From a virus: a DNA stretch of 64,000 nucleotides. The notes below the pieces were generated by a model. That model worked only from the letters and a program-made list of their open reading frames with translations, was not told where the DNA came from and ran no database searches. This document shows positions 1 to 64,000 of this stretch, piece by piece. Both the position numbers and the translations under genes were made by a program. Every line of letters begins with the position of its first letter. Position 1 is the stretch's first letter. The DNA lies in IMG/VR virus record IMGVR_UViG_3300023184_005116, positions 38,758 through 102,757 of that record. One strand, given 5' to 3'.

Positions 1-66
1 AGCTATACTAAGACATCGCTTGTATCTCCTGCTTATTCCCAAACTGTAATAACCACTAAGAAATAA
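1..66 (+). CDS. C-terminal end of an upstream gene (partial)
   Basis: Frame 1 is open from the window edge to a TAA at 64-66, giving 21 residues ending in TVITTKK. The stop lies 7 bases before the next start. Too little remains to name a product. Its position directly ahead of large virion-type genes suggests a tail or baseplate gene, which is inference only. Confidence 0.6.
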   Translation, partial: SYTKTSLVSPAYSQTVITTKK

Positions 67-73
67 TTGAAAA

Positions 74-3000
74 TTGGCAAGAAAGATAATTAAACAGACG
101 GCATCGTTTGGAGTACTCAGAGCGAATCCTAGAATATCAGGTAATGTTAAACTTACCATTGATGCTAATAAGGATATCTGGTTAAACTCCATTGACTCTA
201 ATGCCGAGATGTCAAACCAGGCTTATAAGGGATTTAGAATTTCGCCCGAATCTTCTTTTGATAGGGATTTGTATACTTTTTTTAACGAAGGTAAAACGCC
301 TCCTCAGTTTGTTTTTGGATTAGCAGGGGAAGGAGAGCCAGTACAAAACCAGATTAATAATTTAGCAAATTCCTACAACTTTATTTACAGTTCGGGGGTA
401 ACCCCTCTAGTATCTGATAAGTATTCTGAAGATTTTTCTTATCTTGCACCTTTGTGGATGGGAGAGGATATACCTGACTATTTTGTAATATTTAGGGTAA
501 ATGATCCTATAGATTACCCATACCAAGTTCCTGTTACTTCTATATCTAACGGAGCTAGTTATAAAGTTCTAGAAGACCCTAATGTAGACAAAAATGCTAC
601 TGGGTATTTACCATTTATTGTATCGTATAACGCATCCAATTACACAGACGGGAATATCTTTAGCGGAGGAGCTTTAGTCTCGTTTACCGTTGTTCAAGGA
701 AGTGGTACAGTGATTCTTTTAGATCCTTTGTATCATCAAAGTGATGTCGAAAATACTTCTTCTCATTTTTATAATAAGATTTTACCAAAAGCTACTGCAG
801 TATCAACATTTGATCTCACTGAAAAATCAAAAATAGGAAAATATCTAAGAAAAATTAAAACGACTACTGGATACACAGATAGTCTTATTGATGTTAGATT
901 TGAAGAGAATCAATTAACCAATTACAACGGTGTTAATTATACTAGAGGCGTATTTGACAAAAAAGGAGATTTTCTTTTAGATTATTTTGAAACCCCAACT
1001 TCACAAATAGGGTTTGAAGATTATATGACCGATGGTTTTAGAAGAAATGGATTAATTAGCTATAAGCTTCTTAATTTAGAATTTCTTTTTAATGACGGTG
1101 AATCTAAAAATTATACAATAAATAGATATTTTGGTCTATATGTAAATGCTGCAGAAGTATCTTCATTAAAGCTAGACGGAAATGCTTTGTATTACGATGG
1201 CGGCGCATCGGGAAATACCCCAGTACCTCAAAGAAATGATAAAGGATATTATTATCAGGAAGGAGCATATTATCAATACAACGATAATGGAGTAAGGCTA
1301 TTTATAGACCCTATTCAAATAAAAGGGGTAATTCCAACTTCAGATGATGTAAATGAATATGAGCGAACAAAACTTTTCTGGATAAAAGATAAAGTTGGTA
1401 GTTTTTATTCTTTAAAAAAAGACGAAAACTATCTTACTGCAATAGAGATATTACCTACATCTTTATACGGATTACCTGGTACTGAAAATCAATTAGTATT
1501 GCAAAATACTGTTGTTAATCTTTCCAATTTTACTGGATCTGATGTAAACACCAAAAAACAATATTATGGTAAATCAACAGGAGAAAAAGGAAGAGCATAT
1601 TCTGTTATAAAAATAGGGGGACAACTTACAAACACAAGCGAGGATTCATTTGTATTCTATCATCCTTTAGGAACTTATGGAGTACCTGGAGCTAAGTATG
1701 ACATTTTAAGAAGCTCTGATATGTCATCTGTAATTGATGAATGGGGTCCAGGAAGTTATTACTCACAAGACAATGCTTATTATTTTCACCCTTTTGGAAC
1801 TCCTGAACAAATTGCTACTGCAATAGCTGGACTTTTTAATAGCTTTAATTATAATTCTTTTGAAGCTTTTGTCTCTGGTGATGAAGTAGTAATAAGAACA
1901 AGAGCAGCAGGTTCACAAGAAAATACAAAATACTATATAGATTTCTATCAGGACTTTTCATTACTTGTAAGAATGCCTGATTTGAGAAGAGGCACTATTC
2001 TAATTAACGAAAAAGATGCTTGTGATATAAATCAGAAGCAGTCGTTTGTCGGAGGGTCTAACTATTCTACAAATAGAGTTAAGGTTAAGAAGGAGGATGC
2101 TAATAAAATTATAGTAGGCGAAACCTTTATTGAAACAGTTAAAAATACTGCAACTGATTCTTTTAGTGGAATACCCGAATATTCACACAAAAGTTCTTCT
2201 GTAGTTGTTGGGAAATATAGATTCGTAGATGAATATGCTAAGGACCTTGGCGGGGAAATAATAGGATTAAAAGATTTTGAAAATTATGCAACCTTAGAAG
2301 TTGCAAACCATACAGAAAAAATATCAATCGGATCTGTAAATAAAATATCTGCTTTTGATACCTACGATGTACCATTGGGAATATTTTCTTTTTATGGATT
2401 AAGAGAAATCGATATGGATTTCTGGTATAGTAATTATGGATATACCCCTACAGAAGAATACTATAAATATTTAGACGTTCAGCCGGACGGAAATACTAAA
2501 ATAATTCCAAACAGAACTTATTTTGTTTCTTCAGGAAGCGAAATAATATACAATTCTAATAATGTTACGGGACCAGATTTTTTCGTTGGTAATCTTGGTG
2601 TAGAATCCTATACATTAGTTACAGCATCTACTGGTGCAGAGGCTAATGTTTATCCCACTATATTTTCGAGAGGAAACCAGACAGGAACAGTAAATACAAT
2701 AAATTTTGATACTGCATTTTACCCGGATCTTGATGCCTTCCCTGGATTTTATGGAATACAGGATCTTAAATTTTTTAACGAGCAGACAGGATTAGATACT
2801 AAATATTCTAATTTGAATTTTGGTAAACTTTCATCTGAATATGATTATACAAAAGATAACTATAATACGGATTTTGCAATAAATAGTAGAGTAAGTCCTT
2901 ATATAACTAAATGGGTTTATAAAGGAGGAACTGATGTAAGAGGAAATGGATATAGATTAAATAATAATCTTGCATTTAGCCCGCTTAATTTTTCTCCTAG

Positions 3001-5683
3001 CTTTTTTAGAAATTCTCAGGATCCGCAATATTTTACTCACGAGTGGTATCAATTGCAGACACCTCCATATTCTCTTCCTGAGCATAATATACACAAAGAT
3101 AAAAGTTATCTTCATGGGGATTTAAACGAGTCGTCAATAAGTGATGCAAATCCTGCTAATAGAGATTATTTCTTAGATTATTTTTCAGTAGAAGGAGAAG
3201 ATTTATATCCATATTTTTCTAATAGCAGTACTATCTTTAATGTGAATCTAACTGAACGATATTCGGTTTTTGGTTTTAATCAAGGAAGTGGATTATCTGA
3301 AACACTTTTTAGAGGGGCAAAGGTTAAAATAAAAAGAAATTTTACAGACTACACTCAAAATGAATCTGTAAAGTATTTAAGTGATGATAGATTCTACGAA
3401 GATTATAAATTTTCATGCGTCATTGTCCCTGTTTATAATAAAGAATCTATAATACAGGCTCCGATAAAAATAAAAATCTGGGAGAATAGACAATTCAAAA
3501 ACATCACGTTTATACTTGAGGTTTTAATGGATGATATGAGAGCAGCTGACTATGAATTGCCTCTTAATCAACAAGGTATAGATCTTGACTATTTTTTACT
3601 TTATTCGTTAAAGGATAAATTAACAAAACAAACTGCAACTGCCCCTGTAACTTCTTCTTTACCTAGCGGAATTATTGGATTGCCTGCAGTTGGTGACATA
3701 AAACTATCTTCTGCTCTAAACATATCTCCTGTCCCTACTTCATCTGGAGTATATTCAGTAGTTAATGGTGGAACAATTGGACAGGAGGGTGAAATTTATA
3801 TAGTGCCAAACCCAGACTATGAAACGGATTTAAGGGAGGAAGTACATTTTACATATCTTCCTACAACAACTCCCGGAGCTACTAGCTCTACTGGACCTGG
3901 ATCATTTTACGGAGTTATTGGATCAACTGGCGGTGGACCTGCAGGAGCTTACACATTGCCTTTCCCTACTGGTGTTGGACAATCCCTTATAAATTTTACA
4001 AACACTCAAACTAATTACATTTTTGATTTTGGAGATATAGGATTACCTGGACCTCAAATTATACCTTCTTCTGCTAGTTACGGTACTGTAAAAAACATTC
4101 CTATATTTCAAAGAGAAGGCGGAATTGGATATTGGGGAAGTATTTTGGAAAAAATATCTTTTGCTAATCTTTCACTTCTAGTTAATACTGGTCATCCTTA
4201 CATAGAATATAAAACGTTTGTATGGAACGAAACAACACGAACAACTGATGTTTTAGATAATCAATTCACAATAGAGTTTATTAAGCCTTCTGCATTAGAA
4301 CAAAATTCAATTTTAATAACTCAGGAAGATACTGATAAATCTGCTGAACTATCCCTATTTAATATTGGATATACCTTAAATGAAGCACCAGGTGAAACTG
4401 AGCTTTACAGATATAGCGGGGAATACGTTCCTAGCTTTAGAGAGGTATTAAAATTTGAGAATGTAAAATACGATATGCCAGGATGGATACTTCCTGATGA
4501 TTATATTATTACCACTATAGTTGAAAAGGATATTTCGTCTAATGATTATGAAATTGGATCTAATTATTGTATATCCTTATATGGCGAACCTCAAAAAGAA
4601 ATAACTCTATTAAGGGGATTAAATTACAAATTTGATGTTAGCGATCCAAGCAATACTGGATATCAATTATATTTCTCTACTAATAATATTGGGAACAATT
4701 ATCCAAATGATGCAATAACTTATAATTATGGCACCTCTGGTACACCTGGAACTCCTGGAGCTTTAATAACAATAGAAATTACTCAAGATTTTCCTGATAC
4801 TGTCTATTATGTAGCTCAGGGAGGAAAATATATGGGGCAAAAAATTAGAATAATTGATCCTATAGAATATGCTTATTGCAGCTTCGGACCTGATAAAGAC
4901 GATTTCGGATCTGTTAAGAATGTTAATTTTTATAAATATGCTAATGAGTGGATTTTTAGAATAAGTAAAGATTCACCTTATAATCCAGTATATAATTTAA
5001 TTGGAGAAACTCCAGTTGATAAAAGAGATTTATCTCTATTTGAAAGCTCTTGGGATCCTGGATTTTATAGACAATACAGTGGACCAACAGGATACGTTAG
5101 CTTACCTGGTACAAGAAGCATGCAGGAAGTTAAATCATTCTTTGGTAGTAAAATTATGCAAACTCCCGATTTGGTAACAATTCAAAAACAAATAGTTTAT
5201 CCTACATCTCTTTCAAATGTGATTGATCTAAATTATGATAATTATCCAAACTATGAAATTCTTTGGGAAAACACCTTAACTGAGATTAGAGGTGTGATAT
5301 TAATGGACAGAATGCTTAATAGATATTTTCTTGAGGATGGAGCTAAGCAAACTTTCCAACAATTTATTGTTCCTGAATTTGGATTTGGCTCTCTTAGTGA
5401 TATTAATGACGACTTTAATGAGTATATGAAATTAAATGTAATTCCTATATTTCAGTCTAAAAATAATGGATCATATCTTAAAAAAATACCGGTTACAAAC
5501 CCAGCATCTTTAACTACTATAGTTGGAGATTTAGCTGATTACGAAAAAACAATAAATGGATATTATCAATCCCCCGAAATTAGATTCACTAAAGTTAATG
5601 AATTAAGATATGAATTTAAGATAGCAAAAGATCCTTCTTTTAATTATTCTCTTGCTTTCTCTATACAGATTGGAAAAATTTAA
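74..5683 (+). CDS. Very large putative virion structural protein (tail/baseplate region)
   Basis: An 1869-residue protein beginning MARKIIKQTASFG from a TTG codon 7 bases after the preceding stop; the next in-frame ATG is about 45 residues in, so TTG is preferred. No signal peptide, membrane segment or enzymatic motif is visible. The sequence is rich in Asn, Tyr, Ser and Gly with many short beta-type stretches, and has a Thr/Ser/Pro/Gly-rich linker near residues 1255-1300. It lies just ahead of a collagen-repeat fibre gene and other virion-type genes, so a tail, baseplate or fibre-network role is inferred. I do not recognise a family. Confidence 0.6.
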   Translation: MARKIIKQTASFGVLRANPRISGNVKLTIDANKDIWLNSIDSNAEMSNQAYKGFRISPESSFDRDLYTFFNEGKTPPQFVFGLAGEGEPVQNQINNLANSYNFIYSSGVTPLVSDKYSEDFSYLAPLWMGEDIPDYFVIFRVNDPIDYPYQVPVTSISNGASYKVLEDPNVDKNATGYLPFIVSYNASNYTDGNIFSGGALVSFTVVQGSGTVILLDPLYHQSDVENTSSHFYNKILPKATAVSTFDLTEKSKIGKYLRKIKTTTGYTDSLIDVRFEENQLTNYNGVNYTRGVFDKKGDFLLDYFETPTSQIGFEDYMTDGFRRNGLISYKLLNLEFLFNDGESKNYTINRYFGLYVNAAEVSSLKLDGNALYYDGGASGNTPVPQRNDKGYYYQEGAYYQYNDNGVRLFIDPIQIKGVIPTSDDVNEYERTKLFWIKDKVGSFYSLKKDENYLTAIEILPTSLYGLPGTENQLVLQNTVVNLSNFTGSDVNTKKQYYGKSTGEKGRAYSVIKIGGQLTNTSEDSFVFYHPLGTYGVPGAKYDILRSSDMSSVIDEWGPGSYYSQDNAYYFHPFGTPEQIATAIAGLFNSFNYNSFEAFVSGDEVVIRTRAAGSQENTKYYIDFYQDFSLLVRMPDLRRGTILINEKDACDINQKQSFVGGSNYSTNRVKVKKEDANKIIVGETFIETVKNTATDSFSGIPEYSHKSSSVVVGKYRFVDEYAKDLGGEIIGLKDFENYATLEVANHTEKISIGSVNKISAFDTYDVPLGIFSFYGLREIDMDFWYSNYGYTPTEEYYKYLDVQPDGNTKIIPNRTYFVSSGSEIIYNSNNVTGPDFFVGNLGVESYTLVTASTGAEANVYPTIFSRGNQTGTVNTINFDTAFYPDLDAFPGFYGIQDLKFFNEQTGLDTKYSNLNFGKLSSEYDYTKDNYNTDFAINSRVSPYITKWVYKGGTDVRGNGYRLNNNLAFSPLNFSPSFFRNSQDPQYFTHEWYQLQTPPYSLPEHNIHKDKSYLHGDLNESSISDANPANRDYFLDYFSVEGEDLYPYFSNSSTIFNVNLTERYSVFGFNQGSGLSETLFRGAKVKIKRNFTDYTQNESVKYLSDDRFYEDYKFSCVIVPVYNKESIIQAPIKIKIWENRQFKNITFILEVLMDDMRAADYELPLNQQGIDLDYFLLYSLKDKLTKQTATAPVTSSLPSGIIGLPAVGDIKLSSALNISPVPTSSGVYSVVNGGTIGQEGEIYIVPNPDYETDLREEVHFTYLPTTTPGATSSTGPGSFYGVIGSTGGGPAGAYTLPFPTGVGQSLINFTNTQTNYIFDFGDIGLPGPQIIPSSASYGTVKNIPIFQREGGIGYWGSILEKISFANLSLLVNTGHPYIEYKTFVWNETTRTTDVLDNQFTIEFIKPSALEQNSILITQEDTDKSAELSLFNIGYTLNEAPGETELYRYSGEYVPSFREVLKFENVKYDMPGWILPDDYIITTIVEKDISSNDYEIGSNYCISLYGEPQKEITLLRGLNYKFDVSDPSNTGYQLYFSTNNIGNNYPNDAITYNYGTSGTPGTPGALITIEITQDFPDTVYYVAQGGKYMGQKIRIIDPIEYAYCSFGPDKDDFGSVKNVNFYKYANEWIFRISKDSPYNPVYNLIGETPVDKRDLSLFESSWDPGFYRQYSGPTGYVSLPGTRSMQEVKSFFGSKIMQTPDLVTIQKQIVYPTSLSNVIDLNYDNYPNYEILWENTLTEIRGVILMDRMLNRYFLEDGAKQTFQQFIVPEFGFGSLSDINDDFNEYMKLNVIPIFQSKNNGSYLKKIPVTNPASLTTIVGDLADYEKTINGYYQSPEIRFTKVNELRYEFKIAKDPSFNYSLAFSIQIGKI

Positions 5684-5699
5684 GGAAAGGTGAATTTTT

Positions 5700-5707
5700 G
5701 ATATATA
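5700..5707 (+). promoter_or_regulatory. Late-promoter-like element GATATATA
   Basis: GATATATA lies 18 bases before the ATG of the fibre gene, in the 42-base gap after the 1869-residue gene. The same octamer precedes many virion-type genes in this window and resembles the T4 late -10 element TATAAATA read by a gp55-type sigma factor. The role is inferred from recurrence and position. Confidence 0.5.
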
Positions 5708-5725
5708 TTAGAACTATAAGTAGAG

Positions 5726-8506
5726 ATGCCACAGATTAACATATTAAACGTACTCCAAGGAGATAACCAGTCAACTATAGTTGACAAGCTAAATTATAAC
5801 TTCGATCAGATTTTAAGTGCTGGTGGAGGACCTCAAGGTCAACAAGGATTTATTGGTCCAACTGGTCCAATAGGTCCACAAGGACCTCAAGGTGTACAAG
5901 GTATACAAGGACCTTCGGGGACTAAATGGTTTGTACAAGATACCTCTCCTGCTTCTGGAGCAATAACAGGAAGCAGCCCGTGGAATTATCCTGCAATTGG
6001 TGACTATTGGTTAGATCCGGATTCAGCAAATCAAGAGATCTATGTATTTACGGCAACAGGTTGGGTAGACAGCGGATATGGATTAGCAGCGGGAGATATA
6101 TTTCAAAGATTTACCCCTATTTCTCTAAATGGAGGAGCTACAGGAAAAGGTATATTTATAGCAGGAACTGCTTCTGATAATAGCGTTATATTATCAGATG
6201 CTTCTATTGCAGATTATACTCCAGGAGCTAGTGCTATAGGTAATACTAACTATGAAAATTCCAAACTTAAAATTGCTACAGATTTAACAAGACAAAAGCT
6301 TATAAGCTTTGGTAGATCTAATTACGATACAACATCAGAAACTGGATCTGCTAGTAGTTTAAAAAATCCTTCAATTCAATGGACTTCTGTTGCTCCTTCA
6401 GGTACAGGAGATTATGATATTACATTTACTAACCCTGCAGGAAGTATTAATATTTCTTCTAATATGGGTGGTGGATCTGGAGGTATTAATATGTATTCTC
6501 AAGAAGAAATTACCGCAGAATCTGCTACTCAAAATATTCAATTAAAAACTGCTTCAGTTGGTAAAGGTGTTTTTACAGATGTTGCTACTGGTGGTGCTGG
6601 ATTCTTTGAAGTATCAAATTTAGGCGGTAGCACAGTTAATCAAAACTACCCCCATTTCTATAGCGATAGTGTAGGTGCAGGTATCGGTGTAGGTACTGGA
6701 CAATTTAAAAGTACAGGAAATGATGCAAGAAAGCTTTCGGTTTTAGGTAACGTAAGTATATCAAAAACAGTAGGAAAGCATACAGGAACTTTATTTACAG
6801 GGAGTTCTTTACTTCCTGCTAATAATAATAAAGGTAGTTTATACGTAGAAGGATTTGTTGGGATAGGAACTACTGATCCTACTGCATATAACGGTTCAAC
6901 AATACCTCTTAACACTACAGGACCAGCAGAAGCTCAAGGAGCTTTTCCTCAGCTTTGGGTTAGTTCTCCTAACTACGGTCCTGGATTACAAGTTAAAACA
7001 AGACCTTCGTCATCAACGGGAGCACTTTCGCCTCCTAATGTAGCATCTATAGGAAGAACAGTTATTGGGGATGGGGTATTTGATGCTGCTGCAGTTTCTA
7101 GTTCTTTTGATAAAATAAGCGGAACTGGTCCTGATTTTTCTCAGGAACTTTTCTTAAATTCTGGGTATCTATTTGGAGCAAGAGCAGCTTTAATTAGCTA
7201 TCAACAAAAGATTTCAAATTCTTTAAATACAACAGGAAATGCTCCAGTATTTGCAATAACTACTTATAGTCCAACTAGTGTTGGGCCATACTCTCCTGGT
7301 ATAACATCGGGACTAGTTACAACAATACAAGTTAGAAATTCCAATAACCAGTTAGATATAATGTCTAACGGAACTGGAAGTGCTTCACTTAACAATGTTA
7401 ATATTGGAGCTAGAAATAGTTATTTGTTAAACGTAAAAGCAGGAACTACTACTGATCCTGGATATGGTAATATTAAAATAGGAAATAATGCAGGGACAAA
7501 TAATGGAGTCGTTGGTTCATTGCCAGGAAATATTAATTTTTACTCTCCAGGAAGCGATGGACCATACAGAAATCATAGTTTAACTGTTTCAGGAATACAA
7601 ACAATAGGTACTGAGGATCCTTTGTCTAGCTTTTCAGTTTCGAGCAGTTCCACAGGAGCAGGCGTTTCGAATTATACAAACTTAAAGATTCACAGAAATC
7701 TTTATAGTGGAGTCCATTATGCTGCTGGAGGACATCCTGATCCGTTTAGTTATTTTACAGGACCGAAGGTAAATAATTATCCGAACGGAATAGAAATAAC
7801 ATCAGACATAGGAGATGACTCTGGTACTTCCTTTATTAAGGGATTAAACAGGTCTGTTGCTATAGCAGTTTCTGCTAGGAATTTGTTCGAGTCTCGGCCT
7901 ATTCCTTTTGGTAAAGGTACTGCATTAGCTGCTCCTACTAATGGATTCTTTGTCAGCGATACTGGACATAACGTTTCTATTGGTGGATTACCACTATATG
8001 GAGGTGCAGCATTAGATGTTAGTGCATCTCCAGGAGGTAATGCTGTTGCAATAAATACTCAAGGTGATTTATCAGTTGTAGGTAATACTGACATTTTGGG
8101 AAATCTTGGGGTTACAGGAGACGTATCTATTCTTAATGGAGGATTAATTATTCTTAGAAATAGCGTACAGTTTCCACACCCTTTTGTCCCTTTAACTTCT
8201 TCCACTGATTGGTTCTTAAGTCCAACAAACGAGCAAAGTGCTCCTTATGATTGGCCTGCTGTAAATTACGATAGGTATATTACTGTACAAGCAGGTAGCT
8301 CTGGTTCAGGGAATGCTAGATATGAATGCTATGCTGAAAATAATATAGGATCAGGATCCTATTATCTCCCTGAAAGAAGGGTTATGGATGCTTATAGCTC
8401 TGTGTCATTTTTAGTAGCAGCTGGATGTAGATTTAGGGTTGTAATAGCAAATACAAGTGGTTTTCAATCGTATATAAGTATTATATCTAAAAAATTCGGT
8501 AGATAA
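5726..8506 (+). CDS. Tail fibre-like protein with collagen-type repeats
   Basis: A 926-residue protein. The N-terminus (MPQINILNVLQGDNQST) is followed at about residues 34-65 by Gly-X-Y collagen-like repeats (GPQGQQGFIGPTGPIG and onward), a common trimerisation element of phage fibres. The rest is Gly/Ser/Asn-rich and low in charge, as in beta-helical fibre shafts. The C-terminal 110 residues (after about 815) look like a compact receptor-binding or knob domain. It probably forms a host-contacting fibre. It is preceded by a late-promoter-like element and its stop overlaps the next start. The fibre assignment is good; receptor and attachment point are unknown. Confidence 0.7.
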   Translation: MPQINILNVLQGDNQSTIVDKLNYNFDQILSAGGGPQGQQGFIGPTGPIGPQGPQGVQGIQGPSGTKWFVQDTSPASGAITGSSPWNYPAIGDYWLDPDSANQEIYVFTATGWVDSGYGLAAGDIFQRFTPISLNGGATGKGIFIAGTASDNSVILSDASIADYTPGASAIGNTNYENSKLKIATDLTRQKLISFGRSNYDTTSETGSASSLKNPSIQWTSVAPSGTGDYDITFTNPAGSINISSNMGGGSGGINMYSQEEITAESATQNIQLKTASVGKGVFTDVATGGAGFFEVSNLGGSTVNQNYPHFYSDSVGAGIGVGTGQFKSTGNDARKLSVLGNVSISKTVGKHTGTLFTGSSLLPANNNKGSLYVEGFVGIGTTDPTAYNGSTIPLNTTGPAEAQGAFPQLWVSSPNYGPGLQVKTRPSSSTGALSPPNVASIGRTVIGDGVFDAAAVSSSFDKISGTGPDFSQELFLNSGYLFGARAALISYQQKISNSLNTTGNAPVFAITTYSPTSVGPYSPGITSGLVTTIQVRNSNNQLDIMSNGTGSASLNNVNIGARNSYLLNVKAGTTTDPGYGNIKIGNNAGTNNGVVGSLPGNINFYSPGSDGPYRNHSLTVSGIQTIGTEDPLSSFSVSSSSTGAGVSNYTNLKIHRNLYSGVHYAAGGHPDPFSYFTGPKVNNYPNGIEITSDIGDDSGTSFIKGLNRSVAIAVSARNLFESRPIPFGKGTALAAPTNGFFVSDTGHNVSIGGLPLYGGAALDVSASPGGNAVAINTQGDLSVVGNTDILGNLGVTGDVSILNGGLIILRNSVQFPHPFVPLTSSTDWFLSPTNEQSAPYDWPAVNYDRYITVQAGSSGSGNARYECYAENNIGSGSYYLPERRVMDAYSSVSFLVAAGCRFRVVIANTSGFQSYISIISKKFGR

Positions 8507-8712
8507 TGACTAAAGAATGGTTTATACAAAAATATGGGGAAACCCACGATAATCTTTCTAGATTAGAAAAAGAAATAGAAGGGCATCAAAATAATAAAGA
8601 TCTTATCTCTAATGATCCTGTAATATTGGAAAATTTAAAAAAAGAGACTCTATTAGAAATACAAAAATTAAATAATCTTCGAGAATATGAACGAAAAATT
8701 TTCAATTACTAA
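8506..8712 (+). CDS. Small hypothetical helical protein
   Basis: A 68-residue charged protein (MTKEWFIQKYGETHDN) predicted to be almost entirely helical, with Leu/Ile spacing suggestive of a coiled coil. It starts on the last base of the fibre gene stop and overlaps the following membrane protein by 26 bases, so all three are translationally coupled. Function unknown; a fibre accessory or lysis-associated role would be a guess. Confidence 0.5.
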   Translation: MTKEWFIQKYGETHDNLSRLEKEIEGHQNNKDLISNDPVILENLKKETLLEIQKLNNLREYERKIFNY

Positions 8713-9484
8713 TATCCTAAAAAGAAAGGATATTCTCCTTCTTGTTGTAGTTGGTATACTTTGCATGTTGCTATTTAGACAGTGCTCTAGCACGTCAAAT
8801 CTTCAAGCCCAATTAGAGATACAGAATCTTAATTTGGATGCTTTAAATGACACTGTACGAGTTCAAAAGAACAAGGCTGGTGAGGACATGTTTGTTAAAA
8901 AGACATTACTTGCAGATAAAGAAAGTCTAGAGAAATTAAATTCAGATTTAGCTGTTGAATTGAAAAAAGTAAAAGGGCAAGTAATTGCTTTACAAAAAGT
9001 TAAAGCAGAAACTAAAACCGAAATTCAATATGTGCCTACATATGTTACTAAATACAACGACGGGAAATATAGTTTAGATTGGAAATTAGACACAACATAT
9101 TCGGAAGGAAATTATAGAAAGCTTTCTGCTAATAGCTATTTTGAGATTGATACATTAACGCATATTATAAAACCTGGTAAAACTAAAATAGGAGAAGACG
9201 TTTTAGGATTTTCGTTTGTTACCGGACTTAGGGAAAAAGATAATGCACTAGAGATCTTTGTAACTCCAAAATATCCTGGTATGACTATTACTAGCATGGA
9301 AGGAGCAATAATTGATCCTCAAAAATCAGATGTGTTAAAGAAAATGTTTCCTCAGAAAAAATGGTCAATTGGTCCTTTTGTAGGAGTGGGAATTGGAGCG
9401 GGAGTTAACTTTATAGGAAAGCCTATAGCTGGACCTGTATTTGTATTAGGGCTTGGTATTCAATATTCCATAATTAAATTCTAA
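8687..9484 (+). CDS. Membrane-anchored coiled-coil protein
   Basis: 265 residues. A basic N-terminus is followed by one transmembrane segment at about 17-33 (ILLLVVVGILCMLLF), then a coiled-coil region at about 37-105, a beta-type middle, and a Gly-rich hydrophobic C-terminus at about 230-262 (GPFVGVGIGAGVNFIG). The N-in single-pass layout with a periplasmic coiled coil resembles inner-membrane spanin-like proteins, but no family is recognised and no o-spanin partner is seen. A lysis role is only one possibility; envelope attachment is another. Confidence 0.5.
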   Translation: MNEKFSITNILKRKDILLLVVVGILCMLLFRQCSSTSNLQAQLEIQNLNLDALNDTVRVQKNKAGEDMFVKKTLLADKESLEKLNSDLAVELKKVKGQVIALQKVKAETKTEIQYVPTYVTKYNDGKYSLDWKLDTTYSEGNYRKLSANSYFEIDTLTHIIKPGKTKIGEDVLGFSFVTGLREKDNALEIFVTPKYPGMTITSMEGAIIDPQKSDVLKKMFPQKKWSIGPFVGVGIGAGVNFIGKPIAGPVFVLGLGIQYSIIKF

Positions 9485-9498
9485 GGAGAAATTAAAAG

Positions 9499-9508
9499 GA
9501 ATATATAA
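9499..9508 (+). promoter_or_regulatory. Late-promoter-like element, variant GAATATATAA
   Basis: GAATATATAA lies in the short gap before the ATG at 9512. It differs from the recurrent GATATATA by one inserted A. The same variant is found on the minus strand ahead of the gene ending at 57992. Its 3 bases of spacing to the ATG would give a very short or no leader. Confidence 0.35.
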
Positions 9509-9511
9509 CTC

Positions 9512-11857
9512 ATGCCTAATTACACATCAACACAGAGATTTGTTAAGCTTACTGATTATTTGCTGCTAGAATATGATTATACTACAGCACCAAATCCGGA
9601 GGAGTACTTTGTAAACACAGGTCTTCCCGCAGTAGGATTTGAAAAAATTGTAAATGGATATTTTGACAATTCAGTACAGATCTTAAATAAGCCTGCAGAT
9701 CAGGCTACCACTACCAATGTAAGGGATCTTAGTGTTGTTCAAACGGCAAAAAATAGATTCGTTACGTTAGATATGGATTATCTAACTCAGTATCTAGATT
9801 ATGATCCAAAATTAACACCCGTTAGTGGTCTTCCTATAGTATTCCCTTCTAATATTGGAGTTTATTATGACACTATAAAATTTCATATAGTATCAGGATA
9901 CAATTTTGATAATATTGATGGTGTAATTTTACAGATAAGATTTCAAGAAAGAACTGGAAAGAAAGCAACAATATTACAACTTCTTGTTACAAAATCTGAT
10001 GTAGCTCTTCCTATTCTAAATCCTAATCCTATTTATTTAGGTGGAGCTTTATATGATCATTATGTGGAAGTTAAGATACCTGCTTATGCAAATATGATTG
10101 CTCAATTTGAGATTTTAAATGGGCAACCTGCACAAACATATACATTAGGTGCTAAAATTTCATCAGATGGAAATGGATTTTTAAAAGATGCTCCTGTTGA
10201 ATTTACTTTATACGAGATAACACAAACTGTTCTTAAAGACGGATATCAAAACTACATAGCTCAGGTTAGAGCTCAATTAGGTGTTTTTCCTAGAGACAAT
10301 TATTCTAATCTAGCCGCAGTAATCCAGCAGAATTCTTTTTATAACTATCTTGAATATTATCCAACATGGGAAGGTAACTTCTTAGAAGATTTTATAAATG
10401 CAGAAGGTACAGTTGGTGTTTCTTATTATGTTATACACGAATTAGAAGTTAAAGAACAAGTTGGTCTAAGCTATATAACAACATATAATTTTTCAACGAC
10501 ACAAACTCAAGATTATAACTCTCCCTATATTTTTAGACCCGTTTTAGTTAACCCTTTAACTACATCTTTCATAGTAAACTATACTATGAGATTAGTTAAT
10601 AAAACTAATCAGAATCAGATTATAAGAAGATCGTCATTTAGTTCTTTAGATGTAACTAAATACGGAAGAGAGGTTAACAAGATAAATTTAACTACAGGAG
10701 CTTATTCTCAGAAGGTATACAATAAAGTTATACAAGCTGCTAATATATTATCACCTGTTGGTGTAAGTCCTACTCTTGGTGCTCCTATAGAGAAAAAAAT
10801 ACCGGTTTTCTATAAAGATAATAGTATTTCCGTCACGCAAGAAAATATCGTTATTGGTAAAGATGGGAATTTAGTTTCTGAAACATCAAGTCCAACTGCA
10901 AATACTGCTTATGGTCAAGGAAAAGCTAAAATTCTTGTCGATCCATTTGATAACTTTTACAAGTTTACAGTTTATAATCTTAAAGGAACTACAACTCCTG
11001 AGATTATGGATCTAGGCACTTCACTAACTTATTATATTGTTTTCTTAGATAAAACTGGACAAAGCGTAAGAGTTGAAAATATTAAAAATAAAACTTCAAT
11101 ATCAAATCCTTCTACTGGACAGGTAGCTTTTAAAGTTGTTGATACTAACTCAAAAAAAATCTTAGGGTTTACTTCTAGAGAATTTTATATAATTTCTAGA
11201 ACACCAGATGCGGTAGAAACTAAACTTTATTCAGGAACTTGGCAAAATCAATCCGAATTTACTGCTGGTCTTTCTTCTCAAGCTTCTTCGACAGGACCAA
11301 CAAAAGGTGTTACCGGAACTGCAACCACAACTACAACAACAGTTTCTACAACAGCATCAGAAGGAGCAACGAGAGCTTTAACAACAGCTGGAAATCAGAT
11401 TGTAAATGAAGTTCCACAAACAACAGTAACAAAACCTAGTAGACCTTATGTTTTAGGAAGTAGCTCAGTACTTAGTGTTAAGCCTACTTCTCTTTTAAAT
11501 ACAACCGGGGGATTTTCTACTGGTAAAACATCAGCAACTAAGGTTCCTTTACAAAGTTCAGTACAAGCAAATCTTATAAATATAAACGCATTAGCTGATT
11601 CTATAGCAGGAAAAGAATCACAAGGATCTAATCCTCAAAGTGTTATTAATTATTATTTTACACCTGGATCACCTGGTGCTACTCTATTTAAAGGAATAAA
11701 ACCAAGTCAGTTCTTAACTGCTGCTTACCAGATACATCCTAAAACGTCTAATGGTAACTATGATCCTAAGTATATACAATATTGTAATGCTTTAGATTTT
11801 CCAGTAACTAGCGATCCTGAAGGAGCTACAAAAAAAGGATCTACAAATAAAAAATAA
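9512..11857 (+). CDS. Large putative virion structural protein
   Basis: 781 residues beginning MPNYTSTQRFVKLTDYLLLEYDY. Mostly beta-type sequence without enzymatic motifs, signal peptide or membrane span. A Thr/Ser-rich low-complexity linker at about 595-640 (TGTATTTTTTVSTTAS) separates a large N-terminal part from a smaller C-terminal part, as in multi-domain tail proteins. It lies three bases before a tail-tube-like gene. A tail or baseplate role is inferred from context; the family is not recognised. Confidence 0.55.
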   Translation: MPNYTSTQRFVKLTDYLLLEYDYTTAPNPEEYFVNTGLPAVGFEKIVNGYFDNSVQILNKPADQATTTNVRDLSVVQTAKNRFVTLDMDYLTQYLDYDPKLTPVSGLPIVFPSNIGVYYDTIKFHIVSGYNFDNIDGVILQIRFQERTGKKATILQLLVTKSDVALPILNPNPIYLGGALYDHYVEVKIPAYANMIAQFEILNGQPAQTYTLGAKISSDGNGFLKDAPVEFTLYEITQTVLKDGYQNYIAQVRAQLGVFPRDNYSNLAAVIQQNSFYNYLEYYPTWEGNFLEDFINAEGTVGVSYYVIHELEVKEQVGLSYITTYNFSTTQTQDYNSPYIFRPVLVNPLTTSFIVNYTMRLVNKTNQNQIIRRSSFSSLDVTKYGREVNKINLTTGAYSQKVYNKVIQAANILSPVGVSPTLGAPIEKKIPVFYKDNSISVTQENIVIGKDGNLVSETSSPTANTAYGQGKAKILVDPFDNFYKFTVYNLKGTTTPEIMDLGTSLTYYIVFLDKTGQSVRVENIKNKTSISNPSTGQVAFKVVDTNSKKILGFTSREFYIISRTPDAVETKLYSGTWQNQSEFTAGLSSQASSTGPTKGVTGTATTTTTTVSTTASEGATRALTTAGNQIVNEVPQTTVTKPSRPYVLGSSSVLSVKPTSLLNTTGGFSTGKTSATKVPLQSSVQANLININALADSIAGKESQGSNPQSVINYYFTPGSPGATLFKGIKPSQFLTAAYQIHPKTSNGNYDPKYIQYCNALDFPVTSDPEGATKKGSTNKK

Positions 11858-11860
11858 TAG

Positions 11861-12412
11861 ATGATTTTAAACGCCAGGCAAAATGGTTTTATATTTAATT
11901 TTCCTAAGGGGTTTATTGTAGATGCTGTTGTTGAAAAATACCAGGGGTACATTAAAAGAATGCCTATTCCTTATGATACTGTTAATGATTTTATAAACGC
12001 AACTATACAATCTGTAAACTTCCCAACGCTTAGAGCTGTTGATAACGTAGAACAGATTAGACCAGGCGGATTCAAACAATCTTACAAAAGTGCAACCACT
12101 TTGCAAAATTTGGTTCAAAGAGAATTTACTGTTACATTTAAACTTGGAGAAGGATTTATTAATTATTGGGTAATTTACGAGAACATTATTAAGTTTTTGG
12201 ATTTTAATAATCCAGAGCAATATCTTCCAGACTTTAGACTTTTATTATTGGATAATGATGGTATTATTATGGCCAGCATTCTTCTTCAACAACCTATTGT
12301 GACGTCACTTTCCGAAATACAGTTGAACTACTCTTCAACTACCCCGCAGTTTAGCACTTTCTCTGTTGGGTTCAAATGTAATTACGTAGATGTCAAATTG
12401 GAAATCGGATAA
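11861..12412 (+). CDS. Putative tail tube / baseplate tube-like protein
   Basis: 183 residues. The C-terminal half has an alternating beta pattern ending STFSVGFKCNYVDVKLEIG, reminiscent of tail-tube-fold proteins of contractile-tail phages (the gp19/gp48/gp54 type in T4), and the central LVQREFTVTFKLGEG segment also fits such a fold. This is a pattern judgement, not a confirmed homology. It sits at the boundary between virion genes and the recombination block, and its last 23 bases overlap the start of the RuvC-like gene. Confidence 0.4.
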   Translation: MILNARQNGFIFNFPKGFIVDAVVEKYQGYIKRMPIPYDTVNDFINATIQSVNFPTLRAVDNVEQIRPGGFKQSYKSATTLQNLVQREFTVTFKLGEGFINYWVIYENIIKFLDFNNPEQYLPDFRLLLLDNDGIIMASILLQQPIVTSLSEIQLNYSSTTPQFSTFSVGFKCNYVDVKLEIG

Positions 12413-13088
12413 AAAAATAATTGGTATAGACTTTAGCTTAAACTCTCCAGGGTTTGCAATCCTAACTCAATATAATTGTAAATGGATAAGTCTCCACAGA
12501 ACCACTAACAACATACCAAAGATGCTAGAAAAGGACGGATCACCGTTCAAAGTATTTAATGGTATCTCTGAATTCTCTATTAATATAGTTGAGAAAAAAG
12601 AATTTAAAGGGGAATACCACGAAAAGGAAAGAGAAAAAATCCTTAATGCAATTTATTTCTCAGAAAAAGTTTTGGAATTACTAGAACCTTATCTTGATGG
12701 GGGAACCTCCGTAGCAATGGAAGGGCTTTCGTTTGGATCTAGTGGAAATTCTTTAATTGATATTTCTATGACTACTGCTTTAGTTAGAGCAGGCGTTGTT
12801 AAAAAAATCGATCCTAATAATTTCTTTGTAATATCTCCAACAACTTTAAAGAAATTTGCAGTAAAGGGAAATGCAAAAAAAGACGAGCTCTACCATACAA
12901 TATTAGAAAAGAAAAGATTTGATGTTAGACTTAAACCATTAATGGATGTATTAGAAAAAAATAAAGGTACTTGGATTAAAGGAGTTGGAAAAGTAGAAAA
13001 TCCTTGTTCTGATATAATTGATGCTACTTGGTTAGCTTTATTTATTGAAGAAAATGAAGAGAAACTTTTGAAAGGCTCCACTGTATAA
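12390..13088 (+). CDS. RuvC-like Holliday junction resolvase (RNase H fold)
   Basis: 232 residues. The N-terminal GIDFSLNSPG motif supplies the first catalytic Asp (D14), followed by a Glu in VAMEGLSFGSSG (about E111) and C-terminal acidic residues in CSDIIDATW (D208, D211). This spacing is that of RuvC-type resolvases, which cut four-way DNA junctions. In a T4-like phage this would do the job of endonuclease VII (gp49): debranching recombinational replication intermediates before packaging. It heads the gp32-primase-UvsY-UvsW run, consistent with that role. Confidence 0.75.
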   Translation: MSNWKSDKKIIGIDFSLNSPGFAILTQYNCKWISLHRTTNNIPKMLEKDGSPFKVFNGISEFSINIVEKKEFKGEYHEKEREKILNAIYFSEKVLELLEPYLDGGTSVAMEGLSFGSSGNSLIDISMTTALVRAGVVKKIDPNNFFVISPTTLKKFAVKGNAKKDELYHTILEKKRFDVRLKPLMDVLEKNKGTWIKGVGKVENPCSDIIDATWLALFIEENEEKLLKGSTV

Positions 13089-13137
13089 ATAAAGATTAAG
13101 TTCATTAAAAAAACAATTAAAAAAAATTTGAAAAATT

Positions 13138-14094
13138 ATGGAAGACAATTTTGACATTTTCAACCTGGACAATGAGGCATTTGTAAAACAGGAAGTTAAG
13201 AGAGATGAGGACGAGTTTATCTACAAACCGTATCCTGAATTAGGAAAAGACGGTGTGTATAAATCTTTAATCCGATTCTTACCTAACATCACAAACCCTA
13301 AAAAATCTAAAATCCACCAATACTACGTGTGGTTAAAAGATCCTGTAGACGGAGCAAACTTTAAAGCTCTTTGTCCTTCTACAGTAGGAAAAAAATCAAT
13401 TTTAAAAGACATTTACTGGAAGCTTAAAAATTCTGCTTCTGCTAAAGATCAAGAGATTTCTAAAGCTTTCTCAAGAAAAGAAGATTTCTATTCTTTGATT
13501 CAAGTAGTAAAAGATCCAAACAAGCCAGAGCTTGAAGGTAAAATCATGATCTTGAAATTCGGTAGAAAAGTAAACGATCTTATCGAGCAACAAATTAAAC
13601 CTGAATTTGGTAATCCGTCAAATCCTTATGATTTATTCGAAGGTAAAAGTTTTGGATTACAGGTAAGAAAGGTTGGTGAATGGAACAACTACGATCTTTG
13701 TCAATTCGTTGGAGATAAAGGACCGGTTATGGTTAATGGATCTGCAGTTGAAAAAACAGAGGAAAGCAGAGACGCAATCACTAAATATTTAAAATCCGGT
13801 CCATTGGATCTTGATAAATATGATTACAAAGATTGGACAGAAGACGAAACTGAGAAGATCATGAAGATCATTAGAAACACTATTCCTGACGGAAGAATGA
13901 TTTCTGAAATCGTTTCAGGAAACTCTGATTCTAAATCTGCTACATCAGCACCTTCAAACAATGTTGATAGTTTCTTCGAGGATGCTAATTCTCGTACTAC
14001 AACACAATCTGAAGAGCCAGATCAGGAATCAAAACCAGCTAAGTCAAGTGGTAAAGCCGCTCCTTCTCTAGACGATTTATATAACGATTTATAA
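13138..14094 (+). CDS. T4 gp32-like single-stranded DNA-binding protein
   Basis: 318 residues. The N-terminal half carries the OB-type core typical of gp32 (YKSLIRFLPN, HQYYVWLKDP), and the C-terminal 60 residues are Ser/Asp/Glu-rich, ending LDDLYNDL, as in the acidic protein-interaction tail of T4 gp32. It would coat ssDNA and recruit primase, UvsY and UvsW, all encoded immediately downstream. The T4 zinc site (one His and three Cys) is not present: H60 is there, but only one Cys (C79) follows in the region. The leader is A-rich without a Shine-Dalgarno sequence. Confidence 0.8.
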   Translation: MEDNFDIFNLDNEAFVKQEVKRDEDEFIYKPYPELGKDGVYKSLIRFLPNITNPKKSKIHQYYVWLKDPVDGANFKALCPSTVGKKSILKDIYWKLKNSASAKDQEISKAFSRKEDFYSLIQVVKDPNKPELEGKIMILKFGRKVNDLIEQQIKPEFGNPSNPYDLFEGKSFGLQVRKVGEWNNYDLCQFVGDKGPVMVNGSAVEKTEESRDAITKYLKSGPLDLDKYDYKDWTEDETEKIMKIIRNTIPDGRMISEIVSGNSDSKSATSAPSNNVDSFFEDANSRTTTQSEEPDQESKPAKSSGKAAPSLDDLYNDL

Positions 14095-14114
14095 TAATCT
14101 AAATATGGATCGTA

Positions 14115-15185
14115 ATGGAAACAAAGGAAGCAAGTGGTCTTACAGTAGACCGAGTTAAAGGGATAGTACAAGCATCTCTTCTTAAATTCTTCGGAAACGA
14201 TCCGCATCGTCTTAAGATATACCAAGGGGGCAACAGATTAAATTTCTGTTGCCCCTATTGTGGTGATTCTAGGGATCCTAAAAAGAAAAGAGGGAATCTA
14301 TACTTAGATACACTAACTTATAAATGTTATAACGGAGGTTGCGGGGTATTTAAGAATCTGAACCAATTAACAAGGGATTTCGATATACAGACAATGCTTA
14401 GTTCTGATGAGATCTCGGAAATAACTGAATTATCAAGAAGCTCTGTAGCAAGAAAGAAAATCCGTAATTCTATTGATTATTTCTTTTCCGAAAATTACAA
14501 AGACATTCTAATACCTAGAGATGAGCTAAAAGCTAAACTAGGACTTTGGGAGGTTAAAGGAACTTTTGCAGAAAAATGGATTCTTGATAGAAACCATACA
14601 CCTGATAGTAAATTTTTATGGGATCCAAAAAGAAGAAATCTATATCTTTTAAATCTTTCAGGAGACGAGACTAAGGTTATTGGTTTACAAATGAGGCCAA
14701 TAGTTAAAAAGGGACATAGCAAATATTTTACATATAAGCTTAGCGGTATTTATAAAAATCTTATGGGAATAAAAGATCCTGAGATTATTTTAAAAGCCGA
14801 AGAGGTTGATCCAATATCTAGTGTATTTGGATTTGCAACTGTGGACTTAGATGCTATGATTACAACTTTTGAAGGACCATTGGATGCTTGGCTTTGTCCA
14901 AATTCAATTGCACTTTGTTCTATTAATAACCCTTTCCCTTTTGATGTATTAAATAAGAGGTGGTTCTTAGACGGAGATAAACCAGGAAGAGATAAATCAA
15001 GAAATCTTTTAGAAGATGGTGAAAATGTATTTCTTTGGGGAAAATTTTTAAAAGAAAATGATTTTCCTGATAGGGAAAAATGGGATCTTAATGATGTTGT
15101 AAATTATCTTAGATCAACAGGAAAAAAAATCAAAAGGCTCGATAATTATTTTTCCACTGATAAATGGGATATTATAGATATATGA
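14115..15185 (+). CDS. DNA primase, T4 gp61-like
   Basis: 356 residues. An N-terminal zinc-ribbon (CCPYC at 45-49, then C71 and C76) precedes a TOPRIM catalytic region with FEGPLDAW and FLDGDKPGRDKS supplying the Glu and Asp-x-Asp residues. This is the layout of T4 gp61-type primases that make RNA primers for lagging-strand synthesis together with a gp41 helicase (not in this window). It lies 20 bases after the gp32 gene and its stop overlaps the next start in an ATGA arrangement. Confidence 0.8.
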   Translation: METKEASGLTVDRVKGIVQASLLKFFGNDPHRLKIYQGGNRLNFCCPYCGDSRDPKKKRGNLYLDTLTYKCYNGGCGVFKNLNQLTRDFDIQTMLSSDEISEITELSRSSVARKKIRNSIDYFFSENYKDILIPRDELKAKLGLWEVKGTFAEKWILDRNHTPDSKFLWDPKRRNLYLLNLSGDETKVIGLQMRPIVKKGHSKYFTYKLSGIYKNLMGIKDPEIILKAEEVDPISSVFGFATVDLDAMITTFEGPLDAWLCPNSIALCSINNPFPFDVLNKRWFLDGDKPGRDKSRNLLEDGENVFLWGKFLKENDFPDREKWDLNDVVNYLRSTGKKIKRLDNYFSTDKWDIIDI

Positions 15186-15382
15186 AAAAATCTAGAGCTA
15201 AAAATAATAATGGTAAATATAAGTTTCCTGTAGATATAAAAGGGGACTTTGAATTACCTGATTTTGATCTGTCTTCTAATTATGAGAACAGCAAGGTAAA
15301 GAATAAAATAAGCTCTGAAATAAAAGAGGTTATTACAGTAAAAAATAAAAAGAAAAAATGTCAGAGCAACAAGCTAATATAG
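15182..15382 (+). CDS. Small basic hypothetical protein
   Basis: 66 residues from the ATG that overlaps the primase stop (ATGA), which is why this start is preferred to an upstream in-frame ATG at 15164. Lys-rich (MKKSRAKNNNGKYKFP at the start, VKNKKKKCQSNK at the end) with an acidic middle. No domain recognised. It overlaps the UvsY-like gene by 25 bases, so it is translationally linked to the recombination genes. It could be a small nucleic-acid or replisome-binding protein; this is not shown. Confidence 0.5.
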   Translation: MKKSRAKNNNGKYKFPVDIKGDFELPDFDLSSNYENSKVKNKISSEIKEVITVKNKKKKCQSNKLI

Positions 15383-15828
15383 AGGGTAAAATAGATTTTG
15401 ATAAAAAATTTGGCGAAGAAAGATCTGAGTGGACTGAAAAAATTAGATCACTTGCTATTCGTATGAAAAACATTAGAGAGCTTGCTGAAGTACAGGTCGA
15501 TTTATATTCAAATAGACAGATCATATTAGAATATAATGCTAAACTTGGACAAGTTATGACTAAGCTTAATGCTAAATTCAGAAAAGATAAAGCAGATCGT
15601 TTAAAGTATTACTCTGAAAATAGCCAGGTGAAATACGGAGCAAATGAAAAGAATCCATTGATAGAGGGGGATCTTAGTGAGTTAAAAGAAAGAATGGAAA
15701 TAGTAGAAACACAGATTTCTTTTCTAAATGAAACTATGAAAACTGTAGACCACATGCTTTATGGGGTCCGTTCAAGAATATCTCTTGAAGAGTATATGAG
15801 ATCGGGAGCGGTCAAAAATAATTATTAA
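15358..15828 (+). CDS. uvsY: UvsY-like recombination mediator
   Basis: 156 residues, largely helical and highly charged, with a C-terminal pattern (ETQISFLNETMKTVDHMLYGVRSRISLEEYM) that fits the T4 UvsY family in size and style. UvsY loads the UvsX recombinase onto gp32-coated ssDNA. The assignment rests on length, helical pattern and position immediately before uvsW, as in T4-type genomes; a profile search was not possible. UvsX itself is not in this window. Confidence 0.6.
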   Translation: MSEQQANIEGKIDFDKKFGEERSEWTEKIRSLAIRMKNIRELAEVQVDLYSNRQIILEYNAKLGQVMTKLNAKFRKDKADRLKYYSENSQVKYGANEKNPLIEGDLSELKERMEIVETQISFLNETMKTVDHMLYGVRSRISLEEYMRSGAVKNNY

Positions 15829-15831
15829 TTA

Positions 15832-17358
15832 ATGCTAAAATTCGTAGTAAGTGAAGATAGGAATTGGTTAAGTTTAGTTGATTATGACGAAGAATTTGAA
15901 AGAAAACAAATTGAAATATCATTAACTAAAAAAATACATAACCACTTTTTTCACCCCCTTGTTAAAAAGAAACATTGGGATGGAGCTATATGTTTTGTAG
16001 ATAAGAGATTGCCTATTTGGAGAGTTCCAGTTGGACTTTGGTCTGAACTTTATCAGATAGGACAAAAATATAAAATAGAGGTGAGAATAGATGGTCTTGA
16101 GAACATCATAGACAGTTCTTTAACTCTTGAAAAATTTACTTCGTGGTGTAACGATTTTTTTGAAGGTAAATCTTTTCAGCCTAGAGATTATCAAATAGAA
16201 ACAGCATGGAAGATCGTAAGATTTAAACTTTCCGTATCTGAGGTTGCAACTAGTTCTGGAAAAACTCTCATTGCATTTATGGTTCTTGCATATCTTAAGA
16301 AAGTACATAACGTTCAGAAATTCTTAATGGTAGTACCAAATAGTAACCTTGTAATACAAGGATCTGAGGACTTTGAAGAGTATGGATTAGAAGAATTAGA
16401 CAATTGTGAGCTTCAGCAAATACACGGATCTAATAAAAAGAAAATATCAAGTGGGCTTATGATTGGTACTTATCAATCATTGGTTAAAATGGAGCCTGAA
16501 TTTTTTGATGGAGTTGAAGCTGTTTTTGTTGACGAATGTCATCAAGCCCAAAGTGCATCGATTAAAAAGGTAGTTGCCTTGTGTAGGGATTCTAAATGGA
16601 GATTTGGATTATCTGGTACTCTAGCTAATAAAGCTACTGCTGAGTATCTGACAATACAACAATTTCTAGGACCATTAATTATGGAGATATCCCCTAAGTT
16701 TTTGTTTGATAACAAATATGCTACTCCAGTATCAATTAAAATTGTTAAAATGGATTGGCTAGATGATAGTGTAAAAGAAAAACTTGGTACGCTAAAAGAA
16801 ACAAAAACTGAAATAGAGGGGAATGAAATATTTAATATTGAAAGAAAGCTTGTTGTAAATTCAGACAAAAGGCTGGATTATGTTCTAAACTTTATACTCA
16901 AGACTTCTAAAAATTCATTGGTTCTTTTTCAATCTGTAGGCGAGGGATACGGTAAAAGACTATACGACGGAATTAGAGAAAAAACTAATGAACGTGAGGT
17001 TTATTATATAGACGGAGATACGGATCCTCAGAAAAGAGAAATCTTTTTGAATAGAATGGAAGAAGGTATTAATAAAATATTGGTAGCATCTTTTGGTACT
17101 CTTTCTACAGGAATCAGCGTAAAAAATATCCACAATATATTCCTTACTGAATCATATAAATCTGAGGTTTTAATCAAGCAAAGCTTAGGAAGGGGAATGA
17201 GATTATTTGAAGGGAAAGATAAAGTAAATATTATAGACTTTGTAGACAACTTTTCTTGGAACGGTAAAGACAATTACCTTATGAAACATTCAAAAGAAAG
17301 AATAGAAATATACAAAAAAGAGCATTTTGAATATAAGGTCTACGAGATCAAAATTTAA
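15832..17358 (+). CDS. uvsW: UvsW-type superfamily 2 DNA helicase
   Basis: 508 residues. After an N-terminal DNA-binding domain, Walker A ATSSGKTLIAF lies at about 138-148 and the DEAH-box-like Walker B DECHQ at about 234-238. Later motifs include FGLSGT, ILVASFGTLSTGISV and QSLGRGMRL (motif VI). This is the domain order of T4 UvsW, which unwinds R-loops and branched DNA and drives the switch from origin- to recombination-dependent replication. It is 3 bases after the UvsY-like gene, as one transcription unit. Confidence 0.85.
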   Translation: MLKFVVSEDRNWLSLVDYDEEFERKQIEISLTKKIHNHFFHPLVKKKHWDGAICFVDKRLPIWRVPVGLWSELYQIGQKYKIEVRIDGLENIIDSSLTLEKFTSWCNDFFEGKSFQPRDYQIETAWKIVRFKLSVSEVATSSGKTLIAFMVLAYLKKVHNVQKFLMVVPNSNLVIQGSEDFEEYGLEELDNCELQQIHGSNKKKISSGLMIGTYQSLVKMEPEFFDGVEAVFVDECHQAQSASIKKVVALCRDSKWRFGLSGTLANKATAEYLTIQQFLGPLIMEISPKFLFDNKYATPVSIKIVKMDWLDDSVKEKLGTLKETKTEIEGNEIFNIERKLVVNSDKRLDYVLNFILKTSKNSLVLFQSVGEGYGKRLYDGIREKTNEREVYYIDGDTDPQKREIFLNRMEEGINKILVASFGTLSTGISVKNIHNIFLTESYKSEVLIKQSLGRGMRLFEGKDKVNIIDFVDNFSWNGKDNYLMKHSKERIEIYKKEHFEYKVYEIKI

Positions 17359-17364
17359 TATTTG

Positions 17365-17372
17365 GATATATA
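17365..17372 (+). promoter_or_regulatory. Late-promoter-like element GATATATA
   Basis: GATATATA in the 35-base gap after uvsW, 21 bases before the ATG at 17394. It opens a block of genes whose products carry capsid-targeting-like N-termini, consistent with late transcription following an early/middle replication cluster. Confidence 0.5.
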
Positions 17373-17393
17373 AGAAGAAAGAAAAGAATCTAA

Positions 17394-17984
17394 ATGAAAA
17401 ATATCCAATTATACGAGCATTTTTGTATTAACGAGGCTGAAAATGTATTCTTTACTAGACACAATCAACCTGGTAAATACAAAGATAGAGCATCAAAAAC
17501 ATACGGATTAACAGAAAATCCTACGGTATTACAAAAAGCTCACAACTTCTTTAGCAAAATGGAAGACCGAATAAACAGCATGGCTGGAATCGGTAGTTCT
17601 TTGCAAAAATCAAGAAGATCTGAAAGAGGCGGAGGCCCTGATACTGGTGTAGAGGTACTTTTTGGCTTACCTTCTGTTATACCTAACGTACTTAAAAGAG
17701 TATTTGGTCCTAGTAAATTTGAGCTTGCTAAAAAAGCACCTGCTAGCGACGATAACGTAGATTTGGAATTCATGAGACATACTAATGAAGACTTTGCTAA
17801 AAATGATCTTCCTAGTATAAGAACTGAAAAACAGCTGGAGGATAATATTGCAGATCTTTATCAAAAAGGTAATGTTGCAAAAGGACAGGTTCCTGTTCTA
17901 GATGATATAGCAAGAAATAGAGCTACTATGTATTATACTAGAGAGTTCAACCCAGCCCAACCGGTATTACAAACAAATAACTAA
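17394..17984 (+). CDS. Putative packaged internal protein with capsid-targeting-like N-terminus
   Basis: 196 residues. The N-terminus MKNIQLYEHFCINE|A fits the pattern of T4 internal proteins (T4 IPs begin MKTYQEFIAE) that are carried into the prohead and cut after an (I/L)xE motif by the gp21-type protease. Here INE would be the cut site. The mature part has a basic, Ser/Arg-rich stretch (LQKSRRSERGGG, about 66-77) and no recognised domain. A late-promoter-like element lies upstream. Being a virion internal protein is an inference from the N-terminus. Confidence 0.55.
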   Translation: MKNIQLYEHFCINEAENVFFTRHNQPGKYKDRASKTYGLTENPTVLQKAHNFFSKMEDRINSMAGIGSSLQKSRRSERGGGPDTGVEVLFGLPSVIPNVLKRVFGPSKFELAKKAPASDDNVDLEFMRHTNEDFAKNDLPSIRTEKQLEDNIADLYQKGNVAKGQVPVLDDIARNRATMYYTREFNPAQPVLQTNN

Positions 17985-17990
17985 TCAAAA

Positions 17991-18713
17991 ATGAAAAAAT
18001 TCTCTTTAGTAGTAGAAAAGAAAAAACAAGAATTACAAGAAAACGAATTGGTAAACGAAAGAAATCTTTACCTAGATTTTTCTAAAAAATATAACAAGGA
18101 ACATGGTGTTTCTGGTCCTTTTGATAAAAAGTTCAAAGGAGACGAAAAAGCTCAAGAGGAGTATATGGGAGGCCTTTCTAAAGCTTGGGCAGAGCACAAA
18201 AAGAAAAAAGGAATCAAAAATAAATCTGAAAAGAATTTTGATTTCAAGAAAAAAATGAACGAGTCCAAAGCATTAGATATGGCTAAAGAAATGATCGGCG
18301 ACGGTGGAGAACCTAACTATCATTTTGTTACTATGTGTGATGATTATCTTTTTGAAAAAGAAGGTGAAATGATAAAATACAGTAAGGACATTTCTTCAGC
18401 TCCTCTTAAAATTAAAACTACTCCTGATATGGGAGCTTACACATTTGGCCCTTTCATGAATATCGAAGAGTCTAAAATGTTTGCAGAAAGTATTGAACTT
18501 GATGAAATCAATGGACCTAGAATGGTAGTTATAGAGGACAGAAAAGAAGGAGAAGTTTTTTCTAAATATCTTAGCTGTAAGCTTCAACCGGTTTGGGACG
18601 AAAACATTAGTGACAGTAGCGCATCTGATGAGGATATGGACGACGAAGATGAATTTGAAGATCCTAATTCGGAATATACATACGGTGACGAAACTGAAGA
18701 CGAAGAAGAATAA
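17991..18713 (+). CDS. Hypothetical protein with acidic tail and capsid-targeting-like start
   Basis: 240 residues. It begins MKKFSLVVE|KKKQ, a possible short capsid-targeting sequence with VVE as the cut site. A Lys-rich coiled-coil-like N-terminal third (to about residue 85) is followed by a mixed domain, and the last 40 residues are strongly acidic (DEDMDDEDEFEDPNSE). No family recognised. It sits 6 bases after a similar gene and 2 bases before the next, in one operon. Confidence 0.5.
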   Translation: MKKFSLVVEKKKQELQENELVNERNLYLDFSKKYNKEHGVSGPFDKKFKGDEKAQEEYMGGLSKAWAEHKKKKGIKNKSEKNFDFKKKMNESKALDMAKEMIGDGGEPNYHFVTMCDDYLFEKEGEMIKYSKDISSAPLKIKTTPDMGAYTFGPFMNIEESKMFAESIELDEINGPRMVVIEDRKEGEVFSKYLSCKLQPVWDENISDSSASDEDMDDEDEFEDPNSEYTYGDETEDEEE

Positions 18714-18715
18714 GA

Positions 18716-19159
18716 ATGCTAACACTATCACAAAATCTAGCTCTTTATCCGCTTTTACAGCACTATATAGGGAGTCAAGTAACCTCTATTATACCAAATC
18801 AATCTTATCTCTCTTTTAATACCTTATTAGGTGAAAGGGGAGAACTTCGTATGGAAGATAATGGCGATTGGAGAATAATAATAGGAAGTGAAATTATAGA
18901 TACAATAGAAAGTGATGTTTTTAAAACTCTTATAAGTCCAGATGCTAAAATAAAAATAGAGGAATATCTAGATTTACTGAAATCCTTGGGTACTCAGGAT
19001 AATATAAGCTATCGATCTAGAGTACTTGTTCAACAGATTCTAAAAGTTTTAGAAGATTATGTTATTAACTCTAATTATGTGCCTAAGAAAATAATAAAAG
19101 TTGGGCCTTTTATTGTTTTTAGCCACGAGGGAATAAAATTTATAAATTGTTTAAATTAA
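18716..19159 (+). CDS. Hypothetical protein
   Basis: 147 residues beginning MLTLSQNLALYPLLQHYIGSQ. It has no signal peptide and no recognised motif; mixed alpha/beta with a helical middle. It lies 2 bases after the preceding gene and 4 bases before a ligase-like/nucleotidyltransferase fusion gene. Function unknown. Confidence 0.5.
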   Translation: MLTLSQNLALYPLLQHYIGSQVTSIIPNQSYLSFNTLLGERGELRMEDNGDWRIIIGSEIIDTIESDVFKTLISPDAKIKIEEYLDLLKSLGTQDNISYRSRVLVQQILKVLEDYVINSNYVPKKIIKVGPFIVFSHEGIKFINCLN

Positions 19160-19163
19160 AAAA

Positions 19164-21140
19164 ATGGCGGGAATAAAGAATCTATCTGAAATATATCAAA
19201 AGCAAGGTAAAGATTTCGTTGAAAAACTTTTTAACGACGAAATAACAGTGACTGAAAATCTAGATGGGTCCTCATTTTCATTCGAGAAAGATTTTATAGG
19301 AGATAATATTTCCTTTTATAAGAAAGACCAAGAAAATCCAATTACAAGAGTTGATAGGATATTAATGACGTATTACGAAAAGCCTATTAATTACATAGAT
19401 GCTTTACCTGATTCGGTAAAGCAGGATATACCTAAAGGATGGAGATTTGGAATGATATATTTTCCAAACTCTAAACCTGTTAGAATAGAGTATGACAGAG
19501 TTCCTAAAAATCACTTAATCCTTACACATATTATTGTAAGAGACGAGTTTGGTGATACGGTAAGAACAATACAGGATAAGAAAGAATTAGATATATGGTC
19601 AGAAAAAATAGGGGTTGAAAATGCTCCTATATTATTTCAAGGCAAGCTAAATCAAGATCAGAAGATATGGATTATGGATTTTCTTTCCACTCCACTGATG
19701 GATCTTAGAAATAGATTTAAAACAGAAAGCTTTACTAAGTATATCATATCTCTTATAAATCCAGGAATAATACAAACAACACTAGGCAGAGATCTAGAAG
19801 GACAGATTGATTCAATTATTTTTAGATTTAGTAGTAAAGAAAATGAAGAAGAGGTATTAGCCAAAATGGTTGATCCTATATTTTATGAACTTTCTAGAGA
19901 AAGAAAACCGGAAAGATCATCATATCTTCCTAATGATGTATACTCGTTATGTCTAATTGATATAATGAATTTTATATTAGAGGAAGGAATTGAAAGCTTT
20001 CCTGCTGACGGTGAAGAACCAGAAGAAAGGTATATTAACTTTGTATTCTCTGTTTTTAAAAGATTTATTACTGCTTACGGAGAAAAATATATTGGTGTAG
20101 ATTTCGATAAACCCGAATATCTTAAGTCAGAAAACTTTGGATTAAACAAAGAATTTATACAAGATGAAGAAGTACTTTCCAATCTTGAAGAGGACGAAGC
20201 TTATACTGATATTTTACAATTAATACTAAACTCATTTAGAAAGCTAAAAAGAAAACCACATGGTTTTTTTACTGAGGGACTAATTCAAGAGTTTAATCAT
20301 CTTGTTGAAGAAATAGCAGATTATATAAATGCTAAAAAGAAGGAGAAAATACAAGAAGCATTAGGAATCCCCACATTTGTTTGGTTTAAAAAAATAGGTA
20401 CTAAATTTAAGTTAACAGAGGAGGAAGATTTACAATCAGTTAATGAAAGTGATGAACATTTAGAATTAATCCTTGAATCTGAATCTAATGATAAAGAAGA
20501 AGAGGAAGAAAAAGATACTTCTGAATTTTTCTCATTTAGAGATTTTAAAAAAGTTGTTTCCACAAACAAGGAGAAAAAGAAAATTAAAATTCTAAACGAA
20601 GAAAAAGAAAAAGTTAATCTTCTTATAGGTAAATTTCAGCCATTTAATAATGGTCATCTAAAAATGTGTACACGATTAAAAAAAGAAAATGGCTTACCTG
20701 TTTTTCTATGTGTAGTTCATCCTGATGGGGAAGCATCAAAAAAATACCCATTCTCTATAGATCTAATTAAAAAATGTATTGGGGCTTTAACTTCGGAGGA
20801 TCCTAAACTATTTGCAGGGTATAAAATCATACCATCAAATCTTTTAGAGGATGCTTTGGTATCTATTTGCGAAGAACTTAATCCTGTTTCTGTTTGTGTA
20901 GGAGAGCCTGATTTCGAGAATACTATACTTCAAAGAGAATGGATTAGAAAAAAATACGATCTTAAAAACCAAGATATAGAAATATTTAAAACACCTAGAT
21001 GGTCAGATAACGAAAAGGTTAGAGAATGTATCAAAAGTGGAGATTTTCAAGGGTTTAAAGGAAGCGTGCCTAAGTCTATTGCAGTTTTATTTAATGAGTT
21101 TGTTAAACAATCCAGTGATGATGAAAGCGAAGATATATAA
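19164..21140 (+). CDS. RNA-ligase-like domain (catalytic Lys replaced) fused to NMN adenylyltransferase-like domain
   Basis: 658 residues with two enzyme-like ends. The N-terminal 250 residues resemble the nucleotidyltransferase fold of RNA ligases: motif I reads ENLDGSSFSF at 31-40, where active enzymes have ExLDG with Lys at the position that is Asn32 here, and a motif-IV-like EGQIDSIIFRF follows. The middle is acidic and helical. The C-terminal 170 residues carry GKFQPFNNGHLKM (about 488-500) with the HxGH-type signature of nucleotidyl transferases (reading NxGH here), plus a late WSDNEKVRECI segment like the ISGT region of NadM/NadR. The second half may act in NAD salvage; the first half looks inactive or regulatory. 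Domain calls are from motifs only. Confidence 0.6.
   Translation: MAGIKNLSEIYQKQGKDFVEKLFNDEITVTENLDGSSFSFEKDFIGDNISFYKKDQENPITRVDRILMTYYEKPINYIDALPDSVKQDIPKGWRFGMIYFPNSKPVRIEYDRVPKNHLILTHIIVRDEFGDTVRTIQDKKELDIWSEKIGVENAPILFQGKLNQDQKIWIMDFLSTPLMDLRNRFKTESFTKYIISLINPGIIQTTLGRDLEGQIDSIIFRFSSKENEEEVLAKMVDPIFYELSRERKPERSSYLPNDVYSLCLIDIMNFILEEGIESFPADGEEPEERYINFVFSVFKRFITAYGEKYIGVDFDKPEYLKSENFGLNKEFIQDEEVLSNLEEDEAYTDILQLILNSFRKLKRKPHGFFTEGLIQEFNHLVEEIADYINAKKKEKIQEALGIPTFVWFKKIGTKFKLTEEEDLQSVNESDEHLELILESESNDKEEEEEKDTSEFFSFRDFKKVVSTNKEKKKIKILNEEKEKVNLLIGKFQPFNNGHLKMCTRLKKENGLPVFLCVVHPDGEASKKYPFSIDLIKKCIGALTSEDPKLFAGYKIIPSNLLEDALVSICEELNPVSVCVGEPDFENTILQREWIRKKYDLKNQDIEIFKTPRWSDNEKVRECIKSGDFQGFKGSVPKSIAVLFNEFVKQSSDDESEDI
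21132..21139 (+). promoter_or_regulatory. Late-promoter-like element GATATATA overlapping a stop codon
   Basis: The last codons of the preceding gene (gat ata taa) themselves form GATATATA, 14 bases before the ATG at 21154. It would allow the metallopeptidase-VWA-MoxR block to be transcribed separately at late times. Confidence 0.4.
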
Positions 21141-21153
21141 ATAAAAAATTAAG

Positions 21154-21843
21154 ATGAGAAGAATTCTTGGTTGGAATGATTTCAAACTATTCGAGCAAGT
21201 TTATCTAGATAAGGATGATCCGAAAGGAAATCAAATATCAGAGCAAGCTTTTAAAAAAATGAGGCTTTGTTGCTTCGATATTATGGGTAAATACCCGTTC
21301 TTTAGAAAGCTTCTTTCTGATTTAGTTATTAGAGAAAACAGAAATCTAAAATATAGAACAATGGCAACCGATGGTGTTAGTATACACTACGATCCAGGGT
21401 TTGTTTTAGCAAAAACTGAGGGAGAAATTATATTTGTAATATGTCACGAAATAATGCACAACGTATTATTTCACTTTGCTAGAAAAATGCCAGACCCAGA
21501 TTTATGGAATGCTGCAGCAGACTACGCATTAAATCAATTACTTGAAGGTGTTGGCGAAATGCCTAAAGAAGGTTTATATCCTGGATGCGGATGGCACCCA
21601 GATGATAAAAAATTCGTAAATCTTTCTGCAGAGCAAATATACGAATGGCTAGTTAAATCTGGATCTAAATCCCCAGAAAAACCGGAGCCAGGAGAAGGTG
21701 AGCCAGATTCAGAACTTAAAATAGGTGACATAATTAGAGATACTAAAACTAATACCTATGGTGTTGTTAAATCGATAGATGTAGCATCAGGGGAAATAGA
21801 TTTTGATCCTATTCCAGAATCAGATGTTTCAAAATATTTATAA
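21154..21843 (+). CDS. DUF2201-type putative metallopeptidase domain protein with capsid-targeting-like N-terminus
   Basis: 229 residues. The motif CHEIMHNVLFH (HEIMH at 98-102) is a zinc-binding HExxH motif in the setting of the DUF2201 N-terminal putative metallopeptidase domain. In bacteria that domain is normally fused to a C-terminal VWA-like domain and encoded beside a MoxR ATPase. Here the VWA part is the next gene. The N-terminus MRRILGWNDFKLFE|Q could be a capsid-targeting sequence with cut site LFE; the same FKLFEQVYL string recurs in the gene at 28148-28459. The region at about 165-190 is a Pro/Glu/Gly linker. Confidence 0.65.
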   Translation: MRRILGWNDFKLFEQVYLDKDDPKGNQISEQAFKKMRLCCFDIMGKYPFFRKLLSDLVIRENRNLKYRTMATDGVSIHYDPGFVLAKTEGEIIFVICHEIMHNVLFHFARKMPDPDLWNAAADYALNQLLEGVGEMPKEGLYPGCGWHPDDKKFVNLSAEQIYEWLVKSGSKSPEKPEPGEGEPDSELKIGDIIRDTKTNTYGVVKSIDVASGEIDFDPIPESDVSKYL

Positions 21844-21846
21844 AAA

Positions 21847-22959
21847 ATGAAAGCTAAAATTACAGACGTTAAGAAAATAGTTAAACCCCAAAATGGCGGA
21901 GGTGGGGGTGAATCCCCTAAACCACCTAAAAATACTGAAGCTTGGGACGAGGATGATGAGGATATGCCAGATGATGATCAAGAAGACGGACCAGATGGTG
22001 ACGATCAAGGAGATCAAGGAGATCAAGGTGACCAAGGCGATCAAGGTGACCAAGGAGAAGATGGTAAAGAAAAACCAGGTAAGCCTGGAAAACCAGGAAA
22101 AGGCGGGGGAGAAGGAAGGGACTTTGAAGAAATAGATCCAACTGAACCTGGTGCAACATACGAGGTTACACCTTGGCAAAAACCTTCAGGGCATACTGTA
22201 GTAGGTGAAGTACTTCCTACTGGTACATTAGGCGACGCAGAAGATGCAAGTGATAAAGATGCAGAAGCTAAAAAAGACCAATGGAAAGCTGCTACAACTG
22301 CAGCAGAATCTCAATCGAGAGGTAATATCCCAGGAGGTGTTAGAGATGCCTTAAAAAGAATGAGAACATCTATTGTTGACTGGAGAAAAGAATTAGAAGT
22401 ATTTATTGATGATGCTATTTCAAAAAGCAAATATACTTTACCTTCTAGAAGATTCTTAGGATCAGGAAAAGCTCAATATGGATATAAAAAATACAAAGAG
22501 GATTTTGAATGCGTTGTAGTTGCTATCGATACTTCTGGATCTATTTCAGATAAAATGGTAGCTCAATTCTTAGCCGAAGTTAAATCAATAGTTGATACTT
22601 ATTCTCCACAAGATCTTTATATTATATTCTGTCACACAAGTATTTATAGAGTAGATCATATACAACCTGGAGATCCTATTGAAGTTGGACAATTAAGAAG
22701 CGGCGGTACTGAATTTTATCCTCCTTTTAAATGGACGGAAGAAAACCTAATGACAAAAGGAATTATGCCTTCTGTATTTATGTACTTTACTGACGGTGAA
22801 GCGACATTCCCTAAACCTTCCGAATATGGAATTGGTGAATACGAAGATAAGTGTATTTGGGTATTACTAACATGGAATGGACAACCATTCCCTAATGAGA
22901 TTCCTTTTGGGAATAGAATAGATATTACACTTCCCAACAAGGAAGTTGGATCTATATAA
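21847..22959 (+). CDS. VWA-domain protein (DUF2201 C-terminal type)
   Basis: 370 residues. The N-terminal 100 residues are low-complexity and acidic, with a run of Gly-Asp-Gln repeats. The VWA-like domain has an intact metal-ion-dependent adhesion site: DTSGS (about 228-232), GGTEF and YFTDGE (about 312-317). VWA proteins of this type work as partners of MoxR AAA+ ATPases, which is the gene encoded next. It starts 3 bases after the metallopeptidase-like gene, so the pair looks like a DUF2201 protein split in two. Confidence 0.75.
   Translation: MKAKITDVKKIVKPQNGGGGGESPKPPKNTEAWDEDDEDMPDDDQEDGPDGDDQGDQGDQGDQGDQGDQGEDGKEKPGKPGKPGKGGGEGRDFEEIDPTEPGATYEVTPWQKPSGHTVVGEVLPTGTLGDAEDASDKDAEAKKDQWKAATTAAESQSRGNIPGGVRDALKRMRTSIVDWRKELEVFIDDAISKSKYTLPSRRFLGSGKAQYGYKKYKEDFECVVVAIDTSGSISDKMVAQFLAEVKSIVDTYSPQDLYIIFCHTSIYRVDHIQPGDPIEVGQLRSGGTEFYPPFKWTEENLMTKGIMPSVFMYFTDGEATFPKPSEYGIGEYEDKCIWVLLTWNGQPFPNEIPFGNRIDITLPNKEVGSI
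22003..22056 (+). repeat. Six tandem 9-bp units encoding Asp-Gln-Gly
   Basis: Six consecutive 9-base units of the form GAY CAA GGN inside the VWA gene encode an acidic Asp-Gln-Gly repeat just ahead of a Lys/Pro/Gly segment. This is a typical slippage-prone linker and may vary in length between relatives. Confidence 0.8.
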
Positions 22960-22960
22960 T

Positions 22961-22968
22961 GATATATA
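22961..22968 (+). promoter_or_regulatory. Late-promoter-like element GATATATA
   Basis: GATATATA in the 31-base gap between the VWA gene and the MoxR gene, 22 bases before the ATG at 22991. Confidence 0.5.
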
Positions 22969-22990
22969 CAATAGAAAATAAAAATAATCA

Positions 22991-24517
22991 ATGAAACGCA
23001 TTTACAACTTTAACGAATTTGTCAACGAGGGGTATCTCGATAAAATAGGATCCACTGTAACTGGATGGATAAAATCTATGAAAGATGCTATTAAATCTGG
23101 ATTAGTAAAATTAATACCTTCCGGTGCTAAAGCAGGTAAGCCAATGGCAACTGCATTTGACCCTGATAAAGGATCAATAGAAGCTCAGCTTTTAGATTTC
23201 TTTAAAGGAACACCTTATGCTGAAATGACATCAGAAACAAATGAAGCTCAAGTTCCTTTAGCTTATCCAAAATCTGAAGACGTTTTAGACGTAAAAGAAC
23301 CAGAGCTTAAAAAAATGATTAAAACTCGCCTTAAAGCAGTTTTAAAAGCTGGGGACGAAGATAATATTCAAGGAGTATTAGATGTTAAACCTATTTTTAT
23401 CTTTGGAGCTCCTGGTATTGGTAAAACACAAATCGTTGCTCAAGTATGTGATGAATTAGGAAGAGAACTTTACGGTAAGCCTTTAAACTTGGCTTTTGTA
23501 GATGGTGAGTTTGCAGAACCAGTAGACTTTGCTGGTGTACCTTCAGTAGTAGACGTTGAAAATCCTAGTGATGAAAGTCCTTACGGAAAAGGTATTACTA
23601 GATCTAACGTATCTGTTAACCTTTTACCTAATGATAACGGTAGAGATAATATGGGTGGTATTCTTTTCATTGATGAGTTAAACCGTATGCCACAAGAGGT
23701 TGTTAAAGTTTTTATGAAGCTTGCACAAAGCAGAAGACTTGGACAAACTTATAATATTCCTAATAAATGGTATATTGTAGCTGCTGGTAATAGAGCAGAA
23801 GATGATCCAAGAGAAGTTAAGCAAATGGGTACAGCTCTTAGAGATCGTTTCTCAGTTGTTAACTTTTTACCTACAGTTGCTGGTCTAAGAAAATATATTG
23901 AAGGTGGAAGATTAAAAGATGTTGTTATTCCTGAATTATTAGACTTTTTAGAATTCCAACAAGAATATTTCCACAACCTTGATCCTGCTAAACAAATGAT
24001 TAAATATCCAACTCCTAGAGCTTGGACTGATGCTGCAATTGGATTAAAAAGAGTTATGGACGAACTTTCTTCTGAAGGTGTAACTGAATTATCCGATAAA
24101 GATATTATTAGTGCATTTCAAGTAGAAGTAGGATATGAAGCTGCTGCTGCATTCCTAGATTTCTATAAAATTGCTAAAGAAATTCCAGTTAAAGATTTAA
24201 TGCTTCCGTTCACTAACCCTGATAAAGCACCTCTTCCTGATGATAAGAAAGATCCTAAGTCTGGAAGACCTAGAGCTGATTATGCACACGCATTACTTTC
24301 TGCTATTATCAGAAAAAGTAAAGATACTACACTTACGGATAAAGAAGTATGTAACTTTGCTTCTTATCTACAAAGAGTTAACTCTCCAGAATGGGGTAAC
24401 GCTGCTATTGCAAACCTATTCAAAGAGCATACTTACTTAAGAAAAGACGCTAAAGCAATTCAATGTATCGCTCCACTAGCTGGTAAATGGGGTGCAGAAC
24501 TTGGAACGGAATTATAA
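22991..24517 (+). CDS. MoxR-type AAA+ ATPase with capsid-targeting-like N-terminus
   Basis: 508 residues. Walker A GAPGIGKTQ at about 138-146, Walker B ILFIDELN at about 223-230 and a PTPRAW segment near residue 340 give a complete AAA+ module of the MoxR class, which acts as a chaperone or maturation ATPase together with VWA proteins. The N-terminus MKRIYNFNEFVNE|G is a strong match to the capsid-targeting pattern seen in this genome, followed by about 100 residues of linker before the ATPase. It is therefore possible that this ATPase is packaged and delivered with the DNA. Genes for a VWA protein and a metallopeptidase-like protein are directly upstream. Confidence 0.75.
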   Translation: MKRIYNFNEFVNEGYLDKIGSTVTGWIKSMKDAIKSGLVKLIPSGAKAGKPMATAFDPDKGSIEAQLLDFFKGTPYAEMTSETNEAQVPLAYPKSEDVLDVKEPELKKMIKTRLKAVLKAGDEDNIQGVLDVKPIFIFGAPGIGKTQIVAQVCDELGRELYGKPLNLAFVDGEFAEPVDFAGVPSVVDVENPSDESPYGKGITRSNVSVNLLPNDNGRDNMGGILFIDELNRMPQEVVKVFMKLAQSRRLGQTYNIPNKWYIVAAGNRAEDDPREVKQMGTALRDRFSVVNFLPTVAGLRKYIEGGRLKDVVIPELLDFLEFQQEYFHNLDPAKQMIKYPTPRAWTDAAIGLKRVMDELSSEGVTELSDKDIISAFQVEVGYEAAAAFLDFYKIAKEIPVKDLMLPFTNPDKAPLPDDKKDPKSGRPRADYAHALLSAIIRKSKDTTLTDKEVCNFASYLQRVNSPEWGNAAIANLFKEHTYLRKDAKAIQCIAPLAGKWGAELGTEL

Positions 24518-24522
24518 TTTGA

Positions 24523-24795
24523 ATGAAGAAGTTCAGTAAAATACTGGAAGGTCATACCAAAAAGTATGACCTTTCTAATAGTAAGAGACTTCTAGAAGAG
24601 GCAAGAGATAGGATTGATTCGGTAAGAAAAGAATTCTCTTCCTTTGAAGATGCAGATACAACTGAACTAGAGGAAGCTTGGAATCTTATAGATAAATATC
24701 ATGGTAATGTAGTTAGAGGAGAGATATTTAAGAGAAGAAAAAAAGATCAATATATCCCTAATACATCAGCTATAGTACCAAATAAAGGAAACTAA
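24523..24795 (+). CDS. Small helical hypothetical protein
   Basis: 90 residues, highly charged and helical, beginning MKKFSKILE|GHTKKYD. The ILE could serve as a prohead-protease site. No domain recognised. It follows the MoxR gene by 5 bases and precedes the next gene by 4. Confidence 0.5.
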   Translation: MKKFSKILEGHTKKYDLSNSKRLLEEARDRIDSVRKEFSSFEDADTTELEEAWNLIDKYHGNVVRGEIFKRRKKDQYIPNTSAIVPNKGN

Positions 24796-24799
24796 AAAT

Positions 24800-25333
24800 A
24801 TGAAACATATAAAATTATTCGAACATTTCTTAAATGAAGATGGATATGGAAGAGATTTTTTCGTAAAGGAAAAAGCAGGTAAACTGATGCAATACTTCTT
24901 CAAAATAGAAGGTGAGGAAGATGATCTAGGATTTGTAGTTTCTCTTGGTAAGCTATCAAGAAATACTAATATAGAATCTGCTGAAAATAGTTATGCAGTT
25001 CTTTCCGTAGAGCCAATTAAAGAAGCTGTAATGGACGATTATCTCGTTAAAGACTCTGATTTTAAGTCAAGAGAAGATGATGTGTTTACGCTTACTAAAT
25101 CGGAGTTTATGCGCTTTTATAAGATAGCTGGAGAGTGTATAAAAGACTATTTACAAAGCAATCCTAAGGTAACTTTTATATACGACGAAATGCCATTAAA
25201 TATAGATATGGATTTTGATGATTATAAATCAAATGTTAAGAGTTTAATGGATTCTTGGAGCTATAATAAATGGAGCTTACAAGAGGGTTCAGTAAATAAG
25301 ACTTTGGTTTATTCAAGAAGAGATCATGACTAA
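24800..25333 (+). CDS. Putative packaged protein with capsid-targeting-like N-terminus
   Basis: 177 residues beginning MKHIKLFEHFLNE|DGYG, a clear example of the recurrent N-terminus with LNE as predicted cut site. The remainder is mixed alpha/beta and acidic with no recognised family. It overlaps the next gene by 8 bases, so the two are translationally coupled. Confidence 0.55.
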   Translation: MKHIKLFEHFLNEDGYGRDFFVKEKAGKLMQYFFKIEGEEDDLGFVVSLGKLSRNTNIESAENSYAVLSVEPIKEAVMDDYLVKDSDFKSREDDVFTLTKSEFMRFYKIAGECIKDYLQSNPKVTFIYDEMPLNIDMDFDDYKSNVKSLMDSWSYNKWSLQEGSVNKTLVYSRRDHD

Positions 25334-25667
25334 TATATTAAAATTTGACGAGTTTATAAACGAATCAAGAATTCCTATTGCTTGGGCTAAGCCTTCGCAG
25401 TTAACCACAAAGATACTTTCTTTTATTGATGAAAAACAAAAGGTGTCTAAAAAAGAATTAATTGAATTCTTGGAAAGCGTACCTGAAGATGCTTCTGGGA
25501 AAAAACCTAATATATCTTGGGTTCGAAACCATAAGAAGTATGTGAAGTATAAGATACAAGAAGAGGATGCAAATTATTATTCTTTGACCCCCTTAGGAAA
25601 AAGAGTACTTAAATCTTCAAAAATTAATGAAACAACTGAGGGAAATCAAACTAAAATTATAAAATAA
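25326..25667 (+). CDS. Putative packaged small protein, possibly winged-helix
   Basis: 113 residues beginning MTNILKFDEFINE|S (cut site INE). The mature part has a helix-turn-helix-like pattern (KQKVSKKELIEFLESV) followed by YYSLTPLGKRVLK, a phrase typical of winged-helix proteins. If packaged, it could be a DNA-binding protein delivered into the host. The winged-helix reading is a pattern judgement. Confidence 0.5.
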   Translation: MTNILKFDEFINESRIPIAWAKPSQLTTKILSFIDEKQKVSKKELIEFLESVPEDASGKKPNISWVRNHKKYVKYKIQEEDANYYSLTPLGKRVLKSSKINETTEGNQTKIIK

Positions 25668-25673
25668 CAAAAA

Positions 25674-25853
25674 ATGGAAAATTACACAAAAATTCAGGAA
25701 TTGGTAGAAAGCATGAGCAAAGACATTGAGGCGTTCTACGTAAAAGGTAACAAATCTGCTGGTACACGAGTTCGTACTGCTTGCCAAGATCTTAAAAAAT
25801 TAGCTCAAGAATTAAGAGTAAATGTACAAGAAACTAAAAACACTAAATCTTAA
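25674..25853 (+). CDS. Histone H1-like (Hc1-type) DNA-binding protein
   Basis: 59 residues, ATG at 25674 and TAA at 25851-25853. It reads MENYTKIQELVESMSKDIEA, then FYVKGNKSAGTRVRTACQDL, then a C-terminal LKKLAQELRVNVQETKNTKS segment. The KGNKSAGTRVR core followed by a helix ending in a Lys-rich tail is the signature of the small histone H1/Hc1-like proteins common in Bacteroidota. It probably binds and compacts DNA. It lies 6 bases after a packaged-type gene and 5 bases before the next. It is strong evidence for a Bacteroidota host or gene donor. Confidence 0.75.
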   Translation: MENYTKIQELVESMSKDIEAFYVKGNKSAGTRVRTACQDLKKLAQELRVNVQETKNTKS

Positions 25854-25858
25854 TTATA

Positions 25859-26089
25859 ATGGGATACTACATTTGTAAAGTTAGTTTTTTTTCTGGTGAG
25901 GTTTCTAAATCTACCGGAAAAGCAAAAGCTTCGAAATCGGAAATTTTAGTAGAAGCAGAAAGTGTAACAGAAGCAGAGGCAAACTTAAATAAGCATTTGT
26001 CTGGCGAAGTTTCAACAGCACATCTTGACTTTGAAGTAACTTCAGTAGCTCAATCTAAAATTGAGTCTGTAGTTCACTTAAAGGCATAA
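25859..26089 (+). CDS. Small hypothetical protein, possibly DUF4494-like
   Basis: 76 residues beginning MGYYICKVSFFSGEVSKSTG. The pattern of a short N-terminal strand, a Lys-rich loop and SEILVEAESVTEAEANL is reminiscent of DUF4494, a family frequent in Bacteroidota and their phages, but this protein is shorter and the resemblance is weak. It is the last gene before a terminator hairpin. Confidence 0.5.
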   Translation: MGYYICKVSFFSGEVSKSTGKAKASKSEILVEAESVTEAEANLNKHLSGEVSTAHLDFEVTSVAQSKIESVVHLKA

Positions 26090-26109
26090 GATCAAAATCA
26101 TTTAAGAAG

Positions 26110-26146
26110 TCCCAGTAAGATATATAATATATTACTGGGATTTTTT
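26110..26146 (+). terminator. Terminator hairpin with late-promoter-like element in its loop
   Basis: TCCCAGTAA (26110-26118) pairs perfectly with TTACTGGGA (26132-26140) and is followed by six T (26141-26146), a classical intrinsic terminator. The 13-base loop contains GATATATA (26119-26126). Termination is strongly supported; the promoter reading of the loop comes from the recurrence of the octamer elsewhere. Confidence 0.8.
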
Positions 26147-26169
26147 GTATCCCATGAATTATAATTTGT

Positions 26170-26340
26170 ATGACAAAAAAAAGAAAATCAGCGGAAACTA
26201 GTTCTTATGAACCACCTGTTTCCCCAGTAAAAATCCCAAAAGGAGATACTGGATTTAATACAGTTAAGAAAGGATACAGAAGATTTATCTGGTCATGGAA
26301 AGAATATATAGGTAAGAAGCCAAAATTTACAGATAGCTAA
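26170..26340 (+). CDS. Small basic hypothetical protein
   Basis: 56 residues, ATG at 26170, stop at 26338-26340. Basic (MTKKRKSAETSS at the start, KKGYRRFIWSWKEYIGKK near the end) with aromatic residues near the C-terminus. No family recognised. It is the first gene after a terminator, and its upstream segment holds TTGTATC and TAATTTGTA, similar to the segment ahead of the Hsp20 gene. Confidence 0.5.
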   Translation: MTKKRKSAETSSYEPPVSPVKIPKGDTGFNTVKKGYRRFIWSWKEYIGKKPKFTDS

Positions 26341-26343
26341 GAT

Positions 26344-26547
26344 ATGTCAACAGTTTCAAAAACAAAACACAAAGAATTACCAGAAGTTAAAGAAGGAGCT
26401 GAAACACCTTCGGGAAATTCTGGACCAGTTCCTACCGTGTATCCATATCTAAATCCAGAATCGAATAAACCAAAAAAGAAATCACAATCTGCTAAAATGC
26501 AAAATCTTGCAGATTATAGAGAATTCATATCAAAAATAAAAAAATAA
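26344..26547 (+). CDS. Small Pro/Lys-rich hypothetical protein
   Basis: 67 residues, low complexity (Pro, Ser, Lys), with a short C-terminal helix (MQNLADYREFISKIKK). It starts 3 bases after the preceding gene and ends 1 base before the next. The C-terminal ADYREFISKIKK resembles the C-terminal MDFKTFLDNSKK of the next protein, so the two may share a docking tail. Function unknown. Confidence 0.45.
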   Translation: MSTVSKTKHKELPEVKEGAETPSGNSGPVPTVYPYLNPESNKPKKKSQSAKMQNLADYREFISKIKK

Positions 26548-26548
26548 A

Positions 26549-27055
26549 ATGGAAGAATTAAACGAAGACTGTGGATGTGGATCCACTACAGATAACATCA
26601 GAAGTTATACAGGAAGTAGTACTCCTAAATACTCTCAAGATCCTTTAGTTGGTAAAAGAGTTTCTTTAACTGACGGAAGAAGCGGTCTAGTTGATGATTC
26701 AATCAGAAATAATACTGGGGAAGTTATTGGATATGTTATTGAAGGCGATAGAGGAGCTTATAGAGTTTTTAAAAATAAAATCACTGGTATCATGGACGAA
26801 AGCGGTGGAGCTTTTGCTTCTTTAGCGGGAACCCCCGGAATGGGAAATGTGGTACCTCCAACACCGGATCACGAAGGATCGGGGGATCAATTCCCAAGTC
26901 TTACTGTGGGAACACCTGCAGCTAAAGGTAAGAAGAAAAAGAAAACACCAGTTGTGACAGAGACTACCTCAGTAAAAACGCCAAACCCACTTTCCACTTC
27001 ATTGATGGATTTTAAAACATTTTTGGACAACAGCAAAAAGAATCAGAATAAATAA
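26549..27055 (+). CDS. Hypothetical protein with Cys-rich N-terminus
   Basis: 168 residues. The N-terminus MEELNEDCGCGSTTDN has a CGC motif. Residues 30-80 form a small beta domain (LVGKRVSLTDGRSGLVDD), rather like an SH3-type barrel, followed by a Pro/Gly/Thr linker with a KGKKKKKT stretch and a short C-terminal helix. No family recognised. Confidence 0.5.
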   Translation: MEELNEDCGCGSTTDNIRSYTGSSTPKYSQDPLVGKRVSLTDGRSGLVDDSIRNNTGEVIGYVIEGDRGAYRVFKNKITGIMDESGGAFASLAGTPGMGNVVPPTPDHEGSGDQFPSLTVGTPAAKGKKKKKTPVVTETTSVKTPNPLSTSLMDFKTFLDNSKKNQNK

Positions 27056-27077
27056 GAAAAATTGACATATAAAATTA

Positions 27078-27108
27078 AATCCAAGTGACAAAATTGCTTG
27101 GATTTTTT
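27078..27108 (+). terminator. Intrinsic terminator
   Basis: AATCCAAG (27078-27085) pairs with CTTGGATT (27097-27104), followed by a T-run. It closes the three small genes at 26170-27055. A GACATATAA sequence just upstream (27064) is a weak match to the late element. Confidence 0.75.
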
Positions 27109-27162
27109 GTTTTGTATCATTTGGTATTTAATTTGTAATAATAACTATAAAAAATAAAAGAT

Positions 27163-27495
27163 ATGTTTATAGAATTTGAAAAAGAGATCCCTTTCTTTTT
27201 AAAGACCTTAAGAAATACGATCAATGGCCACAAAATAAAAAATGGTACAATCGTAATTGAAGTACCAGGTTTTACGAAATCTGATCTAAAGATTACTTTA
27301 GAAGGATACGTAATGAGCGTTACCGGTAAAAAAGAGATATTAGGAGAAGCCTATGAGATTGATCAAAAAATAGTTTTACCTGCAGGATCTTTAAATTCTG
27401 ACGATCCAATTACAGCTAAGGTTGAAGATGGTTTACTTTATATTAGTCTTAAAAAATCTGAAAGAAGTAAACAAACAACAGTAGACATTTCTTAA
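27163..27495 (+). CDS. Hsp20-type small heat-shock protein
   Basis: 110 residues forming an alpha-crystallin domain: IVIEVPGFTKSDLKITLEG, VMSVTGKKE, and a terminal VEDGLLYISLKK, the usual GxLxI-type ending. The N-terminal arm is very short and the C-terminal extension is SERSKQTTVDIS. Small Hsp20-like proteins are common in T4-like phages and probably act as a holdase chaperone for phage or host proteins during infection. It has its own gap of 67 bases after a terminator, so it is likely to have its own promoter. Confidence 0.85.
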   Translation: MFIEFEKEIPFFLKTLRNTINGHKIKNGTIVIEVPGFTKSDLKITLEGYVMSVTGKKEILGEAYEIDQKIVLPAGSLNSDDPITAKVEDGLLYISLKKSERSKQTTVDIS

Positions 27496-27554
27496 TATCC
27501 CTATAAAGGCTAGAGCGATTAAACTATATTTTCTGTTCTTGTAATATATACACT

Positions 27555-28151
27555 ATGGAACATTTAATAGAATTTAATCGCTTTAGGTCTATAAACGAAA
27601 GTGTAGTTGCAGTTACATCTAATTGGTTTTTAATACACGACGAAGGATCTTTCCAAAAGAAAGAAGAAGGCGGTTATTTAGTATTTAACCAAAAGGGTAA
27701 TTTTACAATTGTTTATAAAAAGAAAAATTCGGAGGAAGAGGAATCTAGACTTGAATTTTTTGTTTCTAAAGAAGCATCCCCTGATAAAAAAAGCTTGTGT
27801 CAATGTACCATAATTTCTAAGGATGGTAAAACAACAGCAAAGAAAGTATTTGATAATATTGATGCAGTATCCGTATGGGAAATATTAGCCATATTTTTCG
27901 ATTATTCTGATATTGAAAAGGAAAACAAGGAAGAAGCTAATAGATTCATTCTAGGTATGTCTAAATCATTAAAAGCATTGGTAAAATCTGAATATGCAGA
28001 TCAACTTCCTGCATCATTTAAAGCATTAGTAAAATATACAAAAGAAGGTTCTGAAAAGTCTAATCCTAATATTAAAATAAATTCTGAAAGTGATAAGTTT
28101 AAATTTGAAGAATTAATTACCAGATTTATAGAATTCTTTAAGAAATCTTAA
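27555..28151 (+). CDS. Putative packaged protein with capsid-targeting-like N-terminus
   Basis: 198 residues beginning MEHLIEFNRFRSINE|S (cut site INE). No domain recognised in the rest, which is Lys/Glu-rich with a helical C-terminal half. A TAATATATA element lies at 27542-27550, close to the ATG. Its 3' end overlaps the convergent gene at 28148-28459 by 4 bases. Confidence 0.55.
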   Translation: MEHLIEFNRFRSINESVVAVTSNWFLIHDEGSFQKKEEGGYLVFNQKGNFTIVYKKKNSEEEESRLEFFVSKEASPDKKSLCQCTIISKDGKTTAKKVFDNIDAVSVWEILAIFFDYSDIEKENKEEANRFILGMSKSLKALVKSEYADQLPASFKALVKYTKEGSEKSNPNIKINSESDKFKFEELITRFIEFFKKS

Positions 28152-28459
28152 GAAACTGATATTTCCTTCTTTTTTAATTCTTCCAAGAAGTTTTTCCAAA
28201 CCTGTAGTCCGTCTTTTATTCCTGATTTTGGGAATTTATGAAATTCCGCTCTTTGCGACATAATGTAAGCTGCTATTATAGCATCTTTTACTTCTATCTC
28301 TTTCTTTTCAATCATGTCCTGTAATCTTCTTACGGATCTTAATGCCTCATCTCTGTTTACGAATCTTAGTCCTTTGGGATGTTTATTTCCCTTAGCAAAA
28401 GGATTTATGTCGTTTAGATAAACTTGCTCAAAAAGTTTGAATGGTAGAATATTTTTCAC
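28148..28459 (-). CDS. Putative packaged small protein, minus strand
   Basis: 103 residues from a GTG start: MKNILPFKLFE|QVYLND, sharing FKLFEQVYL with the metallopeptidase-like protein at 21154. LFE is the predicted prohead-protease site. The mature region is basic and helical (RDEALRSVRRLQDMIEKKE). One of only three clear minus-strand genes in the window. On the minus strand GAATATATAGG lies just upstream (about 28463-28473). Confidence 0.5.
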   Translation of the reverse strand: MKNILPFKLFEQVYLNDINPFAKGNKHPKGLRFVNRDEALRSVRRLQDMIEKKEIEVKDAIIAAYIMSQRAEFHKFPKSGIKDGLQVWKNFLEELKKKEISVS

Positions 28460-28486
28460 ATCCTATATATTCTTTTCCGTAATAGA

Positions 28487-28515
28487 TTGAAACCTCTACT
28501 GAAGATTGCTATAAG
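28487..28515 (+). promoter_or_regulatory. Sigma70-like promoter upstream of DNA polymerase gene
   Basis: TTGAAA (28487-28492), 17 bases, then TATAAG (28510-28515), seven bases before the ATG of the polymerase N-terminal gene. It lies in the divergent gap with the minus-strand gene. The match is to the general primary-sigma consensus, which Bacteroidota use only in modified form, so this is a candidate early or middle promoter. Confidence 0.4.
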
Positions 28516-28521
28516 ATAGTT

Positions 28522-29928
28522 ATGATAATAGATATTGAAACATCAGGATCTAACCTCTCTGTCTCCCATTATACCGAGGAAGGAGAGGTAAAATTTTTAA
28601 AATTACCGATCCCGAAATCTCAACAATTTGTATGGCAAAAAACTTCAGCATCAGATAAAAACAGAGATAAAGAATGGCTTTCGTGGGATGGATTACCAGT
28701 AAAAAAAGTTAGTACTTATAAACTTGACAAATATCGAGTAGTTGAAATATTAGAATCCTTTGATAAGGAAATAACTAAGCCTCTTTGGGAATATCAAACC
28801 CCTAAAAAGTACTTTGTCGATATTGAGGTTGAGATAACCGACAATCGGGCAGATTCTTTAGATACAGAAAATGCTAAAAATAGAATTCTCTCAATTGGTA
28901 TGGCTTCTTCCCACGGGAAGATACTTGTTATTGGTCTGGAGGATATAGAGCCAGAAAGAATACTTAAAATAGAAAAAAGAATTAAGGAGCATTTTAAAGG
29001 ACAGGAAGGGGATTGGTCTTTCAATTATAGAAAATTTGAAAGCGAATTTGATATGCTCTATACCTTTCTATCTAAGCTGGTTCCTAAAATGCCATTAATT
29101 ACTGGATGGAACTGGTTTGGATATGACTGGCCTTACATTGTAAACAGATGTAAAAGATTAGGTATAGAACCAAGTATATGCTCTCCAAGTGGTGTATTAA
29201 AAGGCAAGAAGCAAATGCCAATGCACATTTTAATGGTCGATTATCTAGAGATCTATAAAAAATGGGATAGGGTAATTAAAGTTAGAGAATCTAATTCGTT
29301 GGATTATGTTGCAACTCAAGCTATAGGAATTAAAAAAATTCACTACCAAGGAACTCTTAAGGATTTATACGAATCAGATTTTGAAACGTTTATTTTCTAT
29401 AACGCAGTTGACTGTGTGTTAGTACATTATATTGACAGAAGATTGGATACACTTTCTACATTCTTTAAGATTGCAGAAGTAAGTGGGGTAGAGATCGATA
29501 GAGCACTTTCACCAGTTTGGACCACAGAGGTACTAATGCTTAAAAAATTCTTGGATAGAAAACAAGTAATTATAAACGAGAGAAAAGAAGAAACACACGT
29601 AAAATTTGAAGGAGCATATGTAAAGAAGCCAGAAAAAGGTCTTTACGAATGGATTGCATGTTACGACTTTGCTTCACTATATCCCAATACGATGATGCAA
29701 TGGGGGATATCACCTGAGATTTATTTAGGTAAGAATTTACAAAATATACCAGAAGGAGCTATTAAAACTTCTTCAGGGGCAGTCTTTTATAGTAAAGACG
29801 GGAAAGAGCCAATGTTAAGAGAAATTTTACAGGGATTATACACACAAAGAAAGGCTACTAAAAAGAAGTATTTCGAATGTGAAAAGGAAATTGAAAAAAT
29901 TAAAAAAGCAATAAAATCAAAATCATAA
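28522..29928 (+). CDS. Family B DNA polymerase, N-terminal half (exonuclease domain and polymerase motif A)
   Basis: 468 residues holding the front half of a T4 gp43-like replicative polymerase: exonuclease motif I YFVDIEVE (about 97-104), motif II GWNWFGYDWPYI (about 195-206), motif III YNAVDCVLV (about 293-301) and polymerase motif A YDFASLYPN (about 381-389). The protein then stops in a Lys/Glu-rich helix (KKKYFECEKEIEKIKKAIK) before motif B. Motifs B and C are encoded separately at 46203-47372. The two polypeptides probably associate through the finger-domain helices to form one enzyme. A dUTPase gene follows after 2 bases. Confidence 0.85.
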   Translation: MIIDIETSGSNLSVSHYTEEGEVKFLKLPIPKSQQFVWQKTSASDKNRDKEWLSWDGLPVKKVSTYKLDKYRVVEILESFDKEITKPLWEYQTPKKYFVDIEVEITDNRADSLDTENAKNRILSIGMASSHGKILVIGLEDIEPERILKIEKRIKEHFKGQEGDWSFNYRKFESEFDMLYTFLSKLVPKMPLITGWNWFGYDWPYIVNRCKRLGIEPSICSPSGVLKGKKQMPMHILMVDYLEIYKKWDRVIKVRESNSLDYVATQAIGIKKIHYQGTLKDLYESDFETFIFYNAVDCVLVHYIDRRLDTLSTFFKIAEVSGVEIDRALSPVWTTEVLMLKKFLDRKQVIINERKEETHVKFEGAYVKKPEKGLYEWIACYDFASLYPNTMMQWGISPEIYLGKNLQNIPEGAIKTSSGAVFYSKDGKEPMLREILQGLYTQRKATKKKYFECEKEIEKIKKAIKSKS

Positions 29929-29930
29929 TT

Positions 29931-30398
29931 ATGGCAAACGTAGACAACGAATGTAAAGACTTAGAAATCAAGGATTTTTATGAGGAATCAACCTCACACC
30001 TTTCTGATATTATGGAACATCAGAAAAGAATGCAAGAAGAAACTTATGGAATTAAGTTTGAAGAAATGTCAATTAAGGACATTATGAATTTCTGGCATGT
30101 TAACACTCATGCAGTGATTGACGAGATCCACGAAATGACTGATGCTCTAGGAGGTATTAAGGATGGGAGTGGTAACGCAGTATGGAAATATTGGAAAAAA
30201 GATCATAAGAAATATGAGACCATGAAAATTTCAGATCTTTCTGAAAATGACAAGAAAGAACTCTTCATGGAGTGGATAGATATCTTACACTTTTTTATAA
30301 ACTATGCGGCTTCTATAGGACTAGATGCTAAAACCGTTTACAATTATTATTTCGCAAAAGCCGAGGAAAACAAACAAAGACAAAAAAGGGGATACTAA
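29931..30398 (+). CDS. Dimeric (all-alpha, MazG-like) dUTPase
   Basis: 155 residues. The motifs [12 protein letters not shown] (two metal-binding acidic residues) and [17 protein letters not shown], with a C-terminal Lys/Arg-rich [10 protein letters not shown], match the all-alpha dimeric dUTPase/dCTPase family. It hydrolyses dUTP to dUMP, keeping uracil out of DNA and feeding dTMP synthesis. It lies between DNA polymerase and NrdB in an evident DNA-precursor operon. Confidence 0.8.
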
Positions 30399-30402
30399 AA
30401 AC

Positions 30403-31383
30403 ATGGAAGACATATTAAAACCAAATCCGAAAAGATTTTCGTTATTACCAGTACAACACCAGGATATCTGGAAAATGTACAAGACAGCAGAAGCTTCATT
30501 CTGGACTGCTGAAGAAATTGATTTAGCACAAGATATTACTCACTGGAGAGATAAGCTAAACGATAATGAGAGATATTTCATAAAGCACGTATTAGCCTTT
30601 TTTAACAACTCTGATGGCATAGTCAATGAAAACCTTGCCGCTAACTTTTTTAATCAGGTACAGTATCCAGAAGCACGTTGTTTCTATGGATTTCAATTGA
30701 TGATGGAGAACATCCACGGGGAGACATACTCTCTTTTAATAGATTCTTACATTTCCGATGAGGAAGAAAAAACACATTTATTTAATGCAATAGAAACTGT
30801 TCCCTCTGTTAAAAGAAAAGCTGATTGGGCTTTTAAATGGGTAGAGAATGGGACTTTTGCAGAAAAGCTAATTGCTTTTGCAGCCGTGGAGGGAATATTC
30901 TTTTCCGGATCGTTCTGTTCTATCTTTTGGTTAAAGAAAAGAGGATTAATGCCTGGTCTTTCCTTCTCTAATGAATTAATCTCTAGAGACGAAGGTTTAC
31001 ATTGCGATTTTGCTTGTTTACTTTACACTAACTACATTGAAGAGAAAATCCCAGAAGAAACTATTAAACAAGTAATTGGTGAAGCTGTAGAGATTGAAAA
31101 GGAGTTTGTTACTGCATCATTGCCTGTTAGATTAATTGGTATGAACTCAGATTTAATGTGCGAGTACATTGAATTTGTTGCAGACAGATTATTATTTTCA
31201 TTAGGTTGTTCTAAGATGTATGGTACTAAATGTCCTTTTGATTTCATGACAAATATTGCTCTTGAAAACAAAGGAAATTTCTTTGAAGGAAGAGTGGGAT
31301 CATACCAAAAATCTGGAGTTATGGATAGTGCAAAAGAAGGAAATAACAATACTAAATCGTTCACTATGGATGCGGATTTCTAA
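30403..31383 (+). CDS. nrdB: Ribonucleotide reductase, class Ia beta subunit
   Basis: 326 residues from the ATG at 30403, chosen over an upstream in-frame start because it follows the dUTPase stop by 4 bases and gives the usual NrdB beginning. Iron-ligand segments are visible: [24 protein letters not shown] (Glu and His) and [11 protein letters not shown] (Glu and His). It carries the diiron-tyrosyl radical cofactor needed by NrdA to reduce ribonucleotides. The C-terminal acidic tail (FTMDADF) fits the NrdA-binding peptide. NrdA is encoded at 32112, after an inserted fibre-like gene. Confidence 0.85.
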
Positions 31384-31406
31384 TTTCTATTAGAATAATC
31401 TATCCT

Positions 31407-31414
31407 GATATATA
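31407..31414 (+). promoter_or_regulatory. Late-promoter-like element GATATATA
   Basis: GATATATA in the gap after nrdB, 16 bases before the GTG start of the fibre-like gene. It places a late signal between nrdB and nrdA. Confidence 0.5.
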
Positions 31415-31430
31415 AAATAAAATATTAAAA

Positions 31431-32033
31431 GTGTCTCAAAAAACCAGAACCCAGCTCAAGTCAATCTTTACCCAAGGTACTATACCTAGTCAACAAGATT
31501 TTGAAGATTTTATAGATAGTATATGGAACTTAAGCGATGACGGATCAATTGCAGGAGCAACTGGTCCGGCTGGAGCTATCGGAGCTACCGGTCCTTTCTT
31601 AGGTGGAGATTTTGGAGAATTATATTCTAATGGTTCAACAGGATCTTTTAGTACTGGTTTATTATCTGGTGCTTCTTGGATATGGGATACAGGAATAGTT
31701 GGAGAAACATACGGAACAACAGGAACAAACGGAGTAAGTGGTACTACTAATGCCTCTTTACAAATTTCAAATACCGGTGTTTATAGTGTTTCTGTTTCTT
31801 CAAATCTTGTAGTTTCTGGATTAACTGTAGATCCTATCACTATACAAGTTTTAGTCAATACTGCTACAAACCCAAAATTAACATTTGATGTATCATATGA
31901 AAAAGCATCATGGTCAGCTTTTTATTCTTTCACATCGGGAGATGTAATTACTCTTAAGATAAAAAACCCGTCATTGTCTAATGCAGTTGTTTCAACGGGG
32001 ACCTTGTTTATGAACATCATACAGATTAAATAA
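31431..32033 (+). CDS. Small tail-fibre-like protein with collagen-type repeats
   Basis: 200 residues from a GTG start (MSQKTRTQLKSIFTQGTIPS). The N-terminal 35 residues form a helical attachment-type segment (QQDFEDFIDSIWNLSDDG), followed by Gly-X-Y repeats (GATGPAGAIGATGPFLGG) and a beta-rich C-terminal domain resembling C1q- or TNF-like knobs. Likely a short virion fibre or decoration protein. Its position between nrdB and nrdA, with its own late element, makes it a probable insertion. Confidence 0.6.
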   Translation: MSQKTRTQLKSIFTQGTIPSQQDFEDFIDSIWNLSDDGSIAGATGPAGAIGATGPFLGGDFGELYSNGSTGSFSTGLLSGASWIWDTGIVGETYGTTGTNGVSGTTNASLQISNTGVYSVSVSSNLVVSGLTVDPITIQVLVNTATNPKLTFDVSYEKASWSAFYSFTSGDVITLKIKNPSLSNAVVSTGTLFMNIIQIK

Positions 32034-32111
32034 TTTAATAATTTAATTTTTTTAAAAAAGTAGAAACTGTGGGGAATAAAGTCCCTAAAATAAAAAAAAA
32101 CAACAAGTAAA

Positions 32112-34481
32112 ATGGAAGTAATAAAAAGAGATGGATCAAAAGAAAGGGTAAAATTAGATAAGATCCTAAATCGTGTTAAAAAACAATGTTATGGCTTAAA
32201 TATGGATTACATCGAGCCAATGGAAATTGCAAAAAAAGTAATTCATGGTTTATATGATGGTATTTCTTCCGTTGAGTTAGATACGTTAGCAGCTGAAACT
32301 GCTGCAGCTTTAACCCCGACACATCCGGATTATTCAATACTTGCCGCAAGAATTTCAATTACTTCTTTACATAAAACAACTCCTAAAAGTTTTTCACAGG
32401 TTATAGAGCAACTATATAGCTATGTTGATCCTAATACTGGGCAAAAAGCTCCTATGATTGCTGATGATGTTTATCAGATCATTATGGATAACTCAAAAGA
32501 TATAGATTCTCAGATAATTACTGATAGAGATTTGGACTATGATTATTTTGGGTATAAAACTTTAGAAAAATCATATCTTTTAAAAATCAATGGTAGCCCA
32601 GCAGAAAGACCACAGCAAATGATTATGCGTGTTGCTATTGGTATACATAAAACGGATCTAGCTTCTGCTTATAAAACATATGATTTAATGAGCCAAGGAT
32701 TCTTTACTCACGCAACACCTACTCTATTTAATTCAGGGACAAGAAGGCCACAATTATCTTCTTGTTTTTTAGTTTCAATGCAAGATGATTCAATTCAAGG
32801 TATTTATAAAACCTTGGCTGATGTAGCACAAATATCGAAAAATGCAGGAGGTATTGGTTTACATATCCATAATATTAGAGGTACAGGTTCATATATTAAA
32901 GGAACAAATGGTAATTCTAATGGGATCATTCCTATGTTAAAAGTATTTAACGAAACTGCTAGATATGTTGATCAAGGCGGTGGTAGAAGAAAAGGATCTT
33001 TTGCAGTTTATTTAGAGCCTTGGCACTGTGACGTAGAAGACTTTTTAAATCTTAGAAAAAATCACGGTAAAGAGGAAATGAGGGCTAGAGATCTTTTCTT
33101 AGCTTTATGGACTCCTGATTTATTCATGGAAAGGGTTAAAGAAAATGGGGATTGGACATTATTTTCACCTGATGAAGCACCAGGTTTAGCAGATGCTTGT
33201 GGTGATGAATTTAAAAAACTTTATACAAAATACGAATCACAGAATAAAGGAAGAAAGACTATAAAAGCTCAAGATCTTTGGTACAAAATAATTGAAGCTC
33301 AAATAGAAACTGGAGTTCCTTATATTCTTTATAAAGACGCTGCTAACCAAAAATCGAATCAAAAGAATTTAGGTACTATTAAATCTTCTAATCTTTGTAC
33401 AGAAATTATTGAATATTCTGATTCTAAAGAAACTGCAGTTTGTAATTTAGCTTCTATTGCTCTCCCTAAATTTATTATCCCTGGGAAAAAACCTAAGTAT
33501 GATTTTGCAGCACTAAAAGATATTGCTTATGTCTGTACTTTTAATTTGAATTGTGTAATTGATGTAAATTACTATCCAACAAAAGAAACAAAAACATCTA
33601 ATATGAAACATCGTCCTATCGGGATAGGTGTTCAAGGATTAGCAGACACTTTTGCTATTTTAAAAATAGCATTTGATTCAGAAGAAGCTAAACAATTAGA
33701 TCGAGAAATATTTGAAACAATCTATTATGGAGCTATGGAAGCTTCAGTAGATCTAGCAGAAAAAGATGGTGCTTACGAATCATTTGAGGGATCACCTTTG
33801 TCTAAAGGATTATTTCAATTTGATCTATGGAACGAAACCCCTTCAGATCGTTGGGATTGGGAAACATTAAGAGCTAGGGTGGTTAAGTCAGGTTCTAGAA
33901 ACTCTTTATTACTTGCACCTATGCCTACAGCATCAACAAGTCAGATCTTAGGTAATAATGAATGCTTTGAACCATTTACATCTAACATCTATATTAGAAA
34001 GACATTATCTGGGGAATTCCCAGTAGTTAATAAGCATCTTGTTAAGGATCTTGTTAAATTAAATCTTTGGAGCGAATCATTAAGAGATAAGATCATTATC
34101 AATAATGGATCAGTACAGGAAATTGATGCCATTCCTAATGATCTAAAAGCTATTTATAAAACAGCTTGGGAAATGAGTCAAAAAATAATTATTGATCATG
34201 CTGCAGCTAGAGGACCATTTATATGTCAAAGTCAAAGTATGAACTTGTTTGTTCAGGAGGCTAATTTTGCAAAGCTATCATCCGCTCATTTTTATTCATG
34301 GAGCAAAGGATTAAAAACAGGAAGTTACTATATTAGAACTAAAGCTGCTGCAACAGCAATTAAAGGTTTAGGAATTGATATGAATAAATCCGATGTTATA
34401 ATAAAAAACGAGGATGAAAACTATAGCGATTTAACATGTAGCATTGACAATCCGGAAGATTGTGAAGCTTGTGGATCATAA
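32112..34481 (+). CDS. nrdA: Ribonucleotide reductase, class Ia alpha subunit
   Basis: 789 residues. An ATP-cone lies at the N-terminus ([18 protein letters not shown]). The catalytic barrel has [11 protein letters not shown] (first redox Cys), SSNLCTEI (radical Cys with Asn and Glu) and [11 protein letters not shown] (partner Cys). [19 protein letters not shown] is the usual substrate-site segment, and the C-terminus ends CEACGS, the CxxC pair that relays electrons from thioredoxin or glutaredoxin. All key residues are present, so it should be an active allosteric reductase working with NrdB. Confidence 0.9.
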
Positions 34482-34493
34482 ATAATTTTTAAT

Positions 34494-35087
34494 ATGAGAA
34501 TTAAAAACTTTGGAGATTTTGGTTCTAAAGAAACCGCTTGTATAATCTTTGTAGGTCCTCCTGGATGTGGAAAGGGTACTCAGTCTAAAATATTAGCAGA
34601 AAAAACGGGATATGATCACATTTCGACTGGCGATATACTTAGAAAATCTGAAGACCCGGAGGTTAAAGAAATGATGGGGACAGGTAAGCTTCTTCCTGAT
34701 GAATTAGTTGGGAAGGAACTTCAAAAGTATCTTAAAGAAAATAAGGATTCAAAGGGGTTTATATTTGACGGATATCCAAGAAATTTAAAACAGAAAGGAT
34801 TGCTGGATACAATTCTAACCAGGAATAATTTATCAATAAATAATATTTTTTATCTAAATGTTCCCGATAAAATTCTAAAAGAAAGGATAAAGGAAAGAGG
34901 TAAAACATCGGGAAGAAAAGATGATGAGGATCCAGAGGTATTTAAAATCAGAATGAATGAATATAACGACCAAACACTCCCAATGATTAAGAGTATGAAG
35001 AAACTAAAAGTCTTTAAAGAAATTGATGGAGAAAAAGAACTTGAAGAAATAACTGATGATATTTTGGCAAGTTTAGATGAAATTTAA
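34494..35087 (+). CDS. adk: Adenylate kinase
   Basis: 197 residues. P-loop GPPGCGKGTQ at about 21-30, AMP-binding HISTGDILR, FDGYPRN and ERIKERGKTSGRKDDEDPE show a short-lid adenylate kinase. It has about 14 extra N-terminal residues (MRIKNFGDFGSKET) compared with usual forms. That extension recalls the capsid-targeting pattern but lacks a clear (I/L/V)xE cut site. The enzyme balances AMP, ADP and ATP and may support dNTP synthesis beside NrdA. Confidence 0.85.
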   Translation: MRIKNFGDFGSKETACIIFVGPPGCGKGTQSKILAEKTGYDHISTGDILRKSEDPEVKEMMGTGKLLPDELVGKELQKYLKENKDSKGFIFDGYPRNLKQKGLLDTILTRNNLSINNIFYLNVPDKILKERIKERGKTSGRKDDEDPEVFKIRMNEYNDQTLPMIKSMKKLKVFKEIDGEKELEEITDDILASLDEI

Positions 35088-35124
35088 TACAACCAATAAT
35101 CTATAAAAATTAAAATAAAAAATT

Positions 35125-36339
35125 ATGTCTAAAACAAAAAAGGAAGAAATAGCTAACCAAGAGGCTAACACAAACCCATCAGTATGTCTCGTAATGATTG
35201 TTAAGAATGAAACAAACGTTATTAGAAGATGTATCGATTCTGTTAAAAATTATATCAATTATTGGGTTATCGTAGATACAGGATCTACTGATGGCACACA
35301 GGATATGATTAAGGATATAATGGAAGAATACAAAATCCCCGGTGAACTACACGAAAGACCTTGGGTAGACTTTGGATATAATAGAACAGAAAGTCTTGAA
35401 TATTCTAAAGGAAAAGCAGACTATAGATTAGTTATAGATGCTGACGATGTTCTTGTTGTAGAGGAAGGAAAAAATCCTTTTGAAGACTTAACGGAAGATT
35501 CTTATAAAGTTAAGATCAGATTAAACTCTTTAGCATATTACAGAACTCAAGTGGTAAGAGGAAATCAAGATTGGAAATATGTAGGGGTTTTACATGAATA
35601 TATTGCAGGACCAGAAGGGGTTGCTTTAACTGAGGATTTTCTTGAAGGCGTAGAAATGCACGCAGGAGTTTCTGGACATACTAGAGACATTAAAGGAAAA
35701 GACAAATATCATAATGACGCATTAACTTTTGAAAGAGCTCTTATCACAACTCCAAGAGAAGAAATGCCTATTGATTTGGAAAGAAGATATGTTTTCTATA
35801 TGGCTCAAAGCTATAGAGATGCTAATATGCTTGACAGATCTATAGATGCTTATCAAAGAAGAGTAGATCTGGGAGGATGGGAAGAAGAGGTTTATATCTC
35901 TAAATATTGGATTGCAAAACAAAAGCAAGCTCAAAATAAACCAGACTCCGAAATTATAGATGCTTATTTAGCCGCATGGGAATATCGCCCTAATAGATTG
36001 GAGTCTTTATACCACCTTATTAAATTCTTAGGATCTAGAAAAAGATATGCTTTGGCATTTGCACTTTCAACTATCGGAATGAAAACTGGACCTTGTTCTG
36101 ATATTCTTTTCGTAGAAGATGATATTTGGAAATGGAGAATGCCTGATGAATATTCTGTATTGGCTTACTATAATGGTAATGCAGAAGAAGCTGCTAAGAC
36201 TACACAAATTATTATAAATTCACCTATTTACCAATCTTTACCAGGATTTGAAAAGGAAAGAATTTCTAAAAATATGGAGTATTACACTAGCAGTTTAACA
36301 CCACAGGAGCAAAAAATAGAAGAACCGATAGAGTCATGA
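35125..36339 (+). CDS. Family 2 glycosyltransferase
   Basis: 404 residues. VCLVMIVKNETNVIRRCIDS, VDTGSTDGTQD and IDADD (the metal-binding DxD region, about 111-115) define a GT-A fold glycosyltransferase of family 2. The C-terminal half is helical with TPR-like periodicity. It transfers a sugar from a nucleotide donor; in a phage it may modify DNA bases, virion proteins or host surface glycans, and the target cannot be read from sequence. No base-hydroxymethylation gene is seen in this window. Confidence 0.75.
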   Translation: MSKTKKEEIANQEANTNPSVCLVMIVKNETNVIRRCIDSVKNYINYWVIVDTGSTDGTQDMIKDIMEEYKIPGELHERPWVDFGYNRTESLEYSKGKADYRLVIDADDVLVVEEGKNPFEDLTEDSYKVKIRLNSLAYYRTQVVRGNQDWKYVGVLHEYIAGPEGVALTEDFLEGVEMHAGVSGHTRDIKGKDKYHNDALTFERALITTPREEMPIDLERRYVFYMAQSYRDANMLDRSIDAYQRRVDLGGWEEEVYISKYWIAKQKQAQNKPDSEIIDAYLAAWEYRPNRLESLYHLIKFLGSRKRYALAFALSTIGMKTGPCSDILFVEDDIWKWRMPDEYSVLAYYNGNAEEAAKTTQIIINSPIYQSLPGFEKERISKNMEYYTSSLTPQEQKIEEPIES

Positions 36340-36347
36340 GATATATA
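36340..36347 (+). promoter_or_regulatory. Late-promoter-like element GATATATA
   Basis: GATATATA immediately after the glycosyltransferase stop, 17 bases before the ATG at 36365. It sits in an imperfect inverted repeat: TCATGA plus TATAGA on the left (36334-36349) against TCTATATCATGA on the right (36357-36368). Confidence 0.5.
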
Positions 36348-36364
36348 GAATAAAAATCTATATC

Positions 36365-36889
36365 ATGAATATTTTAAGATTTGCCCAATTTGTTAATGAA
36401 TCAAATTCTTCTTTAAACGAATCAGGTATACCTTTATACAGAGGAACAAGCTTTAATCCAGAAAGAACATTAAAAAGAAATAAACTTCTTGGAGAACTTC
36501 AAGATCTTTTAGGTCAAGTAATGACAGGATCTATTTCAGAACTTACAGTTCTTGCCGATATACCATCTCAAGGAAAAAATGCTCCTCAGTATGTAAAAGA
36601 TATGTATGCAGAAATGGGAATTAGCGGATATGAAAAAGCTAAGGAAGAAGGAGATGAGATTGAAGGTGAAGAAGAAGATGATACTTACGATCCAGAAACA
36701 GGTACTTACACTAAAGCTAAGTATAGCGTAGAAGAACCTGAAAGAAATATCTTTGTAGATTCTGAGTTTATTGTTAAGGACATAGATATGACAAAAGGTG
36801 TAATCCTAGGTATTCCATACTCTTTAAAGAGAAAAAATATAGTTGTAGAACTTGATCCTGAGGCAATTGACGAAGTTTTTATTAAGTAA
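36365..36889 (+). CDS. Putative packaged protein with capsid-targeting-like N-terminus
   Basis: 174 residues beginning MNILRFAQFVNE|SNSS (cut site VNE). The mature part has an acidic central segment (EEGDEIEGEEEDDTYDPE) and a beta-rich C-terminus. No family recognised. Its stop overlaps the start of the DUF192-like gene. Confidence 0.55.
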   Translation: MNILRFAQFVNESNSSLNESGIPLYRGTSFNPERTLKRNKLLGELQDLLGQVMTGSISELTVLADIPSQGKNAPQYVKDMYAEMGISGYEKAKEEGDEIEGEEEDDTYDPETGTYTKAKYSVEEPERNIFVDSEFIVKDIDMTKGVILGIPYSLKRKNIVVELDPEAIDEVFIK

Positions 36890-37266
36890 TGAATTATTTG
36901 GAAGATAACGATTGTTTAGATTTCCACTTAGTAAAGATAGGTAATAATACATTTGTTTTAGAGGAGTGTAAAAACTTCCCTGAAGGACTTTCAAAAAGAG
37001 AGCATCTCCACGAAAATGAAGGGATGCTCTTTTCTTTTGATTCAACAGGACATAAATCATTTCACATGAAAGATTGTCTTATTCCATTAGATATCCTATT
37101 TTTAGAAAACGGAAAGGTAAAAAAAATATTTCATAGCTGTAATCCTTGTGAAAGCGATGATTGTATGAAATTCGAATGCGAATCGGCAGACACAGTAGTA
37201 GAGCTCCTAGGAGGTACCTGTAAAAAGAATAATATCAGCGAAGGGCTAATCTATAGGCACTTTTAA
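36889..37266 (+). CDS. DUF192-family protein
   Basis: 125 residues. GMLFSFDSTGHKSFHMKDCLIPLDILFLENGKVKKI is the DUF192 core pattern (a small beta barrel found in bacteria and archaea). The C-terminal part is Cys-rich (SCNPCESDDCMKFEC), unlike the usual family end, and could hold a metal. Molecular function of DUF192 is unknown. It overlaps the previous gene by one base. Confidence 0.7.
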   Translation: MNYLEDNDCLDFHLVKIGNNTFVLEECKNFPEGLSKREHLHENEGMLFSFDSTGHKSFHMKDCLIPLDILFLENGKVKKIFHSCNPCESDDCMKFECESADTVVELLGGTCKKNNISEGLIYRHF

Positions 37267-37299
37267 GAAACTTTTCCCTATTTTCACTCTTAAATTTTT

Positions 37300-37461
37300 A
37301 TGACCAGAAAGGCAAAGGTAAGATTTCCTAATGAATCCTATTGGGAAGAGCTATCAGTTGATACCGATCTATTCCTAGCACGTAAAGAATTTGAATATGA
37401 AGTTTTTGGATGGTATAAAGGAATATATGTTTCAATTTTAAAAGAATCGTTGAATGGCTAA
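37300..37461 (+). CDS. Small hypothetical protein
   Basis: 53 residues, ATG at 37300 and TAA at 37459-37461, beginning MTRKAKVRFPNESYWEELSV and ending in the aromatic-rich FGWYKGIYVSILKESLNG. It overlaps the topoisomerase gene by 8 bases, which supports translational coupling and that it is a real gene. No family recognised. Confidence 0.5.
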   Translation: MTRKAKVRFPNESYWEELSVDTDLFLARKEFEYEVFGWYKGIYVSILKESLNG

Positions 37462-39247
37462 GCAAGCAAATAAAGAAATTAAGGTACTTTCAGAAAGGGA
37501 TCATATCCTTTTAAGACCTACTGTTTATGTAGGTAGTGTTAAACCAACAGACGAAAAATTACCTATTGTAAGGGATAAAAAATTATTCGTAGAGCAAAGA
37601 ACCATATCAGTAGGTATGTACAAACTGTTTGATGAAGTTTTTTCAAATTCATTAGACGAGGCTAAAAGGATGGGTGGTAAAATGCAAAAAATTACCATTA
37701 ACATAGACTCATCAAAAAATTCGGTTTCAATAAAGGATACTGGTAATGGATTCTACAAAGGAACTGAAATAAATTCAACAAGTGGAAAAAGTAATATTGA
37801 AACAGCGGTTTCACAGCTAAGGGCAGGATCAAATTTTGATAATGACGATATTGAGGAATCACTAGTTGGAACAAATGGAATGGGTGTTAGCTTAGTTAAC
37901 GTTCTTTCTGAATACTTCAGTATAGAAACTATAAATGATAAATTTTACTATTTTCAAGATTGGAAAAATTACGAAGCTAATAATCCTCAAAAATCTAGTA
38001 AAACACCAGGAATGAAAGCAGGAACGGCTGTTTCCTTTATACCTTTATCTGAAGTTTTCGGACATTCTAAATGGGATAAAGAGGTTTTATCCTCAATCTT
38101 AATATTAAAGTATGACTTGATTAAAAGAGATCCTGTATTAGGAAAGCTTGAGATAGAACTAAATTGGGACGGAAGAGGTATAGATCTTAATGTAGATTTT
38201 GTAACGGAAGACTCTTTTAAAATCAATACTGAAATTGGACAAATTACTATATGGGAAAAATATGAGGGATCCGGTTCTTTAAGTTTTGTAAACTCCGCCC
38301 TTTGTACAGGAATACACCAAAAAATAGTAAACGATTTTATCAATGAAAAACTTGATGATACTTTAGGACACCATTTTTATGATTCACTTATAGTTTTAAA
38401 CTTACCCCCTAAATATGTCAAATTTGGCGATCAAAACAAGACTAGGTTTGTTACCACAAGAGAAGAGATCGAAAGTGTCTTAACGAGCAAGTTTGGATCC
38501 AAATTACAGACATTTTTTAAGACTGAACTGTATGAGAATATTTTAAAAAAGGTAGAAGAGCGTAAGAACGATGGGTATGTTAAGAAACTTAGATCTGAAA
38601 AGAAAAAGGTTAATCTTAAGCATTCTCATAAATATTTCCCAGCACAAAAATCAGTAGCAGAAAATCTATTTATAGTGGAGGGTCTTTCTGCAATGGGATC
38701 TATCCTACAGAAAAGAAACCCAAAGGAAGATGGTGTTTATGCACTAAAGGGTAAAATAAAAAACTGTAAGAACATTGGGGATCTTTCTGACAACAAAGAA
38801 ATATTAGAACTAATGCACATTCTTGGATTAGACCCAACTGCAAGAAATTCTGAAATTGTAGGTTATAAAAGAATAGTAATCGCTACCGATCCTGACCCTG
38901 ACGGCTCACACATTACATCTTTAATAATCAATTTATTCTATAAATGGTTTCCCACAGTAGTTAGAAATAAAAGATTAGGCTCATTAAAAATCCCACTGGT
39001 ATCTGTTGGGGATGGCAAAAAAAGGAAATACTATTGGGACTTAGAGGAATTTAAAAATGCTAAGCCCTCTGGTAATGTTAGGTATTTAAAAGGCCTAGGA
39101 TCTTTAGCTCTTGATGACTGGGATTGGGTAATGAAAGATAAATCGCTTTTAATTATAGAGGATAGTCAAGATAGTAAGGAAAAGCTAGAAATGGCTTTTG
39201 GAGATTCTTCAGAAGCAAGAAAAAGGTGGCTTTCGAATCAAAAGTAG
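37454..39247 (+). CDS. Type II DNA topoisomerase, ATPase/TOPRIM subunit (T4 gp39/gp60-like, GyrB/ParE family)
   Basis: 597 residues. The GHKL ATPase region shows FSNSLDEA, DTGNGF and GTNGMGVSLVN; the TOPRIM region shows IVEGLSAMGSI and ATDPDPDGSHI. In T4 this large subunit is divided into gp39 and gp60; here it is one uninterrupted gene. It pairs with the cleavage subunit encoded at 44032-45441, giving a complete phage topoisomerase used at replication origins and forks. Confidence 0.85.
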   Translation: MAKQANKEIKVLSERDHILLRPTVYVGSVKPTDEKLPIVRDKKLFVEQRTISVGMYKLFDEVFSNSLDEAKRMGGKMQKITINIDSSKNSVSIKDTGNGFYKGTEINSTSGKSNIETAVSQLRAGSNFDNDDIEESLVGTNGMGVSLVNVLSEYFSIETINDKFYYFQDWKNYEANNPQKSSKTPGMKAGTAVSFIPLSEVFGHSKWDKEVLSSILILKYDLIKRDPVLGKLEIELNWDGRGIDLNVDFVTEDSFKINTEIGQITIWEKYEGSGSLSFVNSALCTGIHQKIVNDFINEKLDDTLGHHFYDSLIVLNLPPKYVKFGDQNKTRFVTTREEIESVLTSKFGSKLQTFFKTELYENILKKVEERKNDGYVKKLRSEKKKVNLKHSHKYFPAQKSVAENLFIVEGLSAMGSILQKRNPKEDGVYALKGKIKNCKNIGDLSDNKEILELMHILGLDPTARNSEIVGYKRIVIATDPDPDGSHITSLIINLFYKWFPTVVRNKRLGSLKIPLVSVGDGKKRKYYWDLEEFKNAKPSGNVRYLKGLGSLALDDWDWVMKDKSLLIIEDSQDSKEKLEMAFGDSSEARKRWLSNQK

Positions 39248-39252
39248 AAAAA

Positions 39253-39260
39253 GATATATA
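39253..39260 (+). promoter_or_regulatory. Late-promoter-like element GATATATA, very close to ATG
   Basis: GATATATA ends only 5 bases before the ATG at 39266. If it acts as a T4-type late -10 element, transcription would begin at about the A of the ATG, giving a leaderless message. Confidence 0.45.
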
Positions 39261-39265
39261 CTCTA

Positions 39266-40012
39266 ATGATTTTACGTCTAACACAATTCGTTGTAGAGCA
39301 GGAAGGAAATTCTGCTGAGGGGCAAGAAATAAAGCCCAAAGAAATTCCTGCGGGGAAATTAAAAATCAATTGGGTAAAACCAGACCTTGCAGAAGATATT
39401 GAGCATTATGATGATAAAGCAAAATTAGAGTTTTATCAGCATAACATTACTATAGGTAATAAGGATATAGGAAAGGTAGCTCCAAGGTCTACTAAATTCT
39501 ATAAATATATTTCATCTCCTTTTAAAAACGGAAACTTTGCAACAGTTCCTTTGTTTTCTGATGATGAATTTAATATAAACAGAATCCAGAACTTAATGGC
39601 TTATGAATTTGACAATATCACTTCTGGAGCATATGGTAAAGCATATGGAGATGTACTTGTTAAATTAGCAGATGATCTAAAACAATCGGGAAGCCTTACA
39701 CTGCCAGCTCCTATATTAATTCGTTTCATAAACTTTGGCGAAACTAGAACATCCTCTGAATCAAGTTATTATTTATTTTCTGGAAATAGGTTAGTAAATC
39801 TTGCACTTCAATATAACATTCCAGTTAAAGCCTGGGTAATTGATTTGGTACCTTCTAGAAGAGACGTAAGAGAATTTGCAACACAAGCGGGGGTAACATC
39901 AGATCCTGTACAATTCAAAAAGATCATAAGAAGGTCAACTGGTAAGGAAACCCTTGACGAACTTACTGCGAGGGAAAGATTCAAAATTATACAGTCTCTT
40001 AAAAACTTTTAA
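39266..40012 (+). CDS. Putative packaged protein, ParB/Srx-like fold suspected
   Basis: 248 residues beginning MILRLTQFVVE|QEG (cut site VVE). The segment PILIRFINFGETRTSSESSY followed by YLFSGNRLVNLALQYNIPVKAWVIDL resembles the GNRR-type core of ParB-like nuclease/sulfiredoxin-fold domains, which bind DNA or nucleotides. The resemblance is from pattern only. It lies behind a late-promoter-like element between topoisomerase and UV endonuclease genes. Confidence 0.45.
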   Translation: MILRLTQFVVEQEGNSAEGQEIKPKEIPAGKLKINWVKPDLAEDIEHYDDKAKLEFYQHNITIGNKDIGKVAPRSTKFYKYISSPFKNGNFATVPLFSDDEFNINRIQNLMAYEFDNITSGAYGKAYGDVLVKLADDLKQSGSLTLPAPILIRFINFGETRTSSESSYYLFSGNRLVNLALQYNIPVKAWVIDLVPSRRDVREFATQAGVTSDPVQFKKIIRRSTGKETLDELTARERFKIIQSLKNF

Positions 40013-40025
40013 TTACATTTGTAGA

Positions 40026-40940
40026 ATGATCTACAAAAACAGAATGGGGTATTGTTGTATATGTCTTTCGCTAGAAGGTATCACAACAAATAGGGGAATG
40101 GTTAATAGAACCTTCCTAGAAAAAGGATTGGACTATGCTTCGGAGTTAGCTCTAAAGAACGTAACAGATCTAGTTAAGATAATAGAATTCAACGGTAAAT
40201 CCGGGATTGAAATGTATCGTATGAGCTCTGATATGTTTCCCTGGTTCTCAGAATATGAAATAGAAGATTTACCAGATTTTAAAGAGATACACGAGAAATT
40301 AAAAGAAGCTGGGGATTTAGCAAAATCGCTAAAACAAAGGCTGAGCTTTCATCCATCTCATTATTGTGTTATTGCTTCTGAAAGATCAGACGTAGTTCAA
40401 AAATCAGTAAAGGAATTAAATCAACATGCACAGATTATGGATTTAATGGGATTAGAAAGAAGCCACAATTACCCTATAAATATACACATCAATACTACAA
40501 AGCCATCTAAGGAAGAAGCTGCTAATAGATTTATAGACTCGTACAATCTATTAAATGAGTCAGTTAAATCTAGACTTGTTGTAGAGAACGACGATAAAAA
40601 AAGTCAATTTACACCTACAGATTTATACGAACTTCTTTACAAAAAAACCGGAACCCCTATTACATACGATTTTTTACATCATAAATGTAATCCTGATTTA
40701 TTAACTGAATTAGAAGCATTAGATCTTTGTATATCTACGTGGCCAGATGGTATTTCTGCCTTAACACATTTCTCAGATTCTAGAAAAATATTTGAAGATT
40801 CCAATGCTAAGGAGGTAGCACATTCCGATTGGATCTGGTCAAAGATAGAAACTTATGACAGAATTTTCGATATAGAATTAGAGGTAAAGATGAAGGATCT
40901 TGCCTTATTAAAATATATTGAGACATGGAAGAAGGCCTAG
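40026..40940 (+). CDS. UV damage endonuclease (UvdE/UvsE family)
   Basis: 304 residues from the ATG at 40026 (MIYKNRMGYCCICLSLEG), chosen because an earlier in-frame start would extend into the preceding gene. Family landmarks are present: LGLSL-like CICLSLEG, MYRMSSDMFPW, RLSFHPSHYCVI, LVVENDDK, TYDFLHHKCNP and a HSDWIW-type end. The enzyme is a metal-dependent TIM-barrel nuclease that nicks 5' to UV photoproducts. It replaces T4 endonuclease V (DenV) in function. Confidence 0.8.
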   Translation: MIYKNRMGYCCICLSLEGITTNRGMVNRTFLEKGLDYASELALKNVTDLVKIIEFNGKSGIEMYRMSSDMFPWFSEYEIEDLPDFKEIHEKLKEAGDLAKSLKQRLSFHPSHYCVIASERSDVVQKSVKELNQHAQIMDLMGLERSHNYPINIHINTTKPSKEEAANRFIDSYNLLNESVKSRLVVENDDKKSQFTPTDLYELLYKKTGTPITYDFLHHKCNPDLLTELEALDLCISTWPDGISALTHFSDSRKIFEDSNAKEVAHSDWIWSKIETYDRIFDIELEVKMKDLALLKYIETWKKA

Positions 40941-41143
40941 ATTTAACAAAAGCAAATTGGAGTTTAGATAGCGGAATCTATTTACATTCAATAAAAGAAT
41001 CAATAGAAGAAAATTATCCTGAATCAGAAATGAAAAAGGAATTAGATCTAATGGGATACGTTCTTGAAGATCTTTTAGATAACGAGAAGCTTCAAAAGTT
41101 TCTTAAAGTATTAGAAGAAAAATATCCGGATAATGTGGTTTAG
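40925..41143 (+). CDS. Small acidic helical protein
   Basis: 72 residues, Glu/Leu/Lys-rich (ELDLMGYVLEDLLDNEKLQK), overlapping the end of the UV endonuclease gene by 16 bases and the next small membrane protein by 11. No family recognised. The tight overlaps support a real, coupled gene. Confidence 0.5.
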   Translation: MEEGLDLTKANWSLDSGIYLHSIKESIEENYPESEMKKELDLMGYVLEDLLDNEKLQKFLKVLEEKYPDNVV

Positions 41144-41282
41144 AAAAGTAATAAAGTATTTAGCTTTTAGCGTTGGGATTTTTGTATTAGGTTTTTTAAT
41201 TTTTGGTGCTGTAGCATTCTTAGAAATTAATAAAATGCTTGGTGCATTAGTTTCCTATATAAGAAAAAAAATATCTAAGTGA
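41133..41282 (+). CDS. Small membrane protein
   Basis: 49 residues, ATG at 41133 and TGA at 41280-41282. A basic N-terminus (MWFRKVIKYLA) precedes one transmembrane segment (FSVGIFVLGFLIFGAVAFL) and a basic C-terminal tail (YIRKKISK). It overlaps the preceding gene by 11 bases and the dnaJ GTG start by 4. Possible membrane anchor or small lysis/exclusion protein; function unknown. Confidence 0.5.
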   Translation: MWFRKVIKYLAFSVGIFVLGFLIFGAVAFLEINKMLGALVSYIRKKISK

Positions 41283-42337
41283 TAGACTATTATAAAATAT
41301 TAGGCATTCAAGATAATGCTGACGATGATACTATAAAAAAAGCTTATAGGGTAAATGCTAAAAAGTATCACCCAGATAGGAACAAAGAAGAAGGTTCTGA
41401 GGAAAAATTTAAACAAATAGCTGAAGCCTATGAGGTTTTAAGTAATCCCGAAAAGAAAAGAAAATATGACATCACTAAGGGGATGGGTGGGAATGGAGGA
41501 TTTGATGATATCTTTAATAGATTTAATCAAAAATGGCAAAACCAACAAGATCCTTTTGCGTCCCATTATAACCCATTTGGCCAAACACACCAAAGTAATG
41601 TAAAAGGATCATCATTAAATATCACTTTACAAATTACACTTGATGACATTTTAAAAGGTGTTGACAAAAGAATTAAACTTAAAAGAAATAAGAAATGTTC
41701 TTCCTGTGATGGTACTGGTGCAGATGGAGGAACGTCTTTTCAAACGTGTGGAAATTGTAATGGATCAGGATTCTTTACCGTTAACCAAAACAGGGGATAC
41801 GTACAGATAAACAGTGTTCAAGAATGCGGTTCTTGTAAAGGAACTGGCAAAGTAGTTTTAGAAAACTGTATAACTTGTTTTGGTGGAGGTGTTAAAAGTA
41901 TTGAAGATGTTGTTGATATAAAAATTCCTGCTGGTGCTTCTGACGGAATGCAATTCGTAGTGGAAGGAAAAGGAAACGATCCTAGAGGTCCCGGTAAAGC
42001 AGGAGATCTATTTATAAAGATCCGAGAAATACAAGACCCAGAATTCATAAGAAGAGGTATAGATTTAATCACATCCAAGGAGATAAGTTTTATTGATGCT
42101 ATATTAGGTACTAACGTCGATGTAGATATGCCTACCGGGGAATCTGTTAAGGCTGTTGTCGATCCGGGAACGGTATCTGGTACCGTTCTTAAATTTAGTA
42201 ACAAAGGAGTACCAAATATAGGATATGGAAACAAGGGAGATTTTTTAGTAGAACTTCATATAAAGGTACCAAAGGATCTTAACGAGGAGGAAAAAGAGTT
42301 TTGTGAGTCCCTTAAAAATCTAGATATTTTCAAATAA
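41279..42337 (+). CDS. dnaJ: DnaJ co-chaperone (complete J domain, zinc fingers and C-terminal domains)
   Basis: 352 residues from a GTG start (MIDYYKILGIQDNADDD). The J domain has HPD (about residues 31-33), followed by a Gly/Phe region, four CxxCxGxG-type zinc repeats (CSSCDGTG, CGNCNGSG, CGSCKGTG, CITCFGGG) and the substrate-binding C-terminal barrels. It is a full type I DnaJ, probably working with host DnaK to fold phage proteins or remodel replication complexes. No DnaK gene is in this window. Together with Hsp20 and ClpP it forms a phage protein-quality-control set. Confidence 0.9.
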   Translation: MIDYYKILGIQDNADDDTIKKAYRVNAKKYHPDRNKEEGSEEKFKQIAEAYEVLSNPEKKRKYDITKGMGGNGGFDDIFNRFNQKWQNQQDPFASHYNPFGQTHQSNVKGSSLNITLQITLDDILKGVDKRIKLKRNKKCSSCDGTGADGGTSFQTCGNCNGSGFFTVNQNRGYVQINSVQECGSCKGTGKVVLENCITCFGGGVKSIEDVVDIKIPAGASDGMQFVVEGKGNDPRGPGKAGDLFIKIREIQDPEFIRRGIDLITSKEISFIDAILGTNVDVDMPTGESVKAVVDPGTVSGTVLKFSNKGVPNIGYGNKGDFLVELHIKVPKDLNEEEKEFCESLKNLDIFK

Positions 42338-42663
42338 TGATAACAGCTTTTATTTTTTATATAATGTGTGTATGGGGATTTACCCATATACTAGTTTCTT
42401 CTAAAATTCTAATCTCTTTTAGAGATTGGGTTACTATTAAATCTAGTTTTTTTGGAGAAATGTTGGGGTGTTATCAATGCACTTCTTTTTGGACCTCAAT
42501 TATATTGTACTTTGTATTCAATGATCTACAATTAAATACAATTAGAAAAAATATCTTTGGACTTGACCTAAGTCTAGATTTTTTATTATGGGGTTTTATC
42601 GGTTCTGGATTAGTTTCTTTTATATCCGTATTTTTGTCCCTTATAATAAAAAAGGGTAAATAG
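42337..42663 (+). CDS. Membrane protein, DUF1360-like
   Basis: 108 residues with about three hydrophobic segments (ITAFIFYIMCVWGFTHIL, SFWTSIILYFVF, LLWGFIGSGLVSFISVFL). The phrase GEMLGCYQCTSFWTS matches the CxxC-FW signature of small DUF1360-type membrane proteins common in phages. Function unknown. It begins on the last base of the dnaJ stop. Confidence 0.6.
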   Translation: MITAFIFYIMCVWGFTHILVSSKILISFRDWVTIKSSFFGEMLGCYQCTSFWTSIILYFVFNDLQLNTIRKNIFGLDLSLDFLLWGFIGSGLVSFISVFLSLIIKKGK

Positions 42664-42664
42664 G

Positions 42665-42672
42665 GATATATA
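42665..42672 (+). promoter_or_regulatory. Late-promoter-like element GATATATA, very close to ATG
   Basis: GATATATA begins 2 bases after the preceding stop and ends 5 bases before the ATG at 42678, the same close spacing as at 39253, again suggesting a leaderless late transcript. Confidence 0.45.
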
Positions 42673-42677
42673 GATTT

Positions 42678-43985
42678 ATGAGAAAGCCATTATTATCCTT
42701 TCAGGAATACATATTAGAACAGGAAACAGTTACCCCCGCTACTACCATTTCTACAACAGGTACGGATGGACCAAAAGCTCCTGAAACTGAAAGGGAGGCT
42801 AAATCTAGAATTGCTGCAGGACTGGTTAAAGATCTTTTTGGAGATATTTCAGGAGTTACTGGATCTATAGATGGAGAAATTGCTTTAACTCAAGAGGTTA
42901 AAGATTCCGTCCCATACAGAGGATGTGGAGCTTCTGAACCTTTTAAGTTAGAAAAAACACCTATACCAGCAGGGGCATTTAAAGCAATACTTAACTACCT
43001 ACAAGAAAAAGGAGTTGGCGATTATAAAAGAGCTATTCAAGAAATAGATGAGAAAAGAGCGGTAATAATAGGGGTTAGAAATTTTATTGATGTAAAAAAA
43101 GAAACTGCAAATCAAGATAGGTTTACAGATTCAATTTATTTTATTCCTGGTAATATTACAACAGGAGCTACCGGATCAACTGGTACTGTTGCTGCAAAAG
43201 AATCCAATATAATTTCTTTTGATAAATTCTCTAATGTAAACGAGGAGGACGATTTATTTAAAAAGATGAAAGATGCAAGAGAAAAAATTGCATCTGGAGG
43301 TAAAACACCTTCTGCAGCCACTGCTGCAGCTACCGGCTCTACAGGATCTACAGGAGCAATAGCAGTAAATCTAGGACCAAATATAACCCCGTATCAAATT
43401 ACAACAGTTCCTAGCTTAGCATATTACGGTAAAGATCCTCTTAATCCTAAAGGTACTGGTATAAAAATGCCAGGAGACACACTATACTTCCTTAAAGAAC
43501 ATAAATTAGGTCACGGAACATATAAGATGATGGTCGAGGGTGAAAAAATTAAGGTTGGGAGATATCCAGTAGGAGTTACTAAATTTGAAACATATAAACC
43601 AGCAGATGTTACTACCGAAGACTGCGGTATGGAAATACACAGATCATCAACTAAAGGTGTAGGTATATGTGTAGGACCTTGGTCAGCGGGATGTCAAGTA
43701 TTCTCTGATTATAGTGAATTCCAAGAATTTATATCAAAAGCAGAAAAAGAACAAATGAATAACGGCAAATTTGTTTATGCTTTAATTCAATTGGACGATA
43801 TAGGTAAAGAAAATATGGATAAAGCCATAAGAGGTGAATCCCTTTCTGGATCTGCATTAGCCGCTACCACTGCACCATCAGCTACTGGAACTACAGGAAC
43901 TACTGGAACTACAGGAACTACTGGAACTACAGGAGCTACATCTACCCAAGCAGGCAAATTAAGTAAATTAGGAAGGATAACCTAA
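42678..43985 (+). CDS. Putative packaged L,D-transpeptidase-like (YkuD-type) protein
   Basis: 435 residues. The N-terminus MRKPLLSFQEYILE|Q is capsid-targeting-like (cut site ILE). The region at about 325-355 holds MEIHRSS and VGPWSAGCQVF, resembling the His and Ser-x-Gly-Cys catalytic segment of YkuD-type L,D-transpeptidases or a related peptidoglycan-active fold. Ala/Thr/Gly-rich linkers flank it, and the C-terminus has a Thr-Gly repeat. If packaged, it could act on peptidoglycan during DNA entry. The enzymatic reading is motif-based. Confidence 0.5.
   Translation: MRKPLLSFQEYILEQETVTPATTISTTGTDGPKAPETEREAKSRIAAGLVKDLFGDISGVTGSIDGEIALTQEVKDSVPYRGCGASEPFKLEKTPIPAGAFKAILNYLQEKGVGDYKRAIQEIDEKRAVIIGVRNFIDVKKETANQDRFTDSIYFIPGNITTGATGSTGTVAAKESNIISFDKFSNVNEEDDLFKKMKDAREKIASGGKTPSAATAAATGSTGSTGAIAVNLGPNITPYQITTVPSLAYYGKDPLNPKGTGIKMPGDTLYFLKEHKLGHGTYKMMVEGEKIKVGRYPVGVTKFETYKPADVTTEDCGMEIHRSSTKGVGICVGPWSAGCQVFSDYSEFQEFISKAEKEQMNNGKFVYALIQLDDIGKENMDKAIRGESLSGSALAATTAPSATGTTGTTGTTGTTGTTGATSTQAGKLSKLGRIT
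43884..43937 (+). repeat. Three tandem 18-bp units encoding Thr-Gly-Thr
   Basis: Three near-identical 18-base units (ACTGGAACTACAGGAACT type) in the C-terminal linker of the transpeptidase-like gene encode a Thr-Gly-Thr repeat. A slippage-prone linker, without other apparent role. Confidence 0.75.
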
Positions 43986-44031
43986 GAAACTTTCTTTTAT
44001 TAGCTCCCTAGAAAAAGTAAATACAATTCTA

Positions 44032-45441
44032 GTGGAGAAAAGAATAACGATTTCAGATCAAATTAATAATGACTATAGGAAATATGCCCTATATGTCATA
44101 CAGAGCAGAGGAATACCAAATTTCTACGATGCTCTTACTCCTGTACAAAGATTAATCCTACAGAATTCTCCAAGTTCTTTTAAAAAGACTGTGGGTGTTA
44201 TAGGCGAAGTTTTTAGTACTGGACTTTATCACCACGGCGACTCTTCAATGTCTCAAGCAATATCTAAGCTAGCAAGGCCATTCTCCTGCGCAGACCAAAT
44301 ACTTCTAGGAGACGGATTTTTCGGGACACCTGTTAATCCTTCGCCTTCCGCCCCTAGGTATACTCAAGTAAAAATTGCTCAGAAATATAAAGACCTTATT
44401 GAAAAGTATAAGGATCTAAATGTTGCCAATGAGGAGGGAGGATTTGATTGGATCCATGTTGATTACCCAGTTGGTTTATCTACACATATTGTTGGTATTG
44501 CCGTTGGATACAAGTCAAACATCTTACCAAGAAAGCCTGAAGATATTGTTGCATTCCTTGAAGGTAATAGATCAAAAAAAATTAAACCTTATTTTAAGGG
44601 ATTTAGTGGTAAGGTTACAAGAATGGATTCTTTAAGATCCGCATGGTTGATTGAGGGTGAAACTGAAATAGATCCTATAGCAAGAACATTTAAGATTAAT
44701 TCCATATCTCCTTTACAAAGATATGAGTCATTTTTTACAAGATTAAATATTGCTTTAGAGAAAAGTGGATTCAATTATAAAATGGACAACTACTCAACAG
44801 AGGAAGTAAAGATCAGCATAAAATTTAGATGCACAGACCAGGAGTTTAAAACTATATGCGATTCATTAGCAAAAGAGACTAAACAGATAGTTACTGAAAA
44901 TATTGTATTTGTAAAAGATGGTAATGTTTTAGAATATGACGAGATTGATGATTATCTGGAGGATTTTATTGTACACCGAGAAAATACAATTTTAAAAAGA
45001 TATGAAAGAGATCTTGTTTATTTAACTGACGAACTTGAATTCCTTGAAGCCAAGCTTAAGTTTCTAACTTTTATGTCAGATAAAAAAAGATCTGCAGATG
45101 ATGTACTAGATTTTCTTTCTCCCTACAGGAAAGAAATATCAAGAAGATTGGAATCAATTCCTCTTACCAAGCTAACAAAAGAAGAAATTAATAAGACAAA
45201 AGAAGAAATTAATTCTTGTAAATCAAGTATAAAGATTAAGACTCAGGAAATTAAAGACCAGAAGGTTAAATCAAAAGCAGCAGAGAAAGCCAACTCTTCT
45301 GTTTCTAGAAAAACATCAAGAACAACATCTCTAATGGGAGATACAAAGGATGAATTTCATAACGGAATAAGAATTTTTAATCCAGAGGACGAACAAGAAG
45401 AAACATTAGAAACATTAGAAACAAATATAGAAAATGAGTAA
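44032..45441 (+). CDS. Type II DNA topoisomerase, DNA-cleavage subunit (T4 gp52-like, GyrA/ParC family)
   Basis: 469 residues from a GTG start (MEKRITISDQINNDYRKYAL). YVIQSRGIPNFYDALTPVQR, HHGDSSMSQAI and APRYTQVKIAQ follow the family; the Tyr in PRYTQ (about residue 111) is the DNA-linking residue. As in T4 gp52, the GyrA C-terminal beta-pinwheel is absent and the protein ends in a charged coil. It partners the ATPase subunit at 37454-39247; the two are separated by about 5 kb. Confidence 0.85.
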   Translation: MEKRITISDQINNDYRKYALYVIQSRGIPNFYDALTPVQRLILQNSPSSFKKTVGVIGEVFSTGLYHHGDSSMSQAISKLARPFSCADQILLGDGFFGTPVNPSPSAPRYTQVKIAQKYKDLIEKYKDLNVANEEGGFDWIHVDYPVGLSTHIVGIAVGYKSNILPRKPEDIVAFLEGNRSKKIKPYFKGFSGKVTRMDSLRSAWLIEGETEIDPIARTFKINSISPLQRYESFFTRLNIALEKSGFNYKMDNYSTEEVKISIKFRCTDQEFKTICDSLAKETKQIVTENIVFVKDGNVLEYDEIDDYLEDFIVHRENTILKRYERDLVYLTDELEFLEAKLKFLTFMSDKKRSADDVLDFLSPYRKEISRRLESIPLTKLTKEEINKTKEEINSCKSSIKIKTQEIKDQKVKSKAAEKANSSVSRKTSRTTSLMGDTKDEFHNGIRIFNPEDEQEETLETLETNIENE

Positions 45442-46201
45442 AAAAACACAAACTTGGAATTTTAAAATAGCTAACTCCTCTAACTTTATGGCTTTTCTTA
45501 AGAAGCTTAAATTAGTTGATAAGAGTGTTCCGTTAGAATTAGAAGGAAATAATTTATTTGGTAAAGTTAGAACACCTGACAAATCTGTAATCAAATATGT
45601 TAATGTAGATCTTAACGATATTCTGGAAGGCGATCTTCCACCAAATAGATTAAAGGTTGGCCTTCTTGAGATAGGTAAATTAGTTGATGTGTTCAAATAT
45701 TTTGGACCAGAAGAATCAATAAGTTTAATTATTGAATCTCAGCCATACGAGGGTGACTTAATAGCAACAAGTATTAAATTCTCATCTTCATCACTTAACA
45801 TCTTTATAAAATGTGCAGATATTAGTTTGCTTGCTTATGTAGATGATAATATTCAAAGAAGCATACATTCAACTGAAGGATCTGAGGTTAGCTTTGAGAT
45901 CTCAAGAGAAAGCTTTCAAAAAATATCTTCTTTAACTGGAATTGAATCCAATTCAGAAGAGCTACTTCATTTTGATGTACATTCAGAAGGAGTTACTGTA
46001 AGAGGTAATTCTTTCCATTATATGATAATCAAAGGCAAAACTGCCACCGGATTTACCGATCCTAAAGTCTATACAATTTATAAAAATCAATTCTCTTACA
46101 TAGATCAAGAAAATTCGGAAATACATTTTCACGAAAATAGAGTTCTTGTAAAGTCAACAGAGTCGGATTCAATGATTGCAATAGGTTTAGTAGAGGTATA
46201 A
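45434..46201 (+). CDS. Sliding clamp, T4 gp45-like
   Basis: 255 residues. Size, the N-terminal NFKIANSSNFMAFLKKLKLV and the two-domain alternating pattern (LNIFIKCADISLLAYVDD near the middle, SMIAIGLVEV at the end) fit gp45-type trimeric processivity clamps. It lies 1 base before the C-terminal polymerase gene; in T4 gp45 heads the gp44-gp62-regA-gp43 order, so clamp-polymerase linkage is conserved. Clamp-loader genes are not in the window. Confidence 0.7.
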   Translation: MSKKTQTWNFKIANSSNFMAFLKKLKLVDKSVPLELEGNNLFGKVRTPDKSVIKYVNVDLNDILEGDLPPNRLKVGLLEIGKLVDVFKYFGPEESISLIIESQPYEGDLIATSIKFSSSSLNIFIKCADISLLAYVDDNIQRSIHSTEGSEVSFEISRESFQKISSLTGIESNSEELLHFDVHSEGVTVRGNSFHYMIIKGKTATGFTDPKVYTIYKNQFSYIDQENSEIHFHENRVLVKSTESDSMIAIGLVEV

Positions 46202-46202
46202 T

Positions 46203-47372
46203 ATGGAAGAAATAGATTACATGTCAATGAATCTCGATGAGCTTAAACAAAAGCTTGTCGAGATGCAAAAGAAGTCGTCTGACTTCTATAATACAGAGCA
46301 GGGGATTAAGTTAACACTTAACAGTATCTACGGAGCGACGGGTAATCAATACTTTGCTTTGTTTAATCCTGACGTAGCAGAAAGCGTAACTCTTCAGGGC
46401 CAAGATATCTGGAAGTTTGCAGAAAAAATCATTAATAGATATTTTAATGATATGTGGCATTTAGATACTGAGCTACATGAAAAAATGGGGGTTAGTAATG
46501 TAAGAAAGCTTAACCTAGATTTTATTATCTATGGAGATACCGACTCTAACTATATCAATCTTGGTGCTGTAATGGATTCTTGCGAATTTAACTATGACCA
46601 TTTTGAATTTGTAAAAAGACTTAATGAGCACAGACTAAAAGAATACATTAAAAAGTGCTATGACATTTATGCAGAGAAATGGAATACAGATAACTATCAG
46701 GATTTTGAGCTTGAAAGCCTTTCTTATGCAGGTGTCTTCTTAGGTAAGAAAAAATACGTATTGCACATTGCATGGCAAGATCCCAACAAAGATCTCTTTC
46801 CTAGACTTTCTAAAATTAAATCTACTGGTATTGAATTAGCTCAAGGTGGTACTGCACCGTTTGCTAGAGAGAAGCTTACGTTCCTTTTAAGACACATTTT
46901 CGAGAAAGGTAAGACTTTCGATATACGTGAGTTCGTAAAGATCTTAAAGGACATTAAAAACGAGTTTAAGATACAGAATCCAGACCAGATCTCAATAGGT
47001 ACATCAGTAAACAACATTGAAAAGTTTATTGTAAACGATACTACTAAATTTGAGGTTGCTAAAGGATGTCCAATGCACGTAAGAGCAGCAGGATATCACA
47101 ACTACGTTTTGAACAACTCTAAATACAAAGTTAAATACAGTTTAATCAGATCATCAGAGAAGATTAAGTTTTATTATGTTAAAACAAAGAACGAAGCTGA
47201 AAATAATGTATTTGGATATCTTAATGGGTCTTATCCTTATGAATATGCTCCTCCTGTAGATTTTGATGAGCAATTCAATAGAGTAATTCTAGATCCGATC
47301 AACAGATTTATAGAAGCAATGGGGTATGCACCTCTTTCACCAAACCTACTTCTAGTTAGGGCTTTATTCTAG
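46203..47372 (+). CDS. Family B DNA polymerase, C-terminal half (motifs B and C)
   Basis: 389 residues holding the rest of the split polymerase: a helical N-terminus (MNLDELKQKLVEMQKKS), motif B KLTLNSIYGATG (about 35-46), motif C YGDTDSNYI (about 108-116), and the thumb with KKYVLHIAWQ and a C-terminal clamp-binding-like end (LLLVRALF). It lacks an exonuclease domain and motif A, which are in the gene at 28522-29928. One base separates it from the clamp gene. Confidence 0.85.
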   Translation: MEEIDYMSMNLDELKQKLVEMQKKSSDFYNTEQGIKLTLNSIYGATGNQYFALFNPDVAESVTLQGQDIWKFAEKIINRYFNDMWHLDTELHEKMGVSNVRKLNLDFIIYGDTDSNYINLGAVMDSCEFNYDHFEFVKRLNEHRLKEYIKKCYDIYAEKWNTDNYQDFELESLSYAGVFLGKKKYVLHIAWQDPNKDLFPRLSKIKSTGIELAQGGTAPFAREKLTFLLRHIFEKGKTFDIREFVKILKDIKNEFKIQNPDQISIGTSVNNIEKFIVNDTTKFEVAKGCPMHVRAAGYHNYVLNNSKYKVKYSLIRSSEKIKFYYVKTKNEAENNVFGYLNGSYPYEYAPPVDFDEQFNRVILDPINRFIEAMGYAPLSPNLLLVRALF

Positions 47373-47379
47373 ATTATAT

Positions 47380-47403
47380 TTTGGGATATATAAAATACCC
47401 AAA
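47380..47403 (+). promoter_or_regulatory. Late-promoter-like element inside an inverted repeat
   Basis: TTTGGG (47380-47385) and CCCAAA (47398-47403) frame a 12-base loop; GATATATA occupies 47385-47392, so it overlaps the last stem base and fills most of the loop. No T-run follows, so a terminator is unlikely. The start of the downstream gene is at 47415. Similar promoter-in-loop arrangements occur at 26110 and 53380. Confidence 0.5.
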
Positions 47404-47414
47404 TAATATTTAGA

Positions 47415-47837
47415 ATGACATTTGAAGAATTTAAAAAAACCGATACACCAGTACAATCTAATGACCCAATCCTATCTGAAAAATCGATAGATGATCATTT
47501 TGTTAATTTGCTTTTATTTCAAGCACAGCTAAAAATAATGCACTGGGGTACAGAATCATATGCACAACATAATGCTTATGGAATGACCTATTCATCCATT
47601 GACGAAGGTCTTGATACTTTGGTTGAATCATACCAGGGATATCACGGAAGAATAAATTTTGGTTCATCATGTGAATTTATAAACTTCTCTAGCGTGGATA
47701 ATAATTCTTGGTTAGCTTCAATGTTAGAATGTCTTATAACATTAAGAGGGTATTTTAAAGAATCTGATCTTCAGAATATGACTGACGAGCTAATTGGTAG
47801 TGTTTCTAAACTTAAATATCTTCTATCTTTAAAATGA
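47415..47837 (+). CDS. Ferritin-like / DUF5856-type protein
   Basis: 140 residues, all-helical. LLLFQAQLKIMHWGTESYAQH and YSSIDEGLDTLVESYQGYHG give spaced His, Glu and Asp residues like those of Dps/ferritin-like four-helix bundles, and the pattern recalls phage DUF5856 proteins. It may bind iron or be structural. Preceded by a late-type element and overlapping the next gene by 4 bases. Confidence 0.5.
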   Translation: MTFEEFKKTDTPVQSNDPILSEKSIDDHFVNLLLFQAQLKIMHWGTESYAQHNAYGMTYSSIDEGLDTLVESYQGYHGRINFGSSCEFINFSSVDNNSWLASMLECLITLRGYFKESDLQNMTDELIGSVSKLKYLLSLK

Positions 47838-48772
47838 GAAATATACTTAAGTTTTCCCAATTTTTAAATGAAGCATTAAAATATCCTGATGGTGTAGAGC
47901 TAACTAAGGATCAGCTTAAATACATTGTTCCAAAAATTGCATCTCAAGGAAAGTTTTCTTCATTTGTTTCTGATAACAACTTTGAAAGAATTTATGTCAA
48001 TCCACAAGGGTTTATTGTAATTAGATGGGCTGGAAAAGATATAAGGATTCCTGGATTAATGGCAGGATTAAGTTCAACAATCCCTTTTAATGCTTTAAAT
48101 GTAGATGAATATGTTTGGCTAAAATTATTCAGCGATCTTAGAGACAATGGCATTTTATTATTGCCTGATTATTATAACAATGGTGGAATTGATAGGGACG
48201 GAAAAAATATATTAGCAATAATTATTGACGGATTAGTACAAGCATCTAGGAAAAATTCTAAATTTTTAAATCCATTTGATACTAATTTTACAGATCTTCC
48301 AGTTTGGAAGTCCCTTGAAAGGATGGGGACTAAAATAGTTTCTAAGGATATTCAAAAGAAAAGGGGAACATTAGTTCTGTCTAATGATTTTTTTGACCAA
48401 GCTAATGTTGCAATATTTACCAATGGATACATCAGAAGAATAGCTTCATATTCTGATAGGCCTGCTCAAATGACAAGAAACCCAGAACTTGTTAGACCAA
48501 TTTATACGTTAGAAGATTTAATAATAAAACTTGAGTACATAAGATTCCATCTTATTAAGAAAATTATATTATCTGTAGGTTATTCACAAGCGGAAGCAAA
48601 TAATCTGATTAAATCAATCAAGGATAAATCTTCCGGATATGATGATTTAGTTAAAGAATTAGTAAACAAGGACCCAAGACTAGTAACTGTTTTACCACCG
48701 CCAGAAGAAGGCTTTGATAAGGATCTAGAAGCAGGAGCAAAATTGCTAGACAGATTCGGAGGTCTTTTTTGA
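47834..48772 (+). CDS. Putative packaged protein with capsid-targeting-like N-terminus
   Basis: 312 residues beginning MRNILKFSQFLNE|ALKY (cut site LNE), one of the clearest matches. The mature part is mixed alpha/beta with no recognised domain. The C-terminus GAKLLDRFGGLF closely resembles GASLLKRFGGFED at the end of the minus-strand protein at 57396-57992, which also has a capsid-targeting-like start. Likely a virion internal protein; function unknown. Confidence 0.55.
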   Translation: MRNILKFSQFLNEALKYPDGVELTKDQLKYIVPKIASQGKFSSFVSDNNFERIYVNPQGFIVIRWAGKDIRIPGLMAGLSSTIPFNALNVDEYVWLKLFSDLRDNGILLLPDYYNNGGIDRDGKNILAIIIDGLVQASRKNSKFLNPFDTNFTDLPVWKSLERMGTKIVSKDIQKKRGTLVLSNDFFDQANVAIFTNGYIRRIASYSDRPAQMTRNPELVRPIYTLEDLIIKLEYIRFHLIKKIILSVGYSQAEANNLIKSIKDKSSGYDDLVKELVNKDPRLVTVLPPPEEGFDKDLEAGAKLLDRFGGLF

Positions 48773-48825
48773 TACGAAACTAAATTTTAAGCTTGTCCTA
48801 TAATTTAAGGATAAGTTTATTAGAT

Positions 48826-49191
48826 ATGTCGTTTCACAAAAGATGGTACAATAAAGATCAGATAATTGATCGCTCCAAAACAAATGATTTTGGAGATTTT
48901 AAAAGATGGATATTAAATCCAGATGCTCATATTACTTCTGATGAGCTATCCCGAAATTTTATTAATTGCTTTTTTGAGCTTGAAGACGAGGGAAGATCTC
49001 TTTTAAAAGAAAGTCTTTCTGAAAGCGAAGAATTTGTTATGGATCTTTTAAAGTGCATAAAGGTATCCAACAATACAAAAAACAGAGGGGATCATAATAA
49101 TAGCATAAAAACTTACGTGTCTCTTTTCACTAATAAGTGGAATTCACCACACTATGAAAAATATAAAAAAATAATAGACCAGAATGGATAA
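48826..49191 (+). CDS. Hypothetical protein
   Basis: 121 residues from the ATG at 48826 (MSFHKRWYNKDQIIDRS); a TTG at 48793 would add 11 residues and cannot be excluded. Largely helical and charged, with no recognised motif. It overlaps the next gene by 8 bases. Small size and helical style are not enough to propose a function. Confidence 0.5.
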   Translation: MSFHKRWYNKDQIIDRSKTNDFGDFKRWILNPDAHITSDELSRNFINCFFELEDEGRSLLKESLSESEEFVMDLLKCIKVSNNTKNRGDHNNSIKTYVSLFTNKWNSPHYEKYKKIIDQNG

Positions 49192-49468
49192 TCAATCATT
49201 AAAACTAGATCTTTCACAAGAACCATGGATAAAATGCGAGGCAGGGAATCTTCTTTGGGAATCTTCAATGCTTTTCAAAAGACTTTCCCCTTTAGTTAGT
49301 CCTTCGGGGCAAGAAGAGCTTCTTCCTGCTGAAATAATTATTTGTAAAACTTGTGGTAAGGTACCTAAATTCTTCTGGGAAAAAGCTAAGAGCATTCCTG
49401 AGGATCTTAAATCTAACTGCGGTAATAAAGAAGAATCTAAAATCATTATTACTAAGGACTCTGAATAA
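49184..49468 (+). CDS. Small protein with a possible CxxC metal site
   Basis: 94 residues. IIICKTCGKVPKFFWE contains one CxxC pair, preceded by C18 and followed by C77, so a zinc or redox site is possible. The SPLVSPSGQEELLPAEI segment is a compact beta region. Similar CKxCGKVP phrases occur in phage proteins of unknown function. It precedes a hairpin/promoter region. Confidence 0.5.
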   Translation: MDNQSLKLDLSQEPWIKCEAGNLLWESSMLFKRLSPLVSPSGQEELLPAEIIICKTCGKVPKFFWEKAKSIPEDLKSNCGNKEESKIIITKDSE

Positions 49469-49473
49469 AAATT

Positions 49474-49494
49474 TAGGAAAACATTTTTTTCCTA
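49474..49494 (+). terminator. A/T-rich hairpin, probable terminator
   Basis: TAGGAAAA (49474-49481) pairs with TTTTCCTA (49487-49494), with T-run bases in the second arm, just after the stop at 49468. It is directly followed by the promoter-like element at 49496. Confidence 0.4.
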
Positions 49495-49495
49495 T

Positions 49496-49515
49496 AGAAT
49501 TTTCTATTATCTTTG
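49496..49515 (+). promoter_or_regulatory. Promoter with Bacteroidota-type -7 element
   Basis: AGAATTTTCTAT followed by TATCTTTG at 49508-49515, which matches the TAnnTTTG -7 consensus of Bacteroidota primary-sigma promoters. The AGAATTTTCT part recurs at 54543 and (as GGAATTTTCT) at 58187. It lies 25 bases before the ATG at 49541. Confidence 0.5.
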
Positions 49516-49540
49516 CCTCATAACTATAAATTGAACAAAG

Positions 49541-49861
49541 ATGGAAAAGCAACAAATTATCTCAAAGTTGACCGAGCTTACTAAAAAAGCTGGAAGAATC
49601 CTTTTATTTAGTATTGCAGTAGTTCTTGGCTATGCTGTTTGTGAGATTTATCATTTTACAAAAGCACCAAAGACAGTTACAACTGCAAAGGAGACTAAAT
49701 CTATTCAAGAAACATCGGTAGCTATTAATGAAAGAGGTGAACTGATGGTCATTGATAGAAAAAGTGGGGATTATACGATCTACCAGGATTCAGTAGGAAG
49801 ATCTATATTTAATCTTTACGCTAATAGTATTCAGTCTAGATATGTACAACCATTAAAATAA
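49541..49861 (+). CDS. Small membrane-anchored protein
   Basis: 106 residues with a basic N-terminus, one transmembrane segment at about 17-37 (ILLFSIAVVLGYAVCEIYHF) and a soluble C-terminal domain (SVAINERGELMVIDRKSGDY). No family recognised. First gene behind a probable host-type promoter, so it may be expressed early; it is 6 bases before a transglycosylase gene. Confidence 0.55.
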   Translation: MEKQQIISKLTELTKKAGRILLFSIAVVLGYAVCEIYHFTKAPKTVTTAKETKSIQETSVAINERGELMVIDRKSGDYTIYQDSVGRSIFNLYANSIQSRYVQPLK

Positions 49862-49867
49862 AAATCC

Positions 49868-50392
49868 ATGAAGTATAGGAATCTTCTTTTCTTTTTTGCA
49901 ATCTTGGGTATCATAAGTGTTCCGATAAGACATTATGTTTCCACAGAGATAGAAAAAAATCAGGGGTTATCTAATTCCTGTATTTTTCAGCAAAGCTCAC
50001 CAGCATGTGTTGCTATGTTTTCTTCAATAGAAAAACACGCAAAAGCTTATAATGTTCCTCTTAGATATGCCTTAGGTGTTGCCTATATAGAAACTAGGTA
50101 CACTGGTCCTTTTGATTGGAAGTATAATCCCGAGAGGGTATCTGTTGCAGGAGCACTTGGTCCAATGCAGATTATGCCAGGTACCGCAGAGATGATGTGG
50201 AAAAAAAAGATACCCAAAGAAAGAATACTTTGCGATATAGATTTTAATGTGGAAACCTCAATGAAATTACTAAGACATCTATACGACAAATATGGTAACT
50301 GGAAAACTGTATTTGGGTGCTACAATACCGGTAGACCCTGTGTAAATGGATATGCAGAAAAAGTTTATAATTTTAATCCCAAAACAAAATGA
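49868..50392 (+). CDS. Lytic transglycosylase (SLT domain)
   Basis: 174 residues. An N-terminal hydrophobic segment (LLFFFAILGIISVPI) acts as signal or anchor. The SLT domain shows ALGVAYIETRY (catalytic Glu), GALGPMQIMPGTAEMMW and FGCYNTGRP. It would cleave the glycan backbone of peptidoglycan, either as an endolysin-type or an entry-related enzyme. Its stop overlaps the next gene by 4 bases. Expression behind an early-type promoter would be odd for a lysin, so an entry-exclusion or envelope-remodelling role is possible. Confidence 0.8.
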   Translation: MKYRNLLFFFAILGIISVPIRHYVSTEIEKNQGLSNSCIFQQSSPACVAMFSSIEKHAKAYNVPLRYALGVAYIETRYTGPFDWKYNPERVSVAGALGPMQIMPGTAEMMWKKKIPKERILCDIDFNVETSMKLLRHLYDKYGNWKTVFGCYNTGRPCVNGYAEKVYNFNPKTK

Positions 50393-51084
50393 AGTACGTA
50401 TCAATTGACCTAGAAACAACTGGTTTAAATTCGGAGAAATACCAGATCCTGACATTCTCAGCAATCCTAGAAGACACAACAACAAAATTGCCGTTCGAGG
50501 AATGTCCAAAGCTAAACATCTATATCCTAAGAGACGAAATCCTTGGTAGCCCATTTGCTATTAATATGAACTCTAGGATTATTGCAGCAATCTCCAGATA
50601 TCAAACTCTTAAGACTGTAGAGGATAAAGAAGGATTAAGACATTCGTTAAATTGCGTATTCTTATACCCTTCTGCAATTCCTACATATTTCTATCTTTGG
50701 AATTTAGTATATCATGAAGGGAAAAAAGAGCATATCTCATTGTTAGAACAAATTAATTGGATGGATCAAAAGTCAACTGAGAATTCAATTAAGCAAGTAT
50801 CATCATTAAGAGAATCTAATGGCCCAATAACTATTAATGCTGCGGGTAAAAACTTTGCAACATTTGATAAGAAGTTTATTGATCATATTGAAAAGTTTTA
50901 TCATTACACAAGAATCCGTCAAAGAGTATTAGACCCTAGTCCTCTTTTTGCTGATTGGGACAATGATACAGCTTTACCTGATTTAACAGTTTGTAAAGAA
51001 AGAGCGGGACTAGATCCATTTGTGAGCCACGACTCATTAGAAGATTCATGGGACGTAATTGAATTATTTAGAAAGGTTTATTAA
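50389..51084 (+). CDS. DnaQ-like (DEDD) 3'-5' exonuclease
   Basis: 231 residues. VSIDLETTGLNSEKY supplies the first DxE pair (about residues 6-8), ITINAAGKNFATFDKKFI the second acidic site and a late HDSLEDSWDVIELFRK the His and Asp of motif III. This is the layout of RNase T/DnaQ-type exonucleases. It may degrade host or damaged nucleic acid or act in tRNA/DNA processing. Overlaps the transglycosylase gene by 4 bases. Confidence 0.7.
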   Translation: MKYVSIDLETTGLNSEKYQILTFSAILEDTTTKLPFEECPKLNIYILRDEILGSPFAINMNSRIIAAISRYQTLKTVEDKEGLRHSLNCVFLYPSAIPTYFYLWNLVYHEGKKEHISLLEQINWMDQKSTENSIKQVSSLRESNGPITINAAGKNFATFDKKFIDHIEKFYHYTRIRQRVLDPSPLFADWDNDTALPDLTVCKERAGLDPFVSHDSLEDSWDVIELFRKVY

Positions 51085-51085
51085 T

Positions 51086-51301
51086 ATGGCACTTAGTGAT
51101 TGTATAGAATGCTGGTCCACCCCTTGTGAATGTGGGCACGAGTTTAAAAATAGGTCAAAAGAATATAAGGAAAAAATGACCAAGTCTGTAAATGGATTCA
51201 GTATTGGAGAATTATTTATTTGGCTTTCTTCTAAGGATTATTTAACTGATGATCAAGAAGTAATAAAAAATGAAATGTTTAACGAATTAGGAATGAAATA
51301 A
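51086..51301 (+). CDS. Small Cys-containing hypothetical protein
   Basis: 71 residues from the ATG at 51086, 1 base after the exonuclease stop. MALSDCIECWSTPCECGHEF has four Cys (C6, C9, C14, C16) and a His, plausibly a small zinc site. The C-terminal half is helical. No family recognised. Confidence 0.5.
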   Translation: MALSDCIECWSTPCECGHEFKNRSKEYKEKMTKSVNGFSIGELFIWLSSKDYLTDDQEVIKNEMFNELGMK

Positions 51302-51337
51302 AATTGAATAACCTAGATAAGATATAAAAAAGATCAT

Positions 51338-51718
51338 ATGAATAAATTTTTATTTTTAATTTTTCTTCTTTGCAGTTTTAAATCATTCTCAAAAGAAAAT
51401 CCATCTGAAAAAATACAACTGTTAGTAAAATGGCAGGAGCCATCGGATACATTATTTCTTACTAGGCTAAGAAAGGATCATTCTTTATGCTGCAAATTCG
51501 AATTCAAAACACAGAAGTCAGATTCTACAGTTACTGAGATTATATCACCAAGTGGTATATCTTTAGGAAATGTTTGGGGTCCATTAACTCCATCTTTCTT
51601 AAATAAGATCCTACCAATGATTGAAGAATTATCACAGGATTTAGAAAGAAGAAAAATGTATCCGCTAGAGTATCCAACTTATGCAGGACCTTATTATTAC
51701 ACAGAAATTAAAGAATAA
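51338..51718 (+). CDS. Exported hypothetical protein
   Basis: 126 residues with a signal peptide (MNKFLFLIFLLCSFKSFSKE, cleavage likely near residue 18). The mature part is beta-rich with SPSGISLGNVWGPLTPSFLN. No family recognised. It may act in the periplasm or outer membrane of a Gram-negative host. It ends directly before the kinase-like gene. Confidence 0.5.
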   Translation: MNKFLFLIFLLCSFKSFSKENPSEKIQLLVKWQEPSDTLFLTRLRKDHSLCCKFEFKTQKSDSTVTEIISPSGISLGNVWGPLTPSFLNKILPMIEELSQDLERRKMYPLEYPTYAGPYYYTEIKE

Positions 51719-52108
51719 GTGGAAAGAAAACTTTATATAGTTAGAGGCTTACCAGGAAGCGGTAAATCAACATTTGCTAGATCCTTAGGCGGTGTTCACT
51801 ATGAAGCTGATATGTTCTTCATGGACGAAAATAGCGAATATAAATTTGATCCTTCCAAATTAAAAGATGCTCACAATTGGTGTAGACATAAAGTAATGGA
51901 TGCTATGAAGAATGATGAACCAGTCGTAGTAGTATCTAATACCTTTACTCAAGAATGGGAAATGGAATCTTATAAACTTCTTGGCGAAGAATTAGGATAC
52001 ACTATCTTTACCTTAATTGTAGAAAACAGACACGGAGGTAAAAACACTCACGGAGTACCTGATGATAAAATCCAAGCAATGAAAGATCGCTTTGAATTTT
52101 CACTTTAA
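51719..52108 (+). CDS. P-loop kinase-like ATPase (AAA_33 / polynucleotide-kinase-like)
   Basis: 129 residues from a GTG start. Walker A RGLPGSGKSTFARSL (about 9-23), YEADMFFMD (acidic site) and VVSNTFTQEWEMESYKLL follow the small AAA_33 kinases related to the T4 polynucleotide kinase domain. No phosphatase domain is attached. It could phosphorylate RNA or nucleotides and may cooperate with the RNA ligase at 58729. The pairing with RNA repair is inference. Confidence 0.65.
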   Translation: MERKLYIVRGLPGSGKSTFARSLGGVHYEADMFFMDENSEYKFDPSKLKDAHNWCRHKVMDAMKNDEPVVVVSNTFTQEWEMESYKLLGEELGYTIFTLIVENRHGGKNTHGVPDDKIQAMKDRFEFSL

Positions 52109-52147
52109 GTGGAAACATCCTTCTCCCTTTAATGTATAATATAGGTA

Positions 52148-52879
52148 ATGGCAAAAAAACTCCGCGATAACGATTTTGTACTTACCTGGTTTGAACATAA
52201 CCTTGATTTAGATACTAGAACTATCTATATGGGAAGTATGGGATATAACTACGAAGGGGGAGAGACTGGAGTAGATCACATCATGACTGAATATTTTATT
52301 AAGGCTATGCACTTATTAGAGTCAAGAGGTCCGGATAGGGAAATCTTTATTGTTATGAATAATCCAGGGGGTGACTGGTATCACGGAATGGCTATTTATG
52401 ATGCTATTAGAAATTCAAATTGCCATTGTACTATTAAGGTGTACGGACATGCTATGAGTATGGGAAGTATTATCTTACAATCTGCAGATCGTAGAATAAT
52501 GATGCCTAACAGTAAGTTCATGATCCATTATGGATATAATGGAAATTCTGGACATACAAAGATATTTGAAAAATGGTCTGATGAGGGTAAAAGGATTAAT
52601 TATGATATGGAGAACATCTATCTTGATATCATGATGGAGAAAGACGAAGAAGAGGGTAATGGGTATATGGCTAAGGTTTTGAGTTCAATTATGAACAGAC
52701 AGAAATCTTTAGAACACCCAAAACCTGCAGAGATTAATTACAAATTTTCTAGAAGCATATCTTCTAGGAGAGAAGAGATTAGAGCAGTTCTAAAAGAGAT
52801 GCTTAATTTTGATACGATATTAACTGCTGAAGAAACTGTTATGCTAGGATTAGCTGATGAGGTTTTTTTAAGTAAGTAA
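52148..52879 (+). CDS. ClpP-like serine protease
   Basis: 243 residues. MNNPGGDWYHGMAIYD, YGHAMSMGSIIL (nucleophile S104) and NSKFMIHYG (H127) reproduce the ClpP catalytic order, and the usual C-terminal helix LTAEETVMLGLADEVF is present. It is somewhat longer than bacterial ClpP owing to a charged insert at about 165-205. It could degrade tagged peptides with a host ClpX-type ATPase or act independently. The tmRNA gene begins 13 bases after its stop, a suggestive pairing of tagging RNA and tag-degrading protease. Confidence 0.8.
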   Translation: MAKKLRDNDFVLTWFEHNLDLDTRTIYMGSMGYNYEGGETGVDHIMTEYFIKAMHLLESRGPDREIFIVMNNPGGDWYHGMAIYDAIRNSNCHCTIKVYGHAMSMGSIILQSADRRIMMPNSKFMIHYGYNGNSGHTKIFEKWSDEGKRINYDMENIYLDIMMEKDEEEGNGYMAKVLSSIMNRQKSLEHPKPAEINYKFSRSISSRREEIRAVLKEMLNFDTILTAEETVMLGLADEVFLSK

Positions 52880-52880
52880 A

Positions 52881-52888
52881 TATATATA
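52881..52888 (+). promoter_or_regulatory. TATATATA element positioned for a tmRNA start at 52893
   Basis: TATATATA at 52881-52888 lies 4 bases before the mature 5' end of the tmRNA, which is the spacing expected of a T4-type late -10 element. Transcription may therefore begin at or very near the mature 5' end. Confidence 0.4.
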
Positions 52889-52892
52889 ATAA

Positions 52893-53364
52893 GGGTCCGA
52901 TCGGAATTGATTGGCAATGAAAGTTCTTTGACGTGATACAGGCAGTGTTAGATGGAAACACTTTAATTACCTATCAAAACAACAAACGGCAACGTTTATA
53001 ATATCCTTGATGTGATGAACATCATGGAGTCTGGGATCTCTAACGAGGTTTCAGATGAAGTTGAGATGCTATTAGCAGCTTAACCATCGGGTCTCAATTA
53101 CCTAGGAACAGAAATTTGAAAACCGGGGAAAAAGGGGCTATATTACCCACAATCGAAAAACACCAGAGCCCCTGAGTCGAAAGGCAACAGTCCACGGAGA
53201 AATCCAAGGAGCGCTGATAGTGTAGGTTCGCTGGCTGAGGCTAAAGCCAGTTCAAAAAAGATAGTTAAACAGTTTGACCGGAGTCTGATAAACCGGATCT
53301 AAGCCTGTGAATGAACGCAATTAGCTTATTGAACAAGACAGGGGTTCGAATCCCCTCGGATCCA
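52893..53364 (+). ncRNA. ssrA: Transfer-messenger RNA (tmRNA)
   Basis: The 5' end GGGTCCG (52893-52899) pairs with CGGATCC (53357-53363), including a G3-U pair typical of alanine identity, with discriminator A at 53364; CCA is not encoded. The T arm ACAGGGGTTCGAATCCCCTC is complete. ACAGGC near 52940 pairs with GCCTGT near 53305 (helix P2). The tag frame ends with Leu-Leu-Ala-Ala and TAA at 53081-53083 inside a TTGAGA/TCTCAA hairpin. GGGGCT and AGCCCC, then CTGGCT and AGCCAG, form the following pseudoknot and stem region. It rescues stalled ribosomes and tags the unfinished proteins. Confidence 0.93.
52976..53083 (+). other. tmRNA tag reading frame, unusually long
   Basis: In the frame that ends LLAA and TAA, the reading is open back to 52967 (an in-frame TAA is at 52964-52966). 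From 52976 it reads KTTNGNVYNILDVMNIMES, then GISNEVSDEVEMLLAA. The resume codon is not certain, but the tag could reach about 35 residues, against about ten in common bacterial tmRNAs. The terminal LLAA is a plausible degron. Confidence 0.6.
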
Positions 53365-53379
53365 CAGCCCCCATTTCGT

Positions 53380-53412
53380 ACCTTTATTTAGATATATAGT
53401 CTAAATAAAGGT
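53380..53412 (+). promoter_or_regulatory. Perfect 13-bp inverted repeat with GATATATA across its loop
   Basis: ACCTTTATTTAGA (53380-53392) pairs perfectly with TCTAAATAAAGGT (53400-53412); GATATATA lies at 53391-53398 across the 7-base loop. It stands between the tmRNA 3' end and the GIY-YIG gene, whose ATG is at 53420. It may be a promoter, an RNA structure at the end of the tmRNA transcript, or both. Confidence 0.55.
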
Positions 53413-53419
53413 TACGATT

Positions 53420-54073
53420 ATGGCAAGAAAAGAAAGAAAGTATCATTATATTTATAAGATAACATGTCTTAAGAATAATCGATACTACATTGGAATGCAC
53501 TCTACTGATAACTTAGATGATGGTTATTTTGGAGGGGGAAAAAGAATTAAAAATTCCGTAAAGAAATACGGAAAAGGCATTCACAAAAAAGAAATCTTAG
53601 AATTTCTAAAATCAAGGGACTTATTAAAAAACAGGGAAAAAGAAATCGTAAATGAGGATCTTTTAAATGATCCTATGTGTATGAATCTACAGATAGGGGG
53701 AGGGGGTGGATTTATAAATGAACAACATGCTAAAGATTTTCTAATAGCAGGTAATAAGGAATTTAAAGAAAGATTAAAGAACGAAAATTATAAAAAAGAA
53801 TTCATAGAAAAAACAAAAAAAAGTAGAGAGAAAGCTAGAAAGAGAGCTAAAGAACTTTATGAAGCTGGTGCATTTAGACTTGATACGTTTAAAGGAAAAA
53901 AACATAAAGAAGAGTCATTAGAAAAAATGAGAAATGTAGATAGGACAGGGAATAAGAATTCGCAATTTGGAACCTTCTGGGTTTGTCATCCACAATTTTC
54001 TACAAGAAAGATTAAAAAAGATGAATTATTCTTTTATGAATCTCAAGGATGGAAAAGAGGCAGAACATTCTAA
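53420..54073 (+). CDS. GIY-YIG endonuclease, SegA-like
   Basis: 217 residues. HYIYKITCLKNNRYYIGMHS is the GIY-YIG core, followed by YFGGGKRIKNSVKKYGK and the conserved Glu region NREKEIV. Lys-rich helical segments and a GKKHKEESLEKMRN module (NUMOD3-like) give the DNA-binding tail. Such free-standing homing endonucleases are common in T4-like phages and spread by cutting relatives at the site they occupy. The placement directly after the tmRNA gene suggests the tmRNA neighbourhood is or was its target. Confidence 0.85.
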   Translation: MARKERKYHYIYKITCLKNNRYYIGMHSTDNLDDGYFGGGKRIKNSVKKYGKGIHKKEILEFLKSRDLLKNREKEIVNEDLLNDPMCMNLQIGGGGGFINEQHAKDFLIAGNKEFKERLKNENYKKEFIEKTKKSREKARKRAKELYEAGAFRLDTFKGKKHKEESLEKMRNVDRTGNKNSQFGTFWVCHPQFSTRKIKKDELFFYESQGWKRGRTF

Positions 54074-54087
54074 GTATATAATAAGAA

Positions 54088-54528
54088 ATGGGAAATATAT
54101 TTACACACATCGATTTATGGCATGCAGTATTAACATCTGCTTTTTGTGCTTTTATTATCGGGGTTGAAAGGGAGTTAAAAAGAAAACCAGCAGGTATTAG
54201 GTCTATGATTCTTATATCAGTTGGATGTTCCGTTTTAACCTGGGTATCAAAGGAATCTGCTATCCATATTATAGGAGTTGATCCTACTAGAATAATAGGA
54301 CAGATAATAACCGGTATAGGATTTTTAGGCGGAGGAACGATATTAAAGAACGACGATAAGATTCAAGGAATAACAACAGCAGCTTTTGTGTGGGTTGCAA
54401 GCTCAATGGGAATTATGGCAGGATTAGGCTATATAGCAGAACCTATTGTTTTAACTATAGGATTAGTTGCTGTTTCCATTTTTCTAGAAAAGTTTGAAAA
54501 ATTTATAGCTGGAAAAAAGAAGGAATGA
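54088..54528 (+). CDS. MgtC/SapB-family membrane protein
   Basis: 146 residues with about four hydrophobic segments and family motifs FIIGVERELKRKPAGIRS, GQIITGIGFLGGGTILK and AAFVWVASSMGIMAGLG. MgtC-like proteins act in magnesium homeostasis and inhibit F-type ATP synthase in some bacteria. In a phage it may modify host energy or ion balance. A GTATATAA element lies at about 54074 and the ATG 14 bases after the endonuclease stop. Confidence 0.8.
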   Translation: MGNIFTHIDLWHAVLTSAFCAFIIGVERELKRKPAGIRSMILISVGCSVLTWVSKESAIHIIGVDPTRIIGQIITGIGFLGGGTILKNDDKIQGITTAAFVWVASSMGIMAGLGYIAEPIVLTIGLVAVSIFLEKFEKFIAGKKKE

Positions 54529-54542
54529 TTTTTTTCTTCCGT

Positions 54543-54560
54543 AGAATTTTCTTACTCTTG
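54543..54560 (+). promoter_or_regulatory. Early-type promoter element, AGAATTTTCT plus TACTCTTG
   Basis: AGAATTTTCT directly followed by TACTCTTG (one mismatch to TAnnTTTG), after a T-rich hairpin region that ends the MgtC gene. It is nearly identical in layout to the elements at 49496 and 58187. The GTG start at 54565 follows after 4 bases. Confidence 0.45.
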
Positions 54561-54564
54561 CTCT

Positions 54565-54750
54565 GTGAAAGAAAAAATAATTGAAGTACCAGAAGCCAAT
54601 GGAATGCCTCTAGAAAGATGGACTGCTTACATGTATTGTGAAGCAAACTCGTTAATGCTTGAGTATGGAACATTCTCAATAGGTACGGTAAAAGGTATGA
54701 GTATAATCAGAGTTCAACCATGGAGGAGTTTGAAAGAAAAGACGGAATAA
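54565..54750 (+). CDS. Small hypothetical protein
   Basis: 61 residues from a GTG start (MKEKIIEVPEANGMPLERWT). An in-frame ATG 13 codons on is an alternative. Compact alpha/beta with no recognised family. Overlaps the DUF4326 gene by 31 bases in another frame. Confidence 0.4.
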   Translation: MKEKIIEVPEANGMPLERWTAYMYCEANSLMLEYGTFSIGTVKGMSIIRVQPWRSLKEKTE

Positions 54751-55079
54751 CATACGTTGTGCATTTTAGAAAGTACAATCACGATGTTTATATTGGACGA
54801 CCATCTAAATGGGCTAATCCATTTACGCACAAGGATCTGGATAAGACTCAAGCAGAATTTCAGGTAGGTTCTAGAAAAGAGGCTATTGATAATTTTGATA
54901 GGTATTTACATACCTCAGGATTAATTAATGATATAGATGAGCTAAAGGGTAAAGTCCTTGGATGTTGGTGCTGTAATAAGCCTGCAGACGGCTCTGAGAA
55001 GAATTTCCTTTGTCATGGTCAAGTAATAGCAAAATATCTCAATAGTGAGCTTAAAAACAAACAAAAAATATTAATATAA
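54720..55079 (+). CDS. DUF4326-family protein
   Basis: 119 residues. YVVHFRKYNHDVYIGRPSKW and ANPF, then SRKEAIDNF, LKGKVLGCWC and a late CHGQVIAKYL are the landmarks of DUF4326, a small family common in phages and bacteria. The paired Cys (CWCC) and the later CH may bind metal. Biochemical role unknown. Confidence 0.75.
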   Translation: MEEFERKDGITYVVHFRKYNHDVYIGRPSKWANPFTHKDLDKTQAEFQVGSRKEAIDNFDRYLHTSGLINDIDELKGKVLGCWCCNKPADGSEKNFLCHGQVIAKYLNSELKNKQKILI

Positions 55080-55654
55080 TGAACGGATTAGAACCAAGGC
55101 ACGATTTGGAGTTTTTTATAGATAAGAAAGATCCTGAGATACTCAACCTATGGATGGCATGGGACAAAGGAGATTGCTCAGTAGTTGGATTATTAGAAAT
55201 ACTTCTACACCAGGAGATTAAGAAGCACAAAAAAGAAAACGGGGATTACTATGACCGGGATTATGACAAAATCGCATTAAAATATGGTCAATCTATACCT
55301 GCTAAGATGACTCACGAAGAAATTCACGATCTAGATAAAAATTACGGGATTGATGCAGTAGAGGAGATATCAAAGATTTTACGTAACGAAATTGCTTCTA
55401 ATTTCATAATAAGTGAGGAGACATTAAAAAAATCAGGATGGGTAGAATGGAAAAACCCATACACCAATAAAAATACATGGGCAACTCATCGGATAGTTGA
55501 TGGTGTTTTTGGTACTTTCCCTAGTTATCTTTTTGAGTATGATCTTGAAACGAACACTTTTAGATATAACGGAGGTGAGTTCAGTACAATTATAAAAAAT
55601 GGATTTACAGGAAACATTATAGATCTTAATATTATAGTAAAATTATTATCATGA
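55079..55654 (+). CDS. Hypothetical protein
   Basis: 191 residues, mixed alpha/beta, beginning MNGLEPRHDLEFFIDKKDPE. No recognised motif. It starts on the last base of the DUF4326 stop and overlaps the next gene by 4 bases, so it belongs to the same coupled run of small genes (54565-56758). Confidence 0.5.
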   Translation: MNGLEPRHDLEFFIDKKDPEILNLWMAWDKGDCSVVGLLEILLHQEIKKHKKENGDYYDRDYDKIALKYGQSIPAKMTHEEIHDLDKNYGIDAVEEISKILRNEIASNFIISEETLKKSGWVEWKNPYTNKNTWATHRIVDGVFGTFPSYLFEYDLETNTFRYNGGEFSTIIKNGFTGNIIDLNIIVKLLS

Positions 55655-56043
55655 CATCAGCAAACGTTATAGAATATACAATATTCAAAGGAGAAGAAGA
55701 AGTAGGAAGACACCGACAAAACATTATGTGTAAAAGATGCAATGATGGTCTAGAAAAATTCCAACCCTCAAATGAATTTACTATCCAAGCTTGGGGATAT
55801 GACGAAGAAGAGGAATTATGGGAGAATGATAAAAGGGAGAATCTAGATGGGTGGTTAAAAAAGAATACTGCTGAAATCACCTTTAGAAAATTTGAGGAAG
55901 GTGAAGCAGTAAAACTAACAAAGAAAAGAGGGTCTGCGATTATACTTGAATCAAGGAAGGGTAATTTTTTTCCTGAGTACAAGGTACAAGTTATAGGAGG
56001 AGAAATACTAGATTCAGTCCAACAAGGAGAAATAATACCATGA
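55651..56043 (+). CDS. Hypothetical protein with a CxxC pair
   Basis: 130 residues. MCKRCNDGLEKF contains a CxxC; the rest is beta-rich and acidic (WGYDEEEELWENDKREN). No family recognised. Overlaps its neighbours by 4 bases on each side. Confidence 0.5.
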   Translation: MTSANVIEYTIFKGEEEVGRHRQNIMCKRCNDGLEKFQPSNEFTIQAWGYDEEEELWENDKRENLDGWLKKNTAEITFRKFEEGEAVKLTKKRGSAIILESRKGNFFPEYKVQVIGGEILDSVQQGEIIP

Positions 56044-56513
56044 ATATAAAAGAAAATTTAAAATTAGCAACTGACATTACCACAGTAACATTAGTCGGAT
56101 TTCTTGGGGATTATCCAAGAGAAAGAGGAAATTGTTTTTCCGTATCTGTAGAAGGTGAAAGAGATTACAGGATAATCAATTTTAATTATGAAAATCTAGA
56201 AAAGCTTATAGAGGATAATGTGGTTTCTTTTCCTTTAAAGATCTCTAAGTTATCTGATAGAATTGCCATCGTTGCGGATGAAAGAATCCCAGATGAGTGG
56301 TATTCTAAAAGATTTTGTGAAACATGTACTCCTTCGGATCTTTTACCTATACCGCAAAGGCTTAAGCACTTATTGGACATCGAAAGAGGTATAAGGGAAG
56401 AAAGAGAAATTGAAATCGACGGGAAAAAAATGAAAATGGTTTCTATAAAAGTAGAACCTAAAATAATTCATGTCCCATGGACAATAGAAACTAATCAACC
56501 AGAAAATGAATAA
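56040..56513 (+). CDS. Hypothetical protein
   Basis: 157 residues beginning MNIKENLKLATDITTVTLVG. The CETCTPSDLLPIPQRLKHLL segment contains a CxxC. Otherwise mixed alpha/beta with no recognised family. Coupled to the preceding gene by a 4-base overlap. Confidence 0.5.
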   Translation: MNIKENLKLATDITTVTLVGFLGDYPRERGNCFSVSVEGERDYRIINFNYENLEKLIEDNVVSFPLKISKLSDRIAIVADERIPDEWYSKRFCETCTPSDLLPIPQRLKHLLDIERGIREEREIEIDGKKMKMVSIKVEPKIIHVPWTIETNQPENE

Positions 56514-56515
56514 TA

Positions 56516-56758
56516 ATGAGTAGGTATGTAGTAAAGCTCGAAGAGCAAAAAGAATTTGTTTATGGATGGGATCATGCACTAGGATATTTCTACGAAGTGT
56601 GGGATAACTCATTAGGTGACGAAGAAGCAGATTGTATAGTTGAAGATAAGAATTCCCTATTCAATAAAATGTCCAAAGGACAAATGGTAGAGGCTATGGG
56701 GAAGTATGGGGCTAAAGTAGAGCACATAAAAAAGGCAGCTTTAGATCTGCCATTTTAA
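56516..56758 (+). CDS. Small hypothetical protein
   Basis: 80 residues (MSRYVVKLEEQKEFVYGWDH), 2 bases after the previous stop. Contains a beta-strand N-terminus and a helical C-terminus (KGQMVEAMGKYGAKVEHIKK). Last gene of the small-gene run; it faces the minus-strand gene at 56775 with only 16 bases between stops. Confidence 0.5.
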   Translation: MSRYVVKLEEQKEFVYGWDHALGYFYEVWDNSLGDEEADCIVEDKNSLFNKMSKGQMVEAMGKYGAKVEHIKKAALDLPF

Positions 56759-56774
56759 TTCTTTTCCCTTTAAA

Positions 56775-57377
56775 TTACTTAACTAAATAGCCGGAAATAT
56801 TAGATACTAGGTTTACAACCTCTTCTTCTAATTCTTTGGTTATTTTAATTTTGTGCTTTACTGTATGTAATTGTATAAATCCTGTTAATTGTCCAGATAA
56901 GGTCCTAACTGGTGCAGATATAACTTGTAAGATACCTTCGTCTGTTACTTTACCCCTAATATAATCTAACACTGGATCTTCTGCATTAACATAGAAAAAT
57001 TCTCTCTCACTTAGATGTTTAATTAAAGATGGGTGTTCAGTAACAAAAACACTTTGGTTGTGTTCCTTCGATTTTGAAACACCGTGTGAAACTGATTCAA
57101 AAGTCTGTGAGTATTTCTTCATAGGTACACCATGAAAAAATTTACCACCATTATGAAACTGAAAAATGCCTATCCTATCTAAATTCCACTTTTCTCTAAA
57201 GCAATCTATAAAATTTTGTATTTCGAGCATTGTATCAACATCTTTCTGTGATATGCTTTCATACTTATCATCGTCAGAAGCTTTCTTTTTGACATCTAAT
57301 GAATGCTTTAACCAGACAGATCCTAATGCAACAGCAAGTGAAAAAATTCCAGTTATAATTATTTGTAACAGTTCCAA
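56775..57377 (-). CDS. Membrane-anchored protein with GAF-like domain
   Basis: 200 residues from a TTG start on the minus strand. An N-terminal membrane segment (LLQIIITGIFSLAVALGSVW) is followed by a helical linker and a soluble domain with RIGIFQFHNGGKFFHGVPM and LQVISAPVRTLSGQLTGFIQ, resembling a GAF sensor domain. It may sense a small molecule at the inner membrane. Likely co-transcribed with the minus-strand gene upstream, 18 bases away. Confidence 0.55.
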   Translation of the reverse strand: MELLQIIITGIFSLAVALGSVWLKHSLDVKKKASDDDKYESISQKDVDTMLEIQNFIDCFREKWNLDRIGIFQFHNGGKFFHGVPMKKYSQTFESVSHGVSKSKEHNQSVFVTEHPSLIKHLSEREFFYVNAEDPVLDYIRGKVTDEGILQVISAPVRTLSGQLTGFIQLHTVKHKIKITKELEEEVVNLVSNISGYLVK

Positions 57378-57395
57378 TTTAGTATTTTATTTTAA

Positions 57396-57992
57396 TTAGT
57401 CCTCAAATCCTCCAAATCTCTTAAGTAGACTTGCACCTTGACCAAGCTCCTCTTTCTTCAAGCTAGGAGGTAATTCAATTTTTTGAATTGATGAAGGATC
57501 TTCCTCCATTTTTCTTCTAATAAGCTCTTTATAAGACTCGTTGTTGTAAAGATCGTTGTCGGTAACTGGAAATCCTTGACGTTGGATCAAATACTTAACT
57601 AAAAAACTCATTTTATATAAGTAATCTTCTACTGTCATACAAGCTCTTCTAAGATCTGTATTTAATCTTGCAAATTCTGATGATTTAGAAGTACCTGACC
57701 ATATCTTAATACTTCCATTGTGCATGATATTATAATAAGGGAAGTTCTTTTTACTTCCTGCTAAAGCTGGATGGAAGAAAGCGATATTACCCAATCTATC
57801 TTTAAAGTATCTTTGTTCCTCTGTTCCTACAACTTCAATTCCTTCTGGGTTATCTGCTAATCTCTCAACAAATCCCATTGCAATCATATCTTTATAAATT
57901 TCAGATTCTCTTATAGGTTTAAAATTAGTAACCGGGCATTTTTTTGGTCTCCTAACCTCTTGGATCTTTCTAAACGCTTGATATTTTTCCAT
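57396..57992 (-). CDS. Putative packaged protein, minus strand
   Basis: 198 residues beginning MEKYQAFRKIQE|VRRPKK, similar to the T4 internal-protein start with IQE as predicted cut site. The C-terminus GASLLKRFGGFED resembles that of the protein at 47834. The middle is mixed and basic. A GAATATATAA late-type element lies upstream on the same strand. Function unknown. Confidence 0.5.
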   Translation of the reverse strand: MEKYQAFRKIQEVRRPKKCPVTNFKPIRESEIYKDMIAMGFVERLADNPEGIEVVGTEEQRYFKDRLGNIAFFHPALAGSKKNFPYYNIMHNGSIKIWSGTSKSSEFARLNTDLRRACMTVEDYLYKMSFLVKYLIQRQGFPVTDNDLYNNESYKELIRRKMEEDPSSIQKIELPPSLKKEELGQGASLLKRFGGFED

Positions 57993-58010
57993 ATCGTTTT
58001 TTTGTTTTCT

Positions 58011-58020
58011 TTATATATTC
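58011..58020 (-). promoter_or_regulatory. Late-promoter-like element, minus strand (GAATATATAA)
   Basis: Reads GAATATATAA on the minus strand, 18 bases before the ATG at 57992, matching the variant seen at 9499. It would drive the two minus-strand genes at 57396 and 56775. Confidence 0.4.
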
Positions 58021-58151
58021 ATTCTACTCGCGAACTCCGAGAATTTTTCAAAGAACATTGAAATTTTTTATGTTTATGTCAGTATATTATACATCTCCAG
58101 CAGTTTAAGGGCTTAAAAATCCTTTTTCTTGCTTCTCCATATACCGAAAAG

Positions 58152-58181
58152 CCCGATTCTTTTTTTAGAATCGGGTTTTTT
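58152..58181 (+). terminator. Strong intrinsic terminator
   Basis: CCCGATTCT (58152-58160) pairs perfectly with AGAATCGGG (58167-58175), followed by six T. It stands in the 218-base intergenic region between the minus-strand gene ending at 57992 and the HD-domain gene. No plus-strand gene lies just upstream, so a transcript ending here must arise in the gap itself, for example a short RNA starting between 58020 and 58150. Confidence 0.8.
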
Positions 58182-58186
58182 ATTCG

Positions 58187-58207
58187 GGAATTTTCTATTA
58201 TAATTGC
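58187..58207 (+). promoter_or_regulatory. Early-type promoter element, GGAATTTTCT plus TATAATTG
   Basis: GGAATTTTCTAT then TATAATTG (58199-58206), directly behind the terminator and 4 bases before the ATG at 58211. Third member of the group at 49496 and 54543. It would drive the HD hydrolase and RNA ligase, and possibly the cassette array beyond. Confidence 0.5.
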
Positions 58208-58210
58208 GGT

Positions 58211-58750
58211 ATGAAGTTTATGACATTTTTAGAGCTATTGCAAAATACAAATCCTCCACACTCTGTTATGTTTCGTTTAGAAGCATTAAAGGGGTTAAGA
58301 GAAAGACCTGATTTCCATCCAGAGGAAAGCGCTTTCGAGCATATTAAGATTGTGACTGAAAGACTTATGCAGACTAATGATCCTGATCTTATTTTAGCTG
58401 GATGTTTGCACGATCTATTTAAACACGATACAGTAAAGATTAATCCTAAGAACGGATTTCCAACCTGTCCTGGGCATGATACCGAAGTAGCAAAATTTAT
58501 TTGGTCTAATGAAGAAGTGCAAGAATGGATTAAAGGGTTAGGGGCGGACGTTGATACTGTTGCAAATCTTTGTAAAGATCATATGAGATTTCATCAGTTT
58601 GATCAGATGAGAAGGGTTAAACAACAAGAGTTTATGAGTAGACCTCATTGGGGTAAACTAGAATTTCTTGGAGCAGCAGATAATATGCTAGAAGAATTTG
58701 ATATTGATAATTTAGAAAAATCCTGGAAATGGAAAAGAAGTACGATTTAA
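58211..58750 (+). CDS. HD-domain phosphohydrolase
   Basis: 179 residues. The His residues of FEHIKIV, AGCLHDLFKHD (HD pair) and CKDHMRFHQ, with an Asp in LGAADNML, fit the HD metal-phosphohydrolase fold. Related HD enzymes hydrolyse nucleotides, cyclic phosphates or (p)ppGpp. It overlaps the RNA ligase start by 22 bases, so a role in RNA end-healing before ligation is attractive but unproven. Confidence 0.7.
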   Translation: MKFMTFLELLQNTNPPHSVMFRLEALKGLRERPDFHPEESAFEHIKIVTERLMQTNDPDLILAGCLHDLFKHDTVKINPKNGFPTCPGHDTEVAKFIWSNEEVQEWIKGLGADVDTVANLCKDHMRFHQFDQMRRVKQQEFMSRPHWGKLEFLGAADNMLEEFDIDNLEKSWKWKRSTI

Positions 58751-59814
58751 ACATACTTAAGGAATATATTGATGCCGGATTGGTCGAAAAAAACGACCAT
58801 CCAGTTTATCCTATTTCTATTTACAACTACAGTAGGGATTGTCAGTTTGAAAAAAAGTGGGATAATATTACCTTAAATATGAGAGGTACTATTCTCGATA
58901 CGCAAGGAAATCTGATAGCAAGAACATTTCCTAAATTCTTTAATATGGAAGAAATGGAAACAATTCCCAATGAAGAATTTGATGTGTTTGAAAAAATGGA
59001 CGGATCTTTGGGGATACTTTTCTATTATGAAAATGAATGGATATTATCTACAAAAGGTTCTTTTTCTTCCGATCAAGCAGTAAAAGGATTTGAAATGCTT
59101 AGTTCTTATGATTACCAAAAGTTACATAAGGATTATACCTACCTCTTTGAGATTATCTATAATGAAAACCGTATAGTTTGTCAATATGATTTTGAGGATC
59201 TTGTTTTACTTGGGATGATAGAAAACAAAACGGGGTATGAGGTAGATCTTTACGAAGATGGTAATGATATAAGATTAAAAAATCTAATAAACAATATTGG
59301 ATTTAAAATAGTCAAAAAATACTATGGAATAGAGGACTACAGGAAGCTAAAAACATTAATTGAAAATAATCATGAAGGATTTGTTCTTAGGTTTAAATCT
59401 AAATTAAGGATGAAAATAAAAGGTGAGGAGTATGTAAGATTGCACAGACTCCTTACAAATTTCTCCAATGTCGATATTTGGGAAAGCCTTATGCTGGGTA
59501 AAGATCTTAGTCTTATGCTAGAAAAAGTCCCTGATGAATTTGATAGCTGGGTTAGAAATGTCATCTATGATCTTAAAATAAAGTTTAAGGTTAGAGAAGA
59601 ACGTGCAAAAGAGATTATGTATAATCTGATAACTAACAAGGGTTTATCAAGAAAGGAGATAGCTGAAATACTTAATTTTGAAACATCCATGAATAGGACT
59701 ATAATATTCTGTATGTTGGACGGAAAAGATTACTCAAGCATTATCTGGAAAAACATTAGGCCAGTTTATCAAAAGCCTTTTTGGTATAAAGAAGATGAAA
59801 ATTATACAAATTAA
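58729..59814 (+). CDS. T4 Rnl1-like RNA ligase
   Basis: 361 residues. Motif I FEKMDGSLG has the adenylation Lys (K89); motif III-like YLFEIIYNENRIV, motif IV HEGFVLRFK and motif V RMKIKGEEYVRLH follow in the order of T4 RNA ligase 1. A helical C-terminal domain is present. It would reseal tRNAs or other RNAs cut by host defences. Coupled to the HD gene; a P-loop kinase is encoded at 51719. It is the last recognisable phage gene before the cassette array. Confidence 0.8.
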   Translation: MEKKYDLNILKEYIDAGLVEKNDHPVYPISIYNYSRDCQFEKKWDNITLNMRGTILDTQGNLIARTFPKFFNMEEMETIPNEEFDVFEKMDGSLGILFYYENEWILSTKGSFSSDQAVKGFEMLSSYDYQKLHKDYTYLFEIIYNENRIVCQYDFEDLVLLGMIENKTGYEVDLYEDGNDIRLKNLINNIGFKIVKKYYGIEDYRKLKTLIENNHEGFVLRFKSKLRMKIKGEEYVRLHRLLTNFSNVDIWESLMLGKDLSLMLEKVPDEFDSWVRNVIYDLKIKFKVREERAKEIMYNLITNKGLSRKEIAEILNFETSMNRTIIFCMLDGKDYSSIIWKNIRPVYQKPFWYKEDENYTN

Positions 59815-59847
59815 TAATTATAAATATGACTGAACCATTAACAAAAG

Positions 59848-59876
59848 GTTATGTAAACAAAAATATTACTTATAAC
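59848..59876. repeat. Degenerate empty cassette at the distal end of the array
   Basis: GTTATGT (59848-59854), AAACAAAAAT and then TTATAAC (59870-59876) have the same flank sequences seen at cassette ends elsewhere (GTTATAAGTATGTAAAAC and TTACTTATAAC) but enclose no gene. A 26-codon open frame (59826-59906) crosses it and is probably not a gene. Confidence 0.4.
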
Positions 59877-60000
59877 GATACTCAGATATATTCAGTTGTT
59901 TATTAAATAATAAAAAATATGATTACAGAAGAAAAATACTTAAAAGCATTACAGGTTGTTAAAGACTATGAAAAACAATTGAATATATCTGTTGTTAGAT
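59870..60000. repeat. attC-like site 1 (131 bp, encloses a start codon)
   Basis: Outer boxes TTATAAC (59870-59876) and GTTAGAT (59994-60000). Inner arms 59883-59901 and 59973-59991 match at 18 of 19 positions. The ATG of cassette gene 1 (59919) lies in the loop. Confidence 0.75.
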
Positions 60001-60098
60001 GTAGTTGCGAACCAGTAAAAACTAAAGATGAAAATGGTAATGGATTATTTGTGAGTCCTTGGTGTTGGAAGTGCAACACTTGGTGCAATTACATCTAA
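59919..60098 (+). CDS. Cassette gene 1: Cys-rich small protein
   Basis: 59 residues, stop formed by the TAA of the next box (ATCTAAC). MITEEKYLKALQVVKDYEKQ is a helical N-terminus encoded within attC-like site 1; the rest has VVRCSC and SPWCWKCNTWCNYI, five Cys that may bind metal. A resembling layout (helix then CxxC pairs) occurs in cassette gene 2. No family recognised. Confidence 0.55.
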   Translation: MITEEKYLKALQVVKDYEKQLNISVVRCSCEPVKTKDENGNGLFVSPWCWKCNTWCNYI

Positions 60099-60220
60099 CG
60101 TATAGATGCAAAAGCAGTTTAATTTTAATTATATGACAAAGAAACAAAAAGTAGAAGAAGCTATCAAAGAAGCAGAAAAGGAATTAGAACGCCTTAAATT
60201 GCTTTTACATAGTGTTAGTG
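60093..60220. repeat. attC-like site 2 (128 bp, encloses a start codon)
   Basis: Boxes ATCTAAC (60093-60099) and GTTAGTG (60214-60220). Arms 60106-60122 and 60194-60210 match at 15 of 17 positions. The loop holds the ATG of cassette gene 2 at 60133. Confidence 0.75.
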
Positions 60221-60306
60221 GCAGTGCTTTAGAAGTATGCCCCTATTGTAAAACTAAAAATAGACATTGGTATGCAAAAGATTATTGGTGCTGTTCGTTT
60301 TGTTAG
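60133..60306 (+). CDS. Cassette gene 2: small zinc-ribbon-like protein
   Basis: 57 residues from the ATG at 60133; an in-frame ATG at 60106 lies within the palindrome arm and is less likely. A coiled-coil N-terminus (KVEEAIKEAEKELERLKLLL) is followed by VCPYCKTKNRHWY and YWCCSFC, two CxxC knuckles typical of zinc ribbons. The first part is encoded by the attC-like site. Function unknown. Confidence 0.55.
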   Translation: MTKKQKVEEAIKEAEKELERLKLLLHSVSGSALEVCPYCKTKNRHWYAKDYWCCSFC

Positions 60307-60312
60307 CATTGC

Positions 60313-60435
60313 CACTAACGGTTGGGTGTATATGTAGTGATTTACACTGAACTTTATTAGAAGAAATGAATATAATTATTAACAGACAAGGTTGATTAGA
60401 TGTAGTAAAATCATTACATATACACCCTGTTATAA
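60313..60435. repeat. attC-like site 3 (123 bp)
   Basis: Boxes CACTAAC (60313-60319) and GTTATAA (60429-60435). Arms 60324-60345 and 60405-60427 pair almost fully, with one extra base and one mismatch. It shares CGGTTGGGT after the left box with the 93-bp sites. Confidence 0.8.
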
Positions 60436-60464
60436 GTAGTAAAACAAAAATAAACTAAACAGAT

Positions 60465-60758
60465 ATGGAAACCTTTAGAGAAAAACAAGAAAAATTTGAT
60501 AAATTAATTTCAGAACTTAATTCTGATTTTATTTGTGGTGCAGCAGTTGGAACAAAAGTAAAAGATAGTTCTTTGTATATAGCGGAAGAGTCAACAAAAA
60601 TTTATGGTACTGAAAAATACAAAATAGGAACATTTAACCAAAAAAGTGTAATTATTGACCCACATATTAAATGGGGAGATATGAGAATTTTTGATGAATC
60701 TGGAACGGAATTAATTAATTTATCAAATTTTGGATTTGATATAATGGATATGATTTAA
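60465..60758 (+). CDS. Cassette gene 3: hypothetical protein
   Basis: 97 residues beginning METFREKQEKFDKLISELNS; helical start then beta-rich (YKIGTFNQKSVIIDPHIKWG). No signal peptide, Cys motif or recognised family. The body is flanked by GTTATAAGTAGTAAAACAAA on the left and the complementary TTTTTGTTTTATTTCATTTA on the right. Confidence 0.55.
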   Translation: METFREKQEKFDKLISELNSDFICGAAVGTKVKDSSLYIAEESTKIYGTEKYKIGTFNQKSVIIDPHIKWGDMRIFDESGTELINLSNFGFDIMDMI

Positions 60759-60784
60759 TTTTTGTTTTATTTCATTTATACTTT

Positions 60785-60833
60785 GTTATGTTTAACGAAG
60801 TGTAGTTGTGAGGAACGAACAATTAAACATAAC
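60785..60833. repeat. Empty mini-cassette
   Basis: GTTATGTTTAA (60785-60795) and its exact complement TTAAACATAAC (60823-60833) enclose 27 bases with no gene. The preceding site is reduced to TTTATAC, TTT, GTTATGT (60775-60791) without inner arms, so this looks like a decayed cassette. Confidence 0.5.
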
Positions 60834-60880
60834 GGATGAGTGTAAAAAATCGTTTTAATGTTTTTTACACTTTGTTATAA
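60827..60880. repeat. attC-like site 4 (54 bp)
   Basis: Boxes ACATAAC (60827-60833) and GTTATAA (60874-60880). Perfect 10-bp stem 60840-60849 / 60861-60870 around the loop TCGTTTTAATG (60850-60860). Confidence 0.8.
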
Positions 60881-60905
60881 GTATGTAAAACAAAAATTAT
60901 ACAAT

Positions 60906-61067
60906 ATGAAAGTAAAAATAATAAAAGAACACAATGGAATACCAGAGGGTTCAGTGATACATGTGGAAAAAGAATTGAAAAACGATTACAAAGGAATTTG
61001 GTCAAGTATGATGGGTTCTTATACAGTTAAGGTAAAGAAGAAATATTGTGAAATTAAAAACTCATAA
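60906..61067 (+). CDS. Cassette gene 4: small basic beta-rich protein
   Basis: 53 residues from the ATG at 60906 (MKVKIIKEHNGIPEGSVIHV), preferred over an earlier start inside the site because of the A-rich leader. GSVIHVEKELKNDYKGIW and YTVKVKKKYCEIK suggest a small SH3-like barrel. Function unknown. Its ends share about 25 bp of inverted complementarity (60874-60900 against 61064-61089). Confidence 0.5.
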   Translation: MKVKIIKEHNGIPEGSVIHVEKELKNDYKGIWSSMMGSYTVKVKKKYCEIKNS

Positions 61068-61082
61068 TTTTTGTTTTATTAC

Positions 61083-61214
61083 TTATAACGTATGGCAGCT
61101 AAACGCTGTTGGAGATTTGAAACACTAAATTATAAACTTAAAATAAAATTAATATGAAAAACAAAACTTCAAACTTAGACAAAACCGCCAATAGCGATTT
61201 AGGTGTTGTTAGCG
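61083..61214. repeat. attC-like site 5 (132 bp, encloses a start codon)
   Basis: Boxes TTATAAC (61083-61089) and GTTAGCG (61208-61214). Arms CTAAACGCTGTTGG (61099-61112) and CCAATAGCGATTTAG (61188-61202) pair with one mismatch and one extra base. The ATG of gene 5 (61154) lies in the loop. Confidence 0.75.
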
Positions 61215-61384
61215 GTAGTTTAACTCATATTCCACTATTTCAGTATATTGCTGCGGTGGAAGCACATAAGAACACGTTAGATTTACTTGCAATAGTACAA
61301 AATGACAAAAAGGAATTGAAATTAGATTTAGAAGCAGCATATAAAGAAATTGACCGATTGAACGTCAAACTAAATTACCGCTAA
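61154..61384 (+). CDS. Cassette gene 5: helical hypothetical protein
   Basis: 76 residues beginning MKNKTSNLDKTANSDLGVVS; the first 20 are encoded within site 5. The C-terminal half is a coiled coil (KKELKLDLEAAYKEIDRLNV). The stop TAA falls in the CGCTAAC box of the next site. No family recognised. Confidence 0.55.
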   Translation: MKNKTSNLDKTANSDLGVVSGSLTHIPLFQYIAAVEAHKNTLDLLAIVQNDKKELKLDLEAAYKEIDRLNVKLNYR

Positions 61385-61432
61385 CGTCCCATGATAAACA
61401 ATCGTTTTAATGTTGTTTATCATTTGTTAGGT
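61379..61432. repeat. attC-like site 6 (54 bp)
   Basis: Boxes CGCTAAC (61379-61385) and GTTAGGT (61426-61432). Perfect 11-bp stem ATGATAAACAA (61391-61401) with 61413-61423 around loop TCGTTTTAATG (61402-61412). Confidence 0.85.
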
Positions 61433-61472
61433 TTTGTCATTAATTTGTTTTACCTTTGTAAAAATTAAAAAT

Positions 61473-61691
61473 ATGGAAAATAAAAACACAAACGAAGAAC
61501 TTGAGTATTTTCAAAATAAACTCAAGGAAACTATGGGTAAAGGATTACCTAAAAAATATCTTGAAACAACTGACTTGGGTGAAGTCGATAAGGAATATAA
61601 ACATAGATTCAAAGAACGAATTGAAAAACACTTAACAGAAGTTGATAGAATTAAAAATATGATAGGCGATTCAAAACAAATTAATGATTGA
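61473..61691 (+). CDS. Cassette gene 6: charged helical protein
   Basis: 72 residues from the ATG at 61473 (MENKNTNEELEYFQNKLKET), Lys/Glu-rich and helical. Upstream is TACCTTTG (61451-61458), a match to the TAnnTTTG -7 element, so this cassette may carry its own promoter. No family recognised. Confidence 0.55.
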   Translation: MENKNTNEELEYFQNKLKETMGKGLPKKYLETTDLGEVDKEYKHRFKERIEKHLTEVDRIKNMIGDSKQIND

Positions 61692-61784
61692 ACCTAACGG
61701 TTGGGTATATACGAAGTACCCATATCACGAACTTTAAATTTAGTACAAACCTTAATGGGGTATTTCGTATATACCTTGTTATAA
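61692..61784. repeat. attC-like site 7 (93 bp)
   Basis: Boxes ACCTAAC (61692-61698) and GTTATAA (61778-61784). Arms 61704-61723 and 61755-61775 pair with one extra base and one mismatch. The loop contains GAACTTTAAATTTAGTA, similar to the loop of site 12. Confidence 0.8.
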
Positions 61785-61796
61785 ACTGTAAAAATT

Positions 61797-61985
61797 ATGG
61801 ATTTAACACACGAACAAAAATTAGAAAAGAAACAAATAGTTAGAGATGAACTGAAAGGGAAGATAAAACATCTTTATATGTCATTTCTAAGTGAAATGGA
61901 AACACAATATCCACCTTGGTTAAATAAAGATGATGTTATTAATGTTTTGTCTTCCCTGATATTAGATGAGACGAAACTTAAATAA
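61797..61985 (+). CDS. Cassette gene 7: charged helical protein
   Basis: 62 residues (MDLTHEQKLEKKQIVRDELK), helical, starting only 12 bases after the right box of site 7. No recognised family; the WLNKDDVINVLSSLIL segment is amphipathic. Function unknown. Confidence 0.5.
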   Translation: MDLTHEQKLEKKQIVRDELKGKIKHLYMSFLSEMETQYPPWLNKDDVINVLSSLILDETKLK

Positions 61986-61995
61986 TTTTTATTGT

Positions 61996-62049
61996 TTATA
62001 ACGATTGCAAATAAAACATCGTTTTAATGTGTTTTATTTGTTGTTATGT
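61996..62049. repeat. attC-like site 8 (54 bp)
   Basis: Boxes TTATAAC (61996-62002) and GTTATGT (62043-62049). Perfect 11-bp stem CAAATAAAACA (62008-62018) with 62030-62040 around loop TCGTTTTAATG (62019-62029). The stem differs from site 6 while the loop is the same. Confidence 0.85.
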
Positions 62050-62083
62050 TTTAGTTTTAAAAATTTTATACAAATAAAAAAAT

Positions 62084-62329
62084 ATGAAATACGAAAGAGA
62101 ATACCAAGTGTTTGCAAAAGAAATAACCGATAAGTTTATATCAATGGTTACTGGTGAATTACCAACGCAATGTTTTTGTGGAGAAATGTCTGATGGGCCA
62201 AGTAGAATACCAACAGAAGAAGAGCAACGAGAATTTTTTAAAGAAAATAACAAATATGCGTTGGAGTGGTTGAACAAAAATATGGTGACTTATGACGAGT
62301 GGATTGCGAAGCATAAAACAAATTCATAA
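62084..62329 (+). CDS. Cassette gene 8: hypothetical protein
   Basis: 81 residues (MKYEREYQVFAKEITDKFIS), helical with a short CFCGEMSDGPSRIPTEEE loop. No recognised family. Acidic and soluble; function unknown. Confidence 0.55.
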   Translation: MKYEREYQVFAKEITDKFISMVTGELPTQCFCGEMSDGPSRIPTEEEQREFFKENNKYALEWLNKNMVTYDEWIAKHKTNS

Positions 62330-62344
62330 AATTTTTAAAATTAA

Positions 62345-62437
62345 ACATAACGGTTGGGTATTGGCGAAGTGCCACCAGTACAAACTTAAATTCAAGGCAC
62401 AAACTATCTGTGGCATTTTGCCAATACTGTGTTATAG
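62345..62437. repeat. attC-like site 9 (93 bp)
   Basis: Boxes ACATAAC (62345-62351) and GTTATAG (62431-62437). Arms TATTGGCGAAGTGCCAC (62359-62375) and 62410-62426 match at 15 of 17 positions. Confidence 0.8.
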
Positions 62438-62480
62438 GTAGTTGTTTTAAAAATTAGCGTTGGCATTAAATGGTTTAAAT

Positions 62481-62762
62481 ATGAAAATTCCAAATACAAC
62501 AGACGAAAAACCTTATATTGAATTTAGAATTGATAAAAAAGGTAAAATTAAATTATCAGCTACATCAAATTGGTGGGGAGGAAAAAATGCTGGTTTCTCA
62601 TCTTCTGATGGAACGGAAGGTAATACTTGCGAACCAAAGCATTTAAAAGCATACATTAAAGCATTTAAAGAGAAAAAGATTAAGAATATTGAGAAAGAAA
62701 TTTTAGCATTACAAAAGCAATTAGAAGTTGTTGAATCTGAAACCGAGCGTTGGGATTTTTAA
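62481..62762 (+). CDS. Cassette gene 9: hypothetical protein
   Basis: 93 residues from the ATG at 62481 (MKIPNTTDEKPYIEFRIDKK), chosen over a TTG at 62460. A beta-rich N-terminal half with SATSNWWGGKNAGFSSSD and a helical C-terminus (KIKNIEKEILALQKQLEVVE). The cassette body has about 23 bp of terminal inverted complementarity (62431-62453 with 62756-62778). Function unknown. Confidence 0.55.
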   Translation: MKIPNTTDEKPYIEFRIDKKGKIKLSATSNWWGGKNAGFSSSDGTEGNTCEPKHLKAYIKAFKEKKIKNIEKEILALQKQLEVVESETERWDF

Positions 62763-62771
62763 AACAATTAC

Positions 62772-62903
62772 CTATAACGTTTTGCGGCTAACAGAAGTTG
62801 GCGATTACGAAGCACAAATTTTCAATTATAAAAAAAATTAAATACAAAGCAATGAACTACAATAAACCACAAAGCCGCCAATTTTTGTTAGGTGCTGTTA
62901 TAG
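62772..62903. repeat. attC-like site 10 (132 bp, encloses a start codon)
   Basis: Boxes CTATAAC (62772-62778) and GTTATAG (62897-62903). Arms 62784-62803 and 62876-62895 pair at 16 of 20 positions, two of the mismatches being G-T type. The ATG of gene 10 (62852) lies in the loop. Confidence 0.75.
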
Positions 62904-63091
62904 GTAGTATTTTGAGGTTGGGTTTCAAGATTATTAATTGCAATCACTTTAAAATGAAAGCACATAACGGTAAACCTTATTATAAAAGTATTGTAAAAAT
63001 TAAGGGATTTAGAACTGCTGTCGTTGACAGATATGATGGAAATAGAAGTACAAATAGGTTTTATTGGCGTGTCGGCAAATATTACCTATAA
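62852..63091 (+). CDS. Cassette gene 10: basic hypothetical protein
   Basis: 79 residues from the ATG at 62852 (MNYNKPQSRQFLLGAVIGSI). The N-terminal 16 residues are encoded in site 10; the rest is basic with aromatic residues (RSTNRFYWRVGKYYL at the end). The stop TAA is inside the CTATAAC box of the next site. No family recognised; a nucleic-acid-binding role is possible from charge. Confidence 0.55.
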   Translation: MNYNKPQSRQFLLGAVIGSILRLGFKIINCNHFKMKAHNGKPYYKSIVKIKGFRTAVVDRYDGNRSTNRFYWRVGKYYL

Positions 63092-63139
63092 CGGTTGATG
63101 ATAAACAATCGTTTTAATGTTGTTTATCATTTGTTATAA
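63086..63139. repeat. attC-like site 11 (54 bp)
   Basis: Boxes CTATAAC (63086-63092) and GTTATAA (63133-63139). Perfect 11-bp stem ATGATAAACAA (63098-63108) with 63120-63130 around loop TCGTTTTAATG (63109-63119); stem and loop identical to site 6. Confidence 0.85.
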
Positions 63140-63179
63140 GTATGTATTATTTTTGTTTTACCTATTAAAAAATTAAATT

Positions 63180-63395
63180 ATGACACAAGAAAAACTAATT
63201 GAAATTTGGGACACTATACCAAATAAACATAAAAATTATAGTGGGGTTGAGGTAGTTGGTGAAATTGAAATTATGGGATATTTCACGAGAAAAGAATTAG
63301 ATGTTGCTGAGAAAAAAGGTTGGTTGTATAATAATCATGCTGAGTATGATATGGGAGAACCATCTTATAATTTAATAAACTCAAAACAAAAATAA
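63180..63395 (+). CDS. Cassette gene 11: hypothetical protein
   Basis: 71 residues (MTQEKLIEIWDTIPNKHKNY), mixed alpha/beta and acidic. The central GEIEIMGYFTRKELDVAEKKGWL could be a small winged-helix-like unit. No family recognised. Confidence 0.55.
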   Translation: MTQEKLIEIWDTIPNKHKNYSGVEVVGEIEIMGYFTRKELDVAEKKGWLYNNHAEYDMGEPSYNLINSKQK

Positions 63396-63401
63396 TATTA
63401 C

Positions 63402-63494
63402 TTATAACGGCTGGGTATATGTGAAGTACCTTACCACAGAACTTAATAATTTAGTAGAAACATTATAAGGTATTTCACATATACCTTGTTATAA
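63402..63494. repeat. attC-like site 12 (93 bp)
   Basis: Boxes TTATAAC (63402-63408) and GTTATAA (63488-63494). Arms 63414-63433 and 63466-63485 match at 19 of 20 positions. The loop GAACTTAATAATTTAGTAG resembles that of site 7. Confidence 0.8.
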
Positions 63495-63507
63495 AACGTT
63501 TTATTTT

Positions 63508-63723
63508 ATGGAAAATAATATTGAAAAATGGATGAAAGAGTGGGTTGATAGAACATCAAAAGTTAAATATGAAAACTCTTTCAATGAGAAGAGTGATGAA
63601 TGGATTGAGATTGAAGGTATTGGTAGATTTAAAGGACTTGAGATTGTCTCAGAAGAACATCAAGATATAAATGAGATAACAATCAATCTCAAATATGATG
63701 TGTGGGATAAAAATGTTTTATAA
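63508..63723 (+). CDS. Cassette gene 12: acidic hypothetical protein
   Basis: 71 residues (MENNIEKWMKEWVDRTSKVK), acidic, nearest to the recombinase. It ends ITINLKYDVWDKNVL with the stop TAA inside the final TTATAAC box. In normal integron logic this would be the most recently inserted cassette. No family recognised. Confidence 0.55.
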   Translation: MENNIEKWMKEWVDRTSKVKYENSFNEKSDEWIEIEGIGRFKGLEIVSEEHQDINEITINLKYDVWDKNVL

Positions 63724-63776
63724 CTATATTATATATGCAACTCTAGTTAATTGATTCATTATTAATACTTTAGAAC
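63718..63776. other. Candidate attI region
   Basis: The last TTATAAC box (63718-63724) has no inner palindrome after it, only about 50 AT-rich bases before the recombinase ATG. On the minus strand it reads GTTATAA at the junction with cassette 12, which is where an attI crossover would be expected in a canonical integron. No direct evidence beyond position and box. Confidence 0.4.
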
Positions 63777-64000
63777 ATGAAAAAGACCGACTATTACAAG
63801 ATTTGCGAACAAAAATTGAAGTACTTGAATTATTCGGACAGAACGGTTGAGTGTTATCTTTCCTATATAAATCAGTTTTTGGATAGAATAGAAATTCCAC
63901 CTACTCGGCTAGGTTCACAAGACTTTCAATCCTATTTGGACAACTATAAATTCACTTCGGTTTCTCAACAGAATCAAGTAATATATGCAATCAGATTTCT
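63777..64000 (+). CDS. Tyrosine recombinase, IntI/XerC-like (N-terminal part; runs off the window)
   Basis: 74 codons from the ATG at 63777 remain open to the window edge. KYLNYSDRTVECYLSYINQF and SVSQQNQVIYAIRF match the SAM-like core-binding domain of XerC/IntI recombinases (YSxxTxxxYxxxIxxF and xxTQNQALxAL patterns). The catalytic domain with Arg, His and Tyr residues, and the extra IntI-specific helix that would separate IntI from XerC, are outside the window. Position at the end of the attC-like array favours an integron integrase. Confidence 0.7.
   Translation, partial: MKKTDYYKICEQKLKYLNYSDRTVECYLSYINQFLDRIEIPPTRLGSQDFQSYLDNYKFTSVSQQNQVIYAIRF

What the first reader, a model, noticed from the sequence alone, without database searches (positions are those of the whole stretch)
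59848..64000. Integron-like cassette array carried by a T4-like phage
Seen: twelve small one-gene units, each with an attC-like palindrome (TAAC and GTTA outer boxes, complementary inner arms, variable loop), followed by a gene with the N-terminus of an IntI/XerC-type recombinase. Known: attC arrays plus IntI define integrons, typically chromosomal or on mobile plasmids and transposons. Inferred: the phage carries its own integron and can gain, lose and shuffle tiny genes of unknown function, possibly anti-defence genes. None of the twelve products matches a family I know.
Basis: partly seen in the sequence, partly recalled or inferred. Interest (0 to 1): 0.95.

Follow-up and report, generated by a model that had tools for sequence, protein, structure and literature searches.

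The report
Phage gene-cassette array resembling an integron
Large tailed phages, probably infecting Bacteroidota, carry their own gene-swapping platform that works like a bacterial integron but uses a different recombinase, letting them pick up, drop and reshuffle tiny genes that in some phages counter bacterial defences.

Summary
Twelve attC-like hairpins punctuate 59.87-63.49 kb, none as good occurs in the other 98.6 kb of this phage contig, and the truncated gene at 63,777 is a tyrosine recombinase N-terminus. In relatives, 60 of 61 phage recombinase loci have such sites just 5' of the gene, plus a conserved insertion site (TAACTATNATATAT). Near-identical phages differ by whole cassettes with breaks exactly at TAAC, and one phage holds an exact 394-bp duplicate cassette, one copy at the insertion site. 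So cassettes are captured, moved and lost.

Three corrections. (1) The enzyme is not IntI: it lacks the IntI-specific insertion, scores below the IntI cut-off and falls in a Bacteroidota clade that includes a rAID-type recombinase. (2) The hairpin travels with the gene to its right. Read from the insertion site, the layout is integron-like, but the genes are inverted and some hairpins contain the start codon. (3) The contig ends at 64,000, so the enzyme is known only through relatives.

Best reading: a phage lineage of integron-like cassette systems run by a non-IntI, XerA/rAID-like recombinase. Mobility is well supported by comparison; folded single-stranded substrates and circular intermediates are inferred. 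New variant of a known kind.

The parts
59848..59876 (+). Probable 3' end of an older, truncated unit at the distal edge of the array (..ATTACTTATAAC), just right of the RNA-ligase gene
   Evidence: Has the unit 3'-end form (rc GTTATAAGTAATATT..) but no matching 5' end was found; read from the sequence
59873..60099 (+). Unit 1: hairpin 59873-59997 plus body; ORF 59919-60098 (59 aa) starts inside the hairpin loop; stop TAA lies in the TAAC core
   Evidence: Site score 17; own ends match
60096..60319 (+). Unit 2: hairpin 60096-60217 plus body; ORF 60133-60306 starts in the hairpin and runs through GTTA
   Evidence: Site score 13; own ends match
60316..60784 (+). Unit 3: hairpin 60316-60432, ORF 60465-60758 (97 aa); its 3' end and the left half of the next hairpin are missing
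   Evidence: Site score 18; repeat family D4 shows only the right half-hairpin before 60785
60785..60833 (+). 49-bp body between GTTATGTTTAA and TTAAACATAAC with no gene; remnant
   Evidence: Own ends match
60830..61089 (+). Unit 5: short hairpin (loop TCGTTTTAATG) plus body, ORF 60909-61067
   Evidence: Site score 11; own ends match
61086..61385 (+). Unit 6: long hairpin with start codon in the loop; ORF 61154-61384 runs through GTTA, stop in the core
   Evidence: Site score 12; own ends match
61382..61698 (+). Unit 7: short hairpin plus body, ORF 61473-61691; the unit is 86% identical to DNA of the 462-kb phage LR756500.1
61695..62002 (+). Unit 8: ~80-nt hairpin plus body, ORF 61797-61985
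   Evidence: Site score 16; own ends match
61999..62351 (+). Unit 9: short hairpin plus body, ORF 62084-62329
   Evidence: Site score 11; own ends match
62348..62778 (+). Unit 10: ~80-nt hairpin plus body, ORF 62481-62762
   Evidence: Site score 14; 24-bp terminal inverted repeat, 96%
62775..63092 (+). Unit 11: long hairpin with start codon in the loop; ORF 62852-63091 runs through GTTA, stop in the core
   Evidence: Site score 12; own ends match
63089..63408 (+). Unit 12: short hairpin plus body, ORF 63180-63395
   Evidence: Site score 11; own ends match
63405..63724 (+). Unit 13, next to the insertion site: ~80-nt hairpin plus body, ORF 63508-63723; own end AAAATGTTTTATAAC
   Evidence: Site score 18; 3' end read from the sequence
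63721..63746 (+). attI-like insertion site TAACTATATTATATATGCAACTCTAG; no hairpin; conserved right of TAAC while the DNA to its left varies between phages
   Evidence: Motif in 69 of 78 relatives; exact breakpoints
63777..64000 (+). N-terminal 74 residues of a tyrosine recombinase, cut by the contig end; full-length relatives 263-268 aa
   Evidence: PF13495 2.3e-10; 81% identical relatives

Best explanation
This is an integron-like gene-cassette platform belonging to a lineage of large, mostly T4-like phages. A tyrosine recombinase related to Bacteroidota XerA/rAID-type enzymes, not IntI, inserts cassettes at an attI-like site (TAACTATNATATAT) about 50 bp upstream of its own gene, and excises cassettes at hairpin sites. 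Each cassette is [hairpin - GTTA - one small gene - TAA|C]. Shown by comparison: the unit boundaries, their exact use as recombination breakpoints, cassette duplication and shuffling, and insertion next to attI. Inferred: excision as circles, whose joined ends re-form a long attC-like cruciform; recombination through one folded strand (the G.T-rich, more stable strand, which is the same strand relative to attI as the recombinogenic strand of integrons); and a benefit from trying out small anti-defence or host-takeover genes.
For: Own-end pairing of units in the window: 0 of 100,000 permutations. In 335 phage units the pairing extends to 15 bp with a fixed mismatch at position 11 (4% match; G in one end, A in 99% of the other). 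Inner stem has many pair types per position, a 5/2 spacer asymmetry and a second fixed G.T at L18/R15. Plus strand more stable in 329/335 (controls 267/322). 60/61 loci have sites within 3 kb 5' of the recombinase, 4 have sites 3' of it; attI motif in 69/78. Breaks exactly at TAAC between phages 99-100% identical over 1.2 kb on the recombinase side (L007/L011, L007/L137, L133/L134, L017/L136). Exact 394-bp cassette duplicate in L179, one copy at attI. Order c13 c0 c14 c15 c16 c1 versus c14 c15 c16 c1 c23 c0-attI versus c13 c23 c0-attI. Left hairpin 97-100% conserved with bodies at least 93% identical found in different contexts. Bacterial relatives show the mirrored gene polarity and mirrored mismatch: A at position 11 in 32/32, antisense strand more stable in 22/23.
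Against: No reads, circular junctions or experiments. The recombinase in this contig is incomplete. All relatives with the full system are metagenomic contigs. 'At least 9 of 10 own-end match' was used to find units, so positions 1-10 there are not independent (and positions 11-15 are). Homologous recombination inside shared hairpins could move some cassettes. One listed same-body pair (L157) looks like an artefact of overlapping calls.
Confidence: 0.85

Rival explanations
1. A canonical (IntI) integron, or a fragment of one, captured by the phage from a bacterium, as described for Vibrio, Shewanella and P1 phages.
For: attC-like hairpins, an attI-like site, and intI-attI-array order on the minus strand. 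TIGR02249 (IntI) does hit the relatives, at 146-158 bits.
Against: TIGR02249 cut-off is 265; the IntI1 control scores 508. The KGxKDR-to-HxLRH spacing is 53-54 aa versus 100-101 in IntI and 60-66 in Xer. IntI forms a separate clade, 100/100. Cassette genes are antisense to the attI polarity.
Confidence: 0.04
2. A rAID-type (recombinase-associated acquired interbacterial defence) gene array of Bacteroidota that was taken over by phages; in essence the same system in a new carrier.
For: The phage recombinases nest in the Bacteroidota clade that includes the Parabacteroides plasmid recombinase, which sits in a rAID-like setting. rAID is defined by a tyrosine recombinase, co-oriented short genes and conserved intergenic motifs (PMC12247911). 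The intergenic repeats of that locus are themselves TAAC-starting imperfect hairpins.
Against: Only about 42% identity. The array lies on the 5' side of the recombinase in phages and on the 3' side in bacteria. Gene polarity relative to attI is opposite. No immunity genes were recognised. Sites end in GTTA here but in ATTA in that locus.
Confidence: 0.08
3. A static phage island of small genes separated by terminator-like hairpins, reshuffled only by homologous recombination between repeats.
For: Hairpins of one class are up to 98% identical between phages and could serve as homology. Small-gene islands are common in T4-like phages (general knowledge).
Against: Breaks fall at TAAC with 0-2 bp of shared sequence to the left. 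The pairing is between the two ends of one unit, not within a site. The recombinase is almost always adjacent. No Rfam family matches.
Confidence: 0.02
4. Assembly chimera joining a phage contig to a bacterial integron contig.
For: The region lies at a contig end and has lower GC (0.28-0.29 versus about 0.33).
Against: The same recombinase and array occur inside many independent viral contigs with a T4-type portal gene, including contigs of 256-464 kb. Homologues of the window's flanking RNA-ligase gene lie near the recombinase in six relatives. The phage recombinases are a clade at least 60% identical, apart from all bacterial ones at 52% or less.
Confidence: 0.01

Closest known systems
Integrons (IntI + attI + attC cassette arrays)
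   Same: One-gene cassettes; imperfect palindromic sites with paired R'/R'' and L'/L'' arms; GTT core; an adjacent recombinase gene reading away from the array with an attI-like site between them; strand-biased hairpin; cassette gain, loss and shuffling.
   Different: The recombinase lacks the IntI domain and is in another clade; R arms are 15 bp with a fixed mismatch at position 11 rather than 7-nt boxes; genes are antisense to the attI polarity; the hairpin carries the gene's 5' leader and often its start codon; carried by large phages.
rAID (recombinase-associated acquired interbacterial defence) arrays of Bacteroidales (PMC12247911)
   Same: Related short tyrosine recombinase, co-oriented small genes, conserved intergenic motifs that look like attC hairpins.
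   Different: Recombinase at the other end of the array, opposite gene polarity, T6SS immunity cargo, bacterial host.
Phage integrons and CALINs (Qi et al. 2023, PMC9892861)
   Same: attC-type cassettes in phage genomes, some with methyltransferase genes; attC function shown for virulent phages.
   Different: Those are IntI-type integrons or arrays without any integrase. Two of the phages they report, P12002L and MW202573, show no array of the present type.
XerA/XerC/XerD and dif-type modules
   Same: XerA is among the closest solved structures by sequence and fold.
   Different: Xer proteins form a separate branch; the sites are 40-120-nt hairpins in arrays, not single 28-bp dif sites (dif length from general knowledge).

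Membership tests
Integron | IntI integrase with the IntI-specific additional domain near patch III | tested here: not met
   Spacing 53-54 aa versus 100-101 in IntI; TIGR02249 at most 158 bits against a 265 cut-off, IntI1 control 508; separate clade. Tested on relatives, as the window's gene is cut off.
Integron | Array of attC sites (R''-L''-loop-L'-R', GTT core) between small genes | tested here: met
   12 sites, none elsewhere in the contig; covariation of stems. No IntegronFinder/HattCI model could be run; extrahelical bases are replaced by fixed G.T mismatches.
Integron | attI insertion site next to the integrase gene | tested here: met
   Conserved TAACTATNATATAT, no hairpin, 69/78 loci; breakpoints there.
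Integron | Cassettes mobilised as units (turnover) | tested here: met
   Exact duplicate, shuffled orders, exchange at attI.
Integron | attC recombined as a folded single strand by the cognate integrase | not testable with these tools
   Only predicted strand bias, 329/335.
Integron | Cassette genes oriented away from attI, expressed from a promoter (Pc) near attI | tested here: not met
   318 of 335 units have the gene pointing towards attI.
rAID | Tyrosine recombinase of the rAID type | tested here: inconclusive
   Same broad Bacteroidota clade, but only one rAID-like recombinase was in the tree and its exact place is unresolved.
rAID | Recombinase upstream of the co-oriented array | tested here: not met
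   Array lies on the 5' side of the recombinase in 60/61 phage loci.
rAID | Orphan immunity genes against T6SS effectors | tested here: inconclusive
   No immunity family among the Pfam hits shown for 137 cassette proteins, but only 25 of 42 families were listed.
Phage-borne genome (T4-like) | Array lies in a phage genome with T4-type structural genes | tested here: met
   T4 portal PF07230 on 14 of the 39 viral records searched, one of them the huge-phage record LR756500.1; in this contig only replication genes (topoisomerase II, primase, helicase, DNA polymerase) were found, no portal.

The most novel reading that the evidence does not exclude
A second integron lineage: a non-IntI tyrosine recombinase that recognises folded single-stranded attC-like hairpins, shared by Bacteroidota and their large phages, with the phage branch having inverted its cassettes so that the recombination hairpin also supplies the leader and start codon of the gene. 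That would mean that folded-site cassette capture does not require the IntI-specific domain.
Probability: 0.5. Interest if true: 0.9.

Novelty: new variant of a known kind. Interest (0 to 1): 0.8.

Why it matters
Integrons are known mainly as bacterial devices, and the IntI-specific domain is used both to define and to search for them, so arrays run by another recombinase family are missed. Here large phages carry what looks like a working capture platform of their own, with very varied small cargo (256 clusters among 329 proteins) that includes DNA methyltransferases and an anti-Thoeris protein. It suggests how phages could trade counter-defence genes one at a time, offers a source for discovering them, and makes testable whether folded-hairpin recombination needs the IntI domain.

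Tried and rejected
Reading (a), gene followed by its own hairpin with the recombinase at the far end, was my first working model. It was dropped after the linkage test, the hairpin-encoded start codons and the hairpin-less terminal site. Self-carried promoters: the Bacteroidota motif TAnnTTTG is only weakly enriched (19/166 versus 3.5% in shuffles), so not claimed. Rfam: nothing. Pfam on ten of the window's twelve cassette products: no match above cut-off. Two phages reported by Qi 2023 were checked for the same sites: none of this type. LR756500.1 has the array but only an 88-residue fragment of the recombinase, elsewhere in the genome. The AlphaFold model is a moderate one (pLDDT 83, pTM 0.59) and only confirms the fold.
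Full report
OBSERVATION. The region is real and sharply bounded. A scan for TAAC...GTTA with complementary inner arms gives twelve sites scoring 11-18; the best unrelated candidate in the region scores 8. No site reaches 11 in the remaining 98.6 kb of the contig on either strand. A thirteenth site at 60,785 has lost its left half. The window ends at the end of its contig (102,757 bp), so the recombinase is only a 74-residue N-terminus (PF13495).

UNITS. The box pairing is not mainly within a site but between the two ends of one unit. In the window, the 20 nt after GTTA match the reverse complement of the 20 nt before that unit's own TAAC (150 matches; none of 100,000 re-pairings reaches this). 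This is what units that once closed into circles would show. Across 335 non-redundant units in related phages, pairing runs for 15 bp with one fixed mismatch at position 11: G (76%) at the gene's 5' side, and A (99%, as reverse complement) at its 3' side. Units were picked there with at least 9 of 10 end matches, so only positions 11-15 are independent evidence. The inner stem shows many pair types at most positions, a 5/2 spacer asymmetry and a second fixed G.T at L18/R15. Hairpins fall in three length classes, about 40, 80 and 117 nt.

WHICH HAIRPIN BELONGS TO WHICH GENE. When the same body occurs in different contexts, the hairpin to its LEFT is conserved (97-100% where bodies are at least 93% identical; background mean 50%, 99th percentile 90%), while its right neighbour differs. 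The clearest case is L179: one array holds an exact 394-bp duplicate that begins at the left TAAC with its hairpin and ends at TAAC; one copy is followed by the next hairpin, the other by the attI-like site. In the long hairpin class, 109 of 157 units have an ORF that starts inside the hairpin and runs through GTTA (12 of 103 in the middle class), and 64 of 318 plus-strand ORFs stop exactly at the TAA of TAAC. The unit is therefore hairpin-GTTA-gene-TAA|C.

INSERTION SITE AND POLARITY. Upstream of the recombinase lies a conserved TAACTATNATATAT without a hairpin (69 of 78 loci; sequences). Read on the minus strand the order is the integron order: recombinase gene reading away, attI-like site, then cassettes. 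The cassette genes, however, point towards attI (318 of 335). Bacterial relatives with similar arrays (L110 Bacteroidales bacterium CF, L122 Pelobium, L088 Pedobacter) have the array on the 3' side of the recombinase and genes pointing away from it. There the mismatch polarity is mirrored (A at position 11 of the 5' end in 32/32) and the antisense strand folds better (22/23), whereas in phages the gene-sense strand folds better (329/335). Measured from attI, both groups favour the same strand, which corresponds to the recombinogenic strand of integrons. This is predicted folding, not activity.

ACTIVITY BY COMPARISON. L007 and L011 are identical over 1,200 nt from TAAC through the recombinase and unrelated directly to the left; L007/L137 (99.2%), L133/L134 (99.0%) and L017/L136 (99.0%) behave alike. 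Cassette order differs between L027 (c13 c0 c14 c15 c16 c1), L142 (c14 c15 c16 c1 c23 c0-attI) and L143 (c13 c23 c0-attI). One whole unit of the window (61382-61698) is 86% identical to DNA of the 462-kb phage LR756500.1.

THE ENZYME. Full-length relatives are 263-268 aa, with the R/K/H-x-x-R/H/Y residues of tyrosine recombinases invariant. They score 171-195 bits on NF040815 (cut-off 220) and 146-158 on the IntI model TIGR02249 (cut-off 265), while the IntI1 control scores 508. IntI4 aligns in two pieces, and the KGxKDR-to-HxLRH spacing is 53-54 aa against 100-101 in IntI and 60-66 in Xer. In the tree the phage enzymes are one clade (98/99) within Bacteroidota and related phyla together with a Parabacteroides plasmid recombinase in a rAID-like setting; IntI (100/100) and Xer are separate. 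No relative in the genome-contig scan exceeds 52% identity, while the full-length viral relatives are mostly 60-100%.

CARRIER. A T4-type portal gene is present on 14 of the 39 viral records searched, including most of those above 250 kb. This contig has topoisomerase II, primase, helicase and DNA polymerase genes of phage families but no portal hit. Homologues of the RNA-ligase gene left of the array lie near the recombinase in six relatives. A chimera is therefore unlikely.

CARGO. 329 proteins fall in 256 clusters. Among 137 scanned, Pfam finds single matches to C5, N6/N4 and D12 DNA methyltransferases, RNA ligase and the anti-Thoeris protein Tad3; the Tad3 match of contig G025 falls inside the L048 cassette 5880-6488. 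The tested products of this window are unknowns.

KNOWN SYSTEMS. It works like an integron but fails the enzyme and gene-orientation tests. The nearest described system by enzyme is rAID (PMC12247911); the repeats of one rAID-like locus also look like attC hairpins. Qi et al. 2023 (PMC9892861) reported IntI-type integrons and integrase-less arrays in phages; two of their phages lack this type. IntegronFinder 2.0 found almost no complete integrons in Bacteroidetes (PMC9024848), which fits a system that such searches would miss. The literature held here is open-access only, so an unseen report is possible.

LIMITS. No reads or experiments; nearly all carriers are metagenomic contigs; loci were found through the recombinase, so the 60/61 association is conditional on that. 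Circular intermediates and folded-strand recombination remain inferences.

Noticed in passing
L226 9277-9322, 9951-9996, 10564-10609, 12468-12528, 13844-13889, 14303-14364: Intergenic repeats of a rAID-like locus on a Parabacteroides plasmid are TAAC-starting imperfect hairpins (TAACAAAGCG..CGCTTAACCATTAC), so rAID arrays may themselves be integron-like.
   Followed up: partly
L110, L122, L088 (bacterial genomes): Chromosomal arrays of attC-like hairpins with ordinary-sized genes next to a non-IntI recombinase in Bacteroidota.
   Followed up: partly
L048 5880-6488; also outside the arrays in the contigs of L138, L150 and L193: Tad3-like (Thoeris inhibitor) genes: one inside a cassette, others elsewhere in related phage contigs.
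   Followed up: partly
cassette proteins, e.g. L149 5765-6103, L143 6442-7293, L042 8128-8688: Some cassette proteins start with a motif like FxxFxNE (23/329 versus 7/277 internally), faintly like T4 capsid-targeting sequences (from memory); possibly injected internal proteins.
   Followed up: no
window 59919-60098 and L169 9133-9387: Leader peptides encoded in hairpin loops are alike (MITEEKYLKALQVVKDYEKQLNIS / MIEKEDYLKAKQIVQEYEKQLNIS) while the rest of the proteins differ, as if leaders and bodies were also exchanged.
   Followed up: no
L144 18247-20532: A second stretch of cassette sites about 7.5 kb downstream of the recombinase in the same phage.
   Followed up: no
L223 (Acinetobacter plasmid pJAT2044): The recombinase next to tet(X3) (named TnpF in another record) falls in the same Bacteroidota clade.
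   Followed up: no
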